Part shown: positions 1 to 64,000 of the stretch, in pieces
Layout: the number at the start of each line of letters is the position of its first letter
Position numbering within the stretch: the stretch's first letter is position 1
NCBI GenBank assembly: GCA_021927905.1
Contig: BLLK01000032.1
Coordinates: 265,342-329,341 of the forward strand
Direction: 5' to 3'
Length of the DNA stretch: 64,000 nucleotides
Source: Chaetoceros tenuissimus
Taxonomy: Eukaryota; Bacillariophyta; Thalassiosirophyceae; Chaetocerotales; Chaetocerotaceae
The notes under the pieces: generated by a model
Told to the model about the DNA's origin: nothing
What the model saw: only the letters and a program-made list of their open reading frames with translations
Databases searched by the model: none
Made by a program: the position numbers and the translations under genes

Positions 1-1
1 T

Positions 2-784
2 CGATTTTTGAAAACAAAAGAGCAGCTTGATATGTTGGAAGAATTGAATCAGTACAGGGAACAGCTCTCTCTATCAAAAAAAGTAGAGCACTCCGGGGCA
101 ACTCTCCATCGTATTGAACCATTTTCTCAAAAAGAGCCATATATTACAAATATGAATCAGGTTGGAGATACAAATTTGAAATTTAGTTCTGAAGCGATAA
201 TGGGCGGCATTGGTATGGAGCCTATAAGAGCTGTAGCAACTGAAGAAGCTCATCACAATAATGACAATGAACACCAGAAACAGTCATTGTTGGCAAGCAT
301 AAGACAGGGTACTGACGTGGAATTTAATAATGTATCTACGAAAGACAGCAATGGTATGAAGACAAACCATCCTAAATTTTGGACGGAAGAGGAAGATGCA
401 AAACTGTACTCAATTGTCTCTCCCTTGAAAGGCGAAATAGGTATAAGATGGGCAGATATACAAAGATATTATTTTCCAGGAAGAAGCTCTAAATCAATAC
501 GAGATCGTTGGGTAAATCATCTCAATCCCAATCTTACAAATCTACCATTTGATGATGACGACGATAAGAAGCTGTGGGAAGCCTACAAAAAATATGGGAA
601 GAAATGGGTTTTGCTATCTAGCAAATGTTTTGACTCTACAAGATCGGAAAATGAACTGAAGAATCGATTTAATGGTAGAACGTTTCAAAAATTTGTCTCA
701 GAACATTTTGGCCCTAATGAATATCCAAAAAAAGAATCCAAGGTCAAATGGAAGCTGATAAAGAAAGTTGATAATGATAAATAA
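2..784 (+). CDS. MYB-like DNA-binding protein, 5' end cut by window edge
   Basis: The frame is open to the left edge, so the true start may lie outside; the first in-frame ATG is at 32. The C-terminal half carries two MYB/SANT repeats. The first begins with FWTEEEDAKLY and ends IRDRWVNHLNPN, and the second runs from LPFDDDDDKKLWEAYKKYG to LKNRFNGRTFQKFV. As in MYB proteins, the regularly spaced tryptophans are partly kept and partly replaced by other aromatic residues. The N-terminal part is polar and low in structure. The repeats closely resemble repeats 2 and 3 of the MYB gene at 26582-29088 (shared RDRWVNHLNPN and SSKxFxSxRSEN patterns), so the two are paralogs. A nuclear transcription factor is inferred; its targets are unknown. 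If a first MYB repeat exists it is outside the window or lost. Confidence 0.85.
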   Translation, partial: RFLKTKEQLDMLEELNQYREQLSLSKKVEHSGATLHRIEPFSQKEPYITNMNQVGDTNLKFSSEAIMGGIGMEPIRAVATEEAHHNNDNEHQKQSLLASIRQGTDVEFNNVSTKDSNGMKTNHPKFWTEEEDAKLYSIVSPLKGEIGIRWADIQRYYFPGRSSKSIRDRWVNHLNPNLTNLPFDDDDDKKLWEAYKKYGKKWVLLSSKCFDSTRSENELKNRFNGRTFQKFVSEHFGPNEYPKKESKVKWKLIKKVDNDK

Positions 785-1292
785 AAAATTCAGTCATCTA
801 GAATGCTGCTTGGGGGCGCGCAAGATTTCGCTTTCAAGGAGTAATGGAAATACGTATTTGCTATTTGAATTAGATGAATAAGTAATAATTTTACGTAGAA
901 CGATCAAGTAGTTGCAACCTAGGATTCCTTAATGTCCATCTTAGACCTCATAAAGTAGCTACCAGCCACTGAGTACTTTTTGTTTGGAAACAAAGGTGGA
1001 TAAAAAGTAGAATACATTTGGAATTGTGGTTAGATTATTATCGGGTAAATTATGGTTATTATCATAGTACATCACATACTTACGCGTGAGAGAAGCAAGG
1101 AAGGAAGGATTTTCCCAAATAATTTTACATTCTTCCATTCTTCAACATCACATGGACGTCAAACGTCAAACCTATTCTCTCATTCCTATATTCCAACTGC
1201 AAAATCATTAAATCAGACTACGTTCTATCTTTCATTCAGATATTATAAAGATTATTGTCTTTGTGACACTGCGTTCTTTTTCAATTTTTGCG
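785..1292. other. Spacer between MYB-like and RING genes
   Basis: No gene is supported here. The stretch holds a GC-rich GGGGGCGCGC patch near 813 and AT-rich sequence that probably serves as 3' UTR of the MYB gene and promoter of the RING gene. An ORF from 1052 overlaps the RING start and has no family features. Confidence 0.5.
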
Positions 1293-4103
1293 ATGACATC
1301 TAAAGCTCTTTCATTACATCTGGAAAATGAGGGTGGCGACATTCATGTGCCTACTAATGATAACACAACTAGTTCTTCGAGTGGTAGTTCTCAATCATCA
1401 ATCATAGTTGACTGTAGTAAAGAAAGCATCAATGAACTTGGCGTTGCATCTGCACAGATAGATAATGTGAATGGTTCAGAGAACCTTCAAATGCAAACGA
1501 TGTCTGGTGAGAATCATGAAAGCAGCAATGGCTCAAATAATTTGAAAGCAAACGGTGAAGAAACCAAAGTGAAAAATACTGCGGTTTCATGTGATACTAG
1601 AAAAATTGGTTTGGAGACAAATGAGAACGTCCGAAAATCATGTTTAGATGAAGTTGGGATGCAGCAGGATTATGTTCAAGTTCCAAAGAAGAATGATAAG
1701 AACATCATATTTTTGTCAGATGATAGCAGCGACCATAGTTCAGAATTGTACCTCAGTCCTAATGATAAGAAAGAAGATGAAGATACTGAGGGAAGCGAAC
1801 ATGATGATGATAGTCTCCATAATGGAGCTTTTCTAGAAAATAATCGTCGTCATAAACGTACGGATTCTCCATATACTCCTCGAATCCATGGAGAAGATAA
1901 TGAACTGACTCAAAAAGATGAAGTTATTCCAGATCATAATGACATGTTTCCACTTTGTGATAGAGTAGACTTGGAATATGAGGATGTTGAGAGCGAGGAA
2001 GTAAAAGAAGTAAATGCACCTCTTGTCTCTGAAAAACCTCCCTCTGATAGAAAAAAGGATGAAAGTTCATGCAAGATACTTGACAGTGAAACTGATGACG
2101 ATCCTAGTTTCGACCAAGAAAATTCTATTTGTGAAATGGATCAAGCAATGGATGTTTTGAATGCTGTTGCGAGACAAGAAATTTGTAAATCAGAAGGAGT
2201 TGAATCAAAAATGTCAAGCTTGGAAGGTCAGACATTCGACATAAAGGTGGGAATGAAATTTTTCATATTTTCCAAAGGAACTGGTGAGATTCCTGTTGAA
2301 TTGCAAGAAATATCAGAAAATGGGAATTTAGTGACTATTCAAATGATTAGAAATCGGTTGAAACGAACAATTCCTAGAGAAAGCTTGCTCGAATACACTG
2401 AAGAAAGGGTTAGGCGCTATTGTGGTAGGATTCGCCAAAGAGGGGGGAATATATCATGTATGGAAACACGGGTAGGACCTGAAACGGCTCGTCAAAAAGG
2501 TCCAAAAGGCAAAACAAAGGGTGCGATATCACTTAATTCAAACGATTCCTTTCAGGTAGAAACAAGGAAGAATGAAGGATCTTCTACAAATGATGACGTA
2601 TCACAAGCCTGTCTTGAAATTCCAGTCAATGATGCAGAAAAGATAACTGTAGCGAGGACGATTCTGAACCAACTCATACAAAACGCAAATGGGTTCAAAT
2701 GTACAATTTGCCTTGAAGTCATGAAGAATCCTGTTGTCTTACCAGAATGTATGCATAGGTTCTGTGAAGCTTGTGTTGAAAAGAGTCTTCGAAAGTGTAA
2801 ACACGAGTGTCCAAATTGTAGATGCAAAATAGTTTCAAGGCGAGATTTTAGAAAAGATTTGATGTTACAAGGGATATTAGAAAAAGTAACGACATTATCA
2901 TTAATGGTTGGAGGGCAGCGTCTTACTACTAGTGCCGATTCGTCGGAATCCTTAAATCAAGATAATATCGGGTCATATCAGAATCATCAAACTGCAGGAA
3001 AGCGGAAAATTGAAGATTGTGGTAGTGTTGAGATTTCTAAATCAGCAAATGATGCCGGCAACAATTTTATGGCCTCTAAGAGGTATCGCAAAGCTTCATA
3101 TAGTGTGGAAGATAAAAAGAAAGTTGAGAGTGAACTCAGGGATAAAGTCTTTTTCGATACATTACAGCTTTGGAAAGAATTCGTAAGCACCAATGGTACA
3201 GAGCCTTCAGTAACAAGAAATGCAAAATTACATTTATGGCAGACGAATATTCGAACATTGTACAAAAATAGGGGCAAGAAAGGAGTTAATCTTCTTAGTA
3301 CACATAGAATGAAAGCTTTGGTCGAAGCTGGGTTTGTATTCGATCATTTGAAGAAGAAGAAGAATACTCAGAAGAAAGTGCTCGGTATGACTGATAATTG
3401 CATTCCCCAAGAGACATTATCCACGTCAGACGATGCAATTAAAAGTGTTAAAAAAGAAAATACCCACGAAGATATCATTCCATTTACTCATGACGAAGAA
3501 TTGTTTCAAGTGCATCTAGAAGAATGGAAGGAATTTTATGACCAACATGGTAGATTTATCACATGGAAAGATGGACATGAAAAGCTATACAAATGGCAGA
3601 GTTATGTGCTTCGTGGAGTTCAAGGAGCGAAGAGTGGTGCCATTATGAATAAACGAAAATGGGATTTACTCCAAGGAACCATCTTTATTAGTGAAAAAGA
3701 TTCTTTCCTAAATTCAAACATAAAAGCTGAAGAACGGCAAAATCTTGTATCTGTTGGTTCAAATGAAACTTCTCCAGGCAATTCTGTTAACATTGAGCCT
3801 ATTGTCATTGGGGACAGAGGAGAAATTCAAGCCATGAAAGTATGCCATGAATATAGCAATAAGGAATTTGATCACTGCTTGCAAGAATGGATTCAATTTC
3901 GTTCAAAACATGGAGTAGATCCAAGTGCAAATGAAGATGGATATCTTTATCTTTGGCAGAATAGAGTGCGAAAATCATATTGGCGAAAAAAACAGGTTTT
4001 CAAGTCATATGCTCCAAAGCTGACAAAAAAACGCATGGAAGCTTTAGAAAATGCTGGGTTCACTTTTGAGGACTATGATATTATTCCTTCAGTAGCAATT
4101 TAA
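1293..4103 (+). CDS. RING1-like E3 ubiquitin ligase with three helicase-associated repeats
   Basis: This is a 936-residue protein from the ATG at 1293; a longer frame needs a GTG start at 1263. Residues 1-330 are acidic and serine-rich. A C3HC4 RING finger occupies residues 470-509 (Cys470, 473, 486, His488, Cys491, 494, 506, 509). The ECMHRFC...ECPNCRCKIVSRRDFR pattern is closest to RING1/RNF2-type fingers, where LR and VS-R residues follow the same spacing. Three helicase-associated-type repeats follow near residues 617-685, 735-800 and 860-930, each with a W-x-F/Y start, an LYLWQ-like core and a KxxxLExAGFxF end. RING fingers of this kind recruit ubiquitin-conjugating enzymes; the repeats are thought to bind nucleic acid. 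A nuclear chromatin-linked ubiquitin ligase is inferred. It ends 42 bp before the convergent glutaminyl cyclase. Confidence 0.8.
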   Translation: MTSKALSLHLENEGGDIHVPTNDNTTSSSSGSSQSSIIVDCSKESINELGVASAQIDNVNGSENLQMQTMSGENHESSNGSNNLKANGEETKVKNTAVSCDTRKIGLETNENVRKSCLDEVGMQQDYVQVPKKNDKNIIFLSDDSSDHSSELYLSPNDKKEDEDTEGSEHDDDSLHNGAFLENNRRHKRTDSPYTPRIHGEDNELTQKDEVIPDHNDMFPLCDRVDLEYEDVESEEVKEVNAPLVSEKPPSDRKKDESSCKILDSETDDDPSFDQENSICEMDQAMDVLNAVARQEICKSEGVESKMSSLEGQTFDIKVGMKFFIFSKGTGEIPVELQEISENGNLVTIQMIRNRLKRTIPRESLLEYTEERVRRYCGRIRQRGGNISCMETRVGPETARQKGPKGKTKGAISLNSNDSFQVETRKNEGSSTNDDVSQACLEIPVNDAEKITVARTILNQLIQNANGFKCTICLEVMKNPVVLPECMHRFCEACVEKSLRKCKHECPNCRCKIVSRRDFRKDLMLQGILEKVTTLSLMVGGQRLTTSADSSESLNQDNIGSYQNHQTAGKRKIEDCGSVEISKSANDAGNNFMASKRYRKASYSVEDKKKVESELRDKVFFDTLQLWKEFVSTNGTEPSVTRNAKLHLWQTNIRTLYKNRGKKGVNLLSTHRMKALVEAGFVFDHLKKKKNTQKKVLGMTDNCIPQETLSTSDDAIKSVKKENTHEDIIPFTHDEELFQVHLEEWKEFYDQHGRFITWKDGHEKLYKWQSYVLRGVQGAKSGAIMNKRKWDLLQGTIFISEKDSFLNSNIKAEERQNLVSVGSNETSPGNSVNIEPIVIGDRGEIQAMKVCHEYSNKEFDHCLQEWIQFRSKHGVDPSANEDGYLYLWQNRVRKSYWRKKQVFKSYAPKLTKKRMEALENAGFTFEDYDIIPSVAI

Positions 4104-4145
4104 TGTATAATTAGTAAAGAAATAAAAATGAAGCGATAAAACTCT

Positions 4146-5236
4146 TTAATAAATGCGAATTTTATAAATTGAATCCCATAGTTTGCCAGTAACAAACAGA
4201 ATGTCATTCCCTTCATCAGAAATTGATATCCCATTCAATACATTCTCACTTGTCATGGTTGGACAAATTGTTGCTAGATTGAAAAGCTTCAATACTTCGC
4301 CAGATTCAATATCAATCTCGAGAATGTATTGTTGATACCATACGTTTGCAAGTAGTGTTGGTGAATCATGCCCTTTGATTGTACTTATCGGGAGGAATTC
4401 GAGTTCATTCAAATGTTGCACTGGTATAGGTGTTTCAGATTGTTGCTGTAATTTAGCCTTGACATCTATTGATCGAGCTGCCTCAATGACAACATCGCAC
4501 ATGGAAGTCTCATTTGCATCTTTCGTCTCACTGGATGCAACGCTAGTCTCACATGAGTCAAGAACTCCAACGTCCCAAAAGAAAATATTTGTCGTTCCAT
4601 CACTCATGATGAATTCATTTCGCGGTTGGTCGTATGTAATTCCCCATCCTTGACCATTACTAGTTTCTTTGTGATATTTGACTTGAAATAAAAGTTTGAA
4701 TGATTTAGGATCATATACAAATGCAGTTCGTTCTCTCCAAGTAATTTGAATCAGACGATCTTCTCCCAACCCATTTTTATATGGCGTTATTCCCTCTCCG
4801 AAAAACTCCTGAGGTAGATCAATTTCTTGTAAAGGTTTACTTGGGTCTGACATATCTAATTTTCTCAACTTGGATTGACCATTCATACCCGACCCTTCGT
4901 AAAGAGAACCATTGAATAGAGCTAGTCCTTGTGTGAAAAAACTTGGATCATGGGGGAGCTTCTCCAAAACTAAGCATAGAAATGTAAAGGTTTGAATGAA
5001 AGTAAGATGATGAAGCCAATGGAGGACATGAAAGTATGGTAATGAAAGGAGTGCAGTAGAGAAGCAAACACAAATCGTCTACTCAATATTCACTAACCTT
5101 CGATATTTCCATATTGCATGAAGCGTTTCTCTTCTTTCACTTCGCTATGAGCATCTACAGACACACCTTCAGCTTCTGCATGAAAGAATTGAAGACATAG
5201 GATATATGAAATAAGCGTTATACTAAGAAACGACAT
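4146..5236 (-). CDS. Glutaminyl-peptide cyclotransferase, plant type, secreted
   Basis: Two exons on the minus strand: 5098-5236 and about 4146-4969, joined by a 128-bp intron with donor GTTAGT and acceptor TTAG. The joined protein is about 320 residues. Exon 1 starts with MSFLSITLISY and encodes a hydrophobic signal peptide ending near HAEAEG. Exon 2 begins with the family hallmark VLEKLPHDPSFFTQGL and continues through LYEGSG, FGEGIT, TWRERTAFVYD, GQGWGITYD, MSDGT, LNELEF and LNGIS, the conserved blocks of the papaya/plant-type beta-propeller glutaminyl cyclase. The enzyme turns N-terminal Gln into pyroglutamate on proteins passing through the secretory pathway. Using only exon 2 would lose the signal peptide and the start. 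Confidence 0.87.
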
Positions 5237-5682
5237 AGCTGCGATTTCATCTAGCTGGAGGTGTAAAAAAGCTTGAGATGGATCAGGTCAAAGTCTTTTT
5301 CAATAAAAGTGAATCATATCTTTTTTTTCATGAGATATGTTGAATCATTGTTTCTTACCTGATCAAAACGTCTTTATGCAATCAAACAAGTGACTTGAAC
5401 AGTAAAGGAAATCGAAAAAGTGATGTGTTATTATGCTCTCGCCGCAGCACCCGGATTAGAAAACGCAAACAAACGTCGTGTATAAAAAATGTGAACGGAA
5501 TAGAAACCGTTAAGTAGCCTTTTCAGGGCATAATAGGATGTCAATGACGTGGGCAATGTGAAGAGAAAGATTGATGAAGTATCCTTTTTCATTGTTGCTT
5601 GTCAACATGGTGTAGCTGACAGCTGACTATGAAATAGCTTCCTCGTCTTCATCTTTCTCATAACTAATAAATAATTAACAAA
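5237..5682. promoter_or_regulatory. Divergent promoter region, glutaminyl cyclase / RraA-like
   Basis: This 446-bp spacer separates two divergently transcribed genes. A TGACGTGG element near 5545 is a bZIP/CRE-like half-site upstream of the RraA-like gene. No further gene is visible. Confidence 0.4.
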
Positions 5683-6531
5683 ATGTTTTCTGCAGCTCTT
5701 CGTCGTACCGCAACTACTTCATTCCGCTCTATGCCTTTGGCTAGATCCATGGCAACTGGGCCAGCTTCTGGAGGAGAGATCTCCGATGAGCTTCTTGCCA
5801 AACTCGGAAATCTATCCACTCAAGCTCTTGTAGATGGATTGTGGGTTATGGGATGGCCAAATGCTCAAATCGATGGATCCAGAGCTCTTCACCCGTCACA
5901 CAAGTGTGTTGGACGTGCTGTAACTTTGCAATTCGTTCCTGCTCGTCCAGATATTGCACAGGATAAGCCAGCTGGAGGAGAAAGTCCTGAATATGAGGCT
6001 TTCGAGAAATGTGGACCAAATGAGGTTCTTGTAATGGCATCTGTTGGAAAGTGGGACAGTGTAGGAGGAGATATTAAATTCCTTCGTTTGAAGCAGCGTG
6101 AAATTGGAGGTCTTGTAACTGATGGATCTGTACGTGATACTGATGAGATCATCAATTATGGGTTCCCATGCTTCTCCTACAGTACTACTGCAAGACAAGG
6201 ACCTGCATTCATGCAGCCATGGAAGTGTAACGATGTTATCTCTGTTGGAGGAGTTGCAGTAAGACCAGGTGATGCTATTGTTGGAGATCAGGATGGTGTT
6301 GTTTGTGTACCAGCAAAGGTTGCAGAAAAGGTTTACTCCATTGCTCATGGACGTGAGGAAATTGAAGACATTATCAAGGAGGAATTGACAAAGAACCCAG
6401 GACCACCTGGAAAGTACTACCCTTTCATGAGTGGAAAGATCAAGGTTGATTCTCCGCTTGGAAAGTTGTTGGCTACAAAGGGAATCACACCTGAGAACAG
6501 CAATCAATTCGAGGGATCTGCAGATTGGTAA
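5683..6531 (+). CDS. RraA-like / HMG-CHA aldolase family protein, mitochondrial presequence
   Basis: The 282-residue protein opens with an Arg/Ser-rich, acid-free leader (MFSAALRRTATTSFRSMPLA) typical of mitochondrial import. The rest is an RraA-fold protein: LSTQALVDGLW, the Gly/Leu-Arg substrate-binding region near GGDIKFLRLKQREIGG, the hallmark GLVTDGSVRDTDEI, FSYSTTARQG, and VxPGDxIVGDQDGVVCVP. Family members act as HMG/CHA-type aldolases or oxaloacetate decarboxylases with a divalent metal held by the DGxxRD aspartate, while bacterial RraA inhibits RNase E. The exact substrate cannot be told from sequence. An organellar carboxylic-acid lyase is the more likely role here. A 230-residue antisense ORF on the other strand is a codon-bias shadow. 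Confidence 0.85.
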   Translation: MFSAALRRTATTSFRSMPLARSMATGPASGGEISDELLAKLGNLSTQALVDGLWVMGWPNAQIDGSRALHPSHKCVGRAVTLQFVPARPDIAQDKPAGGESPEYEAFEKCGPNEVLVMASVGKWDSVGGDIKFLRLKQREIGGLVTDGSVRDTDEIINYGFPCFSYSTTARQGPAFMQPWKCNDVISVGGVAVRPGDAIVGDQDGVVCVPAKVAEKVYSIAHGREEIEDIIKEELTKNPGPPGKYYPFMSGKIKVDSPLGKLLATKGITPENSNQFEGSADW

Positions 6532-6787
6532 TTTATTTGTTCGATCAGGAAAGTTCAAACAGTATATAGTATTAATTAAAATATACACATTTGATCGAAA
6601 TAGTTGATATAGATTCTTTTATTGAAAAGTAGTGAAGTTGTAGCTTGTCAAATCTATTCCATGCAAAGGTGATCTTTGCACATGAAAAGAGTTGTTGTTA
6701 CGTTTACACTCTAGAATGCGCAGTTTGTTGGTAGCAAAAAGAATGTTGATAAAAAGACTCTATGTTTTAACAATTTCAATAGTTTGT

Positions 6788-7804
6788 CTAGTCCTTTTTC
6801 TTTTTCTCCACATATGGATGAGTAGCATGAATGTATAAACTAAGGGCGGCTATGACTGCACCAACGCCTTGTTCCTTTGTTATCGAACTCTGCACCAAAC
6901 CGGACAAAAACATTCCAAAGATAAGTGCAAATCCCTTGCGTACACTGCCGGCATATTTTGTTACAAGTCCAACAACAATTCCTCCCATAGCATTGGTAAA
7001 TATTGGCACCATTGTCCATACAGTCCATTGATCAAAGAATCCATTTTCACGTATTCTAACTCCATCTTCACGAAAAAAGAGTGAAGCTACCAGAATGAGC
7101 AAAGATGCAATACATAATTCTGCACTAAATAGATATGGATTGCGCCCTCCTCCACTACTACCCTTTGTAGATTGTAGATTCATTTGTGAAATTGCACCAG
7201 CTAATCCAGATAGAAAAGATGCTCCCATAACAGGTGCAACACCGTGCGTAAAATGTCTTCCTTCCATAGTAAATGATGTTGGAGAAGAAGAAGTCAACAT
7301 GTCTAAATTCAATATATGTTCCATAATCAGCGCAGCCACCATTAATAAAATTAAAGCCAGCACTTGCATTTTGCTCTGTTTTCGACCCATAAGTAAAAAG
7401 CAACAAACTGCAGCAGAAATGGTCTTTGTCTGATTTAAAACGCTAAATGTAACCCCATCTAAGTTTTGATAGGCTAATAAAGCAAGAGTATTCTGAATAG
7501 TGTAAAGAAAAGCCGGTAAGAATGCAATTTTGATCCAAGATGTGACACTCCATCCTTTGGTCGCATTTTGAAAAGCAGATATAGTCGTCCCTTTTTCTTG
7601 TGCAATATCTGGAGATGTTATGAGCATAAACATTGCTAGACAGAATTTCAAAGATTCTGTGGTAATAATGATTGAACTTCTGCATACGTTTTGTGCAATA
7701 AATTTTGCAGTAAGCAATGGTTGAAATCCGAATTGAATTGTGAGAAGCATCATGGAAACAATTGCTTCTTTTCCAAGTCCTGCAGGTTTTGCTTGAGAAC
7801 TCAT
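6788..7804 (-). CDS. Nucleotide-sugar transporter, SLC35A-like
   Basis: This 338-residue protein is almost wholly hydrophobic, with about ten predicted membrane segments. The diagnostic stretch is IQNTLALLAYQNLD followed by FSVLNQTKTISAA, matching the UDP-sugar transporter family (YxxQN-L and Q-x-K-T blocks). The C-terminal half keeps GLAGAISQMNLQ and NAMGGIVVGLVTKYAGSVRKGF, where SLC35A proteins carry their conserved GG..V..V.KYAD motif. The C-terminus is KKKKD, a possible ER-retrieval-like dilysine signal. It should exchange a UDP- or CMP-sugar for the nucleoside monophosphate across the Golgi or ER membrane to feed glycosylation. The sugar specificity is not readable. The gene is convergent with the RraA-like gene. 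Confidence 0.87.
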   Translation of the reverse strand: MSSQAKPAGLGKEAIVSMMLLTIQFGFQPLLTAKFIAQNVCRSSIIITTESLKFCLAMFMLITSPDIAQEKGTTISAFQNATKGWSVTSWIKIAFLPAFLYTIQNTLALLAYQNLDGVTFSVLNQTKTISAAVCCFLLMGRKQSKMQVLALILLMVAALIMEHILNLDMLTSSSPTSFTMEGRHFTHGVAPVMGASFLSGLAGAISQMNLQSTKGSSGGGRNPYLFSAELCIASLLILVASLFFREDGVRIRENGFFDQWTVWTMVPIFTNAMGGIVVGLVTKYAGSVRKGFALIFGMFLSGLVQSSITKEQGVGAVIAALSLYIHATHPYVEKKKKD

Positions 7805-8388
7805 TTTTTCTATAATGGTATTTTTTGCATATACAGTGTTGAAGATAGTTTAGTAAACTGCTTTTAATTTGTAAAAGGGCAACTTTGGAACAACTACGTC
7901 TTCCCAAACATACTACAATAGTATCAATACAGAAAAACCAACAATCCCAATCCTCCAATCATCTCACATCACATCATTGGTGTCCTACCAAAAGGTTATG
8001 AGCGCAAAAGAAATCTTTCATCACTTCACTCTTTCCTTCCCCTTCTTTTTGGACTGGTGTCAAAATGTCGACGCAACCAACAAAGTACTACGACTCGTAA
8101 GTACTTGTCCAGTACGGCCGGAAGATTTCAAAGCTGGCGAGGAAGAAGGAAGAAGCCCTGTTCTATCAAAAAGTGATGGCAGAGAGAAACAACAGAACGG
8201 TTACATCAACTTCATTGGAATTTACTTTTTTACATTGGAACCAAGGCTTGGATTCATTATTCTTATTCAAACTTGAACACTATATTGATTTTAAAAATCT
8301 CTCCATTGTTTTTAATTAAAACTTTGAAAGAATTGTAGAACAAGATAGACTAGAATCCTTTTTATACATTACAAAAAATTAGAGAAGA
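7805..8388. other. Spacer between transporter and SDHA; possible tiny gene
   Basis: The spacer is a divergent promoter region. It contains a possible small coding stretch: an ATG at 8065 reads 11 codons, meets TAA at 8098-8100, then continues open in the same frame to 8319 with a basic, coding-like start (YGRKISKLARKKEEALF). No family is recognised, so it is not called as a gene. Confidence 0.3.
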
Positions 8389-10281
8389 ATGCTGTCTGCG
8401 TTAAGATCATCCACCAAGAGTCTCCTTCGAAAGAAGGTAGCACAAACTAGAGCTCTCTCTACAAGCCTCAAGGGAGATTATACAATTGTCGATCATGAAT
8501 ACGATGCTTTGGTAGTCGGAGCAGGAGGAGCAGGTCTACGTGCTGCCATGGGATTGTCCGAGGCTGGATTTAAAACCGCGTGTGTAACCAAGCTGTTCCC
8601 AACCAGATCACACACTGTTGCAGCACAAGGAGGAATCAATGCTGCATTAGGTAACATGTCAGAAGATGATTGGCGTTGGCACATGTATGATACTGTGAAG
8701 GGAAGCGATTGGCTAGGAGATCAAGATGCGATTCATTACATGTGTAAAGAAGCTCCAAAGGCTGTTTTGGAACTAGAGGAGTTTGGTCTTCCTTTTTCAC
8801 GTACTGAAGATGGAAAGATTTACCAAAGAGCTTTCGGAGGTCAAAGTCTTGAATATGGAAAGGGAGGACAGGCATACAGATGTGCATGTGCTGCTGATAG
8901 AACTGGTCATGCGATGTTGCATACACTTTATGGAAGATCTTTGGCTTTTGATACCACCTACTTTATTGAATACTTTGCGATGGACCTTCTTATGAATGAC
9001 GATGGCGAATGTGTAGGAGTCATGGCTTTGAACATGGAAGATGGATCTATTCATAGAATCAAGGCAAAGAATACTGTCTTGGCTACTGGAGGATACGGAA
9101 GAGCGTACTTTTCATGTACTTCGGCACACACCTGTACCGGAGATGGTAATGCAATGGTTATGAGAGCTGGATTGGCAAATCAAGATGCTGAATTTGTTCA
9201 GTTCCATCCAACCGGAATCTATGGAGCTGGATGTCTCATCACTGAAGGATGCCGTGGAGAGGGTGGAATTTTGAGAAACTCTGAAGGAGAGCGTTTCATG
9301 GAGCGTTATGCGCCATCTGCAAAGGATCTCGCATCTCGTGATGTTGTCTCTCGTGCAATGACTATGGAGATTCGTGAAGGTCGTGGAGTTGGACCTAAGA
9401 AGGATCACATTTATCTTCATCTTGATCACCTTCCTGCAGATCTTTTGGCAGAGCGTCTTCCTGGAATTAGTGAGACCGCAGCTATCTTTGCTGGTGTTGA
9501 CGTTACTAAGGAACCTATCCCTGTTCTTCCAACTGTGCACTATAACATGGGAGGTATCCCAACCAATCACTATGGAGAGGTCATTCGTACTAACTTCACT
9601 GGAGATGGAGAATTCGAAAGTGACGAAGTAGTCCCAGGTCTTTTCGCTGCTGGAGAAGCTGCTTGTGCTTCTGTACACGGAGCAAATCGTCTTGGAGCAA
9701 ATTCTCTTCTTGATATTGTTGTATTTGGACGTGCATGTGCACTTCGAATTGCAGATATTGCAAAGCCAGGTGAAGCGCAAGCTCCATTGAAAGAAGATGC
9801 AGGTATGGCAAGTCTTGACAACCTTGATAAGCTTAGATACTCTGATGGAGAACTTTCAACCGCAGAAATTCGTTCAGAAATGCAAGACGTCATGCAAGAA
9901 CATGCTGCAGTTTACAGAACAGAAGACCTTCTTGCAGAAGGAAAGGTCAAGATTGATGAAGTTGTAAAGAAGTTTGAGAACGTAAAGGTTACTGATAAAT
10001 CTCTCATCTGGAATACTGACATGGTTGAAACTTTGGAATTACAAAACTTGCTTGGATGTGCAGCGACAACAATGCATGGTGCAGAGAATCGTAAGGAGTC
10101 AAGAGGTGCTCATGCTCATGAGAACTATCCTGATCGTGATGATGAAAACTGGATGAAGCATACCGTTGCGTACTTCGATCCAGAGAGTGGTAAGACAGAT
10201 GTCAAATACAGACCTAATCACCATTACACTTTGGATGAAGAGGAATGTGCGACTGTTGAGCCTGTAGCTCGTGTGTACTAA
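8389..10281 (+). CDS. SDHA: Succinate dehydrogenase flavoprotein subunit, mitochondrial
   Basis: The 630-residue single-exon protein has a basic, Ser-rich mitochondrial presequence of about 27 residues. The FAD-binding fold follows at residues 39-56 ([17 protein letters not shown]). The covalent flavin histidine lies in [11 protein letters not shown] (His75). Further signatures are [50 protein letters not shown], the catalytic RDVVSRAM arginine, and the C-terminal HNMGG-like and [13 protein letters not shown] blocks. It is the catalytic subunit of respiratory complex II and the TCA cycle, oxidising succinate to fumarate on the matrix side. Length and motifs are full and intact. Codon use is strongly biased, as expected for high expression. 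Confidence 0.98.
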
Positions 10282-10768
10282 TTAGAAAAAGAAATGGAAC
10301 AGATGTAGTCCTTTTTTCTGAAATGACTACGTATTATTCAACAATAGTTTTTCTTGTCGGACCATTTGTTTCATCTTATAACATTATAGTTTTCAATACA
10401 TGACAAAATTACTTCTTATTTGATCAAACTAGATAATTTTTTTTCATATCAATCCGAGAAATTTTTCGTTGAAGTACGGAGAAAAAAAACTAAAACCTTC
10501 CTGCGCTGAAAAAAGCCAATGCTGAAGAATCATCTCCACTAGCTAGTTTAGCTAGGTGTTGAAGGTACTATCAAGGCCAGATCTTCCTTCCACGCACCAC
10601 AAAACAGAGACCAACAACACCGCTCGCCTCACAGTTTTCCAAAAAAGCGCAAAACACATCATATTTTTATTCTTCTCTGTGGTGCATAGTTCAATTGTGT
10701 AAAGTAATTAGACTTTAGCAGTACAGAAAGGTGGTCATCAAAATTTAACATTGAAGTACATTTTTCCT
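10282..10768. other. Spacer between SDHA and FtsH-like gene
   Basis: This holds the 3' UTR of SDHA and the promoter of the next gene. A palindromic CTAGCTAGTTTAGCTAG-like stretch lies near 10538-10555. No coding sequence is supported. Confidence 0.4.
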
Positions 10769-12646
10769 ATGCAGAACCGATCAAAGAAGGAATATATTGT
10801 CCTATTACTATGTGGCACTTTGTGCTGGTCCCATGCTTTTACAAGTCCATCAGTTTCTGTAAAGCCACTTCAAATACATAGTATTCATGAGAAAACACTT
10901 GAACAGTTTAGAGACAATAGAAATGATAATTTCAATCTTTACATGTCTTCCTCGGGAAAGGAGAATAGACCTCGGCGCAAATTTCCTATCCCAAACCCAG
11001 TGGCCATTGTGACAAATGTTTTCAAAGCAACCTTCAGATTTCAAGCCAATTTCCGTAAAAAGTTTGCTACATTGAGTCGCAAGGGGAAGCTGATTGTCTC
11101 ATTTCAACTCATGGTGATGGGATTACTCTTTGGGTATACTGGGACAAGCATAACAAGATCTATTGCAGCATCGAGATCCGGAACAGCAGCCACAAGTAAA
11201 CCTATGGAAGTTCCATACAGTGTCTTCATGGATATGGTCGAAAAAAGTGGCCAAGGTCATACAGCTGGAGAAAATCCTGCAATGCAAGTTGATCATATAA
11301 TAATTGGTAAAGAGAAAATTGGATTCAAGGTGAAATCTGATGCTGAAAAGCATGCATTGGCGTTGAAAAGTACAAAGCTTGTTGAGACGAATGATATTGC
11401 AGTTCAAACAGTGAAGGAACGTCAGCTATACACTTCCAAAGTAAATGCAAGTCCAGAACTTGTCAAATTCTTGAGAGATAATAAAATACCATTCAAAGCT
11501 GCTTCCACAAAGGGAACAAATGCTGCAGCAATGGTCGCGAGATCATCCATTATTCTTATTTACATGTTGTTTTTGTTACGAATGTACAAGACAATGGCAG
11601 GTGGAGGAAGTTCAAAAGATACACCAGGAAAGCTTGCAAGGCAGCTTCAGTCAGATCCAAAGTCAATGGTTAAATTTGAGGATATTGAGGGAATTGATGA
11701 TGCAAAATTTGAAGTAATGGAACTTGTTGATGCTCTAAAGAATCCAGGAAAATACGCAATTTTGGGAGCAAGAGCTCCAACTGGTTTACTTTTGGAGGGA
11801 CCTCCAGGAACTGGTAAAACTATGCTCGCCAGAGCATGTGCTGCAACAGCTGGTGTTCCACTCTTGTATTGTTCTGGAAGTGATTTTGTAGAAATGTTTG
11901 TTGGGCGTGGAGCTGCGAGGGTTCGAAAAACGTTTGAGAGAGCAGGTAAGATGCATTTTTATAGATTTCGTTTGCATCTATGAATATTCACATCATCTCA
12001 CATATTTACTTATATTTTCATAGGTAAAATTGCACCTTGCATTATCTTTATAGATGAATTGGATGCTTTGGGAAAATCACGAGGAGGAGATATGTTGGGA
12101 ATGCAAATGAGGAGCAATGACGAAGCTGAGCAGACTCTTAACCAATTGTTGGCATGTATGGATGGATTGGACAGTAAGAAGGGAATTTGCGTTCTTGCAG
12201 CAACAAATAGAAGGGAGGTCTTGGATCCAGCTCTTATTAGGCCGGGAAGATTTGATCGCATTATCAAGGTAACACTTCCTGATGCTGCTGGAAGAGAGAG
12301 AATATTGAGGGTTCATGCGAAGAAGTTACCAGGATTCAGAGAATGTAATGGTGTAGATACGTCTAGACTTGGAAGTCTTGGACAAGGCAAAGCAGTTGAT
12401 TTAAGTGCTGTTGCTGCTGTTACATCCAACCTAAGTGGAGCAGAATTGGAGTTTATAGTGAATGAAGCAGCAATCCGCGCAGTTCGAAGGGTCAGTGCCG
12501 ATATCCGAGAAGGAATAGATCCAAAAGATATCGAATATCCATCAGTATGCGCAATGGACTTTGAAGATAGTGTCAAAAGCTTTTTCCTGACAAGGAAACC
12601 ATCGGGGGGTGGTAATGGAATTTTCGATGCGCTAAGACCGAAATAA
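10769..12646 (+). CDS. FtsH-like plastid AAA-ATPase lacking the protease domain (FtsHi type)
   Basis: Two exons, 10769-11945 and 12024-12646, with a 78-bp intron (GTAAGA...ATAG), give 599 residues. The ATG at 10769 is chosen over the upstream TTG because it starts a signal peptide with a plastid-type cleavage site at SHAFTSP. Two membrane helices flank a lumenal or stromal loop (near [17 protein letters not shown] and [16 protein letters not shown]), as in FtsH. The AAA module is complete: Walker A GPPGTGKT, pore-loop [14 protein letters not shown], Walker [13 protein letters not shown] and the arginine-finger region [19 protein letters not shown]. The protein stops about 130 residues after that block, with no HEXXH zinc site, and the next gene begins 242 bp later. 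It is therefore likely an ATPase-only partner in plastid FtsH or import-motor complexes. Confidence 0.88.
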
Positions 12647-12725
12647 GTGTTTCGTTTAATACTACTCAGTTTTCTTATAATACTCGTATTTTTGTGACCA
12701 ATGCACTTCATGTTGTTTGCACGGA

Positions 12726-12749
12726 TGACGTCATTTCGGCGCGCCAAAA
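12726..12749. promoter_or_regulatory. CRE palindrome next to E2F-like site
   Basis: The palindrome TGACGTCA lies at 12726-12733, followed by TTCGGCGCGCCAAAA, whose core GGCGCGCC (12738-12745) fits the E2F consensus on both strands. They sit about 145 bp upstream of the dehydrogenase/cupin gene start and 80 bp after the FtsH-like stop. Binding by bZIP or E2F factors is inferred only. Confidence 0.45.
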
Positions 12750-12888
12750 ATGAAAATAAGATGACGGATGAGAGAAAAAAGCGATCCCAATAATTGGAAT
12801 TTGATTGATTGTTCCCATTCTCACCTAACCTCGTCATTCCTTCCACAATAACTAGTAGAGAACGTCTATAAAAGTAAGCTAATCAAAG

Positions 12889-14580
12889 ATGAAGATAGTA
12901 ACGATTGGTCTTGGAGCAATGGGTGGAGGCATGGCTCGCAGCCTTTTGAGATCCTCAGAAGTCAGCGAGGTGCAGGGCTTCGATCTCAATGATGAGATTG
13001 TAAAAAAGTTTTACGATGAAGCAAAGGAAGCTGGTAAAGCAAGTGACACCCTTCCTAGTGAACTTGTTTTGGAAAAAATTGTTACAAGAGATACAAATGT
13101 TGTTTTACTTGTTCTTGTCAACGAGGCTCAATGTGACTCAGTTTGTTTCGGGGGTGGCACGAATCTTGAATCTATTTTGCAACCCGGTTCATGTGTGATT
13201 CTTTCTTCTACCGTAACTGCTGCATGGGCAAAGTCGGCATATGAAAAGTTTGCCAAGAAGGGGATTCAGTTTTGCGACTGTCCAATAAGTGGTGGTCCAG
13301 TACGAGCATTGGCTGGAGAAATTACGATAATGGCATCAGGTGAAGAGAAATCCCTTGCATATATCGATCCTGTTCTCAAAGCTATGGGTAAAGAAATTCA
13401 CATCATTGAAGGAGGTGCCGGTATGGGATCTACCGTAAAAATGGTGCATCAATTACTTGCTGGTGTACATATTGTTGTGGCTGCAGAGGCGTTGGCGCTT
13501 GCGGCCAAGGCTGGCCTTGACGTAGAACAGATGTATCAAATTGTTTCAGGCGCTGCAGGTCAAAGTTGGATGTTTTGTGATAGAGGAAAGAGAATGATTG
13601 ATAATCCAGAAAACAAGGTAATGAGCGCATTAGCTATTTTTATCAAAGATATGGACATTGTGTATAGTGAAGCAAAAAGACTGCAATCTCCCATTCCGCT
13701 AGCAACTGCTGCATTACAGCAATTTATTTCCGGTTCTAGTCTTGGTTTAGCTAGAAATGATGATTCCTCAGTTGTACAAGTGTATGAAAAACTCTCAGGA
13801 GTTTCCGTGAAGAAATCTGTTTCTACACCAAAAGAAGGAGAAGAAGTAGGCGATCTTTGGGTTCTTCCTGATGGAACAAAGGAAAAGATTGTTGAAGTTG
13901 GAATGGAGGAGAGGCATAACATTGTAATCTCGAACGAATACACTAGAGTTTTGAAGGTAAAATTTGGCCCAAAAGATACTACATGGGCACATCGTCATGC
14001 AGAAGACTCTCTCTATTTCTTCCTTGTAGAAGGAGGATTGAATGTAATCAATCACGTGAAAGGTTCGGATCCAGCATGTGACTGTATGGTAGGTCCCCTT
14101 CTATTTTTCCAATTTTTGTTTTGATTTTCTTTCTCAAACCTTTTTACAAATTAGGAATTTGGAGAAGTACGCTATGGGACACATAAATCAGATAAACCAT
14201 TGGTTCATAAGATTACAAACATGAATGACTCAGAAATGTTTTGCATTGATGCTGAAGTACTGAAGAGTCCACCAGTTACAAGCCCAATTCCTTTGGTAGC
14301 AGAAAAGCATGAATTGATTAAATCCCGCGATCGTTGTAGAGTTTACAAGCTAGTACTTCAGCCAAATGAAAGTGTTACTGTCAGTTATCCATTCTTTTAC
14401 CTTAGTATCGTGCTAAAACCGTCTACTCTAAAGACCGTGATTGGTAGTGGACGTCATTCTATTTCTTGGGAGAAAAAGACACAGTTGGGAGATCTAGAAT
14501 GGTGTAACCCAACAATTGATATTACAATGACAAATACCGGGGATGAAGTTTATGAACAATTCATCTCTGAATGGCTTTAA
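12889..14580 (+). CDS. Threonate/3-hydroxyisobutyrate dehydrogenase-like enzyme fused to cupin-like domains
   Basis: Two exons, 12889-14088 and 14155-14580, with a 66-bp phase-0 intron (GTAGGT...TTAG), give 541 residues. Residues 1-300 form a beta-hydroxyacid dehydrogenase: NAD(P)-binding GLGAMGGGMARSLL, substrate motif CDCPISGGPVRALAGEITIM, and GSTVKMVHQLLAGVHIVVAAEALALAAKAG, which looks most like L-threonate dehydrogenase (LtnD). The catalytic Lys184 is kept, but the usual Asn three residues later is His187. From about residue 320 a second part has cupin features (WAHRHAEDSLYFFLVEGG) and a further beta-rich repeat to the end. The same order across the intron, in frame, argues for one fused protein. 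Oxidation of a 3-hydroxyacid is likely; the cupin half may bind or process a related sugar acid. Confidence 0.82.
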
Positions 14581-14776
14581 ATTAAATTGAGATGACCTGA
14601 GCTTACAGACATGTCGATTACATAGATGAGTGTTTCAAATTGAAATCAACGCTTTTGTCTAGAAGTATAGTAGTTTACACGTTTGTTACCTTACTTGTAC
14701 TGCATTGTCTTTTATAATCTATTCTATTTCTCATGCAGACTCGCAAAATATTACGCGCTGTGTGCACATTAGACAA

Positions 14777-15865
14777 CTACTTTTTGGAAATGACCAAGTA
14801 TGCTGTACAAGCAAGTGCAATGACTCCTTGAATGGTTGCTGCACTAGAATGAGCCTGAACGTCTCCAGAACCTTGTGCAACTAATAGCAATTCTCCAATA
14901 GATCTAAAACTGAAAAGAAGAGCCCCTACCAAAGCGGATTGACTAACAATTCCCGCCTTTTTCAAATCTGCCGCTTGCATAAGCGGATCATCTCCAAGTT
15001 TTTCTTGTGCTTCTCTAAGTTCCTGGACAGCCTTTTCTACTTCTGCAGTCTCTTCTTTCACCTTGTCTACAAGTCTCGCAACAGATCCCTCTGCTTCTCT
15101 CAATCTAGCTTCTTCTTCTTCAAGAGCTTTTGATCTGTTCTTTGAATTCCTTTCGGACATTTCCGCTTGTTCCTTCTTGATATCCTGAATGCTATCCAAT
15201 AATTGCGCATTTGCTTTATCAAAAACTGCGTTGATCTCCTTCATTAGTTCCTCGTCATTCAAAATTGAATCACTAATTGAAGTACTTTTTGTCTGCACCC
15301 TTGCGTCTTCTAATGCTTCTTCCAAAGCCTTTTTCATAAATTCATCAGTATCCTGGGATAGATTCACAGCGGTGAGCTGCTCTTCATCCAAATTAATCTC
15401 TCCAATACCATCTGCATCGTCCAAAGGAACATTGCTTGGAGTGTCAACCACAACTTTCTTCTTCCCAAAGCCATCTCCAGACTTGAATTCCTTTTCTCCA
15501 GTCATCTCGCCTAATAAATCATTATATATTGATTCGCCATCATCATCTTTCACTTCTGCATACATATCTTTGTAAAGTTTTACTTCATCAGGTGATAATT
15601 CAGCCATTTCATCTTCGGGAGATATGTCAATTTTACTCAGGTCCAATTTTGATTCTGAACTTTTAGCAGGTGTTCCAATCTCATCTAGAGAAGCAAGTTC
15701 TTCAAGAGATGCAAATGCATTCTCCATTCCAGTTCGATCATCTTCACTTTTGCTATTTGATAGTTTCGAAAGAGATGTGTATTTCTTGTGGGTTGTTGCT
15801 AGAGGAGCTAATGAAAATCCATGCACTGAACTAAGCGCTGCGCTGCAAAGAATGGAAATCTTCAT
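14777..15865 (-). CDS. Plastid-targeted coiled-coil protein with C-terminal membrane segments, function unknown
   Basis: The 362-residue protein begins MKISILCSAALSSVHGFSLAP, a signal peptide with a G-F cleavage site of diatom plastid type. Residues about 30-200 are acidic and disordered. Residues about 210-300 form a charged coiled coil rich in Glu, Lys and Arg (KKEQAEMSERNSKNRSKALEE). The last 60 residues hold two hydrophobic segments, near SQSALVGALLFSFRSIGELLLVAQ and TIQGVIALACTAYLVI, ending in SKK. I do not recognise the family. A thylakoid or plastid-envelope structural protein is a fair inference. The gene is convergent with the dehydrogenase/cupin gene. Confidence 0.75.
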   Translation of the reverse strand: MKISILCSAALSSVHGFSLAPLATTHKKYTSLSKLSNSKSEDDRTGMENAFASLEELASLDEIGTPAKSSESKLDLSKIDISPEDEMAELSPDEVKLYKDMYAEVKDDDGESIYNDLLGEMTGEKEFKSGDGFGKKKVVVDTPSNVPLDDADGIGEINLDEEQLTAVNLSQDTDEFMKKALEEALEDARVQTKSTSISDSILNDEELMKEINAVFDKANAQLLDSIQDIKKEQAEMSERNSKNRSKALEEEEARLREAEGSVARLVDKVKEETAEVEKAVQELREAQEKLGDDPLMQAADLKKAGIVSQSALVGALLFSFRSIGELLLVAQGSGDVQAHSSAATIQGVIALACTAYLVISKK

Positions 15866-16150
15866 GTTTTAGTGTTATTCAGATGTAATGTTTTCCTACT
15901 CTCGTGAGGAGCTTTCACAAAGCAAATGTGAAATACAGTTGCATTTCCTTTCATCAACTGCTCTCTTCTTTTGGTCTTCAAGTTGCGTTTGAGTGGTGTC
16001 AGTCGTACTTTACATACGCACAAAGTAACTGTCCTTCTTTCTTTCCCTTTTCTAACTTCACTCAGAGGTTACAGTGGAGCGAAAAATGTAGGAGCTCTTT
16101 CGAAGTGAATAAGTACAGCCCTGTCGATAGCATTAATACAATAAAATACA
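15866..16150. other. Divergent spacer before Sec61-beta
   Basis: This is the promoter region shared with the minus-strand plastid protein gene. An ORF from 15904 has no recognisable features and is not called. Confidence 0.4.
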
Positions 16151-16763
16151 ATGGTATGTTCAGTAAAAAAGATAAAGAGACGCAGCAGGTGCATCTAGAT
16201 GACTCAGAATGATCTCCAGGAAAAAGGGCAGCTGGAAGGGCTTTCATTGGGATCAAATAGCTCGAGAATGCAATGACTCATATCCTGATGATAGGTGGGA
16301 AGCATAAGGATAGTGCATTTTGTTCGGCTGATCAAATATTATGCATGCTAAATTTGATGCTATACTGTTCAGAAATATAGATAGGAATCTCCCTGTGTTT
16401 TTAGAAGTGATGAAATTCTTTTTAAAGTTTTAGGAGTCATTGCAGAAGCATTGCTGTTACCACTACTATTGCCATGTCCATTTTGATTTTGATTCCATTA
16501 CTCACGCATTTTTTCATTTCAACTCTACCACCTTTCAATCATCAAAATTAAATTCTAATCAATAGTCTGGACGTGGAAATACAAGACGCCGTGCGGCAGC
16601 TGGAGGACCAGGAGCAGCTGGAGGAGGATCATCCAATATTTTGCAGTTTTACCAAGATGATAGTCCAGGACTTCAAGTAGGACCTACAACAGTTTTGGTA
16701 GCTAGTTTATCATTTGTTGGTATTGTGGTTCTTCTTCATATTTGGGGAAAATTCCGTATGTAA
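16151..16763 (+). CDS. Sec61 translocon beta subunit, spliced
   Basis: Exon 16566-16763 encodes 65 residues: [20 protein letters not shown], then [20 protein letters not shown], a single C-terminal membrane helix and a short tail ending HIWGKFRM. The Tyr-x-x-Asp-Ser-Pro-Gly-Leu-x-Val-Gly-Pro block and HIWGK are the hallmark of Sec61-beta (SBH1), a tail-anchored ER membrane subunit of the protein-conducting channel. The codon just before the exon is TAG and is preceded by a CTAAT branch-like site, so an upstream exon must supply the start. The best candidate is ATG at 16151-16153 followed at once by the donor GTATGT, giving an intron of about 412 bp in phase 0. The exon is certain; the start exon is less so. 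Other short exons in the intron cannot be excluded. Confidence 0.8.
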
Positions 16764-17395
16764 ATTGATCAGGTGTTTTTGGACAAGATTATGAAATTGG
16801 ATTCAAATTACAAATGGGGTCGATGCAAACTGAAACTCAAGGAACTATAACAAATGCAAAACAATACAGATTTTTCGTAAATTAGCAAATCAATAAAGAG
16901 AAAGAAAAATAGATTTCCACTTGCTCATTTCTTTTGAGCTTTTTCATCACAATAGAATGTCATAAGAGTTTAATAGTTGCTAGTCTCTAGTCTGCTATCC
17001 AAGCAGCAAAGGTTTTCACAAGTTCAATCATATATGCAGCAATTACATCTTCATATAGCATTTTCTTTCTTTGCGAACAAGAGAAAGAGTTTGAAAAGAT
17101 GAAAGTCAATGATTATTTGGATTTTGGATTTCGGATTCCTCAATTTCAATTTTAGAACCGTTATTCGACGTTAGCAAGAAACCGCTTCCAGTTGGTACTT
17201 GCAACAAAATCGACAGACCCATTCCCAACCCTTCATTTCTTTTGGAGGCGTCAATCATACGTAGAAAAGATACCAACATCATCAACATCAGCGAATCTTT
17301 TGTTGTTCCTTGCTTCGGAGGGCCAGCTGCTTTGTAGTTCAAGGTGCTACGTATCGAAATCAGTGATCGTATCATTAATCCTAATTGATTTAATC
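16764..17395. other. Spacer between Sec61-beta and APS reductase
   Basis: The frame of APS reductase is open back to 17192, but no ATG precedes 17396 with a sensible leader, so this is treated as 5' UTR and promoter. Nothing else is supported. Confidence 0.5.
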
Positions 17396-18694
17396 ATGAA
17401 GTGCCATTCTCTTGCTTTTGCTGCAGCTCTTTTCTCTACCGCTAGTGCATTTGTACAAAATGTACCAAAGTCCGTGGTACCTGTTCAGGTAACCAAGGAT
17501 GTTTTTTCTCTTGCTATGGCTGAGGAGGTTTTCGACCAAGAACAGTTTAACGCAGAAGGAAAGGAGATGCGTCTTAAGCACCTTGAGGAGCAAGCTATGT
17601 ACGCACTCAAGATCTCTTGCGAGAACTATGGAAACGCTGTATTCCCAAATGCAATGATTGCTGGAGATGTTGTAATCACTCACCTTCTTCACCGTCTTGG
17701 ATACTTGAAGGATGGAAAGTGCACTATTATGTGTGTTGATACCTTCCACCTTTTCCCAGAGACCATGGAGTTCCTTAAGGAGATTGAGGAGTACTATGAC
17801 TTCAAGGCAGAGGTTTTCTGCGCTGAAGGAGTTCCAGTAGCTGATAAAGCGGCATACGATAAAAAGTATGGAGCTGATCTCTGGAAGGAGGACATTGAGC
17901 AATACGACAAGGTTTGCAAGGTTGAGCCATTCCAGCGTGGACTTAAGACCCTCAACACTGACTGTATGATCAATGGACGTACCAGATGGCAGGGATTTGA
18001 GCGTGCATGGATTGATCTTTTCGAGAACGCTCCAATTGGAGGAGGACTCGCAAAGTGCAACCCTCTCGCTTACTGGACTTTGGAGGATTGCTTCGACTAC
18101 ATTGCTAAGTATGAGGTACCACACCACCCACTTCACGCAAAGGGATACCCATCTATTGGAGATGCAAAGGATACCATTCCAATTCCAGAGGATGGATCCA
18201 CTCGCTTTGTTGACTTCAAGTTCGAGGGAGATCCAACTCCATGGTTGGACTATGCTTCTGAGCGTAAGGGACGTTTTGTTGGACTTGCAAACAAGGATGG
18301 ATCCACCAAGACTGAGTGTGGAATCCACGTAGCTGGAGCAGAAAAGACTTTTGACCGTGACCTTTGGGAGGAGGGTGCTGTTAAGGGACTTGCTTCCAAC
18401 GATGATGCAATTGAGGTTACCAAGTCTGGAAAGCCAGCTGTTATCGCGGTATATGCACCATGGTGCCAGTTCTGTCAAAAGATGGAGGAGGAATTCGCTG
18501 CGTTTGCTGAACAAAGTGATCTTGATGTATACAAGTTCCGTGGAGATGAGGAGCGTGAATTCGTTGAGGCTAACTTGAACACAAAGTCTTTCCCAACTAT
18601 CAATGTTGTAAAGGCTGACGGATCTGTTGTCAAGTACGAGTCCGAAGACCGTACTGTTGACGCAATCAATGCTTTCGTTAAGGAGCAACTATAA
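17396..18694 (+). CDS. APR: Plastid APS reductase of the Fe-S-free (APR-B) type, fused to thioredoxin
   Basis: The 432-residue protein starts at ATG 17396, where a signal peptide ends in a clear plastid motif (STASAFVQNVP). Residues about 70-310 are the sulfonucleotide reductase domain: NAVFPNAMIAGDVVITHLL, VDTFHLFPET, CNPLAYWTLEDCFDYI, HPLHAKGYPSIGDAKDT and the catalytic ECGIH (Cys308). Plant APS reductases bind a 4Fe-4S cluster with a CC pair and a CxxC in SIGCEPCT. Here the matching places read KVCKV and SIGDAKDT, so the cluster ligands are absent. Residues about 335-432 are a thioredoxin domain with active site WCQFCQ (Cys357, Cys360) that supplies electrons. The enzyme reduces adenosine 5'-phosphosulfate to sulfite in plastid sulfate assimilation. 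Strong codon bias suggests high expression. Confidence 0.93.
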   Translation: MKCHSLAFAAALFSTASAFVQNVPKSVVPVQVTKDVFSLAMAEEVFDQEQFNAEGKEMRLKHLEEQAMYALKISCENYGNAVFPNAMIAGDVVITHLLHRLGYLKDGKCTIMCVDTFHLFPETMEFLKEIEEYYDFKAEVFCAEGVPVADKAAYDKKYGADLWKEDIEQYDKVCKVEPFQRGLKTLNTDCMINGRTRWQGFERAWIDLFENAPIGGGLAKCNPLAYWTLEDCFDYIAKYEVPHHPLHAKGYPSIGDAKDTIPIPEDGSTRFVDFKFEGDPTPWLDYASERKGRFVGLANKDGSTKTECGIHVAGAEKTFDRDLWEEGAVKGLASNDDAIEVTKSGKPAVIAVYAPWCQFCQKMEEEFAAFAEQSDLDVYKFRGDEEREFVEANLNTKSFPTINVVKADGSVVKYESEDRTVDAINAFVKEQL

Positions 18695-19748
18695 GTGAAT
18701 AAATTAGGGTTGTACTTATAAAATTGAAGACATATAAATGAGCTTCGTAACTATTTGTTGATTACTAGGTGAAAAATAGGTAGACAATAGTGTGTAAAAT
18801 GAAGGGTGATGGACTGAAGTGCATCAATAGAGACTGGAGATCACGTTTGTGGACAGGATAGGGCAATGCCAAAAAAATTTAAATAGTGTTGTAACAGGCT
18901 GTAGACCGTTTCCAGCAGAAAATGCAAGTTTCTTGCTTGGATTGGAGGTATACGAGTAGTCAAGGCATTGTATCTGAGTAAGTAACTTTTTTGTTACTAC
19001 ACATGCATACACTATCAACTATCAACTATCACTGTGTCACTAGCTACTCGTAGGCCTGCATTTTTGTATACCATACTTGCATCTACTACGATTGGACATA
19101 ATGATAAAATAAGAACCATATTCAAAGAAATTTCTCAGGGCAACATGGAACACGACGAATTTCAATCCAGCTTCATTATAATTCCATCATTTCCACCATG
19201 TATGACCCTTACAATCTAGAACCTTTTTACAAAGTCAAGATCACTTTTAAACTAATATTAGTATACGTATAATTATTTGCCTCCTCAATGTTAAGGAAGG
19301 AATGAAGACATGTGATTATCTTGGGATATGTTCAAGTCATGGCGAAACATGTGTTGGACAAAGAAGATCTTCGGGGCATAATTTCACCGTGATTTAATGG
19401 CCTAAATGAGGCTTTTTATGACGAAAATAGAAGGACTTTTTGAGATTTTCCGAAAGGAAGGGGTAATGAGCTTGAGGCACAGAGAGGCATAGCAGCTATG
19501 CCTCAACTCCATTGTCAAATTCTTTCATTGAACCGATTGAAAAACGGAAGGGCATCCAGTGAAGACCACTAATCATAGGCAGAACCTTGTAATAACAGGT
19601 CATCGCTGCTGGCAAACAAATAATCGCAAAGCAGTGCATATTTTCAAGTGGAGATTCGTCTTTACTCCTCATTGAAAAACACCGGAAACTAGAAACTAGA
19701 AACTAGCTGCTCACTCTTCCGTATTCCACGCTAAAATTCCACCCGAAA
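18695..19748. other. 1-kb spacer, no gene seen
   Basis: The stretch holds an AAGTAAC...GTTACT inverted repeat near 18981-19000, tandem CTATCAA copies near 19014-19030 and three GAAACTA copies near 19687-19706. The short ORFs at 18824 and 19034 lack any supporting feature. Confidence 0.45.
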
Positions 19749-21938
19749 ATGTCTGCTTTTCATAGTACAACAGGAACAGGAGGAGACTACTCTGATCTTG
19801 AGGAAATCCTCAATATTCAACGCCAGGGTCGTAGACTCAGTGGCATGCAAATGCGTAGTATAGACCAATATCTGAAGCGGAGATATTCCAACATGACAGG
19901 AGGTGCTGACACTCAGCAGCAGCAGCAGCAGCAGCTCCTCAATGCTCAGAAGATGATGATGAGTGAGGGCGATATGAATATGAATACCATGCAAGCTATG
20001 AGTAACGCCATGGACTTGTCCTCTTACTTGGGACCGTCTATGATGAACAATCCCTACGACCAGCAACCCCAACAGCAAATGAACTTCTCCAACTATGGAA
20101 ACGACGCTTCTGCTAATTGGAACAACGCAAACTTTATGAAAAAGGATGCAGTCTCGGAAAATAGCGAAGCTAAGTCTGACACCAAGGAAAAAGCTGCTAA
20201 TAGTCACAACATGAAAGATACAATGAAAAGCAGGGACGACAGCCTATCTAACGTAAACAACATGACCTCAATGTACGAGCAAGAAATGGGGCGTCAGATG
20301 GGACGAAGAACTTCTATGGATATGTACAACACCCTCATGCAAGATATGGGCTACAAGTACAACCAATTTAATGAACAGCCTGAAAAGCGATCTGTCATGC
20401 CAAAGCGTAACAGTCTTGACCTACTCGGTGATGCTGCTAATTTGGTATCCAAATCAGAGACTATGAACCAAAGCGCAAGCTCTTCAGGAATGAATGATGC
20501 TTATGGAATGTCAGGGCTTCCTCGTGACCCCTCTGCTCGTAAATCAAGCATGGATATGTTGGGACTTGGTTTCAGTGATAGAAGAGCTAGTTTGGATTTC
20601 CTTGGCAACCTTGCTCAAGGAAATTCTTCTGCTACAGCTGCGAGAAGATCAAGTGTGGATTTCCTAGGTGGAGGCTTTTCCAGCACTGCCAACAGGAGAA
20701 CTAGCCTCGATTTTTTAATGAGTGGCGATCCTACTCTAGGACGTAGAAACAGTCTCACTGGTTTCTCAAACTCCGCAAACAAGAGGACCAGTCTCGACTT
20801 TTTAATGAGTGGCGATGCTACTTTGGGAAGAAGAAACAGTCTTACTCAAATTCTTGCAAGTGAATTTGCCAATCCTGCCCGAAGAGGTAGTATACCTCAT
20901 GATACACTTGGAAACCACATTGATCCTTATCAGGAAAACATTTTTGATGATCCAGGCCAGATTGCTAGATCATCTTATGGCTTTCCGCCTTCTGCTGCAA
21001 CCGGTTCTGATTTGCTTACTTTACAGCTTCTTCAGCAACAAAATGCAGAGGAAGAACATGCTCTGAACAATGTTGAAGATTACATTAGATTGCAAAAGTT
21101 ACAAAGCAACTTGAGACGTCAGTCACTGAACGACATGTATGACGAGTATGCCATAATGAAAAACTTGAATAATGGAATGAATCCAGGGAAACAGCCTCCA
21201 ATCAATCCTCTTGATGCTGAAGATTTCCGTCTTTACCAGCAGAGGCAGGAAGAAAAGTATATGAACATGATGGGTCAAATGAATAATCCCGAACCCAAAG
21301 TCGAAGTAGATGACAAGAAGTTGACTTCAAAACGTAAGCGTAAGGAGCCTGAACCTGATCCTGAAGTACTGGACATGAACGATCCACCTCCATTCACCCT
21401 GAAAAGAATTGACAATTTCGAAGATTTACTCAACAAGTCTATACAGACGCAGAAGGATATCCAAGCATGGGATAAGAAAATGGGCCTCAAGCGTAGTCAC
21501 TCAGCAACTATGACAAAATCAACTAGAACTAGAAAGAATCTAAAAAAGCTAATGGAGAAGCATAGAGAGATAATAAGGGAAGTTGGTGAACAGCCTTTCA
21601 TTCCAGAAAATGATGATGATACATCTTCTTCTGACTCAAGTGATAAAGAGAATACAGAAGAAAGTACAGATGAAAATGAGGCAGTGCAAGGTGAACGAAG
21701 CGCGTCTGAAAATGTAAGCGCTGTTGAGGAGAAGGAAAATACAGAAGGAAGCAACGAAGAAAGTACAGACGATTCAGAGGATCAAATGAAAGTTAATCAA
21801 GTATCAGATGTAAATGCTCTTTTCAAGACTCAAGAGATTTCTGGAGGTGTCAACGAACCAATTATGAAACGACAGAAGCTTGAACAAGGAAATGAGCATC
21901 AATATCTCCCGATAAGCGAGAAGTACCAATCTCATTGA
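19749..21938 (+). CDS. Low-complexity protein with repeated RRxS-[LVM]-D-[FM]-L phosphosite-like motifs
   Basis: The 729-residue protein starts MSAFHSTTGTGGDYSDLEEI. I do not recognise the family. Its main feature is about ten copies of a basic-Arg-x-Ser motif, mostly followed by Leu-Asp-Phe-Leu, between residues 175 and 460: GRRTSMDMY, KRNSLDLLG, RKSSMDMLG, RRASLDFLG, RRSSVDFLGG, NRRTSLDFLMSG, GRRNSLTG, KRTSLDFLMSG, GRRNSLTQ, ARRGSIP and LRRQSLNDMY. RRxS is the consensus for PKA-like kinases and can create 14-3-3 sites. A seven-Gln run lies near residue 56. Most of the middle is Met/Asn/Gln-rich and disordered. A conserved-looking stretch at residues 520-620 has KRKRKEPEPDPEVLDMNDPP, a nuclear-localisation-like cluster, and the C-terminus is acidic. 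A multi-site phosphorylated nuclear scaffold or regulator is inferred. Confidence 0.75.
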   Translation: MSAFHSTTGTGGDYSDLEEILNIQRQGRRLSGMQMRSIDQYLKRRYSNMTGGADTQQQQQQQLLNAQKMMMSEGDMNMNTMQAMSNAMDLSSYLGPSMMNNPYDQQPQQQMNFSNYGNDASANWNNANFMKKDAVSENSEAKSDTKEKAANSHNMKDTMKSRDDSLSNVNNMTSMYEQEMGRQMGRRTSMDMYNTLMQDMGYKYNQFNEQPEKRSVMPKRNSLDLLGDAANLVSKSETMNQSASSSGMNDAYGMSGLPRDPSARKSSMDMLGLGFSDRRASLDFLGNLAQGNSSATAARRSSVDFLGGGFSSTANRRTSLDFLMSGDPTLGRRNSLTGFSNSANKRTSLDFLMSGDATLGRRNSLTQILASEFANPARRGSIPHDTLGNHIDPYQENIFDDPGQIARSSYGFPPSAATGSDLLTLQLLQQQNAEEEHALNNVEDYIRLQKLQSNLRRQSLNDMYDEYAIMKNLNNGMNPGKQPPINPLDAEDFRLYQQRQEEKYMNMMGQMNNPEPKVEVDDKKLTSKRKRKEPEPDPEVLDMNDPPPFTLKRIDNFEDLLNKSIQTQKDIQAWDKKMGLKRSHSATMTKSTRTRKNLKKLMEKHREIIREVGEQPFIPENDDDTSSSDSSDKENTEESTDENEAVQGERSASENVSAVEEKENTEGSNEESTDDSEDQMKVNQVSDVNALFKTQEISGGVNEPIMKRQKLEQGNEHQYLPISEKYQSH
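19914..19934 (+). repeat. CAG trinucleotide run
   Basis: Seven in-frame CAG codons encode a Gln run in the low-complexity protein. It is a candidate length-variable microsatellite. Confidence 0.9.
20694..20850 (+). repeat. 87-bp in-frame tandem duplication
   Basis: Two near-identical 87-bp units (20694-20780 and 20781 onward) each encode a [RK]RTSLDFLMSG block followed by LGRRNSLT. The differences are mostly synonymous, so the unit arose by recent duplication with selection on the protein motif. Confidence 0.85.
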
Positions 21939-22632
21939 GCTGAGTGCATGATGCGGGGGTGAAATACAAAATACTTATGTTTGATAAAATTCTTTAAGAA
22001 ATATATATATATATAACCACGTACATAAAAATGAATCTACCACATTTCACCTCGTACACAGTTCAGTCATTGGAAAAAGCATAGTTTTTCCTAATGAAAG
22101 AAAGAGTGGCCGCCTTACATAAATAGAGTGACGTTAAAAGTTCAAAAAGGTTCCTTCGTATCATAAGTACGTACGTACTATCAAAATGAACTTTGCCGCT
22201 CTATTTTCATTTTGAACCTTTTTGAACAACCCGAAGAAAACACAATAGTTTGTTATCATTCACTTTATAGCTGAAAAAGCTACCCTAATCTACGCACACC
22301 AAAAGCATAGGTCCGACGTATTGCTTTTTGCAGTTGTTTAATTAAACGTTCGAGGGAAAATAGTATCGCTCTGAAATCATATAGATCGGTCATTTTAAGT
22401 TCGGCGTTGGATACTGTAGATACTTGCTGTCTTTGCCTCTCTCCTGAACTAATTACCATTGTGAACAAATTGCTATTGGCTGAGCTTTCTACATACAGTT
22501 AGTTAGCAATCTATATCCCTTCAGTTTTTAGTAGACAAGTAGGTTTTTATCGCTTCCAGAAACAGTCACTACTCGAGACACTACACTTACATATTAAAAA
22601 AGGGGAACAAGGCAATCTCAGTTTTGTGAAAA
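21939..22632. other. Spacer before the DYRK kinase with nested inverted repeats
   Basis: No gene is seen. The spacer contains an AT microsatellite near 21995-22013 and the inverted-repeat structure listed at 22140-22227. Confidence 0.5.
22140..22227. repeat. Nested inverted repeats around an AGTACGTACGTACT palindrome
   Basis: The outer arms are perfect 14-mers, GTTCAAAAAGGTTC (22140-22153) and GAACCTTTTTGAAC (22214-22227). Inner arms TCAAAATGAA (22181-22190) and TTCATTTTGA (22206-22215) overlap the outer right arm. A 14-bp palindrome of GTAC units lies at 22166-22179. It could form a hairpin or cruciform, or be a tiny foldback element. Confidence 0.8.
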
Positions 22633-25600
22633 ATGACAAGTGAAAAGAAATCAGTTCAGACTCGCTATTCCTTCTATGAGTCAGAGGAACCTCTAGATTT
22701 TTCATCTGCAGTTTCCAAAGATGTAAAGGAGAAGCCATTGGAAACTGTGCAATCTGTTGATGATGATGTAATAGGAAGTGCTGTAGATAGCATTGAGGGT
22801 CCCGACACTCAGCCTTCTTCCTTCACTTCAGATTTTCAAGAAGATGCTGAAAAAGATACTGGAATAGAAGAGCAAGTCTCGAACGGCGATGTGAATAATA
22901 GTACAAACCCTTATGAGAAAGCTATTAGAGAGGCGCTTATTTACATTCGGAAACGTTCACATGAGCGCTGCGTTGCCATGTCAAATATAAATCCTGAGGC
23001 ATCTAATACTGATCTTCCATGGAAATTGAATTCAACAGATGAACCTCTAGAAGTAGCGATATCGTCCCTACCTCTCTCGCCAGGTAATTGTTCCACGGCA
23101 GTTATGACGGCTACGAAACTTGATAACAGGTTGCTTTCGCCTCCTGCAGATGTACGTCAAGCCGCTGCAGAAATTTTGCGTGAGAAGAATGATGAAGATG
23201 ATATCAATGAAAAATCTATTGAAGTTGTAGAAGCAATAGGTTTGGCAAAACCTCTAGCTAGTCAATCCAATTCCATGTTGAATAGAAATGACTCCAGTAA
23301 TTCATATCTTCCTCCTAATTTTACAATCATGCCAACTAGTCCAGCACCAGGAAAATTACACCCGCAACGAAGTCTTCATCAGCATATGGTGGATGGAGAA
23401 GATTTTGTTGAAGCTGAAGATGCATCAGATGTTCGTAGACGTGCTTTGGAGATGGAGAGAAGTTTTAGGAGAGAAGTAGCTCTGGAAAAGGGTGTTGAAC
23501 AAGTTTTGATGGCAATATTGGAAGGAGTCAGTTCCAATAACTCAAATTCCCAACTCCAAAGTGATGATGTAAATTCTAATAGTGTACCATCCACTATGGA
23601 AAATGTTCTCTCATCATTATTTCAGAATCAAGTTGCCATCAATGGGTCAAATCATTCAAAGAGTCTTAATTTCGATGTGGAAGATGATGAATTCGCCAAC
23701 CCAAAGCCAATAGGTGCAACGAATGCACAAGAAATTTCTGATGACAAACTTAATTTTCAAGGTGCTGGTACACAAAATGAGTCAGAAGTCTTTTCAGATA
23801 AGGACGATTACGATGGTGAAGACGAAAGTGATGAAGAAGAAGATGGAGACGACGATGAAGAAGAAGAGGATGATGAGAACGAGTACGATGATGAAGAAGG
23901 TAGCGGACCGTGCTTGGACCAAGATGAAATGGTCCTTGGGCGTTTGAGTGGGCATATGGGAGGAAAAACTGGTGTAGTATTAGAAAATGACGAACAATCT
24001 GATTCATCGGCGAACAAAATAGATGATGATGAAAGGCCATCATCTCCTGAACAAGCAGGATCACCATCAATCATGTCTTCAATGAAATCTGTAGTAAAGC
24101 GATCATCTGATTTTATGAAGTCGTCATCATCGCGGTCTATGGATGGAAATGAAGCCATCGTTAGAGATCTTTACTCTCATATCCTTGTGCGACATCCCTC
24201 GCAAAAAGTCTCAAAGGCTATAACCTCCAGACAGGGTTTTGCTCAATGGATGTCGGATAAGTTCAATAGAGGTCAGGGAGCTGATAAATTTGTTTGGGAT
24301 GAGAAGGATCCTGAAGAACCAGGATACATTACACATATTTACACAAGAGGCAAACTGCAAGAAATCGAAAGCACGTTTGAGCAGATGATAGAAAGAGCTG
24401 ATTCTGAATATGCATTGATATCGAAAGATGTAAAAAAGGAACAAAAAGCATCATCTTCAGATTTCGAGCGAGATTTACTTGAAGCTGAAGAAATGTTGGA
24501 AAATGAAAAGAAAAGTAATCCCCCCGTAAAGAGTAAGGAAGAGGATGAGAAATCTGATCCTGAAATCGTTGAAACTGCTCAATCGGCACTTGCAACGAAT
24601 CCTAACTTTCCTGGAGCGAAAGCAGCAGGAACTGGTGACGTAGGGGATCTTGAAATTTACCACCTTCCTATTATTTATAAGGCGCACCAGACTGGGTTTG
24701 AACCTACTAAAGATTTAGTGCTAAACTCGGACACTGTTTTCGCAGGTCAGTACTATGTTCAACAAGAACTTGGAAGTGCTGCATTTAGTACAGCCTACCG
24801 CTGTGTCGACTTAAACTCTGGGAAGAAAGCAGAAGACGGCGAAGTGGTAAGTATGTAATGACTTTCAAAAGATTGATTTTAACATTTATTGCTAACTGAT
24901 TCGTTTCCAATAATAGTATTATGATGAGGTTTGCTTGAAAGTGATCAAAAACACCAAAGACTTTTTTGACCAGTCATTGGACGAAATCAAGATCCTGGAA
25001 TTGTTACGTCAGACAGAGCAATGCAGTGAACACAACATTCTTGAGATGAAGGCATTTTTCTACCACAAAGAACATCTCATCATTGTCACAGAACTTTTGA
25101 GACAAAATCTCTTCGAGTTTGGTAAATACATTATGGAACACGATGAACCGCAATACTTCACAATACAAAGACTCTGCTACATCGCTCGTCAGTGCCTGGT
25201 TGCATTGAGTTTTGTACATAAAATGGGCCTTGTACATTCTGATATCAAACCAGAGAACATCTTACTTGCATCTTACTCTCGAGCACGAGTAAAAGTAATT
25301 GACTTCGGAAGTAGTTGTTACCTTACAGATCGTCAAAGTTCTTACATCCAAAGTAGAAGTTATCGAGCTCCAGAAGTAGTGCTTGGATTACCATATGATG
25401 GAAAAATTGATGTATGGTCTTTGGGCTGTGTAATTGCTGAAATGTTTACCGGTCAAGTTACATTTCAAAATGATTCTGTTGTCTCTATGATTGCACGTAT
25501 CGAAGCCATCTGTGGCGCATTTCCTCGCCATATGATTGAAGAAGGTCGTCAAAGTGGCCAGTTCTTTACTCCTACAGGATTGCTGTATGAGAAGGTTGAA

Positions 25601-25930
25601 AGCGATGATAATAGCGCAATCCGTATGAATACATCTACTTCTTTCACAGACGATGACAGTGTGTCTGGTGAAAATTCTTTATTCAATGTTTTGCAGCCAA
25701 AGACAACAACCATGGCTGAAAGACTCGGCTTTGATCCGAATCTTATGAACACAAAAAGAAAAACATGGGAAGAAGATGAAAAAGCATTGTTTACAGACTT
25801 TGTCACAAAGCTCCTCACTATTGATCCTGATAAGCGTCCAAGCGCGGAAGAAGCTCTTGAACATCCATGGATATTATCAGGATTTAACTTGACGGAAGAA
25901 GATCTGAAGTATCCACCGGAAGAACCGTAG
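22633..25930 (+). CDS. DYRK-family protein kinase, plant-type (DYRKP) with acidic N-terminus
   Basis: Two exons, 22633-24846 and 24917-25930, with a 70-bp phase-0 intron (GTAAGT...ATAG), give 1075 residues. Residues 1-520 are acidic and disordered, with a long Asp/Glu run at about 385-420. The kinase domain begins near residue 700 with ELGSAAFSTAYR, the atypical Gly-loop seen in plant DYRKs, followed by Lys746 (CLKVIKN), FFDQSLDEIKIL, HSDIKPEN (845-852), DFGSS (867-871), YIQSRSYRAPEVVLGLPYDG, IDVWSLGCVIAEMFTG and FQNDS. These blocks match plant and algal DYRKP kinases. The HRD arginine is Ser here, while plant relatives have Cys. DYRKs autophosphorylate on tyrosine and then act on Ser/Thr; an algal DYRKP is known to influence carbon storage. 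A similar regulatory role is inferred. Confidence 0.9.
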
Positions 25931-26581
25931 AACTTAGATTTATGATTTAATTTTAATTTTAATTGAAATAAAAATGATTTGGGCTTTTTAAAACAATTGG
26001 CAGCAAACCATGAGTATCCACTTTCTCGTATTTTTCTGGCAATGCATTTATTAATTTTATAATACTTTGACACCTGGAAATCAGCAAAAAATCGCAAAGA
26101 TGTGATGAATAAATGTTGCAAGAGAAGGAATTTACTTATTCAGTGAAAACGTCACATGAATGTATTTTAGAATAGTACGATAAGTAACTACTAGCAGTGC
26201 TTTCTAAAATCATTGCTTTTTTACTGCTTGTTGTCAGGAAAGTCCATTCTTCAGTGGGAATGACAGGGATTTGGTTGATAAGGCCTTTTAGATGTCATTA
26301 AGAAACAAAATTCTGTGACGCACCCGGAAATGATCACAACCGATCGCCGATTCCGGAGGGGGCTTAAGTAAAAAAAGCTATATCCTACTTTTCTAGCCTC
26401 GCTCATGTTGGGAAACGATGAAACTTCCCAATCACCAATTTTTCTTCACAACATTCCACAGAAGAATCTCTATTGTTATTATTGTATTCATTCATCTACT
26501 TGCTATACATTGCAAACTTGAACACTGATCCTTAAGGAAAAAAGAATATATTGTATATAATAAGTAGATTGAGGTTTGAGA
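25931..26581. other. Spacer between kinase and MYB genes
   Basis: This holds 3' UTR and promoter. A pair of inverted hexamers, CCGGAA (26324-26329) and TTCCGG (26351-26356), lies about 230 bp before the MYB start and may be a dimeric factor site. No gene is seen. Confidence 0.4.
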
Positions 26582-29088
26582 ATGGTCAAGTCTAATAATG
26601 GTATCATGCCTCTCGAGGTAGACACATTTGATGTTATCGACAATAAATCAAGGAATGACATGCATCGCATGCCGAACTCCACTACGAATAGATCCTTTCG
26701 AGAAGCTGATACTCCAAAGCATCACAATAAGAAACATCCAGGTAAGTGACTGCAGACTACTTCGAGCTATTGGGTGTGGTGGGATGTATTGAAGCTCTTG
26801 CTAACATATGTTCTGTCGTCATTTTAATTTTACAGATTCAGAGTCGAGTGGTTATCCCAACCAGTCTCCTTATCATTATGGATCACATCCACAAGGCCAT
26901 CATGGAAAATTCTATGGTCGTCACCCTCAAGGAATGCACCCTGCGGCAATGGTTTCACCAGGAGGTTCTCATAGATACAATAATCATTACTATCCACCTC
27001 ATCCTCATGATGGCAAGTCGAGATCTCCATATCCACAACAGTACAGAAACCGTGCCAGTCCAGGATTCCATAATGACAATCGTTACAATGGTCCAACTCC
27101 TCATTTTCATAGCAATGAAAGGAGTCAGAACATGGACTTCTCTCGCTCTATATCTACGTCATTTGCAGAGAAGAATGGGATCGAAGATAGGCGAGATGAT
27201 ATTTCTCTTGGTGATGATGATCCATGGAAGAACAGTCTCAACCAAGTCCCAAGCATTGACTTTGACTCGAAATATGATAATCAATCAAGTCTTGATAGAA
27301 TATGCCCTGATCTCTCCTCTGACATATCTGACTCCACAGATGTGAAGAAAAAGAAGGCAAGGGATGCTAGAACTCTACAGACTATTCCATCAATGGGTGA
27401 TAATTTTGACTTTGACATCAACCAACAGAGATCTGGTCTTGGTGAGCTGCAACTTTGCTCAACAGGCTCAAGTGATAACCTCTTTAAGAAAGAACCTCAA
27501 TCTACGAAAAGAGAGAGAGAAGTGAAGCATAAAGAAAGTCAAAAGAAAGATCATAGTTCCTCTATGTTCGCATTTGATGATTTGACTATGAAAGAACGTC
27601 GCGATGCCCCTCCTACAAAAAGAACTAGAAGTAACAGTGGAGAAGAAAGAGATCTCTACACTGCTTTTTCAATTGAGTCTATGGGATCATTTGCTCAGCA
27701 AACTGATGACGTTCTACCAGACTTTGATCATCCCTCGCAATCAAAAAACACCAAGCCTTTAAGTAGGACTCAGGAAGAACCTTTGAATGATGACCAACAT
27801 GGCAGTGGACGCGATTTAACGTCCAATCTTTCATGGGATATAAAGGGACAAGATAGTTTTGGAGGTGGTTTCTCAGTCTCAAGTCATCTCACAGATGGCA
27901 TTACTGACGATGTGCTTGGAAAGTCCTTTAGTTTTGGCGACGATGACTTTACAAAACCATCGCAAGAGGCCAAAGATTCAAGAGTAAATGATCACAACGA
28001 CACTGATTTTGACAATATTGATCCTATCAGCACTCTAAATCCTTCTGAGAGTATCGACCTTGAAAGAAGAACTGAGAATCATCAAGACTCACGGGGATTT
28101 CCTCCAAATTCTAGCACTTGGGTTTCCAATACTTCATCACAAGGAGGAAGCTTTATGGAATCACAGGGGCAGAAGCCGAACTCTGGACCTTATACTCCAA
28201 CGCATCATTCTCCTTATGGAATGCGCCCACCTCATTATCCAAACAATAGGCACATGTACAGACCAGCCGGGCCTTACATGGGCCAACATTCTTCAGGACA
28301 GCACTCATTTTTACCACCAGCATTCCAGCCTCCACCATCTGGTATGGCTGGACCACCAATGTCTAGAGGGGCTCCAGTTCCAGTCTACTTAATACCATCC
28401 CCTCATGGTGGTGATAACATGAACTTGAAATCACCAGTGAAGACTACGAAAGGATACAATTGGGGCAAATCAGACGACTCAAGACTGCAGGAAATCTTGA
28501 AGAAATACAAAACACCGAAGGATTGGGAAGCAATTGCAAGAGAATTTGGAAATGGAAGAACGTAAGTATTTACAATTTATCTATTATTTGACTACATTTC
28601 GTTTGAACACATGACTCATTCAATGTCTATTTTATAGTGCAAAGGAATGCAATGAACGTTGGATAAGATATCTGAAACCAGGAGTGAGAAAGGGACAATG
28701 GCAAGATCATGAAGATGCAATTGTTATCGAGGCAGTAACATCGTGTAAAGAACAACCTTTCACAAGATGGTCCGACCTCGCGCAGAAACTTCCTGGGCGA
28801 GTAGGCAAACAGATCAGAGATCGTTGGGTTAACCACCTTAATCCTAACATCAACCATATGCCTTTCACAAAGGAAGACGACATGAAACTATGGGAAGGTC
28901 ATAAACAACTTGGCAAGAGATGGGTTGAGATCAGCACAAAGTTCTTCAACTCATCAAGATCAGAGAATCATATTAAGAATCGCTGGTACAGTGCTTCGTT
29001 TAAAAAATTTGTTGCTAGCGAATTCGGACCTGATGCATATGTAAGCGAAAAGGGATCGAAAAAGGGAGGACGTGCAAAAAAGCAATAA
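26582..29088 (+). CDS. Three-repeat MYB (R1R2R3-like) transcription factor
   Basis: Three exons, 26582-26741, 26836-28561 and 28638-29088, give 778 residues; introns are 94 and 76 bp with GTAAGT donors. The phases agree and the second junction falls inside MYB repeat 1, restoring NGRTAKECNERWIRYLKP. Residues 1-590 are disordered, rich in His, Ser, Pro and Asp. Repeat 1 covers about residues 590-645, repeat 2 (GQWQDHEDAIVIEAV to QIRDRWVNHLNP) about 649-702, and repeat 3 (MPFTKEDDMKLWEGHKQLG to IKNRWYSASFKKFV) about 704-755. A Lys-rich tail ends the protein. Three-repeat MYBs of this kind bind DNA and often control cell-cycle genes in plants. It is a paralog of the MYB-like gene at the left edge. 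Confidence 0.9.
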
Positions 29089-29379
29089 AGTGAGAAAGTT
29101 CACTATTTTTGTAATTTTTGTCTACTGCTTTTGGTCCAAGTTTTCATAGTTGTATATATGTTCATCTTTTTGTCATTGAGATATCCTACCTTACTTACTT
29201 ATAATGAAGTAAAAATATTTCAATTATTTTTCAAGAGTCTATCTAACAGTGTACTACAATATTCATATCATATCTATCGTAAATGACATATCATCGGGTT
29301 TTGATTCATCACCTTGGCCCCAAATGAGATTTGATTTGTTTTCTTTCCTTTTTTCCTTATCCCCTTCCATTCGTATTAT
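29089..29379. other. Convergent spacer, MYB / sulfotransferase
   Basis: AT-rich 3' UTR sequence of two convergent genes. No further feature is seen. Confidence 0.4.
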
Positions 29380-30474
29380 CTAATGCAACAAGTCAATCAA
29401 ATCTGTTCCAGACAAGACTTTCTTGACTTCTTTGAAATTAGAAATAATTTCCTCGTGACTTTTTGGGGTGGTGGATGCATATTCAAATGCCTTTCTTACA
29501 TCTCCCATGGTGAGATCATCTTGTGGGCCAATTCCAAGAAATTTGAAGATTTGCATCCATTCATTTGCCAAGTATTCATCTCTGGCTTCATGATCAAAAA
29601 GTGCCTCATAATAAACATGAATATGCTTTATTCCAAAAGTATCCAGTCTTTCCTCGTAAACTTTAGCATTGTTTCTTGATTCTCGTAAATGTTCAATAAA
29701 TGCCTCCTGTTCTTCATCTGTACTCAATTCTATGGAAATACCTTTTGCTTGCGTTTCATGATTTTTGATACAAGTTAAATCGTCAGTCTTGCAATGAGCT
29801 GGTACTTCCTCTGAGTGCTGCTTTCCTCTATGCTTCAAGTTTGATAAGTATCGATCCAAAGGGTTTCTAGTCAAATGAATAACTTTGACATTTTGATCAG
29901 ACATGACTTTCATTCCTGCAATAGCCATGGGATGATCAAAAGTGGTATGAAATGGTTTCCATTGGAATCCAACCAAGGCATATTTATATTGACCCTTTTT
30001 CTCCTCGTGCATATATTTTCTTTGAATGTTACATAATCGTTTCGTTGCCCAGTCTACATGATTCACATTTTCAAAGAATTCACGCGATGAATTTCTATTT
30101 CCCCCCGTTACTTCGTGGGCAACTGTTGCATCTCCACTCAGTCGCGATAAAGTATCCCATAGGACTGAGCTTCCTGATCTACCTTGTGAAATCAGTATTG
30201 CAGTTGTCGGACCTTTAGGATCAAGTTTGCATCTATCGTACTTGGATTTGGTGATGGGATCCAAGATGCTTTCTTCTGACGATAACTCTCCTATGCATAT
30301 GACTGCAATGAAGACCAGGGCACACATGAAGCTCTTGCGATATCTATATGATATGATTCTCGCTTTTACATGAAATCCTTGGGATAATTGTTTCTTTCTT
30401 TTTTGAGGAAACCCAGGTGATACGACCAACGATTCTATTTCAGATTCGAATGATGTATCAACGTTTAATTTCAT
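29380..30474 (-). CDS. Sulfotransferase-family protein, type II membrane
   Basis: The 364-residue protein has a cytosolic tail of about 45 residues, a signal-anchor helix (near SFMCALVFIAVICIGEL) and a lumenal sulfotransferase domain. The 5'-phosphosulfate-binding loop is ISQGRSGSSVLWDTL, and the 3'-phosphate site is VIHLTRNPLDRYLS with the conserved Arg and Ser. Enzymes of this kind move sulfate from PAPS to carbohydrates or proteins in the Golgi. Diatoms make sulfated polysaccharides, so a glycan acceptor is plausible, but this is inference. It is divergent from the MYND gene with a 232-bp shared promoter. Confidence 0.85.
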   Translation of the reverse strand: MKLNVDTSFESEIESLVVSPGFPQKRKKQLSQGFHVKARIISYRYRKSFMCALVFIAVICIGELSSEESILDPITKSKYDRCKLDPKGPTTAILISQGRSGSSVLWDTLSRLSGDATVAHEVTGGNRNSSREFFENVNHVDWATKRLCNIQRKYMHEEKKGQYKYALVGFQWKPFHTTFDHPMAIAGMKVMSDQNVKVIHLTRNPLDRYLSNLKHRGKQHSEEVPAHCKTDDLTCIKNHETQAKGISIELSTDEEQEAFIEHLRESRNNAKVYEERLDTFGIKHIHVYYEALFDHEARDEYLANEWMQIFKFLGIGPQDDLTMGDVRKAFEYASTTPKSHEEIISNFKEVKKVLSGTDLIDLLH

Positions 30475-30696
30475 TTTTAGACGATATTCTGCGCTATTTG
30501 ATTCCAGCTCTCAGTTATGGTAAAATGTACCTCTTGTATGAACTATACTACACCACAGTGCCAAAGTTGTGTTACAGAGCAAGTTGAGAAGGCAATAAGG
30601 TTCGAAAATTGGATGTGTGATGGAATTTCTTTTGTTTTTGGATGTTTTCCGTTGAGAACCAACCACGTTCAAAAAGCTAGGTAAGTAAAACGACTG

Positions 30697-30704
30697 TGAC
30701 GTCA
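30697..30704. promoter_or_regulatory. CRE-type palindrome TGACGTCA
   Basis: A perfect bZIP/CRE palindrome ends three bases before the annotated ATG of the MYND/MSS51-like gene, within the divergent promoter shared with the sulfotransferase. In diatoms TGACGT elements are known in CO2/cAMP-responsive promoters; regulation here is inferred. Confidence 0.45.
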
Positions 30705-30706
30705 CG

Positions 30707-32357
30707 ATGACGCAAAAACGGTCTACATCTGTTTCTACGACAATTTGCAACTTGCCAAGAAAGATCGAGCGAAAGATACCGTACATGATGAAAGATCCAG
30801 ACAGATATGAAGATAATCTAGAATCATCAAATGGAAAACTGAGAGGTGTTTATTTACACTCCAATAGAAAAGGCAACGAGCATCACATATTTCCACTAGC
30901 ATATAAGGATAACATGGATCTTAGAAGTAACTTGATACCGACGAAAGAAGCCTGCAATGGAGCTGCATGTGCTAGCTGTATGCAACCGAATCCAAACCTA
31001 GTCACATGCTCAGCATGCAAACGTGCAAAGTATTGCAACAAGGTATGCCATACTCTCTGTCGTTGCTATAATTTACATAAAGGCATTCCCTAAATTTGAA
31101 TTCTGTGTCTAGGAATGTCAAAGAAAAGATTGGAAAGAGCACAAGGCCGTATGTAAACTTTTGCAAGCATTTCAAGGTATAGCGCTTGAAATTGACAAAG
31201 GTGGTTTCCAACCAGGTCGATTGGGCATGAAGAGCAAGTTCAATGGCTTTAAACGTCTCATGGAAAGTAAAACTAATGCTGCTCAAGAACTTTGTCAAAT
31301 CGTAAAGATGCCCTCGAAATTGACCGACAAAGCTTGGCAAACTGTGGAACAATTTGTATTGTATTCACCGTGCTGCTCTATTTGTAAGAAAAATCTTTAT
31401 GTGAAGGATGGGGACGGTGTCTCATTCAAATGCTGTCAAGTTTGCAAAAATGGTTGGTGCTGTGAAGAACATTGGGAAGAATATAAGCCACAGCATAGCC
31501 GAGAAATATGTCAATTGTATTTGCAAGCTTCGTCGGTTGACCGTTTCTTTAAGAACCACATCAAAGAGACTGGAGAAGTTTTTCTATTTTTACCTGATGA
31601 GTCTACCCGCTTGGAACCAATAGAGAAATTCCCAAAAACTTGGGATGAATACTATAGACTGCGAAGTCCGATGAACCATGGTTATGTCATGAATGGGAAT
31701 CTTCCAGAGGAAATTCTTACATGTGGGACGCGACAATTGAGTCAGGTTGTAACATGTCTACTAGGAATGTATACACATGACAAAGAGTATTTCACCTCGG
31801 CAGAAAATGTCGTCATACATGTTGTAGGAGCAGCACCGGCTTTTGAGTTGGAAGGGGGAGGTCCAACATGTATTTGGGAGGAAATCATGCATTGTTTACC
31901 AGCCATCAAGAATATGACTGTCACCTTCATCGGGCCAGACTCTTTTGAATTGGTAGAAAGTGTAATGCAATCCTGTCCTGATTGCAATTCCAAGTCTCGT
32001 ACAAGATCACATGGATTCTTCAAGCTCCCGTATCATGAATATCATACTAGTGGCAAGTTCCGAAAGCCTGACTTTATTGTAGCATACAATACTGGGATGT
32101 ATGAAGAGTACACTGAAAGTTGGAAGCAAAGCTTAGAGGTCATATTGGACTTGAATGTACCTTGTCTATTTACATCGTATAATCCATTTGAGGCAAAAGA
32201 AGATTACAAAGTTTTACAGGAACTAAATGCTCATATCTTGACTGATGAGCCTGTAAAAAATCCATTTGGAGATGATTTCCCAACCAATGATCTAAGTGTA
32301 GTAGATGGATTCTATGGGTGCAATGATCATTATATTTGCTTTCGTGGGCGTAAATGA
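30707..32357 (+). CDS. MYND zinc-finger protein with MSS51-like C-terminal domain
   Basis: Two exons, 30707-31042 and 31113-32357, with a 70-bp phase-0 intron (GTATGC...CTAG), give 526 residues. The intron interrupts the MYND finger and splicing completes it: Cys88, 91, 101, 104, 110, 114, His122 and Cys126, with the typical YCNKECQRKDWKEHK spacing. A second Cys-rich patch follows (CCSICKKN...CCQVCKNGWCCEEHW). The C-terminal half has VVIHVVGAAPAFE, TVTFIGPD and PDFIVAYNTGMYEEY, the pattern of the domain shared by MSS51 and ZMYND15/17-like proteins. MYND fingers bind proline-rich partners. Yeast MSS51 controls COX1 translation, but most relatives have unknown roles. The CRE palindrome beside the ATG leaves open a later start such as Met27. 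Confidence 0.83.
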
Positions 32358-33321
32358 AGTCATGATTGTCAATAGTGCCGAACAAGTGATAGGCATGTAG
32401 GTATTGATTTGCTATGTACCCGTATGATAGATGCATGATGCAAGAAATGCAAGACTATGTACCTGAATGGATTACGCTCTACTTAGCATGCCTTGAGCAC
32501 TTGCCTTAATAGTCGAACTAAAAACTAATTCGAAATTATCACAGACCAAATATGGTCTTAGACGACCACATCTTTAGGATATTGTAGGGACTTGATGCGC
32601 TCATACGTGTTTTGGATATCTATGATAGAACCGATAGAGTCCAAGAATGCAATCAATCCAACGTACAGAATGTTTTTGACTGACTCTTATAATCTCTTTC
32701 TATGATCTCTCTTTGATGTGCTTCATGGACTGCCGAATTTTGTAGAGGTAAAAGGAAAGAGAGTGCGTCTTCCTGGTGGCGTGGAGTGATCCCAAACTCA
32801 TTATTGAAAATATGATATGGAATGACATCAGCATATTAGTTTTTGCCCTTTGCCCATAAACAGAAGAAGAGATCAAAATGACTAAAGTTTCTAGAAAGAC
32901 AAAGACCACCAAGACAATAAAGGGATAGATCCTAGGAATGGTTGGCGACATTAAATCCAAAATTATGAAGCACTGCGATCAGTTCATCTCAATAGAAATG
33001 AACGGACAACGATTGAAGAGGTCATTATTCTCTTCTCTGAGTTTTAATTATCCTAAGAAGCCATTCGACCTTGCATTCCAGGTTTCCATGTCTTGTCAAA
33101 TCATATTTTGTCCAGTGCTAACTTGTCTTTTTGTATGCGAAAGAGTCCTATTTAGTTTTTGTTCTTTTTATCAGCCTTCTGGGAGGCTCTAATTGAATTT
33201 GATTTTTAAATTTTGATTAGCTTAAACCAAGCGTTGCAACCTTGGACAAGATTCACGTTTAGAAAGGAACAGATTGAATTTAGATTCAACAACCTTCTCT
33301 AAATAAGTAACAGAAAAGAGA
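32358..33321. other. 1-kb spacer with weak minus-strand coding-like fragments
   Basis: A minus-strand frame from about 32951 to 32700 reads two hydrophobic segments (PFIVLVVFVFLETLVILI), and a separate frame reads ILYVGLIAFLDSIGSIIDI down to a stop near 32570. No clean splice pair joins them, so this could be an eroded membrane-protein gene or chance. No supported gene is called. Confidence 0.3.
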
Positions 33322-33969
33322 ATGATTACTTTAACAATCGAATCATCTGTGACAGTGGCTATTGTAGGCTTGGTCATTGGTTTTGCTCTGTCGAGACTCA
33401 ACTTTGATACCTACCTTTCATTTTTCTTCATCAAAATGAAGAATGTTTGTGTATGGAAAAAAGGAACTGTCGCAGTTAGCAACAATTTTTCTTCCATTGT
33501 TGAAACCAAAACCAAAAGAACACCTGTGAAAATAAACGACAAGCATATTATCGAATACAAAAGAGGATATATTGTAGATTGGATTCCCCAATTTCGAAAT
33601 AAATCTGATGATGTACTCGTTTGTTTTTGTACTGAGACCAAAGTCATGACTAAGAGCGGGATTTGCTGTCGACTCTTTGGGACGGTCGTCGAAATGGAAG
33701 CATGGCCTTCTATAGAGAAAGGGACAAGGGTGGAAGATCTAATCCACAGTCCAAATAATCCCGATGCTCTCAATGGAAAAGTTATAGTATCGCATGTTAT
33801 TTTGGATCCTGAATATCACCACATTGAGGAGAATCTACCATTCAAAAAGGGTAGAACGTACAAGATGACGCATACTCCTCATGAAAGTAGAAAAAACAAA
33901 TGGCAAGTTTCTGAAATCGAGGACGTGACTAAAAATTACCCTAGAAACAAGAATGTTTTCGTTCACTGA
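33322..33969 (+). CDS. Orphan membrane-anchored protein, member of local family A
   Basis: The 215-residue protein has one N-terminal hydrophobic segment (SVTVAIVGLVIGFALSRL) followed by a soluble, beta-strand-like region with several Cys (VCFCTETKVMTKSGICCRLF). I recognise no domain. The second half is clearly related to the ORF at 37157-37816: IVSHVILDPEYHHIEENLPF and VSEIEDVTKNY here match LVSLAILHFDNYYRQENLPF and VTKIEDVTEVY there, and TETKV...CCRLFGTVVEMEAWPSI matches TETQV...WCMLSGVVTEVGELPSI. The two copies flank the MYND gene and its truncated copy. Expression and function are unknown. Confidence 0.65.
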   Translation: MITLTIESSVTVAIVGLVIGFALSRLNFDTYLSFFFIKMKNVCVWKKGTVAVSNNFSSIVETKTKRTPVKINDKHIIEYKRGYIVDWIPQFRNKSDDVLVCFCTETKVMTKSGICCRLFGTVVEMEAWPSIEKGTRVEDLIHSPNNPDALNGKVIVSHVILDPEYHHIEENLPFKKGRTYKMTHTPHESRKNKWQVSEIEDVTKNYPRNKNVFVH

Positions 33970-34264
33970 ATCACTTCATTACAGTCTCGTGAAGCGGTAC
34001 TACGCAATCGAATGCTTGCCAAAGTGCAAGCCTCCCCCTTTTTTCTGTTCTATTTCGACTCTTTGTAGAGATGCACGAATTTTATTTCAAGGATCCAATT
34101 ATTGGCAAGTAGAATTTCATAGTTTTCTAATGTAAATAGCTCAATAATTACGTGGCGAGGTACACAATTACTCTTGTTAACCATGCTATAGAATATTATG
34201 GTATCTTTCAAAATGCTTTGTATTTTGCCCGAATACCACGCGCCTGGTTGCCACTACTAAATCT
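33970..34264. other. Convergent spacer beside the truncated MYND-gene copy
   Basis: No feature seen. Confidence 0.35.
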
Positions 34265-34510
34265 TCATGAATCATTTCGGGTCATAGCCTCGATGTTGTG
34301 ACAGGCATGAGAGATATGCTCTTCGATTGATCCTTCCGGTTTATGAATGTACTGATTGATACTGACCAAGAATGTTGAGCTGAATGGCGGCTTTCCACCC
34401 TTTTGCATTTGATGGAGGTATGCATTGGCATTGGCTTCTTTCTTTGTTGCCACATTTACGAGGCACTTTTCAAGGACGGTCCTTGTATCGAGTACTGATT
34501 GGTTTTTCAT
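34265..34510 (-). pseudogene. Truncated tandem copy of the 5' end of the neighbouring MYND gene
   Basis: The ATG at 34510 opens an 81-residue frame whose residues 1-65 match the N-terminus of the MYND gene at 36560 (VNVATKKEANANAYL versus VNVATQKGANAYL; VSINQYIHKPEGSIEE versus VSINQYIHKPEESIEE). The match then breaks and the frame ends, so the body and zinc finger are missing. The DNA upstream is also shared (GAAACTAGTAACTAC occurs in both 5' flanks), showing that promoter and start were duplicated together. It lies directly downstream of the parent gene on the same strand. It could be a dead copy or give a short peptide matching the parent's N-terminal domain. Confidence 0.8.
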
Positions 34511-34658
34511 TACTACTAGCGAGACTAATGAGTTCTGTAAAAAGAGAGATAGGTCGATATTGATTGTAGTTACTAGTTTCTTAGTGCATTGCATTACGAT
34601 TGAATCGAATCACCTCTCTTTGCTGCATACTAAAAACCAGATCTTTGCGTTTCCAAAC

Positions 34659-36560
34659 CTAGTTCCCAATGAGATTCTTGTTCAATATTTCATATTGCAA
34701 ATCAAAAAGCTCCCCAATGTGTTTGTTGAACTTCTTGGCATATTCCTCCTTCTCAGATGCAGAGAGATCTTTTACGTCAGGATTTACTAATAGAATCATT
34801 GCGAGTTGATCTGAATACAATTTGATATATTCCTCTCTTCTTTTTTGATATGACTCGCACTTTTCTCTCTCTTCTAATGCATTATAATCAGGCTTCAGTT
34901 CTTCTTTTGAAACACGCATTGAAACTATATATGGGACATCACTCAGCTTCAGAAAAACATTGAGTGTCAAATGACTTGTAGATTTATCTGTTTTTGAACC
35001 GATTCCTTTCTTCATTTCCTTGATATTTTCATCGGTGTAGTGGGTTTTACCTCCACCCAAGTCCTTGAAGAACCAATGATCAGGTGCCTGTAAGAATCAA
35101 GGAAGTCAGTATAACCCATTAATGGGGGTAAAAAGTGAAAAAGTAGAAAGTAATATCAATTTACACACCATATCCTTTTCTCTATTCCAGAATATATTAG
35201 CTGGTAAAACTTCAAACTCAGGAGGATTGCGTAATGCTGGAGGAAGCTTAGGCGCACAATCATTGGAAAAGTTCAAGTCAAGTACCAAATCACCTCCATC
35301 ATAGCACTTTCTCATCGCTTCATAAATTGAGTTTTTGTTTTCAGCCACAAATTTGGTAGCAATTGCTTCGCTGTTTCTACTTCTCTTCGTCAACAACGAC
35401 TTGATGCTTTTGCATGTCTGTTTGTGGTCTTTCCAATCAGCAATTTGGCATTCGCGTGAACAATCTTTGGTAAAATAATTTCACTGGATTAGATGAATAA
35501 ATATCAATTGAATTGTAGATCAAAGGAGAAAATACTCACATCCCCAATGTTTGCACTTTCCGCAAACAAGCAGCTTGCGAGTGTAGTCTACTTTTTCACA
35601 TTTTGAACAACAAAAGCTCGTCATTGAAATATATTGGTCGTCTGAATTACCCGATGTAAGCCCCATGTCAATGAACTTCTTCAGAGCCTCTAGAATCTCC
35701 ATCATATGCTCATTTTCTGCACATGGTTTGATCCGTCCTTGGAGAACATCAACAAGAGCATCACGAGTAGGAGATCCCGCTTTGAACATTTTACCTAGAC
35801 TGATAGTAGAGCTTGCTACAGTAATGAAAAAGAAACGAATTCGGTTTTTCACATTCTCTTTGATGTCAATGTTGTTGGTAACAAAAGTCCAAGGTAGATG
35901 AATATGGCGTAGTACTTGCTCCAGCATACCGGTCTTGTGCATCATCATTATTGCCTTGTCAGCACTTTTTATCTTGTTCATAATAAGATTTGCAAAGCAT
36001 TCTATCATGGTATGGCATAAGAAGTACCCAACACCGCTATCTTGAGAAGGTTCATCAGTTGCTTGTTTTGCAGCACTAGCTAGAGACTTCAAGATATTGC
36101 CAATGGCATCATCGCTAATGATGAGACCTTTAATGAAAATTGTTGTTAGACCAATTACTTCGTTAAGACATGGCTCGTCAATGATTACACCTTTGTTCTC
36201 TCTGGATATGGCATACTTCAGCATTTGTGCAAAGTGGTTGGAAATGATACGCAGCTCGGTATCGGTGACTACTTCTCGCAGCAAGTCATTGGAAGCATTC
36301 TCGCAGATGCTTCGCATTATGTTATACAGACCATGTAAGGTACTATGGCCAGTGTTCTCCCGTGAACGCCAGCGCTCTTCGATAGATTCTTCCGGCTTGT
36401 GAATGTACTGGTTGATGCTGACCATGAGCTTCGAGCTGAAAGGTGGCATTCCATCTTTTCGTAGTTGACGGAGGTATGCATTGGCTCCTTTCTGTGTTGC
36501 TACATTCACAGGGGGTCTTTCAGGGGCGGTTCTTGTATAGAGTACTGTTGAGTTCTCCAT
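34659..36560 (-). CDS. MYND zinc-finger protein, three exons
   Basis: Exons on the minus strand are 35540-36560, 35169-35464 and 34659-35087, with introns of 75 and 81 bp (donors GTGAGT and GTGTGT). Phases agree and give 581 residues. Residues 1-315 look alpha-helical, possibly armadillo-like, without a recognised domain. The MYND finger spans residues 318-358 (Cys318, 321, 333, 336, 342, 346, His354, Cys358) and is completed across the first intron as WGYCSRECQIADWKDHKQTC. The C-terminal 220 residues are charged with no known domain. A protein-binding role is inferred from the finger. A truncated tandem copy of its 5' end lies immediately downstream. Confidence 0.82.
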
Positions 36561-37156
36561 TTCTAGCTAGGTAGACTGATGAATTTTCTATAAAGCGAGA
36601 GATACTTCGGTATTGTATGGGTAGTTACTAGTTTCATATTTTCTTGGAAGTGTTTTGAAAAGCAGCATTTTGTTGTTGTTCTTTTTAGATCCTCGGGGTT
36701 CTTCGAAAAAGATAAGAGGGAGAGGAGAAGAGGAAAGAGGACCAATGATGTCTTCACAGTACAGAAGTTTTCTGTAAAAGTTCAAAGTTCATATGGTAAT
36801 AAAGAGTTGTCATTGCAAATTTTCAGCCTTTGTAGAATAATAAACATTAGTGCAGTAGTTCTACTGAAAATATATTTCCTTTATATTATGCATATTACTG
36901 CTTTGACATGATTCAAATGCAAAAGCGTCCAATGAAATTGGAAGGCCTAAAATAAGGAGGCCATTTTTGAGTGTCATTGTAAATGGGACTGATGACGAGA
37001 TGTTCTTTTGGCTTCTTTTTGGGCGGGCTCAATTTCTACAAGATTGAAAGCATCTTCAATAGTGATGAAAGCAGCATCAATTGCAATCTTTGTAAATCTA
37101 TAGATAGCAAATCCCCTTCTTCACTCTTCATTCTAGAGACTACACTCTATACTTGA
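36561..37156. other. Divergent spacer with a possible lost N-terminus of family A
   Basis: The 5' flank of the MYND gene is here. A short plus-strand frame near 36986 reads FGFFLGGLNFYKIES, resembling IGFALSRLNF of the orphan at 33322, but it ends in TGA before the next ORF and no phase-correct intron joins them. Confidence 0.3.
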
Positions 37157-37816
37157 CGAAACAGGAATACAACACTACTACGCAAACTTGAGGACTTCAT
37201 CATTATTGGAACTATTATCGAATGCAAGAATACAAACATCATTCATTTCGAACAAGCATTTATTCGTGATGATATCGCCGAAAGGCGCGAACCATTTCAA
37301 AAACCTGATAAATTCCTGTTTACTGGACGTCAGCCCGAGAAAGGTCATCGGACCGAGACTCAAGTCCAATTAGAGAATGGCAATTGGTGCATGCTCTCAG
37401 GGGTTGTTACTGAAGTAGGTGAACTTCCTTCAATCGATGAATGGACGAGTAAAACCTGCTACGATGAGAAATGCAATAACTGTACCCCATTCGAAGAGCT
37501 ATGCCCTTGTCATAAGGAAGCCTTCCGTAATCGCATACTAACTGAGCTTGGAACTCTAAACAGTCAAGTACTGGTTTCACTTGCAATTTTGCATTTTGAC
37601 AATTACTATAGACAGGAGAACCTGCCATTCAAAGAGGATAGAGTTTACAAAGTTACATACGTTGCAAATGAAGCTAGGCATTTTACATGGGGAGTTACCA
37701 AGATCGAAGACGTGACCGAAGTGTACAAGAGTGAAAACGAGGAAGCTGCAAAGTTATTTTTAGACTGGGAAGGAGGGTTTGGGAAGAACTGCAAGTCCTG
37801 TGAATGCGACCGCTGA
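37157..37816 (+). pseudogene. Second copy of orphan family A, without a normal start
   Basis: An open frame of 219 codons runs from just after a TGA (37154-37156) to the stop at 37816, yet the first ATG is at 37391. The region before that ATG still aligns with the paralog at 33322 (IIIGTIIEC versus WKKGTVAV; TETQV...CMLSGVVTEV versus TETKV...CRLFGTVVEM), so coding sequence extends upstream of the ATG. A short N-terminal-like piece lies in another frame about 120 bp upstream. Either an unseen 5' exon supplies the start or the copy has lost it through a frameshift. A Cys cluster (CYDEKCNNCTPFEELCPCH) is specific to this copy. Function unknown. Confidence 0.55.
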
Positions 37817-38754
37817 TTTTTTCTGAAAGGAGTCCTTCCACTTTTTCGACGCTAGTTTTGCTCTCCCCTCATCTCATGTCACTATACTTTTTACACCTCT
37901 CTGATAATATACTTGAAGTTGTCCTCATCTTCACGAATGACTATTGGACTTGTAGCTACTCTTGTAACATAATTATTTGTTGAATCATCAAAATTGCATT
38001 ATAACTGTCATATTCGCTTTCTTCATTTCCACAAGTGAGGCAAGATCAGCTGAAAAAGTGAAAAACTTGACGCGTTTTCGACCTGGACATTTGCTCTGCT
38101 ATCGTGGTTACGTATCTTAATCAAGCAAAAAACTGGGACTATGAAACACGCCTCGTAGTATAGAATGAATCATTCTCTTACTTCATTAACACTAATTATA
38201 CAGTAAGGAGGTATTTAGATTCAGTTGCTCTTGTTCTTGCCATTGTCAGTGGTTTCATTGGCAGAGCTCGTTTCTACTATTACAAAAGAAGAATTACGTA
38301 ATAAATCAAAGGCAATAACATATAGCAGCGGTATTCAAAGCTAAAGTTAGATAGCAGGAGGTTTGGATTATCCTGTATGGCTGATATAGTAATACGTACG
38401 CTTCAATAAGGATGCCATGTATATAGTCTATATATTTACATGTACGAATCACTTACTGGACTTATGCTGCCCTCACTCCCGTTTAAAATTCTCCCTTTTA
38501 TTTGCGATACTTGAATGCTCTTCAAAATAAAAAGTTTTCATAGCGTAATCACAAATATTATTAATGGTAGTACTTACAGCAATTCATTACTTTCGGATTG
38601 TAGTGATTTTTTTCAATCTCTTCTTTGAAAAGGATTTTTCATTTTATCTGTAGGCATGTACATGTAATATAAAACAGTTATATATATCCAAAGATATTCT
38701 CAAATATTTACATACCGTCCTATACCTCTGCCACTTTCGAAAGGTTTCCTTTGC
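37817..38754. other. Spacer with a possible third remnant of family A
   Basis: Around 38212-38301 a plus-strand frame reads SVALVLAIVSGFIGRARFYYY and then stops. This resembles the anchor segment of the orphan at 33322 (SVTVAIVGLVIGFALSRLNF). The rest is AT-rich 3' flank of LUC7 with no other feature. Confidence 0.3.
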
Positions 38755-39966
38755 TTATCTCCAACCTCGTCTGTCATTATTTCTTCTGTACCCACCTCCA
38801 TTATGACCACCGCCGCCATGTCCTCTGTCGCGTTCCCATCTATCATCACGAGAGCGTGATCTATCATCTCGTCTATATCCTCCACTGCCTCGACCTCCGT
38901 ATCCACGATCGTAATTTCTTCCTCTTCCTGGTGGCGGGCCGCCGTATCCTCCACCATCTCGACCATAGCCAGGTGGCGGACCTCTCGGAGGCCCATCATG
39001 AGTTGGTCTCCAATTACGAGCCTTTTGATCTAATTCCTTGAACTTATCACGTACCATTTTCCATCCAACATACTGCTTTCCTGCATAATGCGCTGCAATT
39101 CTTTCTTCTGCATCACGGAAGGACATGAAATTTCCTGAAACTTCACAAACGGTTTTATCTGCAGAAAGTTCAGTTTTGACATAGTACAATTGCTTTGTAA
39201 TATTACCAAGTTGATCACGTAGTGGGACAATCACTGTATTTGTAAGATTAGCAATATTTCCAATTACCTTTTGTTGCTCTGCAGAGAGTGCATACAGTTT
39301 GGACTTGACCTCCTTGATTTTGGTCTCTAGAGTAGGATCATCTTGTTCATCGGGTGCTCCCTCTTTGGGTGCCTCATTCTCCTTTTCCAAACCTTGCAAT
39401 TCTTTCCAGAGTCCTTTCCAATCTTCGTCAATTTCCATAATCTTTTGTAGCATTTCTTTCACTTCTTCTTCTCTGATCTCAAGATCCGCCATGATTTCAG
39501 CAGCATCACGAATCATATCATCACTAATGTCAGTTACAGGATCAATTCTATTCTGATTTGTACCTCTAGCTCGAGCAGCTTTCACAATCTCCTGTCTCAA
39601 TTTCTCTTTGTTGCGATTGACAATACGATCACAATCTCTGACCAAACTTCCCAGTTTTTGATGAAGCATTCTTTCAAATCCTAGTCGATCCTTTTCATGC
39701 TCTGGTAGGGAAAGGTATTCTTCTCTTGCATCATCTCGAACTTGATATGGGTTCGGTCCGAGGTCTGACTTTGTGTTTGTAAATAGTTCATAGACATCTA
39801 CACCCCATGCACAGTAAAGAGGGCATATGTCTCTATCATAGCATGATTTCTTTTTACGGAGTGAGTCCCAGTCTGTGTCGTTTTCGTTGCTTGCTGGAGC
39901 GACAATGGTGGTATTTCTATCTTGGCCCATTAGGGCGTCTAGCATCGCTCTTGCTTCTGCAGCCAT
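38755..39966 (-). CDS. LUC7-like U1 snRNP splicing factor
   Basis: The 403-residue protein starts MAAEARAMLDALMGQDRN, the conserved LUC7 N-terminus. The first zinc-finger region follows (CYDRDICPLYCAWGVDVYELF, then NTKSDLGPNP). Residues about 130-265 form the coiled coil of the family. The second finger region reads VCEVSGNFMSFRDAEERIAAHYAGKQYVGW. In LUC7L proteins this is a C2H2 finger (CxxC...H...KQH), but here the second Cys is Ser and the last His is Tyr. The tail is rich in RGG, GYG and RS dipeptides, as in plant and animal LUC7-like proteins. LUC7 stabilises U1 snRNA pairing with 5' splice sites in the nucleus, which fits an intron-bearing genome. Confidence 0.92.
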   Translation of the reverse strand: MAAEARAMLDALMGQDRNTTIVAPASNENDTDWDSLRKKKSCYDRDICPLYCAWGVDVYELFTNTKSDLGPNPYQVRDDAREEYLSLPEHEKDRLGFERMLHQKLGSLVRDCDRIVNRNKEKLRQEIVKAARARGTNQNRIDPVTDISDDMIRDAAEIMADLEIREEEVKEMLQKIMEIDEDWKGLWKELQGLEKENEAPKEGAPDEQDDPTLETKIKEVKSKLYALSAEQQKVIGNIANLTNTVIVPLRDQLGNITKQLYYVKTELSADKTVCEVSGNFMSFRDAEERIAAHYAGKQYVGWKMVRDKFKELDQKARNWRPTHDGPPRGPPPGYGRDGGGYGGPPPGRGRNYDRGYGGRGSGGYRRDDRSRSRDDRWERDRGHGGGGHNGGGYRRNNDRRGWR

Positions 39967-40238
39967 CTTTCGTTCTTTTTCTGGTCACTTTAGGCAAAGG
40001 AAATTGTACTTATTCGAGCAATTTATTACTGATAGAGAGTGAGAGAAAGTGCAAGAGGTATCAGGTCATGTAGTAAGGTAGAGAGGAGAGAGTATCAGAG
40101 AAACAAAAAGAGAGAGCCTTCAGCGAGAGAGAAGCTGCTCTCATCATTGGTTGCTATTGTCTCCTTATCTATGCGTAATATTCAACCTTTGATATATAGG
40201 TATTTAGCCCATTTTTGTTGGAATGGAGTTAGAAACAA

Positions 40239-41327
40239 TTATCGATTTAATCTACCAAATAGCTTGTATGCATTATTCCTAGAAGCATTGGCAACTTCCT
40301 CAGCCGTAACTCCTTTCACTCCAGAGACAACCTGGCATACTTGGACGATGTGACAGGGTTCGTATCTATTTTTCACGCATAACCCTGCTTCATATTTCTT
40401 TTCGGTCTTTTGCTCAAATTTTGTAGTTACATATTGAGATCCAGCATGAGTCGCTCTTATGTCACACCAAGGGCAATCAGTCTCAATCAATAACTTGTCC
40501 ATAGGGATCTCCTTTACTACTTGAAGATTATCTTCGGTTTTCAGACTGCAACCGTTGATACCAATGTACAATCCAAGATCTATGAATTTCATTGCAAGTT
40601 CAATAGAATCATCAAATGAATGCACAACACCTCCTGCCCTTTCTACCCCATCCGTAAAATAATGCTCCTTTAATATGTTCAAAAGATCTTCACCTGTCTC
40701 TCGATTGTGCAGAAACAATGGTAGATCTTTCATTTCTTCTTCTTTTGCAAGTTCCAACTGTTTGATCAATCCTTTCTTTTGAGTCTCTTTGCCACAAAAT
40801 TCCAATCGAGCGTAATCCAAGCCTAGTTCTCCAAGTGCTGCTAAACTTCCCTCTTGCAGTCCTTCTTTGATTACATTGCGTAGAGAGTCAATATATATAC
40901 TCCAACTTTCTTCACTATCGCCAAACTCCTGACTGCATCTGGTAGGATGGACGCCTGCTGTACAAAACAACCTTTTATCTGATTTTGCGAGCTCCAAAGC
41001 CTTCTTGCTTTCTTCCAGAGTCCCTGCAGTGATTATGATTTTATCAAGATTATTTTCCCATGCACGATGCAGAACCAAATCTAGATCGGCATCATGCCTT
41101 TGTTTTCCTCGGTAGGAACCTTGATACATTTCATCTAAAAGATTTGCACCAATGTCTACATAAGAGCATAATGATTTGTCCTCAGTAGTACTTGACATTT
41201 TGGATTTAGGTTGAAAGTTTTGTCTTGCAAAATTTAATGGCTGCGTAAAGGCCGTTGATTGAATTGTAGAAGATATGGACGTGGTTGTGTAGAGGAAAAT
41301 TGTCTTTGCCAAGAGACTTCTATTCAT
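40239..41327 (-). CDS. TatD-family deoxyribonuclease, TATDN1-like
   Basis: The 362-residue protein has an N-terminal leader of about 50 residues with a hydrophobic start. The TatD core begins YVDIGANLLDEMYQGSYRGKQ. Metal and active-site blocks follow in order: GVHPTRCSQ, ALGELGLDYARLEF, LPLFLHNRE, VHSFDDS, LYIGINGCSLK, LLIETDCPWCDI. These match eukaryotic TATDN1, a metal-dependent 3'-5' exo/endonuclease of the TIM-barrel amidohydrolase superfamily linked to DNA fragmentation and repair. The usual first HxH is replaced by DIGAN, as in TATDN1 itself. The leader may be an organelle or ER signal. Confidence 0.93.
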   Translation of the reverse strand: MNRSLLAKTIFLYTTTSISSTIQSTAFTQPLNFARQNFQPKSKMSSTTEDKSLCSYVDIGANLLDEMYQGSYRGKQRHDADLDLVLHRAWENNLDKIIITAGTLEESKKALELAKSDKRLFCTAGVHPTRCSQEFGDSEESWSIYIDSLRNVIKEGLQEGSLAALGELGLDYARLEFCGKETQKKGLIKQLELAKEEEMKDLPLFLHNRETGEDLLNILKEHYFTDGVERAGGVVHSFDDSIELAMKFIDLGLYIGINGCSLKTEDNLQVVKEIPMDKLLIETDCPWCDIRATHAGSQYVTTKFEQKTEKKYEAGLCVKNRYEPCHIVQVCQVVSGVKGVTAEEVANASRNNAYKLFGRLNR

Positions 41328-41632
41328 ATTCCTTCAAGGAATGCACTGGATAGCACCTGTAATTGTAAATGCACCTCGTTTAATACCTCTCCCAGTTTAC
41401 CTTTCAATTAAAAAGAGATCAAATTGAAATACGGTCGATAAAAAAGCAAACAATTTCGAGATCTTTTCCTGATATACAGACAGACCATAATGGACAACAC
41501 GTCACATTTCACCTGTTTTGGTTTTGGACTTTAGACACAAAAGGTGCTATTGCGCTATTGCATGATATGAAAGCCTCACTATATTTCAATTCTCAACGAA
41601 ATACAAACATATATTGATCATCTGAAAACAAC
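41328..41632. promoter_or_regulatory. Divergent promoter, TATDN1 / plastid SDR
   Basis: About 300 bp between divergent genes, with an ACACGTCACATT element near 41499 resembling an ACGT-core bZIP site. Nothing else is seen. Confidence 0.35.
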
Positions 41633-42676
41633 ATGTTGAAATTATTTGCACTCTTGCAACTTTTTGCCATGTGCTCCGCTTTTGGCGATTTCAAAATGCC
41701 AAAGTTTGAACTTCCATGGGATAAACCGGTAGCGAATGGCTCTCCATCTGGTGCATCAAGTACTGCGCTACAACCTGGAGATACTATCGCAGTTGTAGGA
41801 GCTAGTGGTAATGTTGGAAAGCTTGTTGCTCTTCGACTATCTGATACTTACAAAGTCAATGGCATCGTTCGTGATGCATCTTCTGTTGAAAAGTTTTTTG
41901 AAGGGAGAGAGGATTCCATCAAGTTATTTGAAGCAAATCTTTTGGATGAAATGAGATGTGCTTCAGATGGCGAGGATTTTGCTTGTCCAGATAAATTGAT
42001 TGAACCTCTCAGAAATGCGAATGCTATTGTGATTTGCAGTGGAACAACTGCCTTCCCAACCAAGGCATGGACTAAATCTGGCGAAGACGAAGTTTCAAGT
42101 TATGTACTAAAGTCACTTCTTGATAATTCATTTTCCATAAAGAAAACAATTTCATCTCTAGATGAACAGGGGCTCAATACGCCAAACAATGTTGATGCAA
42201 AATCAAATGAATTCATAGTCAAAGCATGGAACAAAGCTTGCAAAGCTACTCAAAAAAGGATTATTATGTTGAGCTCTATCGGCGTTCAGAGAAGGGAAAG
42301 TATGCCTTTCCCAATTTTAAACACTTGTGGAGTACTCGATGCAAAGGCAGCTGGAGAGAAGGCGATTGAAGATGCGGCAAAGGAGAATGGATATTCATAT
42401 ACGATCATTAGGCCAGGTCAACTTTTTGGGGGACCGTATGATAACAATTACTACCTTGGTACTCTATTTCAATTAGACAAGGATGCTGCGACCCAGGATG
42501 TACAAGTTGGAAAGGGTGACGAACTTCTCGGTGATACTTTGAGAAGCACACTTGCTGAAGTAACTGCTCAGATTGCAGAAGGAGATTATGCTAGGGATTT
42601 GGACTTTGCTGTAGTGAATGTTAAGGGAGAAAGTCCTACAGTGGACATCGTCAAGGAGCGCTTGAGTATGTTGTAA
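41633..42676 (+). CDS. Plastid atypical SDR / NmrA-like NAD(P)-binding protein
   Basis: The 347-residue protein begins MLKLFALLQLFAMCSAFGDF, a signal peptide with an SAF cleavage motif, so plastid import is likely. The Rossmann fold opens with IAVVGASGNVGKLVALRLSD (GxxGxxG), then VNGIVRDASS and ANAIVICSGTTAFPTKAW. RIIMLSSIGVQRRESMPFPI and YTIIRPGQLFGGPYD are the expected motifs after the catalytic region of atypical (extended-like) SDRs such as HCF173 and NmrA relatives. No canonical YxxxK dyad is evident, so it may bind NAD(P) as a regulator or act as a reductase. The substrate is unknown. Confidence 0.82.
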   Translation: MLKLFALLQLFAMCSAFGDFKMPKFELPWDKPVANGSPSGASSTALQPGDTIAVVGASGNVGKLVALRLSDTYKVNGIVRDASSVEKFFEGREDSIKLFEANLLDEMRCASDGEDFACPDKLIEPLRNANAIVICSGTTAFPTKAWTKSGEDEVSSYVLKSLLDNSFSIKKTISSLDEQGLNTPNNVDAKSNEFIVKAWNKACKATQKRIIMLSSIGVQRRESMPFPILNTCGVLDAKAAGEKAIEDAAKENGYSYTIIRPGQLFGGPYDNNYYLGTLFQLDKDAATQDVQVGKGDELLGDTLRSTLAEVTAQIAEGDYARDLDFAVVNVKGESPTVDIVKERLSML

Positions 42677-42929
42677 CTAAACTTATTTATTGTAAAGAAT
42701 CAAATTATCATAGAATAGGAAATAAAATAATAAACTGAAATAAGCAAAAAAGAGGAAAAAGAAAATAACAATGACAAGATGAAATCTTTTCGTCTGTCCG
42801 TTAACCGTAACACACATCACCTCCAGCCTCCAAGCGATTGTGAATTCGTCTCATTTTTAGGTCAATCAAAACTGTAAAAACTTATTCAACTAAACCTGAA
42901 GTCTTTCCAAATAACAATCGATATAACTA

Positions 42930-43527
42930 ATGATGCCATCAAGTGCGAATGATATGAATCCATTGTTCTGCTTTTTAGCCATTGTTCTGCTTTTTAGCGG
43001 GAGCACTTCTTCCTTCCCTAGCTTTCGTATTTCTACAGAACAAGGAAGTGAAGAAAATAGATAATATTTCAATAGGTTCCGGAGAAGAATATGATGACGA
43101 AGGCGATGACGATTCATCTGCTGCACCTGATGTTGCTACAGATATATCGCAAGCTTGGGGAATGAAAGATGCACCATACAAAATGGTTTTATGTGTCAAT
43201 ACTAGTTTAGGAATGGGCAAGGGAAAGATAGCTGCTCAATGCTGCCATGCAGCTGTTGGATGTTATAAAAGAGCAAGAACTGCATGCCCAGCTGGGTTAG
43301 CAGCTTGGGAACGAACAGGCTGCGCAAAGATTGCAGTGAAATGTCCAGATGAAAAAGAAATGATGGAAGAAATTCTTGTAAAGGCAATTCAAGCAGGAAT
43401 TCCTGCATACTTTGTAGAAGACGCTGGTAGAACACAAATTGCAGCAGGAAGTCGAACAGTATTGGGTCTTGGACCTGCTCCTGTTTATGCATTTGAAGGA
43501 ATCACATCTCATTTAAAATTAATGTAG
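42930..43527 (+). CDS. PTH2: Peptidyl-tRNA hydrolase 2; start displaced by a 19-bp duplication
   Basis: The frame to 43527 carries the complete PTH2 domain: YKMVLCVNTSLGMGKGKIAAQ, CCHAAVGCYKRA, ERTGCAKIAVKC, GIPAYFVEDAGRTQIAAGS and TVLGLGPAP. The enzyme frees tRNA from stalled peptidyl-tRNA. The open frame only reaches back to a TTG at 42982 and has no ATG. Just upstream the 19-mer CATTGTTCTGCTTTTTAGC occurs twice in a row (42961-42979, 42980-42998). Counting one copy only, the ATG at 42930 is exactly in frame and adds MMPSSANDMNP plus a hydrophobic anchor, matching the membrane-anchored N-terminus of eukaryotic PTH2. As written, the ATG frame ends at a TAA near 43063. Either the duplication is a sequence or assembly error, or this allele is frameshifted. 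Confidence 0.85.
42961..42998 (+). repeat. Perfect 19-bp tandem duplication in PTH2 5' coding region
   Basis: Two adjacent identical copies of CATTGTTCTGCTTTTTAGC. The length is not a multiple of three, so it shifts the frame between the ATG at 42930 and the PTH2 domain. Confidence 0.95.
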
Positions 43528-43964
43528 GAACAACATGTGGAGAAATAAACAAGTGTGAGCAAAGGGATCTTTTTTGATTCATGAACGATTTTGTTCAAGC
43601 AATATAATAAATAATGCACTTTTTTCAAATAAATATTTCTTTAAAGGAGTAATACAGACAAGCAAGGGTACATCTACCTTTTACTATGGACGGATAATAT
43701 GAATCTATTTTCAAAAATAATGATGAGAGTTTTTTAAAAGAAAGATCTTGAATCTATCCTCCTCCTCTCCCCCTTTCTTCCTTTCTTGCCAGCTGGAGTC
43801 TTTTCCAAAGATCAGGAAAAATCCAAAGAACAACGCACTTTCAGTCCTCAAGTTCAACTTGGCAACATGATGGCTCATCCCCAGCGAAACAATAATAACA
43901 ATTCCTTATTGGATCGTACCAATCTCATTAATTTCACTTTGTACATCAATTTCACATCAATAAA
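43528..43964. other. Spacer between PTH2 and GSA genes
   Basis: 3' UTR and promoter. A pyrimidine-rich run (CCTCCTCCTCTCCCCCTTTC) at about 43760 lies about 200 bp before the GSA start. No gene is seen. Confidence 0.35.
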
Positions 43965-45611
43965 ATGAAGCTCGCATTCGCAACCGCACTTATGGCAAGC
44001 ACTGCTGCTGCTTTCTCCCCAGCATCTGTGCCATCAGCAAACACTGCTTTGAAGATGTCTGCTGTAGAAACTGAACTTTACACTTTTGAGAAATCCGAGG
44101 AAATTTTCGCAGCAGCTAAGGAGGTGAGTTTCGCTAGAAGGAAAGGTGAAAAGGAGCTTGTTCGCAATTCACAAGCTATGGTGGATATATCATTTTTATG
44201 CACTGATTCCTAGAGAAAACATGAACCTCTAGAGAAGAGCCTAAGAAAGAAAATTTTGATGTATGGAAGACGCACAAAGAAAAAAGAAAAAAAAATTGAT
44301 GTATGGAAGACGCACAAAGAAAAAAGAAATATACTATCTTTATTCTCACATTTCTAATTCTTGTACTATTAGCTTATGCCTGGTGGAGTATCTTCCCCAG
44401 TACGTGCTTTCAAGTCTGTTGGAGGAAACCCAGTTGTATTCGATAGAGTAAAGGGAGCATACGCATGGGATGTTGATGACAACAAATACATTGACTACGT
44501 TGGAACTTGGGGACCAGCTATCATTGGACACGCAGATGATGAGGTTCTTGATGCAGTAAAGGCAACCATGGATAAGGGATGCTCTTTCGGAGCTCCATGT
44601 CTTCTTGAGAATCAGCTCGCACAGAAGGTAATTGATGCAGTTCCATCCGTAGAGATGGTTCGTTTCACCAACTCTGGAACTGAGGCGTGCATGGGAATGA
44701 TCCGTCTTGTACGTGCATACACTCAGCGTGAGAAGGTTATCAAGTTCGAGGGATGCTACCACGGACACGCTGATTCCTTCCTTGTACAGGCTGGATCTGG
44801 AGTTGCTACCCTTGGACTTCCAGATTCCCCAGGAGTTCCAGCATCCGCAACTGCTGCAACCCTTTGTGCACAATACAACGACATCGAATCTGTTAAGAAG
44901 ATTTTCGAGGATAACAAGGACGAAATTGCTGCTGTAATCCTTGAGCCAGTTGTTGGAAACTCTGGATTCATCAAGCCAGACAAGGAGTTCCTTGAGGCAC
45001 TTCGTGAGATCACCACTGAGAATGGATCAGTTCTTGTATTCGACGAGGTAATGACTGGATTCCGTGTTGCATATGGAGGAGCACAAGAATACTTTGGAGT
45101 AACACCAGATGTAACCACTATGGGTAAGGTAATTGGAGGAGGACTTCCAGTAGGAGCATACGGAGGAAAGAGAGAAATCATGGAGTTGGTTGCTCCTGCT
45201 GGACCTATGTACCAAGCTGGAACCCTTTCTGGAAACCCACTTGCAATGACTGCAGGAATCAAGACTATGGAGCGTCTTGAGCAGCCTGGAGTACACGAGG
45301 AACTTGAGCGCAAGTCTAAGATGCTCATTGATGGAATTGTAGCTGCTGCTGAGAAGCACGGACATGAAATTAGTGCTGACTGTGCTGGTGGTATGTTCGG
45401 ATGGTATTTCACCAAGGGACCAGTAAAGAACTTCCAAGATGCAACCAAGGCTGATCCAGAGAAGTTCGGAAAGTGGCACCGTATGATGCTTGAGCGTGGA
45501 GTATACCTTGCACCATCTATGTATGAGGCAGGATTCATGTCCATGGCTCACACAGAAGAGGATATCAAGAGAACTATCGAAATTGCTGATGAGGTATTGT
45601 CTCAATTGTAA
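43965..45611 (+). CDS. GSA: Glutamate-1-semialdehyde 2,1-aminomutase, plastid
   Basis: Exons 43965-44123 and 44373-45611, with a 249-bp phase-0 intron (GTGAGT...TTAG), give 465 residues. Exon 1 encodes a signal peptide and transit peptide with an AAAFSPAS cleavage motif and the first residues of the enzyme. Exon 2 carries [66 protein letters not shown] and the PLP lysine Lys305 in [18 protein letters not shown]. The enzyme converts glutamate-1-semialdehyde to 5-aminolevulinate, the precursor of chlorophyll and heme, in the plastid. It is complete and strongly codon-biased. Its intron carries a tandem repeat. Confidence 0.97.
44256..44329 (+). repeat. 40-bp-period direct repeat within the GSA intron
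   Basis: TTGATGTATGGAAGACGCAC and the following purine-rich tail occur at 44256-44289 and again at 44296-44329. The match is perfect over about 34 bp, with a poly-A joint. Confidence 0.9.
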
Positions 45612-46217
45612 ACTTTCTCAATTTTTGATGATGAAATTGTACTACATAAAGCCATAAAAATATAAAAAGTGAAATAATAGTTTAGTTTTCTGGATTTTTA
45701 AAAGAGAGCCTAGTCGAAGATGTGAGGCTTGGTGGCATTGAAACTTTCTTGCTCATGAAGACTTTATGAAGAACAAAACTATCGCCAGAAAATAGAATCA
45801 TCAATGTGAATGAAAAATGACCCTTACAATGCTGATTCTGACTTTGACCGTAGGTATAGGGTGCAGGTGGTCACACAAATATCTTCATTTTCCAACCTTT
45901 CGTAAAGCTATCATCTGATTAAAATATGCTCTGTAGGACTATGAGTAGGTTAACAAAAGAGACTTGAGCCTTGCGCAATACTTCCTTTTTCATCCAAGTT
46001 GAAGAACACAATAGAATTTCTAGGAAATAGGATAGGTTACGATCTTTCAAACTATCCGTGAAGACTAAGGACTTATGGTCGATGACGTGAAGTTTTGTTG
46101 ATGAGGAAAGATTTGTTGTGCCGGCACACAGGAAAGAGCCAATACACCATGCACCAATTGTTTTATCTTGTAAACGAGTTTTTCTATAGACTAATAGACT
46201 AAGTACATATTCACACA
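45612..46217. other. Spacer before the small plastid protein gene
   Basis: 3' UTR of GSA and promoter sequence. A 99-residue minus-strand ORF lies here without any supporting feature. Confidence 0.35.
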
Positions 46218-46901
46218 ATGGTTAACGCTAAGCTTTTCATCGGTGGTGAGTAGAATACAGATGTTGGAAAAAATTTGAGAAAGATCTGAATAGAGGAAGA
46301 AAGTTTGTCACGAAGAACTTCAACTTACATTTTTTCGATTTTCTTCTTTCACATCACAGCACTTCTTGCTGCAAGTGCAAATGCTTTCGCTCCAGCACCA
46401 ATCTCCCGTTCTACCACCTCCTTGAACGCTGCTGTAGTTGATGATAATGGAAATAATATTGCAGTAAAGAATCTTCTTGAGCAAGTAGAGAACACAAAAC
46501 TTCTTTCTCAAGTTGCAAAGGCTGGACTTTTGTCAAAGGCACAAGCTTCTGGAATTTCCTTGACCAAGCTTGAACCACTTCTTAAGCTTGCTGCTTCAAA
46601 CAAGGATGTTATGATTCTTCTTGAGGCTGCTGCTCCAGAGGCTCTTCCTCTTCTTCCAAAGATTGTAGACCTTGCTCCAGGTGCATTACCACTTCTTGGA
46701 CAGGCTATCTCTATCTCCCCAGGAGCTTTACAAGGAGCTGCTGCTGCATCTGTAGCTGCTGCAGCTGCTGGAGTATACCTTATCCCTGATGACACTGTTG
46801 CACAAGTAGCTGCACAAACTTTGCTTGTAGGAACACTTGGAGTTGCTGCTCCTGCTGCATCTGTAATTGGAGCTGGAGTTCTTTCAAAGATCAAGGGTTA
46901 A
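46218..46901 (+). CDS. Small hydrophobic plastid protein, DUF1118/RIQ-like
   Basis: Exons 46218-46245 and 46360-46901 with a 114-bp intron (GTGAGT...ACAG) give 189 residues. Splicing creates a textbook plastid leader, MVNAKLFIGALLAASANAFA followed by PAPIS, with the ASAFAP-type NAFAP site. Exon 2 alone has no proper start. The mature part begins with LLEQVENTKLLSQVAKAGLLSKAQASG, short Leu-rich repeats, and continues with LPLLPKIVDLAPGALPLLGQ and two Ala/Gly-rich membrane helices around YLIPDDTVAQVAAQTLL. This architecture resembles the plant DUF1118 proteins RIQ1/RIQ2 of thylakoids, linked to photoprotection and membrane stacking. That link is from memory of the family pattern. Codon bias suggests high expression. 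Confidence 0.75.
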
Positions 46902-47669
46902 ATAATGAGTCCGAAATTTCATATGTAATAATATGCCGTCACGATATATTGGCAAAATACAAATCATGTCTACTGCAGTGCGTTGAATCAGAATGAACAA
47001 CAGGGCAAAAATTGAATTTTGGAAAATGTCACATCTCTAGTCTAGTCAAATGAAAAATAAAAAAAAATGTACAGGTCTAATTTTTGAAATGATTATTGAT
47101 CTGACTTTGTAATAAAAAATCATGATTGAAAATGAAGAATTATCATATACCTTACCTTGAAATTGGTTGAACCGTTACATTTCGTATTTTTATGGTTTCT
47201 ATTGCAGAGTTGAATTCATGACACATTAATAGTATGGTGCAATAATAGGTTTCGAGCGTTCTTTCAAAATTAGTCTGATTTCAGCGAAATTGGAGAGAAA
47301 TACAAAATACCTGTAGGAATATACTCCTCCAATAGAATGATCACGAAAGTAATTATTTACAAACATATGAGCATGAATAATCAAAATATTTTAAAAAATC
47401 TTTTGTAAATTGTTTGATTTATATCAACACGTATTTACTGGTTGGCATATAAATATTGACATTGATTATTTCTCTATTTTCTCTTTCACACGAATGAATC
47501 GGTATTCTGAAAAAATTAGTCAATATAGAAATTTTGCATCGCCGAAACATTCCTGAACCTATCGCTGATCGCTCATCTCATCTATATTTCCCATTCTTTA
47601 TCTCACAATCATTTCAAAGCAAACTTTTTCAACAACTACACAGCGCTAGAGCTACAACACGGAACAATC
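46902..47669. other. AT-rich spacer, no gene seen
   Basis: About 770 bp of AT-rich sequence with poly-A tracts near 47057. No coding or structured feature is apparent. Confidence 0.45.
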
Positions 47670-49025
47670 ATGGTGCATATGATAAAGGGAAAACTTCAGG
47701 AAAAGAACTTCATTGAGCTTGATGAAAACCAGGCTGCGCAAGTTCCTTTTCCTCCTGGCTGCAAAGTGATTGTCCTCAATCAGGGTTCTTTGCAATGCAC
47801 TGGAGAAGTATCGGGTGTCTACATCTCTTTCGAGCACAATTCTAGTACATGTAAAAAATACTATAGAGTTGAATCAGTAGACGCGAAAGGATTTGCAGCA
47901 TCTGAAATTGTTCTAGGCGATAGTGTACGATATGCTATTAACTGTCCAATAATGATTTCTTCTAGCACTGATAGAAATGCAGATGCAACAACTGTTGATG
48001 GTGTTATCAAAGGATTTGAGATTCAGGATTCTGAAGATGAGTCATCTGATAATCATAAGTTTTTGTACACCGTAGAGGTCTGCGCAGTTTCTTCTAGAGG
48101 AGACGAGAGGGTTTTTCGTCAGAGAGGTATCGAGGCTGATCACATTCGCTTTAGACCTGTTTCTGAGAATATTGAAACTGTAACAAACAGTGCAAGTAGC
48201 TTTGATGAAAAGACTTCAGTTGTTTCGCTTGAGGAACAACCTTCAGCTGCACTCCACAGTAGTTTCATTTCTCCAATGAAAGCGGCACCTAGCGTGAAGA
48301 CCCATAAAAGAAATACCTTTACTGCTCCACCTCAGCCTACACTTGCTTCGCCACCACCTAGTCATGGTAAAGTAGCTATGATGCAATCACCAACTCCTTC
48401 TGTTAGTAATGAGGGAACCGATCGCAACCTTGTGTCTCTCGACAAATGTCACCCTCTCCCTCTCCCTCACCCAGTCCATTTTCAAGGGAAGTTTGATAAG
48501 CATGCAAAGATTCCTGACTTTTCATTCGTCACAAACTTTAAGCCAGACATTGGCCAAGATGGAAGAAGGTGCTGTGTTATGTGTGGAAAATTTCGTATGC
48601 TCAATAGTGGAAAGTCAACAAAAACAAAGTCAATGAAGTCAACTTCTCAGTACTCTGTTGATAATATTGTTATTCCTAACCAAAACAAGGGTGTTTGTAC
48701 TGAGTGTGATGTAAATGTATGGGTTCTCAATAAATGTGGAACTCAATTTAAATGGTGCAAGGGATGCAAGGTAAGCTCATGTTCTCTTTCCAACAGTAGC
48801 TTAGCTAGTAATTGCCTCAATCCTAACATTTGTTATTTATAGAATTTCAAAGCATGGTGCACTTTTGGAGAAAAGGGATCTGCTACTAAATGTATGTGTT
48901 GTCGTGACCGCCAGAAGGAGAAATATGCTCAATCAAAGAAGAGAAAAGCAGCTATGGAATTAGCGCAGATGGCATCTAGTCACCATTCAACAAAGAGACC
49001 AATGTTGTCTCAATTCTACGAGTAG
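47670..49025 (+). CDS. Cys-rich zinc-ribbon-like orphan protein
   Basis: Exons 47670-48770 and 48843-49025, with a 72-bp phase-0 intron (GTAAGC...ATAG), give 427 residues. The N-terminal 170 residues form a compact, beta-rich domain (PPGCKVIVLNQGSLQCTGEV, later HKFLYTVEVCAV). A Pro/Ser-rich linker follows. The C-terminal 140 residues have paired cysteines: CCVMCGKFRML, VCTECDVNVWVL, FKWCKGCKNFKAWCTFGEKG and KCMCCRDRQKEKY. The intron falls between KWCKGCK and NFKAWC, and splicing is needed to complete the cluster. At least ten ordered Cys suggest a zinc module binding nucleic acid or protein. The basic tail (KKRKAA) is nuclear-localisation-like. I know no named family for it. Confidence 0.75.
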
Positions 49026-49216
49026 GAGACATATTTTCAAATGGGAAACAGAAAAATGGACTTCTCTGGAGATAAAAGGGGTACATATATGAAATATTAG
49101 TAAGGCCTTTCAAATATAATAGATCCATATTTTCGAGTAATGTCAGTATTTTTGAAAGACCTACTCTATTGAATAGTTACAATTATCAATCTTTTTTACG
49201 TAAACACGAAAGTTAA

Positions 49217-50594
49217 TCATGGGAACCACCTCTTAGGTTCAGGTGGAACGTCTACACGATATCTAGCCAATACGTCCTTTACAAATCTGTTAAGAATATA
49301 GCCGGTTAGGCCCCAACAAACATGAGGACCTCCTATGAATAAGAAAAGAATGATACAATATGAGCATTCATCCTTGATTACAGTTCAACAAGCATGTTGA
49401 CATTACGGAGTCCAGCGCTTTTCAAAGTTTGCAAGTCTTACCTGTGAATATAGGAGCAAAGTCAGGTCGACGAACCCACCGTTCTCTTTCAAGGAACAAG
49501 GCAAGAGGAACAGTGAAACACTCTGCAACTTCATCTGAATTAGGCCGTAGGTCAATATCACCTATTTCCCCGATATAGCAAACTACAGGAGTAACGGCAA
49601 CCCCAACTGTCGAAGATGTGCACATGAGATATGAAATGTATTAATGATGGGATATATCATGGACTTGAAAGTTGCTACAATACTCACCTAAATGATGAAC
49701 TTCTCCCCAATTACATCGTAAAACTCCAAGGGTGACGACGTGTTGACTGTTTTCTTCCAATCCTTCAATTTCTTCATACATTTCACGAAGGCATGTATCG
49801 ACAATAGATTTATCATTTGAACTGCTAACCATTCCTCCAGGTAAACAGACTTCGTCTGCATGAGCTCTAAGCTTTGCACTCCTCTTTTCGAAAAGGACAC
49901 ATGGAACACCATCTACGTTGCATAAAGGTAATACTACTCCAGCTCTCCTCTGATGTGCCTGTCCTACTCGTCTTGGCATTCTATTCAGTCCCTTTCGCAG
50001 CATTTCCAACGAGGCTTGATCAAAGCCATTACTAAGATCAAGCCTAATTTCTTTCCTTCTTCTTCTTTCTACGTATCTTTGTTCGAAAGGTCGGAGTATA
50101 ACTGAAAGTTCATCAATCTTTTGCTCAGCGAGTAAAGTAGCACAAAGTTGCAGAACGTCTTCGCGATCCCGCAATGCAGATGCCAATGATGGAACAGTAT
50201 AATTCTCTATCAGTAATCTCATATCTTCAGCTGGATCCTCACGTAAAACACCTAATTTACGTTGTCTCATTCTACCTCCTTGCCTCTCTTGAATACCAAT
50301 ATGATCTATGATGCTACGCATTGAACTCAGATCAGTTTCATCAACCGAACGATTCCAATACATTGGCAAACGATCTGGAATATTTTCTTCTTGGTCTTCT
50401 TTCGGTAACCATACTCTCTTTGGATTTCTCTCTTTTGATGAATCTTCTTCATTTTGAACCTTCTCCCTGTTTTCTGGAGAAATGGAAACATTTGAGAAGC
50501 GATTGGAAGTTGTTGTCATAGATTTACACATCATTTTCATTCCATATTTTCTCGAAGAAGCCATGAAAGGAAAGTAGGAAGTTAAAGCCATCAT
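49217..50594 (-). CDS. Nudix hydrolase, CoA pyrophosphatase (NUDT7/8) type
   Basis: Three exons on the minus strand, 49688-50594, 49442-49606 and 49217-49332, give 395 residues; introns are 81 and 109 bp with donors GTGAGT and GTAAGA, and the phases agree. An N-terminal extension of about 190 residues is basic and partly presequence-like. The Nudix domain contains AGVVLPLCNVDGVPCVLFEKRS and the box GGMVSSSNDKSIVDTCLREM continuing YEEIEGL; the REMYEE core is intact. Upstream HADEVCLPGGM matches the CoA-specific signature (LxxHxGExxFPGG), with changes. Exon 2 gives VTPVVCYIG, and exon 3 ends with CWGLTGYILNRFV, typical of CoA-type Nudix proteins. It likely splits CoA or acyl-CoA into phosphopantetheine and 3',5'-ADP in an organelle. 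Confidence 0.88.
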
Positions 50595-51280
50595 AGCTTT
50601 GGTCGTTTTATAGGTAGAAGTACTAAGTCTATTTATTGTAAAGGATGAAACAGATATGAATATGCAACATGCAGCACTTTAAAAGTGTGTAGTTTTGACT
50701 TGTATTTCGTATTTCGTATTTCAAAATTTCTCTTTCGGGTGTCAACATTTTGAGGTCGTTACAACATAGAGAAGCGAATCACAGGACATGAGCACATTTC
50801 CAGGTCCCATCTTTATGCTTCGCGGATTTTTGGGTATCTTGAACATACGTCAGCCACTGCTTACACAAAGTCTTTTTTGTTTGAACATCATTATTTCCGT
50901 TCTAATCTTGGTGGCCACCACATAATACACCATCGTCAGTTCTGACGAAGAAATAGTGCGCAGCTTATCCTAGGTAAGAAATTGGAGAGGATCTCAACCA
51001 GTTATCATGAACAAGAGAGACCACGGTGCTGACAAATAACTTTCCAACTCATTCTTTCTTGAATCATAGTCACGTCATACATATTGAGTGAATTCATTTC
51101 TACCTTTATTACAATTGCTTTTCTCATTTTGTAGCAGTTTCACATTGAAAGCTAATACCACAAAAGAAGAAAAACTCCAAGCCCTGCACATTTCCATTTT
51201 GCTATTGTACACAAATACTTATCCAAACATACGTCACTGCTACTCAAGAATTGGCAACAAGAAGAATCGAATTAAATATC
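50595..51280. promoter_or_regulatory. Divergent promoter region, Nudix / CER1-like
   Basis: 686 bp between divergent genes. It contains tandem TTCGTATTTCG copies near 50705-50720 and CACGTCA near 51071. No gene is seen. Confidence 0.35.
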
Positions 51281-53257
51281 ATGTGTATCAAAACTTCACC
51301 TAAAACACTCAAGACCACGTCCAAGAATGGATCTGAGGAGACCAAACCATACACCAATGGAAAAACTAAGATGGTTACTTCAACACATTCACTTCACAAG
51401 AGAGAAACAAAATATGATTTGCTTCTCTTCCTTGCACCAGCATTACTGTACAAGCTCACTCCTGTGGCACCACTGTACATCACTGGTATCATCAGAATGT
51501 TGTCTATCCGACTTATATTGACTCTTCACTACCTTTTCTGTGATAAGGATAACTACAACAATAAGTTGACACAAAAGCAGCTGAAGAGAGAGAAGGAGGA
51601 TTATCTTGTAGGAATTGTTCTACACATGTGGGCACAAATACCTTTGCAGCTTTTGTTCCCAGGAATGTTTTTCCAAGATGATTCTATGATCAAGTCATGC
51701 GCTATTAATACTTTCCTCAGTCATGTCATCGTAGTCGAGCCTCTTTACTATTTTGCTCACCGTTGGTTACACATCCCTGAGCACATGAAGTCCATGCATG
51801 GATTCCATCATCTATCCATCCATACTCTTCCATCAACATCTCTCGTTCAAAACTTTCAGGAACATTTTATTTACATTGCCACTTTTGGACCAGCTTTCCT
51901 TTTCCCCTTCTTCCTAGGAGGATGCCAACACTGGAAGGTCATTGCAGCTTATCTTGTGCTTTTTGATATCATTAACGCTTTTGGACACATGAATATTACT
52001 GTCAAGAATCCGATTTGGACCAGCAAATGGTCGCCTCTTCGTTACATGTTTTACACTCCAGAGTTCCACCTTGGTCATCACGCTTACTTTAGAGCAAACT
52101 ACGGACTCTTTATGCCATTGTGGGACTTCATGCTTGGAACTCACCGCGAGTACAAGAAGCCAGACCCAAAGCTACTTCCTGCTGAACAACAAGACTTCGT
52201 TTTCATTGGACACAATGGAGGTTTGGGCCATCTTCTTACTTGCCCAGAGTTCAATGTATACAACGTATATGACAAATACCGTCGTACCTTCCTTCCACTT
52301 CAAGTTGAATTTATGCTTTGCCATTTGGCAGGCATTGTCAGTAGAAAGATTGCGAAGGCTTACTATGTTTCCCGCTACTGTATTAATGGAAACAAAATTG
52401 GTCGTATTATTTGCGTTCTTAGAACACCAATCGACTATATCTACCCAAGTCGTTATGCAGCGGTCAACAAGGATATCGTCCAACTTATTAAGAATGAGAA
52501 CAAGTCTCGTGGAACAAGATACTTTGGACTTGGTAACTTGAACAAAATGAAGCAACTGAACGATGGAGGGAAGGTCATCACTGACATGATTCAAGCAGAT
52601 CCTGAGTTGAAGGATAAAAATATCCGTATTTGGACTGGTGACACCATGACTGCAGCTTCTGTGTACAATCAGATTGTAGAGATTCCAGGGATCAAAGAGA
52701 TTTTTTACATTGGCGCAAACGGAAAGATCGGTGTTGCAGTATGCACTCTTCTCACTAAGAGACGTCCAGACATCAAGATTAAGATCTTTTCTTCTTATGA
52801 AGCTATGTCTCATCCAAATATTAGTTACACAACTGACTTGACCGAAATGCTCAAGTACAAGGTTGTTATTGCTGGAAAGATTGTTCCTGGTCACAAATAC
52901 TCCAAGGCATTCAAGGCGGCAAAAGCACAGAATCTCGCGAATAAAACTCGCTTCGTCTTGGACTATACTGTTCCTTTCATCCCTATTGATGTGAAGATGT
53001 TCCCAGAGATTCAACATATTCCTATAGGTTTATTGAAGGTCAACAGCAAGACTTTCTTGAGAGGTCACTTCGATATATGTATGAGCCATGACCAAGATCA
53101 CATCTACCCATGTCATGCTGGGTGTATAATGAATGCACACGAGGAAAGGGAAACCGATGAAGTAGGAGATATTGATCTAGATGAGATGGAAGATAGATGG
53201 CGTAAGGCACTCAACTACGGCTTCCAAAATAGAATCATCAACTACAAATGTGACTAG
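51281..53257 (+). CDS. CER1/CER3-like alkane (wax) biosynthesis protein
   Basis: From the ATG at 51281 the protein has 658 residues (a TTG start at 51251 would add ten). The N-terminal half is a membrane-bound fatty-acid-hydroxylase domain with di-iron His motifs: HRWLH, HGFHH and HLGHHAYF, plus upstream hydrophobic helices and an internal His in FGHMN. The C-terminal half matches the Wax2/CER C-terminal domain: EIFYIGANGKIGVAVCTLL, then a closing CHAGCIMNAHEERETDEVGD and WRKALNYGF. The two-domain order is that of plant CER1 and CER3, ER proteins that convert very-long-chain acyl precursors to aldehydes and alkanes. The reaction in this organism is inferred. All three His clusters are present, more like CER1 than the degenerate CER3. 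Confidence 0.9.
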   Translation: MCIKTSPKTLKTTSKNGSEETKPYTNGKTKMVTSTHSLHKRETKYDLLLFLAPALLYKLTPVAPLYITGIIRMLSIRLILTLHYLFCDKDNYNNKLTQKQLKREKEDYLVGIVLHMWAQIPLQLLFPGMFFQDDSMIKSCAINTFLSHVIVVEPLYYFAHRWLHIPEHMKSMHGFHHLSIHTLPSTSLVQNFQEHFIYIATFGPAFLFPFFLGGCQHWKVIAAYLVLFDIINAFGHMNITVKNPIWTSKWSPLRYMFYTPEFHLGHHAYFRANYGLFMPLWDFMLGTHREYKKPDPKLLPAEQQDFVFIGHNGGLGHLLTCPEFNVYNVYDKYRRTFLPLQVEFMLCHLAGIVSRKIAKAYYVSRYCINGNKIGRIICVLRTPIDYIYPSRYAAVNKDIVQLIKNENKSRGTRYFGLGNLNKMKQLNDGGKVITDMIQADPELKDKNIRIWTGDTMTAASVYNQIVEIPGIKEIFYIGANGKIGVAVCTLLTKRRPDIKIKIFSSYEAMSHPNISYTTDLTEMLKYKVVIAGKIVPGHKYSKAFKAAKAQNLANKTRFVLDYTVPFIPIDVKMFPEIQHIPIGLLKVNSKTFLRGHFDICMSHDQDHIYPCHAGCIMNAHEERETDEVGDIDLDEMEDRWRKALNYGFQNRIINYKCD

Positions 53258-53736
53258 ATCTTTTTCTCTGGTTTCTAGTCGAACGCTATAGCCTTGCCTC
53301 AACATAATCTTTTACATGGTGACATCATTAAATAAATAGGAAAATACTATATCTTCATATCTCTTTGTTTGTAAAAATTTTTGCATTCTTCATGATTTTT
53401 CGAACATCAAAAGAGGGACATCTACGTACGTACATCAAAACAGGAACTGTTTCTGTCTTTGGCAGTTATAAAAGTAACGTCAGTGCACACAATGACGGCC
53501 CGTTGTGACACTTGCATTGATAGATACCATACAATTCAATGATGCAGTCTTTTTATGTTTACAGTAAGGTACTAGTATTACGAAGTACTCTTATTGACAT
53601 TCTCTCGTTACTGCACAAATTACTTAATAACTACTATTGTTTAGTCGTTAATCAGCTACAAAGGAACAACATTGACTGCCATTCCTATCTAAAGAATTCT
53701 CACACTTTGGACCCGACACGTATCTTTCTCTCAACG
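53258..53736. other. Spacer and possible N-terminal extension of the GNAT gene
   Basis: The GNAT frame is open back to an ATG at 53539, but that extension is not leader-like. An AACGTCA element lies near 53474. No other gene is seen. Confidence 0.4.
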
Positions 53737-54522
53737 ATGTTGTTCCGACCTATGATATCAGCATTTGCCTTGTCTAGAAATATCTTGACAAAAACACCAA
53801 TCTATGATTCCCAGAAAACAATTCAAAAGTTTGATAACAGAATTCTTCAAAGAACTGCTATTATTTCAAGAAAAATGACCAGCGCGTACGGAGGTGAAAT
53901 CGGAGATGGTATGAAAGATATGGATAAAATTAACTACTTGCCAATAGAAACAAAGTTAAAAGATGGCACAAACGTTAAAGTGACTACTTTTGAAGAGAAA
54001 GATTGGGAAATTGGAATGGAGCTAATGAATTTAATTATTCGAGAAGGGAAAAGCTGGCCATTCACCGAGGAGTTTGAAAATATGGATTCTTATCGCGCAT
54101 ACTTTTTATCTCATTCAGCTTTTGTGGTTAAATCTATGGAAGAAGTGAAGGATGTAAATGGAAATACTCATGGCGTTGATCAAGTGCTTGGAGTATTTTA
54201 TGTCAAACCGAATTTTCCTGGAAGATGTTCTCATATCTGTAATGGTGGATTCATTACTCATCCTAATTTCCGCAGGAACAATGTAGCTACAATAATGGGG
54301 AAATCTTTTCTGAAGCTTGCAAAAGATCTAGGATACAAAAGTTCATATTTCAACCTTGTTTTCAAGTCAAATGAAGCAAGTATCAGATTATGGGAATCCT
54401 TGGGTTTTGAAAGGGTCGCAGAGTTGAAGAATGCGGCAAACTTGAAGGGCGTCGAAGGCCTTGATACAGCATATGGGTATCAATACAATTTAGAAGACCT
54501 ACCTGACGATTACAGTATCTAA
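53737..54522 (+). CDS. GNAT-family N-acetyltransferase, probably organellar
   Basis: From the ATG at 53737 the protein has 261 residues. The choice rests on a basic, Ser/Thr-rich leader (MLFRPMISAFALSRNIL) typical of organelle import; the longer start at 53539 adds 66 residues of atypical sequence. The acetyltransferase core has VLGVFYVKPNFPGRCSHICN, GGFITHPNFRRNNVATIMGK as the acetyl-CoA loop (R/Q-x-x-G/A type, here RRNNVA), and NEASIRLWESLGFERV at the C-terminal end. The pattern resembles fungal MPR1-like acetyltransferases that detoxify proline analogues, though the substrate cannot be fixed from sequence. Confidence 0.8.
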   Translation: MLFRPMISAFALSRNILTKTPIYDSQKTIQKFDNRILQRTAIISRKMTSAYGGEIGDGMKDMDKINYLPIETKLKDGTNVKVTTFEEKDWEIGMELMNLIIREGKSWPFTEEFENMDSYRAYFLSHSAFVVKSMEEVKDVNGNTHGVDQVLGVFYVKPNFPGRCSHICNGGFITHPNFRRNNVATIMGKSFLKLAKDLGYKSSYFNLVFKSNEASIRLWESLGFERVAELKNAANLKGVEGLDTAYGYQYNLEDLPDDYSI

Positions 54523-55137
54523 TTTTTGTAAAGTTCAGTCTAGTCCTGTAGCTACAACATCACAACATTTGACTTGGAGAATGAATCATTCAAAAGGAGT
54601 GAAATTTTTGATTTCATGTTACGTTTGAGCATTGGCGTATTTCGTATTTCTCTCCCTACATTTTCATTATAAAATGGTGGAGGAAAGGTATTTTTATCGC
54701 ATTACGTATAAAACATAGAGAAGAAACTATATAAAATAGTTAGTTTGTTACCAACCATCATATGAATATACAAAAACAATGACAATTGTGTCAATGGCTA
54801 ATTCTATATTGTGACATTTCTATAATAGTCGTCCCCCGACCAAAGGCGGCTTCGAGCGTGCGGAGCTTTCACCGTCTCTTTTTGAATTCACTCACGAATT
54901 CTGATTATGAATGAAGCCTGTGCATATTGATGTGATAGAACTTTAGAAGTTAATAAAGAAATCCATCACCTATTCCCGTTCTGTATATAATCATTCATCC
55001 CATTAGTATTAAGCGAGGTTGGGAATTGAGAGACATCAGAAAAGGTCATTTCATAAATCTAAATTGGAAAGAAAAACTATCGCTAATAGTGCCATCAATT
55101 CCAAGTTTCCATAGAAAAAGAAGTAGTAAATACAATC
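54523..55137. other. Spacer with a GC-rich island
   Basis: A GC-rich segment at about 54829-54874, starting GTCGTCCCCCGACCAAAG and followed by CTCTTTTT, stands out in AT-rich surroundings. It may be a promoter element or a small Pol III-type RNA; no tRNA cloverleaf can be drawn. No gene is called. Confidence 0.35.
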
Positions 55138-58098
55138 ATGTGGAGTGCACTTCGATCTGATTTGAAAGAATTCGCATCCTCCATTGCCTCTGAAGGAAAT
55201 GAGATTCGTCAAAACATCGAGTCCAAGATTGTCATTGAGCAGGATGGTGATGATGCAATTGATGAAGAGACAGATATGATTATAGGTGAAAATGGAGAAG
55301 TGGCATATATTCCTAGCAATGAAGAGAATAATGGTGATGGTGAAGATCCATACATTGATGAAGAAGCAATGGAAGAGGCACTTCGTAGAGCTGACGACAA
55401 GGACACTTACCTTATTCCACTTTTGTCACGTGAACCCGAAACATCTGCTGATTCTGCAGATGTCAAGAATACGAAAGAAGATGACCAACAAGAAGATTCT
55501 AAACAAGTTTCTCAAGAAGTAACCACTGAGAGCTCTAATGATAAGGCCATTTCAATGGACGTCTCTGATGATGCTTTTGGAGATAGTGGATGGAGCCAGG
55601 ACGACGATGTCAGTCTAGATGAGGAGGACCAAGACTTGAAGCAAAATGCAGAACAAGACAAACCTGTATCCGCAGAAAATGACTTGAATGAAGATGAAGT
55701 CGAGGAAGATCCTGCCGTCATCACTTTTCTTGAATCTTTTGATATGGATAGCAAATCAAAAGAAATAGGAGAACTTCTTGCGGATAACCCTGACACAATC
55801 GGAAAACACTTTGATTGCCTTGTGCCAGATTATGTCACATACGAACAATTCTGGCAGAGATACTTTTTCCGATGCGATCCAGAACGTATCAAAGAAGAAT
55901 GGCAAGAAGAAGATGAGCGCGTTAGATTACAAAGGCAGGAACTCATCAATAAGGGCAAGCAAACCGTTCAGAATTTGTTTGGAGGCGCTTTCAAGGCGAT
56001 CAAAGTAGCAGCTAGTTCCGACAGTGCTGATATTGATGTAGGTAATAGCATTTACGAAAAGTACCAAGCCGAACTTGAGGAAAAAAGAAAGGCTCTACAG
56101 GAAGGACAAGGATCTACTCACTCAAAGACAGGTTCTGAAGTGAGTGGAAAGGCTGGAGGACTTGGTGGACTTTTGGGAAGAGTCAGACCTCCTTTTGTGA
56201 TGAATACTGCCGTTGATGAAGGTAGTCTTTCCCCAGATGTTTCCAACGAAGATGATGATTCTGATGTCTCTGAAGAAGATGATGACTTTGGGTGGGGGAG
56301 TGACGAAGATGACGAGTCTGAGGAAGAAGGCAGCAATCTATCAGAAAGAGAAAATGACGAGGAATCTGAAGGTACTGAAGAAGTAGTATTCACCTCTACC
56401 AAAAGAGACAACGATCAGTCATCTGAAATAGAAAAACTCCGTCTTGAGCTTAGCAATGTGCTAAAGGTCAAGGAAGAACTGGAAAGTACTGTAAAAATGC
56501 AGGAAGAGAAATTGAGCAGTATCGAGAGCAACGGCGATGCATCAGCAGCTATTGACGACGATGTTGAGAAACTCAAGGTTGATATTTTTGAGAAGAATTC
56601 TGAAGTTGCAGCTCTCAAAGCAAGCCTTGAGGACACAAAAAGAGACGAGGCAGAAATTCTATCTGAAAATAATTCATTGAAAGCGCAACTTGAAGAGAAG
56701 GAAAACGAAATCCAGAACCTGAAATCAAGTGTAGAAACAGTCTCGAAACAAAATACAGAGATTGAGTCACTTCAGGCAGAAATAAAAGCCCAGAATCAGA
56801 GATACAAAAACTTACAGGAGAATATAGAAAAGGCCAGCGCTTTACAAGAAGAAGAGGATGCACAGGACAATGTCATGTTGGCCGAATCTCTGGAAACAAT
56901 TACTTCGCTTCAAGCAGAGTTGGAACAAGTAAAACTTACACATGCTGAAGAAATGCAATCTTTACAAGAAAAGCATGCTTCTGAACTTAAATCTCTAAAA
57001 GAAATTGAAGGAGAAGAATTCAGATCGGCAAATGACAACATCTCGAAACTCGAAGAGGAAGTGAATTTGCTTCGCATGGAGGTTGAACGTCTTCAGAATG
57101 AGCGAAGTGAAATCGCAAGCAGAACAGAAACTGAAATTAGTAACTTTGAGGAAACAATATCTGAGCTAAAATCTAACCTTGAGCAAGCAGAAGCGAAACT
57201 TGCAGCCACTGCGGAGAAGGAAGATGATACTGTAACTCTTCAGGAGCTCGAGGAAACAAAGGAGACAGTAACACATTTGAAAGCTGAATGTAGTCAATTG
57301 CAAGAACGCATTTTATCTCACGAACGAGAACTTGCAAGGTCAAAGGAAGTTATTTCAAACCTAGAGTCTGAACTTCAACTTTCAAGAGAAGAATTAGTCT
57401 CCACCAAATCTTCTCATGACTCTCAACAAATGGAACTGAAGAATTCCACAGATGAAACTATTAAATCACTTGAAAGAAACCTGAAATCAGCTGAAGACCG
57501 TATTTCTGAACTATTGGCCGAGCAATCATCGCAACCAATGGTTGACAACGAAGAACTTTCCGCACTAAAAATTGAAATTGACTCTTTAAAGACACAGAAT
57601 GAGCAATTGTTGAATGATTTGAACAATCAGTCTGAACTCATGAATCAAGTTGAAGAACTAAAAGGTACATTAGCAGAATATGAACAAAAGCTCTCGTCTT
57701 TTGATGAACAGGCGGAGTCTTTGGATGCCGAAAAGAAAAAGGCTTCGCTTCTTGAAGCAGAACTTGAGTTTGCCAAAAATGACTATGAAGAAAAGTCAAA
57801 TCAGATGAACAACGAAATCGCAAATATGAAGGAACAGCTTATATCACTTGACAAAGAAAAAGATACCGCTTATAACGAAATCAGTGAGTTGAAGAAACTT
57901 ACTGTTGACCTCAAAGAAAACAATGAATCAGCGGACGTGGTGGAGAAGTCCTCTCCTCCATCTCCAACTGAAGGCGGCTCCATGTCTAGCGGAGTTCAGG
58001 TGCAGTCACCTGAAGAAACTAACGACAACGGTGACGACGATGACGATGATGATGACGGCTGGGGTGACGATTGGAGCGACGATGAAGACGATATGTAA
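55138..58098 (+). CDS. BSD-domain protein with long coiled coil
   Basis: The 986-residue protein has an acidic N-terminal region, then a BSD domain at about residues 195-262 with its marker FWQRYFFRCDPERIKEEW. Another acidic segment with DDDFGWGSDEDDE lies near 375. Residues about 430-925 form a continuous heptad-rich coiled coil (Leu-Glu-Lys-Ser rich). The C-terminus is very acidic with GWGDDWSDDEDDM. BSD domains occur in TFIIH p62, synapse-associated proteins and plant BSD proteins. Together with the golgin-like rod, this suggests a membrane-tethering or trafficking scaffold, but nuclear roles are possible. Single exon. Confidence 0.8.
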   Translation: MWSALRSDLKEFASSIASEGNEIRQNIESKIVIEQDGDDAIDEETDMIIGENGEVAYIPSNEENNGDGEDPYIDEEAMEEALRRADDKDTYLIPLLSREPETSADSADVKNTKEDDQQEDSKQVSQEVTTESSNDKAISMDVSDDAFGDSGWSQDDDVSLDEEDQDLKQNAEQDKPVSAENDLNEDEVEEDPAVITFLESFDMDSKSKEIGELLADNPDTIGKHFDCLVPDYVTYEQFWQRYFFRCDPERIKEEWQEEDERVRLQRQELINKGKQTVQNLFGGAFKAIKVAASSDSADIDVGNSIYEKYQAELEEKRKALQEGQGSTHSKTGSEVSGKAGGLGGLLGRVRPPFVMNTAVDEGSLSPDVSNEDDDSDVSEEDDDFGWGSDEDDESEEEGSNLSERENDEESEGTEEVVFTSTKRDNDQSSEIEKLRLELSNVLKVKEELESTVKMQEEKLSSIESNGDASAAIDDDVEKLKVDIFEKNSEVAALKASLEDTKRDEAEILSENNSLKAQLEEKENEIQNLKSSVETVSKQNTEIESLQAEIKAQNQRYKNLQENIEKASALQEEEDAQDNVMLAESLETITSLQAELEQVKLTHAEEMQSLQEKHASELKSLKEIEGEEFRSANDNISKLEEEVNLLRMEVERLQNERSEIASRTETEISNFEETISELKSNLEQAEAKLAATAEKEDDTVTLQELEETKETVTHLKAECSQLQERILSHERELARSKEVISNLESELQLSREELVSTKSSHDSQQMELKNSTDETIKSLERNLKSAEDRISELLAEQSSQPMVDNEELSALKIEIDSLKTQNEQLLNDLNNQSELMNQVEELKGTLAEYEQKLSSFDEQAESLDAEKKKASLLEAELEFAKNDYEEKSNQMNNEIANMKEQLISLDKEKDTAYNEISELKKLTVDLKENNESADVVEKSSPPSPTEGGSMSSGVQVQSPEETNDNGDDDDDDDDGWGDDWSDDEDDM

Positions 58099-58237
58099 CA
58101 TACAAATTACTCTCAGTGAACTACCCACCCTTACATGCATAATTATTTTTATAACTTTATTGTTTGTATTTATGTAAACTAGCTAGCTTTTTATTTTGCC
58201 TTAGTGCTCCAAGTCCTGGGAGATCTGGGACCTAGAT
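58099..58237. other. Short convergent spacer
   Basis: 3' ends of the BSD gene and the small orphan meet here; nothing else is seen. Confidence 0.35.
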
Positions 58238-58600
58238 TCAGAGTTCCAAGTCGAAAATTGCTTCGGATGGTATTTCGTGCTGATTAACCTCTGAACAATC
58301 GGTTGTATCGTCCTGTCGTTTTTTCAATATGCCTTGCTTCTTAGAGTCGTTCCTATTACCTACTTGTTCATTGAAAGAGCCTCTTCGCCTACTTGTAACT
58401 ATTCTATGATACATCTCCCATGTTTTGGCATCATAATATCTAGAAGCAGTCTTCTCATTGTATTCATCTATGTTACGCGAGAACGATGAAAAAGTTTCTA
58501 TTTTCATAGGTGATGCTTTTTGCATTTTTGAGTCACTTGCAGTTTTGCTAGATTCTGTTGAGGATATCCTTCGTCTATTTGGTTTGGAATTGATAAACAT
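58238..58600 (-). CDS. Small orphan protein ending in FDLEL (copy 1)
   Basis: From the ATG at 58600 this is a 120-residue polar, basic protein; a longer frame to 58720 starts with unlikely hydrophobic sequence. The central motif RYYDAKTWEMYHRIVTSRR and the terminal EAIFDLEL are shared with the ORF at 59440-59949 (DYYKSLAPQMYERIMTRR and EIIFDLEL). The matching order and the identical C-terminal FDLEL show common descent. No domain is recognised. Conservation of the extreme C-terminus suggests it is a docking motif. Confidence 0.6.
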   Translation of the reverse strand: MFINSKPNRRRISSTESSKTASDSKMQKASPMKIETFSSFSRNIDEYNEKTASRYYDAKTWEMYHRIVTSRRRGSFNEQVGNRNDSKKQGILKKRQDDTTDCSEVNQHEIPSEAIFDLEL

Positions 58601-58720
58601 CGGGATTATTGAAATGATATTGATTCTGATTAGATTATAATTAAACAAGTTCTTTTCAGTTTCACAATGAAGAGGAAAGAAGGGCGAGAAGCCTTTTTGA
58701 GAGAACAACAGCAGGTTCAT

Positions 58721-59439
58721 AAGAATTCAGACTTTCGTAGCATAAGTGGTGGAAAGAAAACCATCAATATTTTACCAAAATAGCTTTTTGCACGACTGTT
58801 GTTGCTAAGAAGGCCAGCCAGGGATCGGGGATTGAGAAGCCAAGAAATCCCTAGAGAACGCAAGAACAACATTTAAATCTAAAAATGATATAATCACCAC
58901 ATGGACCTGTACTTCTGAGACAATCAACAAAGGAAATAATCTTCTAGTATCGCTTCTTTCACTTTAATTTAAACAAAATTTCGACCTGTCCTCAAAGTTC
59001 CACAAATGTATGATAAGAAATTGGAAATCCTTCTCTGGCAACAGCATATTGTTTTGACAAAATTGTTGGACATTGACAAAAGACAAAATTATTCCATTCA
59101 AAGACAATCTAATCATGAAAGTGCCGCCAGGAAAAGAGAGCTTTAATCGTTTTTATATATCGTTCTGGTAAAACTGACGTGTTCATAAATATTCTCAAGG
59201 TGATGAAATTCTGATAGACTTTTCACAGTCGCTGCTCTCCACTCGTTCGAAGGTGAAGGCTTTTAGAGAAAGGACTACTCTTCAACTTCAATGATAGTAA
59301 AGTAATTAATATTTATTACAATAGCAGTATTGAGTAAACTCATCTCCCAAACCAAACAATCGATAGGATATAGATTAATCATATTTGTAAATTGATCCTA
59401 TGTATTATTTTTTACGAAGTAAGTCATCGCTGCTAAAGC
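58721..59439. other. Spacer between the two FDLEL orphan genes
   Basis: About 720 bp of AT-rich sequence serving as upstream region of copy 1 and 3' flank of copy 2. No gene is seen. Confidence 0.4.
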
Positions 59440-59949
59440 TCATAGCTCCAAGTCAAAAATTATCTCATCGTCATCTTCCTCTCTATTTCCATTTTCTTCA
59501 TTGGGCCATTTATCACAGTTATTCTCTAATATTTGCTCCTTCCCTATTTCTTCTTTGAAGCTTTCGGTCCTACTCCTTCCTCTGCTCCTCCTCTCCTCTT
59601 CTGGTAATATTCGCTCTGGTTTGATCTTATTTCTACGGGTCATGATGCGCTCATACATTTGAGGGGCTAATGATTTGTAGTAATCAATACTTTCATCAGA
59701 TGTCAATACTTCGTTACCAGCATATGATTCTGGCCCTTCTATTGATACTGCTGAATGTTTTTTCTTGGTGATTAAGCAGTCTCTTCTGCAGTAACGACCA
59801 CATGGCTGCTGGGCTCCTTCTCCTCCTTCCTCTTCTTCAGCTATCTCGGTCAGTGGTCTAGTAACTTTCAACTGATCTTCTCGACTCAAAGTTAATTGAG
59901 AGTGCTCCTTGTGTATCTTGTGTATGACTCGTAAGGCATTCATTTTCAT
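59440..59949 (-). CDS. Small orphan protein ending in FDLEL (copy 2)
   Basis: The 169-residue protein starts MKMNALRVIHKIHKEHSQ. It has an acidic patch, a Cys group (PCGRYCRRDC), the family motif DYYKSLAPQMYERIMTRR, a basic RRSRGRSRTESF segment and an acidic tail ending EIIFDLEL. It is a tandem paralog, on the same strand, of the ORF at 58238-58600. The motif with conserved Tyr, Met-Tyr-x-Arg-Ile and trailing Arg looks like a short interaction helix. Function unknown. Confidence 0.6.
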   Translation of the reverse strand: MKMNALRVIHKIHKEHSQLTLSREDQLKVTRPLTEIAEEEEGGEGAQQPCGRYCRRDCLITKKKHSAVSIEGPESYAGNEVLTSDESIDYYKSLAPQMYERIMTRRNKIKPERILPEEERRSRGRSRTESFKEEIGKEQILENNCDKWPNEENGNREEDDDEIIFDLEL

Positions 59950-60557
59950 TCCAGTGTTGTGTTGTGATAAAATCTATCAAACTTTTATGTTGATGCTTGG
60001 ATTGGAGGAAGAAAGGCTTCATTTGGAAAATTCGGTTCAACTCAATCGTTTTTCTCCCCGTAAAAATGTCTACTTCCGCTGGATCATTTTGCACATACAG
60101 TTCAATAGGGAAAAGAAAGAGAAGCGAAGGAGGTGAAAGTGCAGACTACGATGCAGAAAGAATATCTTTTGAAACGCTCCGCTAACGTCAAGTTGTCAGC
60201 TTTTGAAAGTTCAAAAAATGACGCTCACATCATACTCTGATACATCTACTACCTACAGAGAAGATCCAAAAGATATGATTGGAAGTCCTGGACTTGAAAC
60301 AAGTGACGTATATCAAAAAGGAACAGCTGACAGACGAGAGAAAGAATTGAAACGAATGACGTGCTGCAAGCAGAGCCATTGAAATTGTAAGGTGTCAGAA
60401 AGAGGTGTCAGTTAGAAGGTCTTTACTTTACTTCAGCAGTGTGCTCATAGAAAGTCGAAATTCAGTTGTGTGGAAGAATAGCTATCTTGTACTGGAACTG
60501 GAAAGAAAATTTTTACTTTCTCCAAACTAATATAATTTCAAATTCAATCGCTACACC
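59950..60557. other. Upstream region of the retrotransposon-like ORF
   Basis: This may include the element's 5' terminal region. Several TGACG elements (60210, 60303, 60358) and a repeated AGGTGTCAG (about 60390-60412) occur. I could not identify a terminal repeat or tRNA primer-binding site. Confidence 0.35.
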
Positions 60558-62714
60558 ATGTCTTTGTTGGCTGATTTCATTCCTACCGGCCCAGGTAAGC
60601 AACCTGCTAAAGTGCGTGGGGGGGGAAGAGATGATGATGATGATGATGATAATGTCAGTCCTTTCTCTGATTCTTGGACGGAGGCAGGGTCTGCAAACAC
60701 TGCCCCTCCAGTCAGATACGGACGCTGTGTAGCGCTGGTCAATGATCTCGAAGCCTTGTGCTGTGGGAGAATTGGCAACAATGGGAATGTCTTCTGTGGA
60801 GCTGTCGGCTCGAAGGGATGCCCAACCAGCCATGAGAACAAGGTGGCAGTTCTGGAGGCCTGCAAAGCTACAGGTGCTGCTGCCTTGTACTACATGTCTA
60901 GATCTTCTACTAAGGTCAAGCTTTCTGTTGATCCGATGCTGGATGCTGCTAACTTGGATACCATGGAGATTGCTGGACTCCTTCAGGCCAACTTCAAGGA
61001 TCAAGGAGATTGGATGCATGAAGTTGAGGCTAGAACTGAAGCTCTATTGACTGGTGTCTCTCTTGCTATTGCTAGATCTACCGTCAAGAAACCTGCCGTG
61101 TTCAGCAAGATGGACGATGAAGAGGATATGGAGGACGTTGCTCATGGACTGACTGACATGTTCGATAAAGCTGCTCTTAATTCACCTGAGAGAGTGAGTG
61201 ACCAGAAACCAGCTGCTATCGAGCCCAAGGAAGAAGGATGGTTGACGTTAGTGGACAAGCAGATTGAAGCGTGGATGAGTTCTGCTAATCAAAAGCTCGA
61301 GAAAGATGTCGAAGATCTTACTACCAAGTATCAGATGCTTTGTACCCAGGTGGGAAATCCAAGTGTTCACCTCGCAAGAGCAGGGCAATCTATTTGGGAA
61401 GCAATCGAAGATACAGGTGCTCCGGATCTCATGAAGGTAGTACAAGATCCTGTCAAGCTCAAGGATCTGCAAGAGGCTGTATTTCAGAATCAAGACTTCA
61501 AGAAGTATCTCAAATCTACTAAGGATACGGTTCAGAGCATCACCGACAGAATCAGTAAATTGGAGCTGGCTAATGCGAACCAGTCTACTGCCCCTGCTAC
61601 TGCTACTTCTCTTTTTGACAGCTTTCATGTTGGAGTCGCGGCACCACCACCAGCTGCAGCTCCGAATGGAGATACTCTGGCAAAGTTAGCTCAGAAGGTA
61701 GCAGATCTTGAACGAGCTAAGAATGGAAATTCTTCTAGAGGAGAGATCACTGTGGTATTCAAGGATCAGGTATTCACTTCACCTAGAGATGTGCGTTCAG
61801 CTTTCAGAATGAGTCCTACATCTACTTCTCTGGTACGTCTGTCGATGGTCTACGATGCTTACATCCTCTTCGACCTTGTAGCCGACAGAGTATTTGGCTA
61901 TCCAGACGAGAGGAAGTTCTCTCCAGATAAAGCTCACAGGCTTAACAGGAGCGTCAAGGACTTGTTGCATATCCAGTCATCTACCTTGAGTGGGCTACCT
62001 AACTTCTTCGATGGATCAAAGAGCTCAAAGATCTTCATGGATGGCAGTATTAAAGGATCAAAGGCGAGCGTGTTCTCTAACATCAAGTCCCATGATATTT
62101 GGGGACCTATGGGGACTCCAAACAATTGTGTCAGGGTGGCTGCAGAAAGGGCTTTGGATTCCATCAAGCTTGAATACTTGAACAATCCCAGGGAAGGTTT
62201 GGATGCTTCAGTCACTGTACTATTGGATGCCATGCTGGTACGCTCTGTTGAATTCGTCAAGGCTGTGTTTCTCTTTCTCTCCAACGAGTATGAAACACTA
62301 AAGCTGTACTTCAGTGAGGGAGACAAGTGCTGGAATTTCCTATGCAATTGTGTAAAGCAAGTGTTCTCCAGTGAATTCCATGTTGCTAGAGCTGTATCCA
62401 GTTCCGCGGATCATATGAACTGCGACGGAACTAATGTGAATGTGATTTGGACAGCACTGCGTACTATTTCTATCCAAGAAGACTTTCTTCGCGTGGGCTT
62501 TGAGAATCATTCTGGTTTGTCTAGCGCATACTCCCGCTTTATGCTCACTCACATGCCAAATAAAGCAGTGACCAAGTTGCAAACTGAGATGGAGTCTACA
62601 GTGAAGAAGGTAAAGGCAGCGGAGGAAAAGCTGACTAAGGTGGAGGGATTAGCGAACTCGGCTATTTCCAAGGCAGCGGCTGCTGGCGGAGGAAAGAAGA
62701 AGAAGGAGATCTGA
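60558..62714 (+). CDS. Gag-like first ORF of the putative retroelement
   Basis: The 718-residue protein starts MSLLADFIPTGPGKQPAKVR with an eight-residue Asp run soon after. A Cys/His-containing segment follows (LEALCCGRIGNNGNVFCGAV, then KGCPTSHENK). The middle is helical with two coiled-coil stretches (residues about 225-265 and 370-395) and a Pro/Ala-rich linker. The C-terminal domain (about 400-690) is a compact helical region, and the last 50 residues are a Lys/Ala coiled coil ending GGKKKKEI before TGA. No known cellular domain is visible. Size, position before a second in-frame ORF, and the basic tail fit a nucleocapsid-like protein, but this is inference. Confidence 0.6.
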   Translation: MSLLADFIPTGPGKQPAKVRGGGRDDDDDDDNVSPFSDSWTEAGSANTAPPVRYGRCVALVNDLEALCCGRIGNNGNVFCGAVGSKGCPTSHENKVAVLEACKATGAAALYYMSRSSTKVKLSVDPMLDAANLDTMEIAGLLQANFKDQGDWMHEVEARTEALLTGVSLAIARSTVKKPAVFSKMDDEEDMEDVAHGLTDMFDKAALNSPERVSDQKPAAIEPKEEGWLTLVDKQIEAWMSSANQKLEKDVEDLTTKYQMLCTQVGNPSVHLARAGQSIWEAIEDTGAPDLMKVVQDPVKLKDLQEAVFQNQDFKKYLKSTKDTVQSITDRISKLELANANQSTAPATATSLFDSFHVGVAAPPPAAAPNGDTLAKLAQKVADLERAKNGNSSRGEITVVFKDQVFTSPRDVRSAFRMSPTSTSLVRLSMVYDAYILFDLVADRVFGYPDERKFSPDKAHRLNRSVKDLLHIQSSTLSGLPNFFDGSKSSKIFMDGSIKGSKASVFSNIKSHDIWGPMGTPNNCVRVAAERALDSIKLEYLNNPREGLDASVTVLLDAMLVRSVEFVKAVFLFLSNEYETLKLYFSEGDKCWNFLCNCVKQVFSSEFHVARAVSSSADHMNCDGTNVNVIWTALRTISIQEDFLRVGFENHSGLSSAYSRFMLTHMPNKAVTKLQTEMESTVKKVKAAEEKLTKVEGLANSAISKAAAAGGGKKKKEI

Positions 62715-64000
62715 AAGGTCGGGGCTGATGTAGTGCAAGTAAGAAAGGAGGAAGAGTGTAGTGGAACTAAAGTAATCACACCTGTCAACACTCCTCTTTT
62801 CATATTTGCACAACATTGGCCCTCATTGGCCTTCAGTAGTGTGTCACTAGGTTGTAAAAACCTAACGACGGTAGTAGATGACATCACATTGCAAGGCAAG
62901 TTGGAGTTAGAAAAATCACAAATTGGGGTCACAGTTTGTAGAAGGAATGAAACTCTACGGGCATTGCATGCATTCAAGGGATCTTACTGGGTAATGTTAC
63001 AAGGCTCAGTCAATTACCTTGTACAAATTCTCTCTGCTTTACCTCAGGAGATGGCTTCGCAGGCGGTGGTTCTCATAACTAATGGCAACAGGAGAAGACT
63101 GAGAGACTTTGGTTTGAAGCGGTTCACCAAGATTCCTCATAGACATGTGGGTGGAGCATTGGATCACGTATGGTGGATTGGATCAGCCCAAGAACTGCAC
63201 ATTCCAGCTGCTAAGGTGCATGCACAACTGAGAGATATGCTAAAGTGTACGGAGGAAGGAAGCTTCTACTCTGGCGATATGAATACTCCAGCATATATTC
63301 CCTTGGCTAGAATAAATGATCCCGTGATCTGTCCTTCGGTGTTAGTAAGATCTGGGAAGGTGAGGCGAAAGATAACTTCTGCTGAAGCTTTAGATCTGTA
63401 CGATGTTGAAGTGCAGTACCAGCATTTCACATCTATAGATTTCAAGAAGCAAGCACCTGGAAAAATCACGTATGGGTTGATGGAATCGGTGTTGAAAGCT
63501 AGAAGTGTATTGAGTAAGAAGCGTGAAGTAGAAGACACCGGCAGTGATGTACCTTCGGCTAAGAAGGCAAGGGTAACGCAGATACTGGTAGAAGAAGATC
63601 CGCAGATCGAGGATGTAAGGGAGGATCAAACAGTCAAAAGTGCCAAGGCAACCAAATCAGATGATGCCGAGGTTCAAGTGGACATTTGGAACAGACGAAT
63701 GTTTCAAAAGTGTTTGAGTGTTACCTATCAGGCGGATAAGCATGCTAAGATGTGTGATATGCTGCGAAGAGTTATGCTACGTTTCTATCAGAGAAAGATC
63801 TACGCAAGCTTTAGAAAATACCTACACAAGAAGCATGGTACTAAGGCAGTCTCAAGATACCATCAACTCAAGCAGAACATGAAAAAGAAGCTATCTGAGT
63901 TGGAGAAGGATATCATCGTAGGAACAGATGCAATTCGTAGAGCCTCGGAAGCTTCATACTGGGAGTGGACTAGTGGTTCTACACTGTTCTTTTGGCGGTG
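62715..64000 (+). CDS. Second in-frame ORF of the putative retroelement, 3' end outside window
   Basis: After the TGA the same frame stays open for 428 codons to the edge. It begins KVGADVVQVRKEEECSGTKV. It includes a nuclear-localisation-like AKKARV segment and a Lys/Arg-rich helical region (MLRRVMLRFYQRKIYASFRK). It ends at the window edge in ASYWEWTSGSTLFFWRW. The first Met after the TGA is well inside (MLQGSVNYL), so translation likely enters by readthrough or re-initiation. Because it meets no stop before the edge it is easily missed in ORF lists. A reverse transcriptase is expected downstream. Confidence 0.55.

Follow-up and report, generated by a model that had tools for sequence, protein, structure and literature searches.

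Two reading frames in one phase

The locus described here lies at the right end of a 64,000-nucleotide stretch of Chaetoceros tenuissimus DNA (the window), and it raises the question of how the second of two long reading frames is translated when both share one phase and a single TGA parts them. The first-pass annotation had described a 718-codon frame closing with TGA at 62714 and, from the very next codon, a frame of at least 428 codons running to the window edge. Both descriptions agree with our coordinates: no stop occurs from 62715 to 64000, and no other stop interrupts the 3.4 kb of this copy.

60087 to 60514, forward strand: A1 terminal repeat, the 5' end of the element, matching the A1/A2 repeats (430 bp) found in other copies
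60558 to 62714, forward strand: ORF1, Gag-like, 718 codons plus TGA
62712 to 62714, forward strand: in-frame UGA between ORF1 and ORF2
62715 to 64000, forward strand: start of ORF2 in the ORF1 frame, 428 of the 1275 codons found in other copies, 10 of which hold it whole

Such openness had been called improbable in random sequence, and at the local base composition the probability of 428 open codons is indeed ~6e-12; for the 93 codons ahead of the first in-frame ATG (62994) it is ~0.004. Both alternative forward frames close soon after the TGA, one at its 6th codon and the other at its 4th. ORF1 is termed Gag-like by position only, and a family search with its protein gave no credible match. 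As the window edge (64000) is also the contig end, the right part of the element, including the RT and RNase H motifs of ORF2, is missing here; other copies supplied it.

A probable tyrosine recombinase retroelement

Complete copies are ~9.2-kb tyrosine recombinase (YR) retroelements with split direct repeats, in which ORF1 is followed by an RT-RNase H frame (ORF2) and a zinc-finger-YR frame (ORF3), with the A2 repeat near the 3' end. In the copy L015 the A1/A2 repeats measure 433 bp and the B1/B2 repeats 478 bp, each pair being 100% identical, and neither of the two copies with an exact match at both ends (L015 and L018) has a target-site duplication. Split direct repeats without target-site duplication are the arrangement of the DIRS order, and ORF2 appears to supply the RT and RNase H of that order. 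The invariant columns of its alignment include DIDLGEMF and YxDD, which we take to be RT motifs, and D897, E941, D967 and D1019, presumably RNase H-like residues. Pfam RVT_1 matched two of four members weakly (best E 0.0045), L015 not among them. ORF3 reads ALRGGE ... FHVYR ... MSQLY, which we take to fit the tyrosine recombinase motif R, HxxR, Y; HxxR and Tyr are named for YR in the accessible text of PMC8547959. The annotation had proposed to look for RT, RNase H and recombinase or integrase. The element is most probably a young YR retroelement (DIRS order) of a diatom, and an unrelated downstream gene is rejected, since the frame is the element's own RT-RNase H.

Several searches of this element were negative. 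ORF3 had no Pfam YR match and no credible PDB match, and PDB sequence searches returned only chance-like nanobody or transporter matches, none credible for RT. A methyltransferase domain, absent in Ngaro as opposed to PAT, had no Pfam match in four members whose RT itself barely matches Pfam. Family 2 showed no repeats of at least 40 bases in L022, a locus holding only part of the element. Among 21 pattern matches in IMG/VR none was confirmed as a relative. Scanning the A1 repeat for bacterial promoters gave 1 site where 0.9 were expected, an uninformative result.

Conservation of the UGA

The TGA is present in all 12 fetched family-1 loci covering the junction, and it stands at the same in-phase place in 5/5 loci of three further families that are at most ~52% identical to family 1. 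This makes 17 of 17 fetched loci reaching the junction in four families, all in phase. Three loci fall outside this count: L021 stops short of the junction, in L027 the junction region could not be located, and L028 comprises the 5' part alone. Because loci of one family are closely related, the 17 cases are not independent; families 3 and 4 are each represented by a single junction locus that is damaged at other places. The ORF1 frame runs unbroken from ATG to TGA in six of the 12 family-1 loci. Codons neighbouring the TGA vary among copies; the codon that follows is AAG, GAG, GCT or TCT, giving the 3' contexts UGA-A, UGA-G and UGA-U. UGA-C is the leaky stop context, and its absence speaks against readthrough; neither it nor CARYYA occurred in the nine sequences compared.

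Stop readthrough was one of two readings offered in the annotation, and it is favoured by the conserved TGA together with a downstream frame that is the element's own RT-RNase H. In the reading that we regard as quite probable, Gag would be made from unspliced RNA; some ribosomes would insert an amino acid at the ORF1 UGA, yielding a limited amount of Gag-RT-RNase H fusion; a hairpin directly past the UGA would aid them; and a spliced RNA would place ORF3 in frame behind the opening 12 codons of ORF1, giving a separate recombinase. We infer the readthrough, its stimulation and the splicing alike from sequence comparison.

A hairpin directly after the stop

A predicted RNA fold lies just downstream of the UGA.

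62716 to 62832, forward strand: long imperfect RNA hairpin (predicted), likely a readthrough stimulator, -51.6 kcal/mol, z -6.34

None of 200 shuffles, and one of 500 synonymous-codon randomizations, was as stable as this hairpin. Its z-score ranks first among the 146 windows scored in the window copy and first of 330 in L015, with further ranks of 1/109 and 3/209. Three family-1 copies gave z -6.34, -3.95 and -5.92, L025 gave -3.42 and L023 -4.26; in six of eight sequences the synonymous-codon null reached the observed stability 0 to 6 times in 500. The family-2 hairpin of L022 is weak (z -1.65, rank 9/256, null 29/500), and family 4 gave no hairpin signal (z -0.77, null 53/500). Changes in the family-1 stem mostly preserve pairing (92.7% and 98.0% of cells, versus 41-53% when the stem is slid); none is two-sided, and shuffles of the 3' letters do not separate the stem from chance. 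One two-sided change occurs in the family-2 stem. For readthrough stimulators a distance of ~8 nt from the stop is usual; the hairpin of the diatom element starts closer in family 1, 1 nt past the UGA, and 1 to 8 nt past it across families. The conserved downstream stem that the annotation had proposed to look for is thus found in part: in family 1 the stem has the best z of its windows and beats the synonymous nulls, family 3 supports it well, family 2 gives mixed support and family 4 none.

Coding signal ahead of the first ORF2 AUG

ORF2 is open in all 10 family-1 loci holding it whole, at 1275 codons in nine and 1268 in one (decayed L020 excluded). Past codon 428, substituted sites among nine copies number 21, 15 and 79 by codon position, a third-position bias; this count excludes L019 (out of register) and L020, the latter being excluded from all polymorphism counts. 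Counts for the upstream intervals (0,300) and (300,600), and those past base 279, came from copies out of register and were set aside. The first in-frame AUG of family-1 ORF2 is codon 94 (62994), preceded by four out-of-frame AUGs, and over the 93 codons ahead of it L020 and L012 differ at 9, 5 and 20 sites by codon position (p 0.002). A protein block conserved between families lies in the same interval.

62799 to 62951, forward strand: a stretch of ORF2 (residues 29-79) that family 1 shares with family 2 (BLASTP E 3e-8), located ahead of the first in-frame AUG

Could ORF2 instead start separately, by termination-reinitiation, leaky scanning, shunting over the hairpin or non-AUG initiation? 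The conserved domain of families 2 and 3 does have an in-frame AUG ahead of it, and the opening 52 codons of family 2 vary freely (9 synonymous changes, 27 not), so that reinitiation may occur there. A hairpin after the stop would also fit shunting, as in the caulimoviruses (PMC3542737, accessible portion). Against a separate start, the first in-frame AUG of families 1 and 4 (codons 94 and 61) falls inside or after the conserved block, the family-4 match to that block being weak (E 0.01-0.2). Moreover, reinitiation does not need a shared frame, yet all four families keep one, and UGA is the sole stop used. We consider a separate start unlikely. Readthrough, the reading we prefer, agrees with the coding signal on both sides of a conserved in-phase stop, seen in family 1 and lacking in the first 52 codons of family 2.

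Probable splicing toward ORF3

A strong candidate donor lies early in ORF1.

60595 to 60600, forward strand: predicted 5' splice site CAG/GTAAGC, phase 1, 37 nt past the ORF1 ATG, best of 522 GT sites in L015

This leader donor is present in 11 of 13 family-1 loci. In all three families compared, the top-scoring donor (early in ORF1) and the top-scoring acceptor (immediately ahead of ORF3) have matching phases; family 4 falls outside the comparison, since its locus L026 lacks both the ORF1 start and ORF3. The recombinase ORF3 is thus probably expressed through splicing, with translation beginning at the ORF1 start codon, which the annotation had not foreseen. No processed copies with the predicted ORF1-ORF3 junction were found at up to 3 mismatches, a result that neither proves nor disproves splicing.

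As the element seems to splice for ORF3, alternative splicing might also remove the UGA or join the ORF1 leader to ORF2. Acceptor-like sites do occur past the TGA of family 4, and one of them (L026, reverse strand 1877, score 5.8) fits a phase-1 donor; a family-2 acceptor (L022 3701, score 5.7) is in phase but 544 nt into ORF2. Splicing at these sites, which fall within the conserved block or past it, would cut that block. In families 1-3 no well-scoring in-phase acceptor occurs within 400 nt past the TGA, where the best scores are 2.6 in family 2 and 0.4 in family 3. The sole strong family-1 acceptor between -300 and +400 nt of the TGA (L015 3549, score 8.5) does not match the phase of the leader donor. 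As for donors between the leader donor and the TGA, none is among the top five of family 1, and family 2 has two weak ones (4.1 and 3.6). Splicing around the UGA is accordingly a very unlikely route to ORF2.

Mutation or recoding of the UGA as improbable alternatives

The second reading in the annotation, a recently mutated single-ORF element, has in its favour that just one stop parts two long in-phase frames. A chance mutation in one lineage of a normally continuous Gag-Pol ORF would not place TGA in 12/12 family-1 loci and 5/5 loci of other families while neighbouring codons vary, and alignment at the TGA found no sense codon in any fetched locus covering the site; we reject this reading as highly improbable. 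Selenocysteine insertion or a reassigned UGA, for which one may cite that UGA is the stop at every junction seen, is hardly conceivable: no Rfam model, SECIS included, matched L015, L022 or L023 at E <=1 (L022 and L023 being without the element's 3' end), and the 2467 codons of L015 ORF1, ORF2 and ORF3 (from its first Met) hold 58 TGG and no in-frame TGA. UGA thus does not act as an ordinary sense codon in the element.

Relation to known systems

By published layout, as given in the accessible text of PMC4157794 and PMC8547959, the diatom element resembles Ngaro, PAT and VIPER of the DIRS order in combining RT-RNase H and YR in one element, in its ORF order (Gag, RT-RH, YR) and in its split direct repeats (A1 ... 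B1 A2 B2), whose internal members lie 3' of YR. What sets it apart is that its Gag and RT frames share a phase, with a conserved UGA, followed by a hairpin, parting them, and that its YR lies behind a predicted 3' splice site and has a zinc-finger-like N-terminus. The portions of the YR-element literature searched report ORF overlaps or frames, and do not report a conserved UGA with hairpin, a spliced YR or a zinc-finger N-terminus. Control of the ratio of Gag, polymerase and recombinase in YR retroelements is hardly touched there; those texts speak of overlapping or shifted ORFs.

A stop followed by an extended stem-loop is the arrangement of the alphavirus (UGA) and epsilonretrovirus (UAG-R) signals listed in Table 5 of PMC3542737, of which we draw on the accessible part. 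The alphavirus next codon is CGG or CUA, compared with AAG, GAG, GCT or TCT in the diatom element, and stems usually begin ~8 nt past the stop, compared with 1 to 8 nt here. The conserved stop followed by a hairpin suggests that a readthrough known from retroviruses, and not described for YR elements in the literature searched, may operate in them. On balance, we lean towards a model in which the YR retroelements of diatoms yield three products in the manner of retroviruses: Gag, Gag-Pol by hairpin-driven readthrough, and a recombinase from a spliced RNA that begins at the Gag AUG. This programme would predate the split of families now ~50% (RT) to ~25% (ORF2 N-terminus) identical. If true, YR elements would have arrived at the logic of retroviruses in a class that has no integrase, and diatoms would gain a natural, testable stop-readthrough signal.

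An in-frame TGA between Gag and Pol, with proposed readthrough, is also described in the accessible text of PMC10085805 for the fission-yeast Ty3/Gypsy LTR elements Tosmo1-3, Tcry1 and Tj1. These belong to the class with LTRs and an integrase, and their common feature is a conserved GAA TGA CT context, whereas that of the diatom element is a hairpin.

An in-frame TGA separates ORF1 from a long open frame

The window copy carries a Gag-like open reading frame, ORF1:

60558-62714, forward strand, ORF1, terminal TGA at 62712-62714

As the first-pass annotation had described, the ORF1 frame is open for another 428 codons past this TGA, up to the window edge, and the remaining two forward frames meet their first stops at the 6th and 4th codon after it. 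Contig C22 stops at the same edge (assembly: 41.03 Mb, 68 contigs). Its end, at window position 64000, falls within the element, so that the window copy is truncated by the assembly.

Window 61500-63500, used as a nucleotide query against the assembly, matched at least 14 places, and 13 loci of the window copy's own family (family 1, L009-L021) were taken for study. Complete copies are about 9.2 kb long, for example L015 (588-9787), which has split direct repeats:

L015 583-1015, A1 repeat
L015 8386-8863, B1 repeat
L015 8859-9291, A2 repeat
L015 9310-9787, B2 repeat

As A1 and A2 are 100% identical in L015, and likewise B1 and B2, this insertion is very young. Neither of the two copies with both ends exactly matched has a target-site duplication. 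The same repeat layout is described for Ngaro, VIPER and some PAT elements (PMC4157794). ORF2 of other copies, 1275 codons long, contains the RT and RNase H motifs that had been anticipated to the right of the window; RVT_1 matched in two of four ORF2 members, with a best E of 0.0045. Separately, L012:1-432 and L017:604-1017 suggest that copies are mosaics or that templates were switched between subfamilies: A1 and A2 are 93% (L012) and 83% (L017) identical, yet B1 equals B2.

The stop is conserved across four families

Twelve of the 13 family-1 loci extend to the ORF1/ORF2 junction, and the TGA is in phase with ORF2 in 12/12. ORF2 is open in all 10 family-1 loci holding it whole (L020, decayed and 87% identical, was excluded). 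Searching with the ORF2 protein brought up relatives 51-52% identical and another 37-39% identical. In these diverged families, family 2 (L022, L024, L025), family 3 (L023) and family 4 (L026), the Gag ORF again terminates in TGA with ORF2 next in the same frame, in 5/5 loci. The 17 junction loci are not independent, loci within a family being closely related; the junction is absent from L021, L027 and L028. The family-4 ORF1 has an additional in-phase TGA (L026, reverse strand 1414), 98 codons ahead of the junction TGA, which is probably decay.

In family 1, conserved ORF2 sequence precedes the first in-frame AUG

Family-1 ORF2 reaches an in-frame AUG only at codon 94, with four AUGs in other frames ahead of it. 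Proteins of families 1 and 2 match over residues 29-79 (E 3e-8) and 29-261 (E 1e-15). Because the AUG comes after the conserved block at residues 29-79, family 1 needs either translation from the Gag frame or initiation at a non-AUG codon. The same holds, less surely, for family 4, in which the first AUG is codon 61, beyond the block start, and the block match is weak (E 0.01-0.2). In families 2 and 3 an AUG lies ahead of the block, so the AUG argument makes no such requirement; codons 1-52 of family 2 are without protein constraint (9 synonymous changes, 27 non-synonymous).

When L020 is compared with L012 over the first 93 ORF2 codons, 9 differences fall at first, 5 at second and 20 at third codon positions, a departure from equal thirds with p 0.002. 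In the same order, 10 other family-1 copies have 1, 1 and 6 differing sites in codons 31-93, and 5, 4 and 6 in codons 1-30, the stretch from which the family-1 hairpin takes its 5' arm and its loop.

A hairpin follows the UGA in most families

We folded the 121 nt starting at the UGA. A downstream stem, which the first-pass annotation had raised, is borne out by low z in family 1 (-6.34 in the window, -3.95 in L015, -5.92 in L012), in family 3 (L023, -4.26) and in family-2 locus L025 (-3.42); it is weak in L022 (-1.65) and finds no backing in family 4 (L026, -0.77). Sliding over whole loci (L015, L009, L025, L022 and L023), the UGA window ranked 1/330 by z in L015, 1/146 in L009, 1/109 in L025, 9/256 in L022 and 3/209 in L023, where an overlapping window ranked first. 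Among 500 synonymous-codon versions, 0 to 6 folded equally well in six of eight sequences; the remaining two were L022 (29/500) and L026 (53/500).

Differences within the family-1 stem are mostly one-sided with pairing kept, and none is two-sided among the five distinct rows of 12. Pairing is kept in 92.7% and 98.0% of cells (two structure variants), against 41-53% when slid. Shuffling the 3' letters gave no discrimination, because the 3' arm barely varies. Family 2 has one two-sided change in 37 pairs. The stem starts 1 nt past the UGA in family 1, about 5 in family 2 and 8 in family 3 (main stem). Readthrough structures on the 3' side usually start about 8 nt past the stop, according to a review whose listed examples include alphaviruses (UGA) and epsilonretroviruses (UAG), each with an extended stem-loop (PMC3542737).

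The comparative evidence leaves UGA readthrough at the junction, one of the two readings first proposed from the window copy, well supported. Fission-yeast LTR elements likewise have an in-frame TGA between Gag and Pol (PMC10085805). For YR (tyrosine recombinase) elements, overlapping ORFs and frame changes are described (PMC8547959, PMC4157794, PMC3266345, PMC6681497, PMC3783388, PMC9210276); the open-licence literature searched yielded neither Gag-Pol stop readthrough nor a spliced YR.

ORF3 is predicted to be joined to an ORF1 leader by splicing

ORF3, read in the +1 frame, overlaps the 3' end of ORF2. Its N-terminus is cysteine-rich and PHD-like (weak matches), and its C-terminus agrees by eye with tyrosine-recombinase residues; Pfam and PDB searches gave no confirmation of a YR. 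We scored splice sites by a simple generic consensus, not trained on diatom introns. The top acceptor lies directly upstream of ORF3 (1/829 AG in L015, 1/528 in L022, 1/506 in L023), where ORF3 similarity between families also starts, and the top donor lies within ORF1 codon 13 to 34 (1/522 GT in L015; 1/383 in L022, with a modest score of 5.1; 1/55 in the 5' part of L028, a family-3 locus). The family-3 pair was drawn from two loci, donor from one and acceptor from the other. As donors and acceptors of families 1-3 are all phase 1, each leader would join ORF3 in frame. Among family-1 loci, 11/13 have the donor and 10/13 the acceptor; no genomic copy of the spliced ORF1-ORF3 junction was found. 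By the same scan, no acceptor of families 1-3 both scores well and is in phase over the first 400 nt past the TGA; in family 4 one candidate, scoring 5.8, falls within the conserved block (L026, reverse strand 1877). This probable YR retroelement appears to use both stop readthrough and splicing.

Family-1 loci L010 and L014 form a head-to-head inverted pair (C21:934206-950956); the exact leader-donor sequence was found in neither. Elsewhere, C16 and C54 (L029:7205-8863, L030:7155-8813) carry zinc-finger-YR genes, each open for about 550 codons and with its own ATG, and a third lies at C50:102591-104087. They share 34% identity with ORF3 across nearly its full length. Upstream, L029 and L030 have no forward ORF longer than 283 codons and no ORF2-search match. 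These genes may be Crypton-like or domesticated relatives of the recombinase; Cryptons have been reported in a diatom (PMC3212892).
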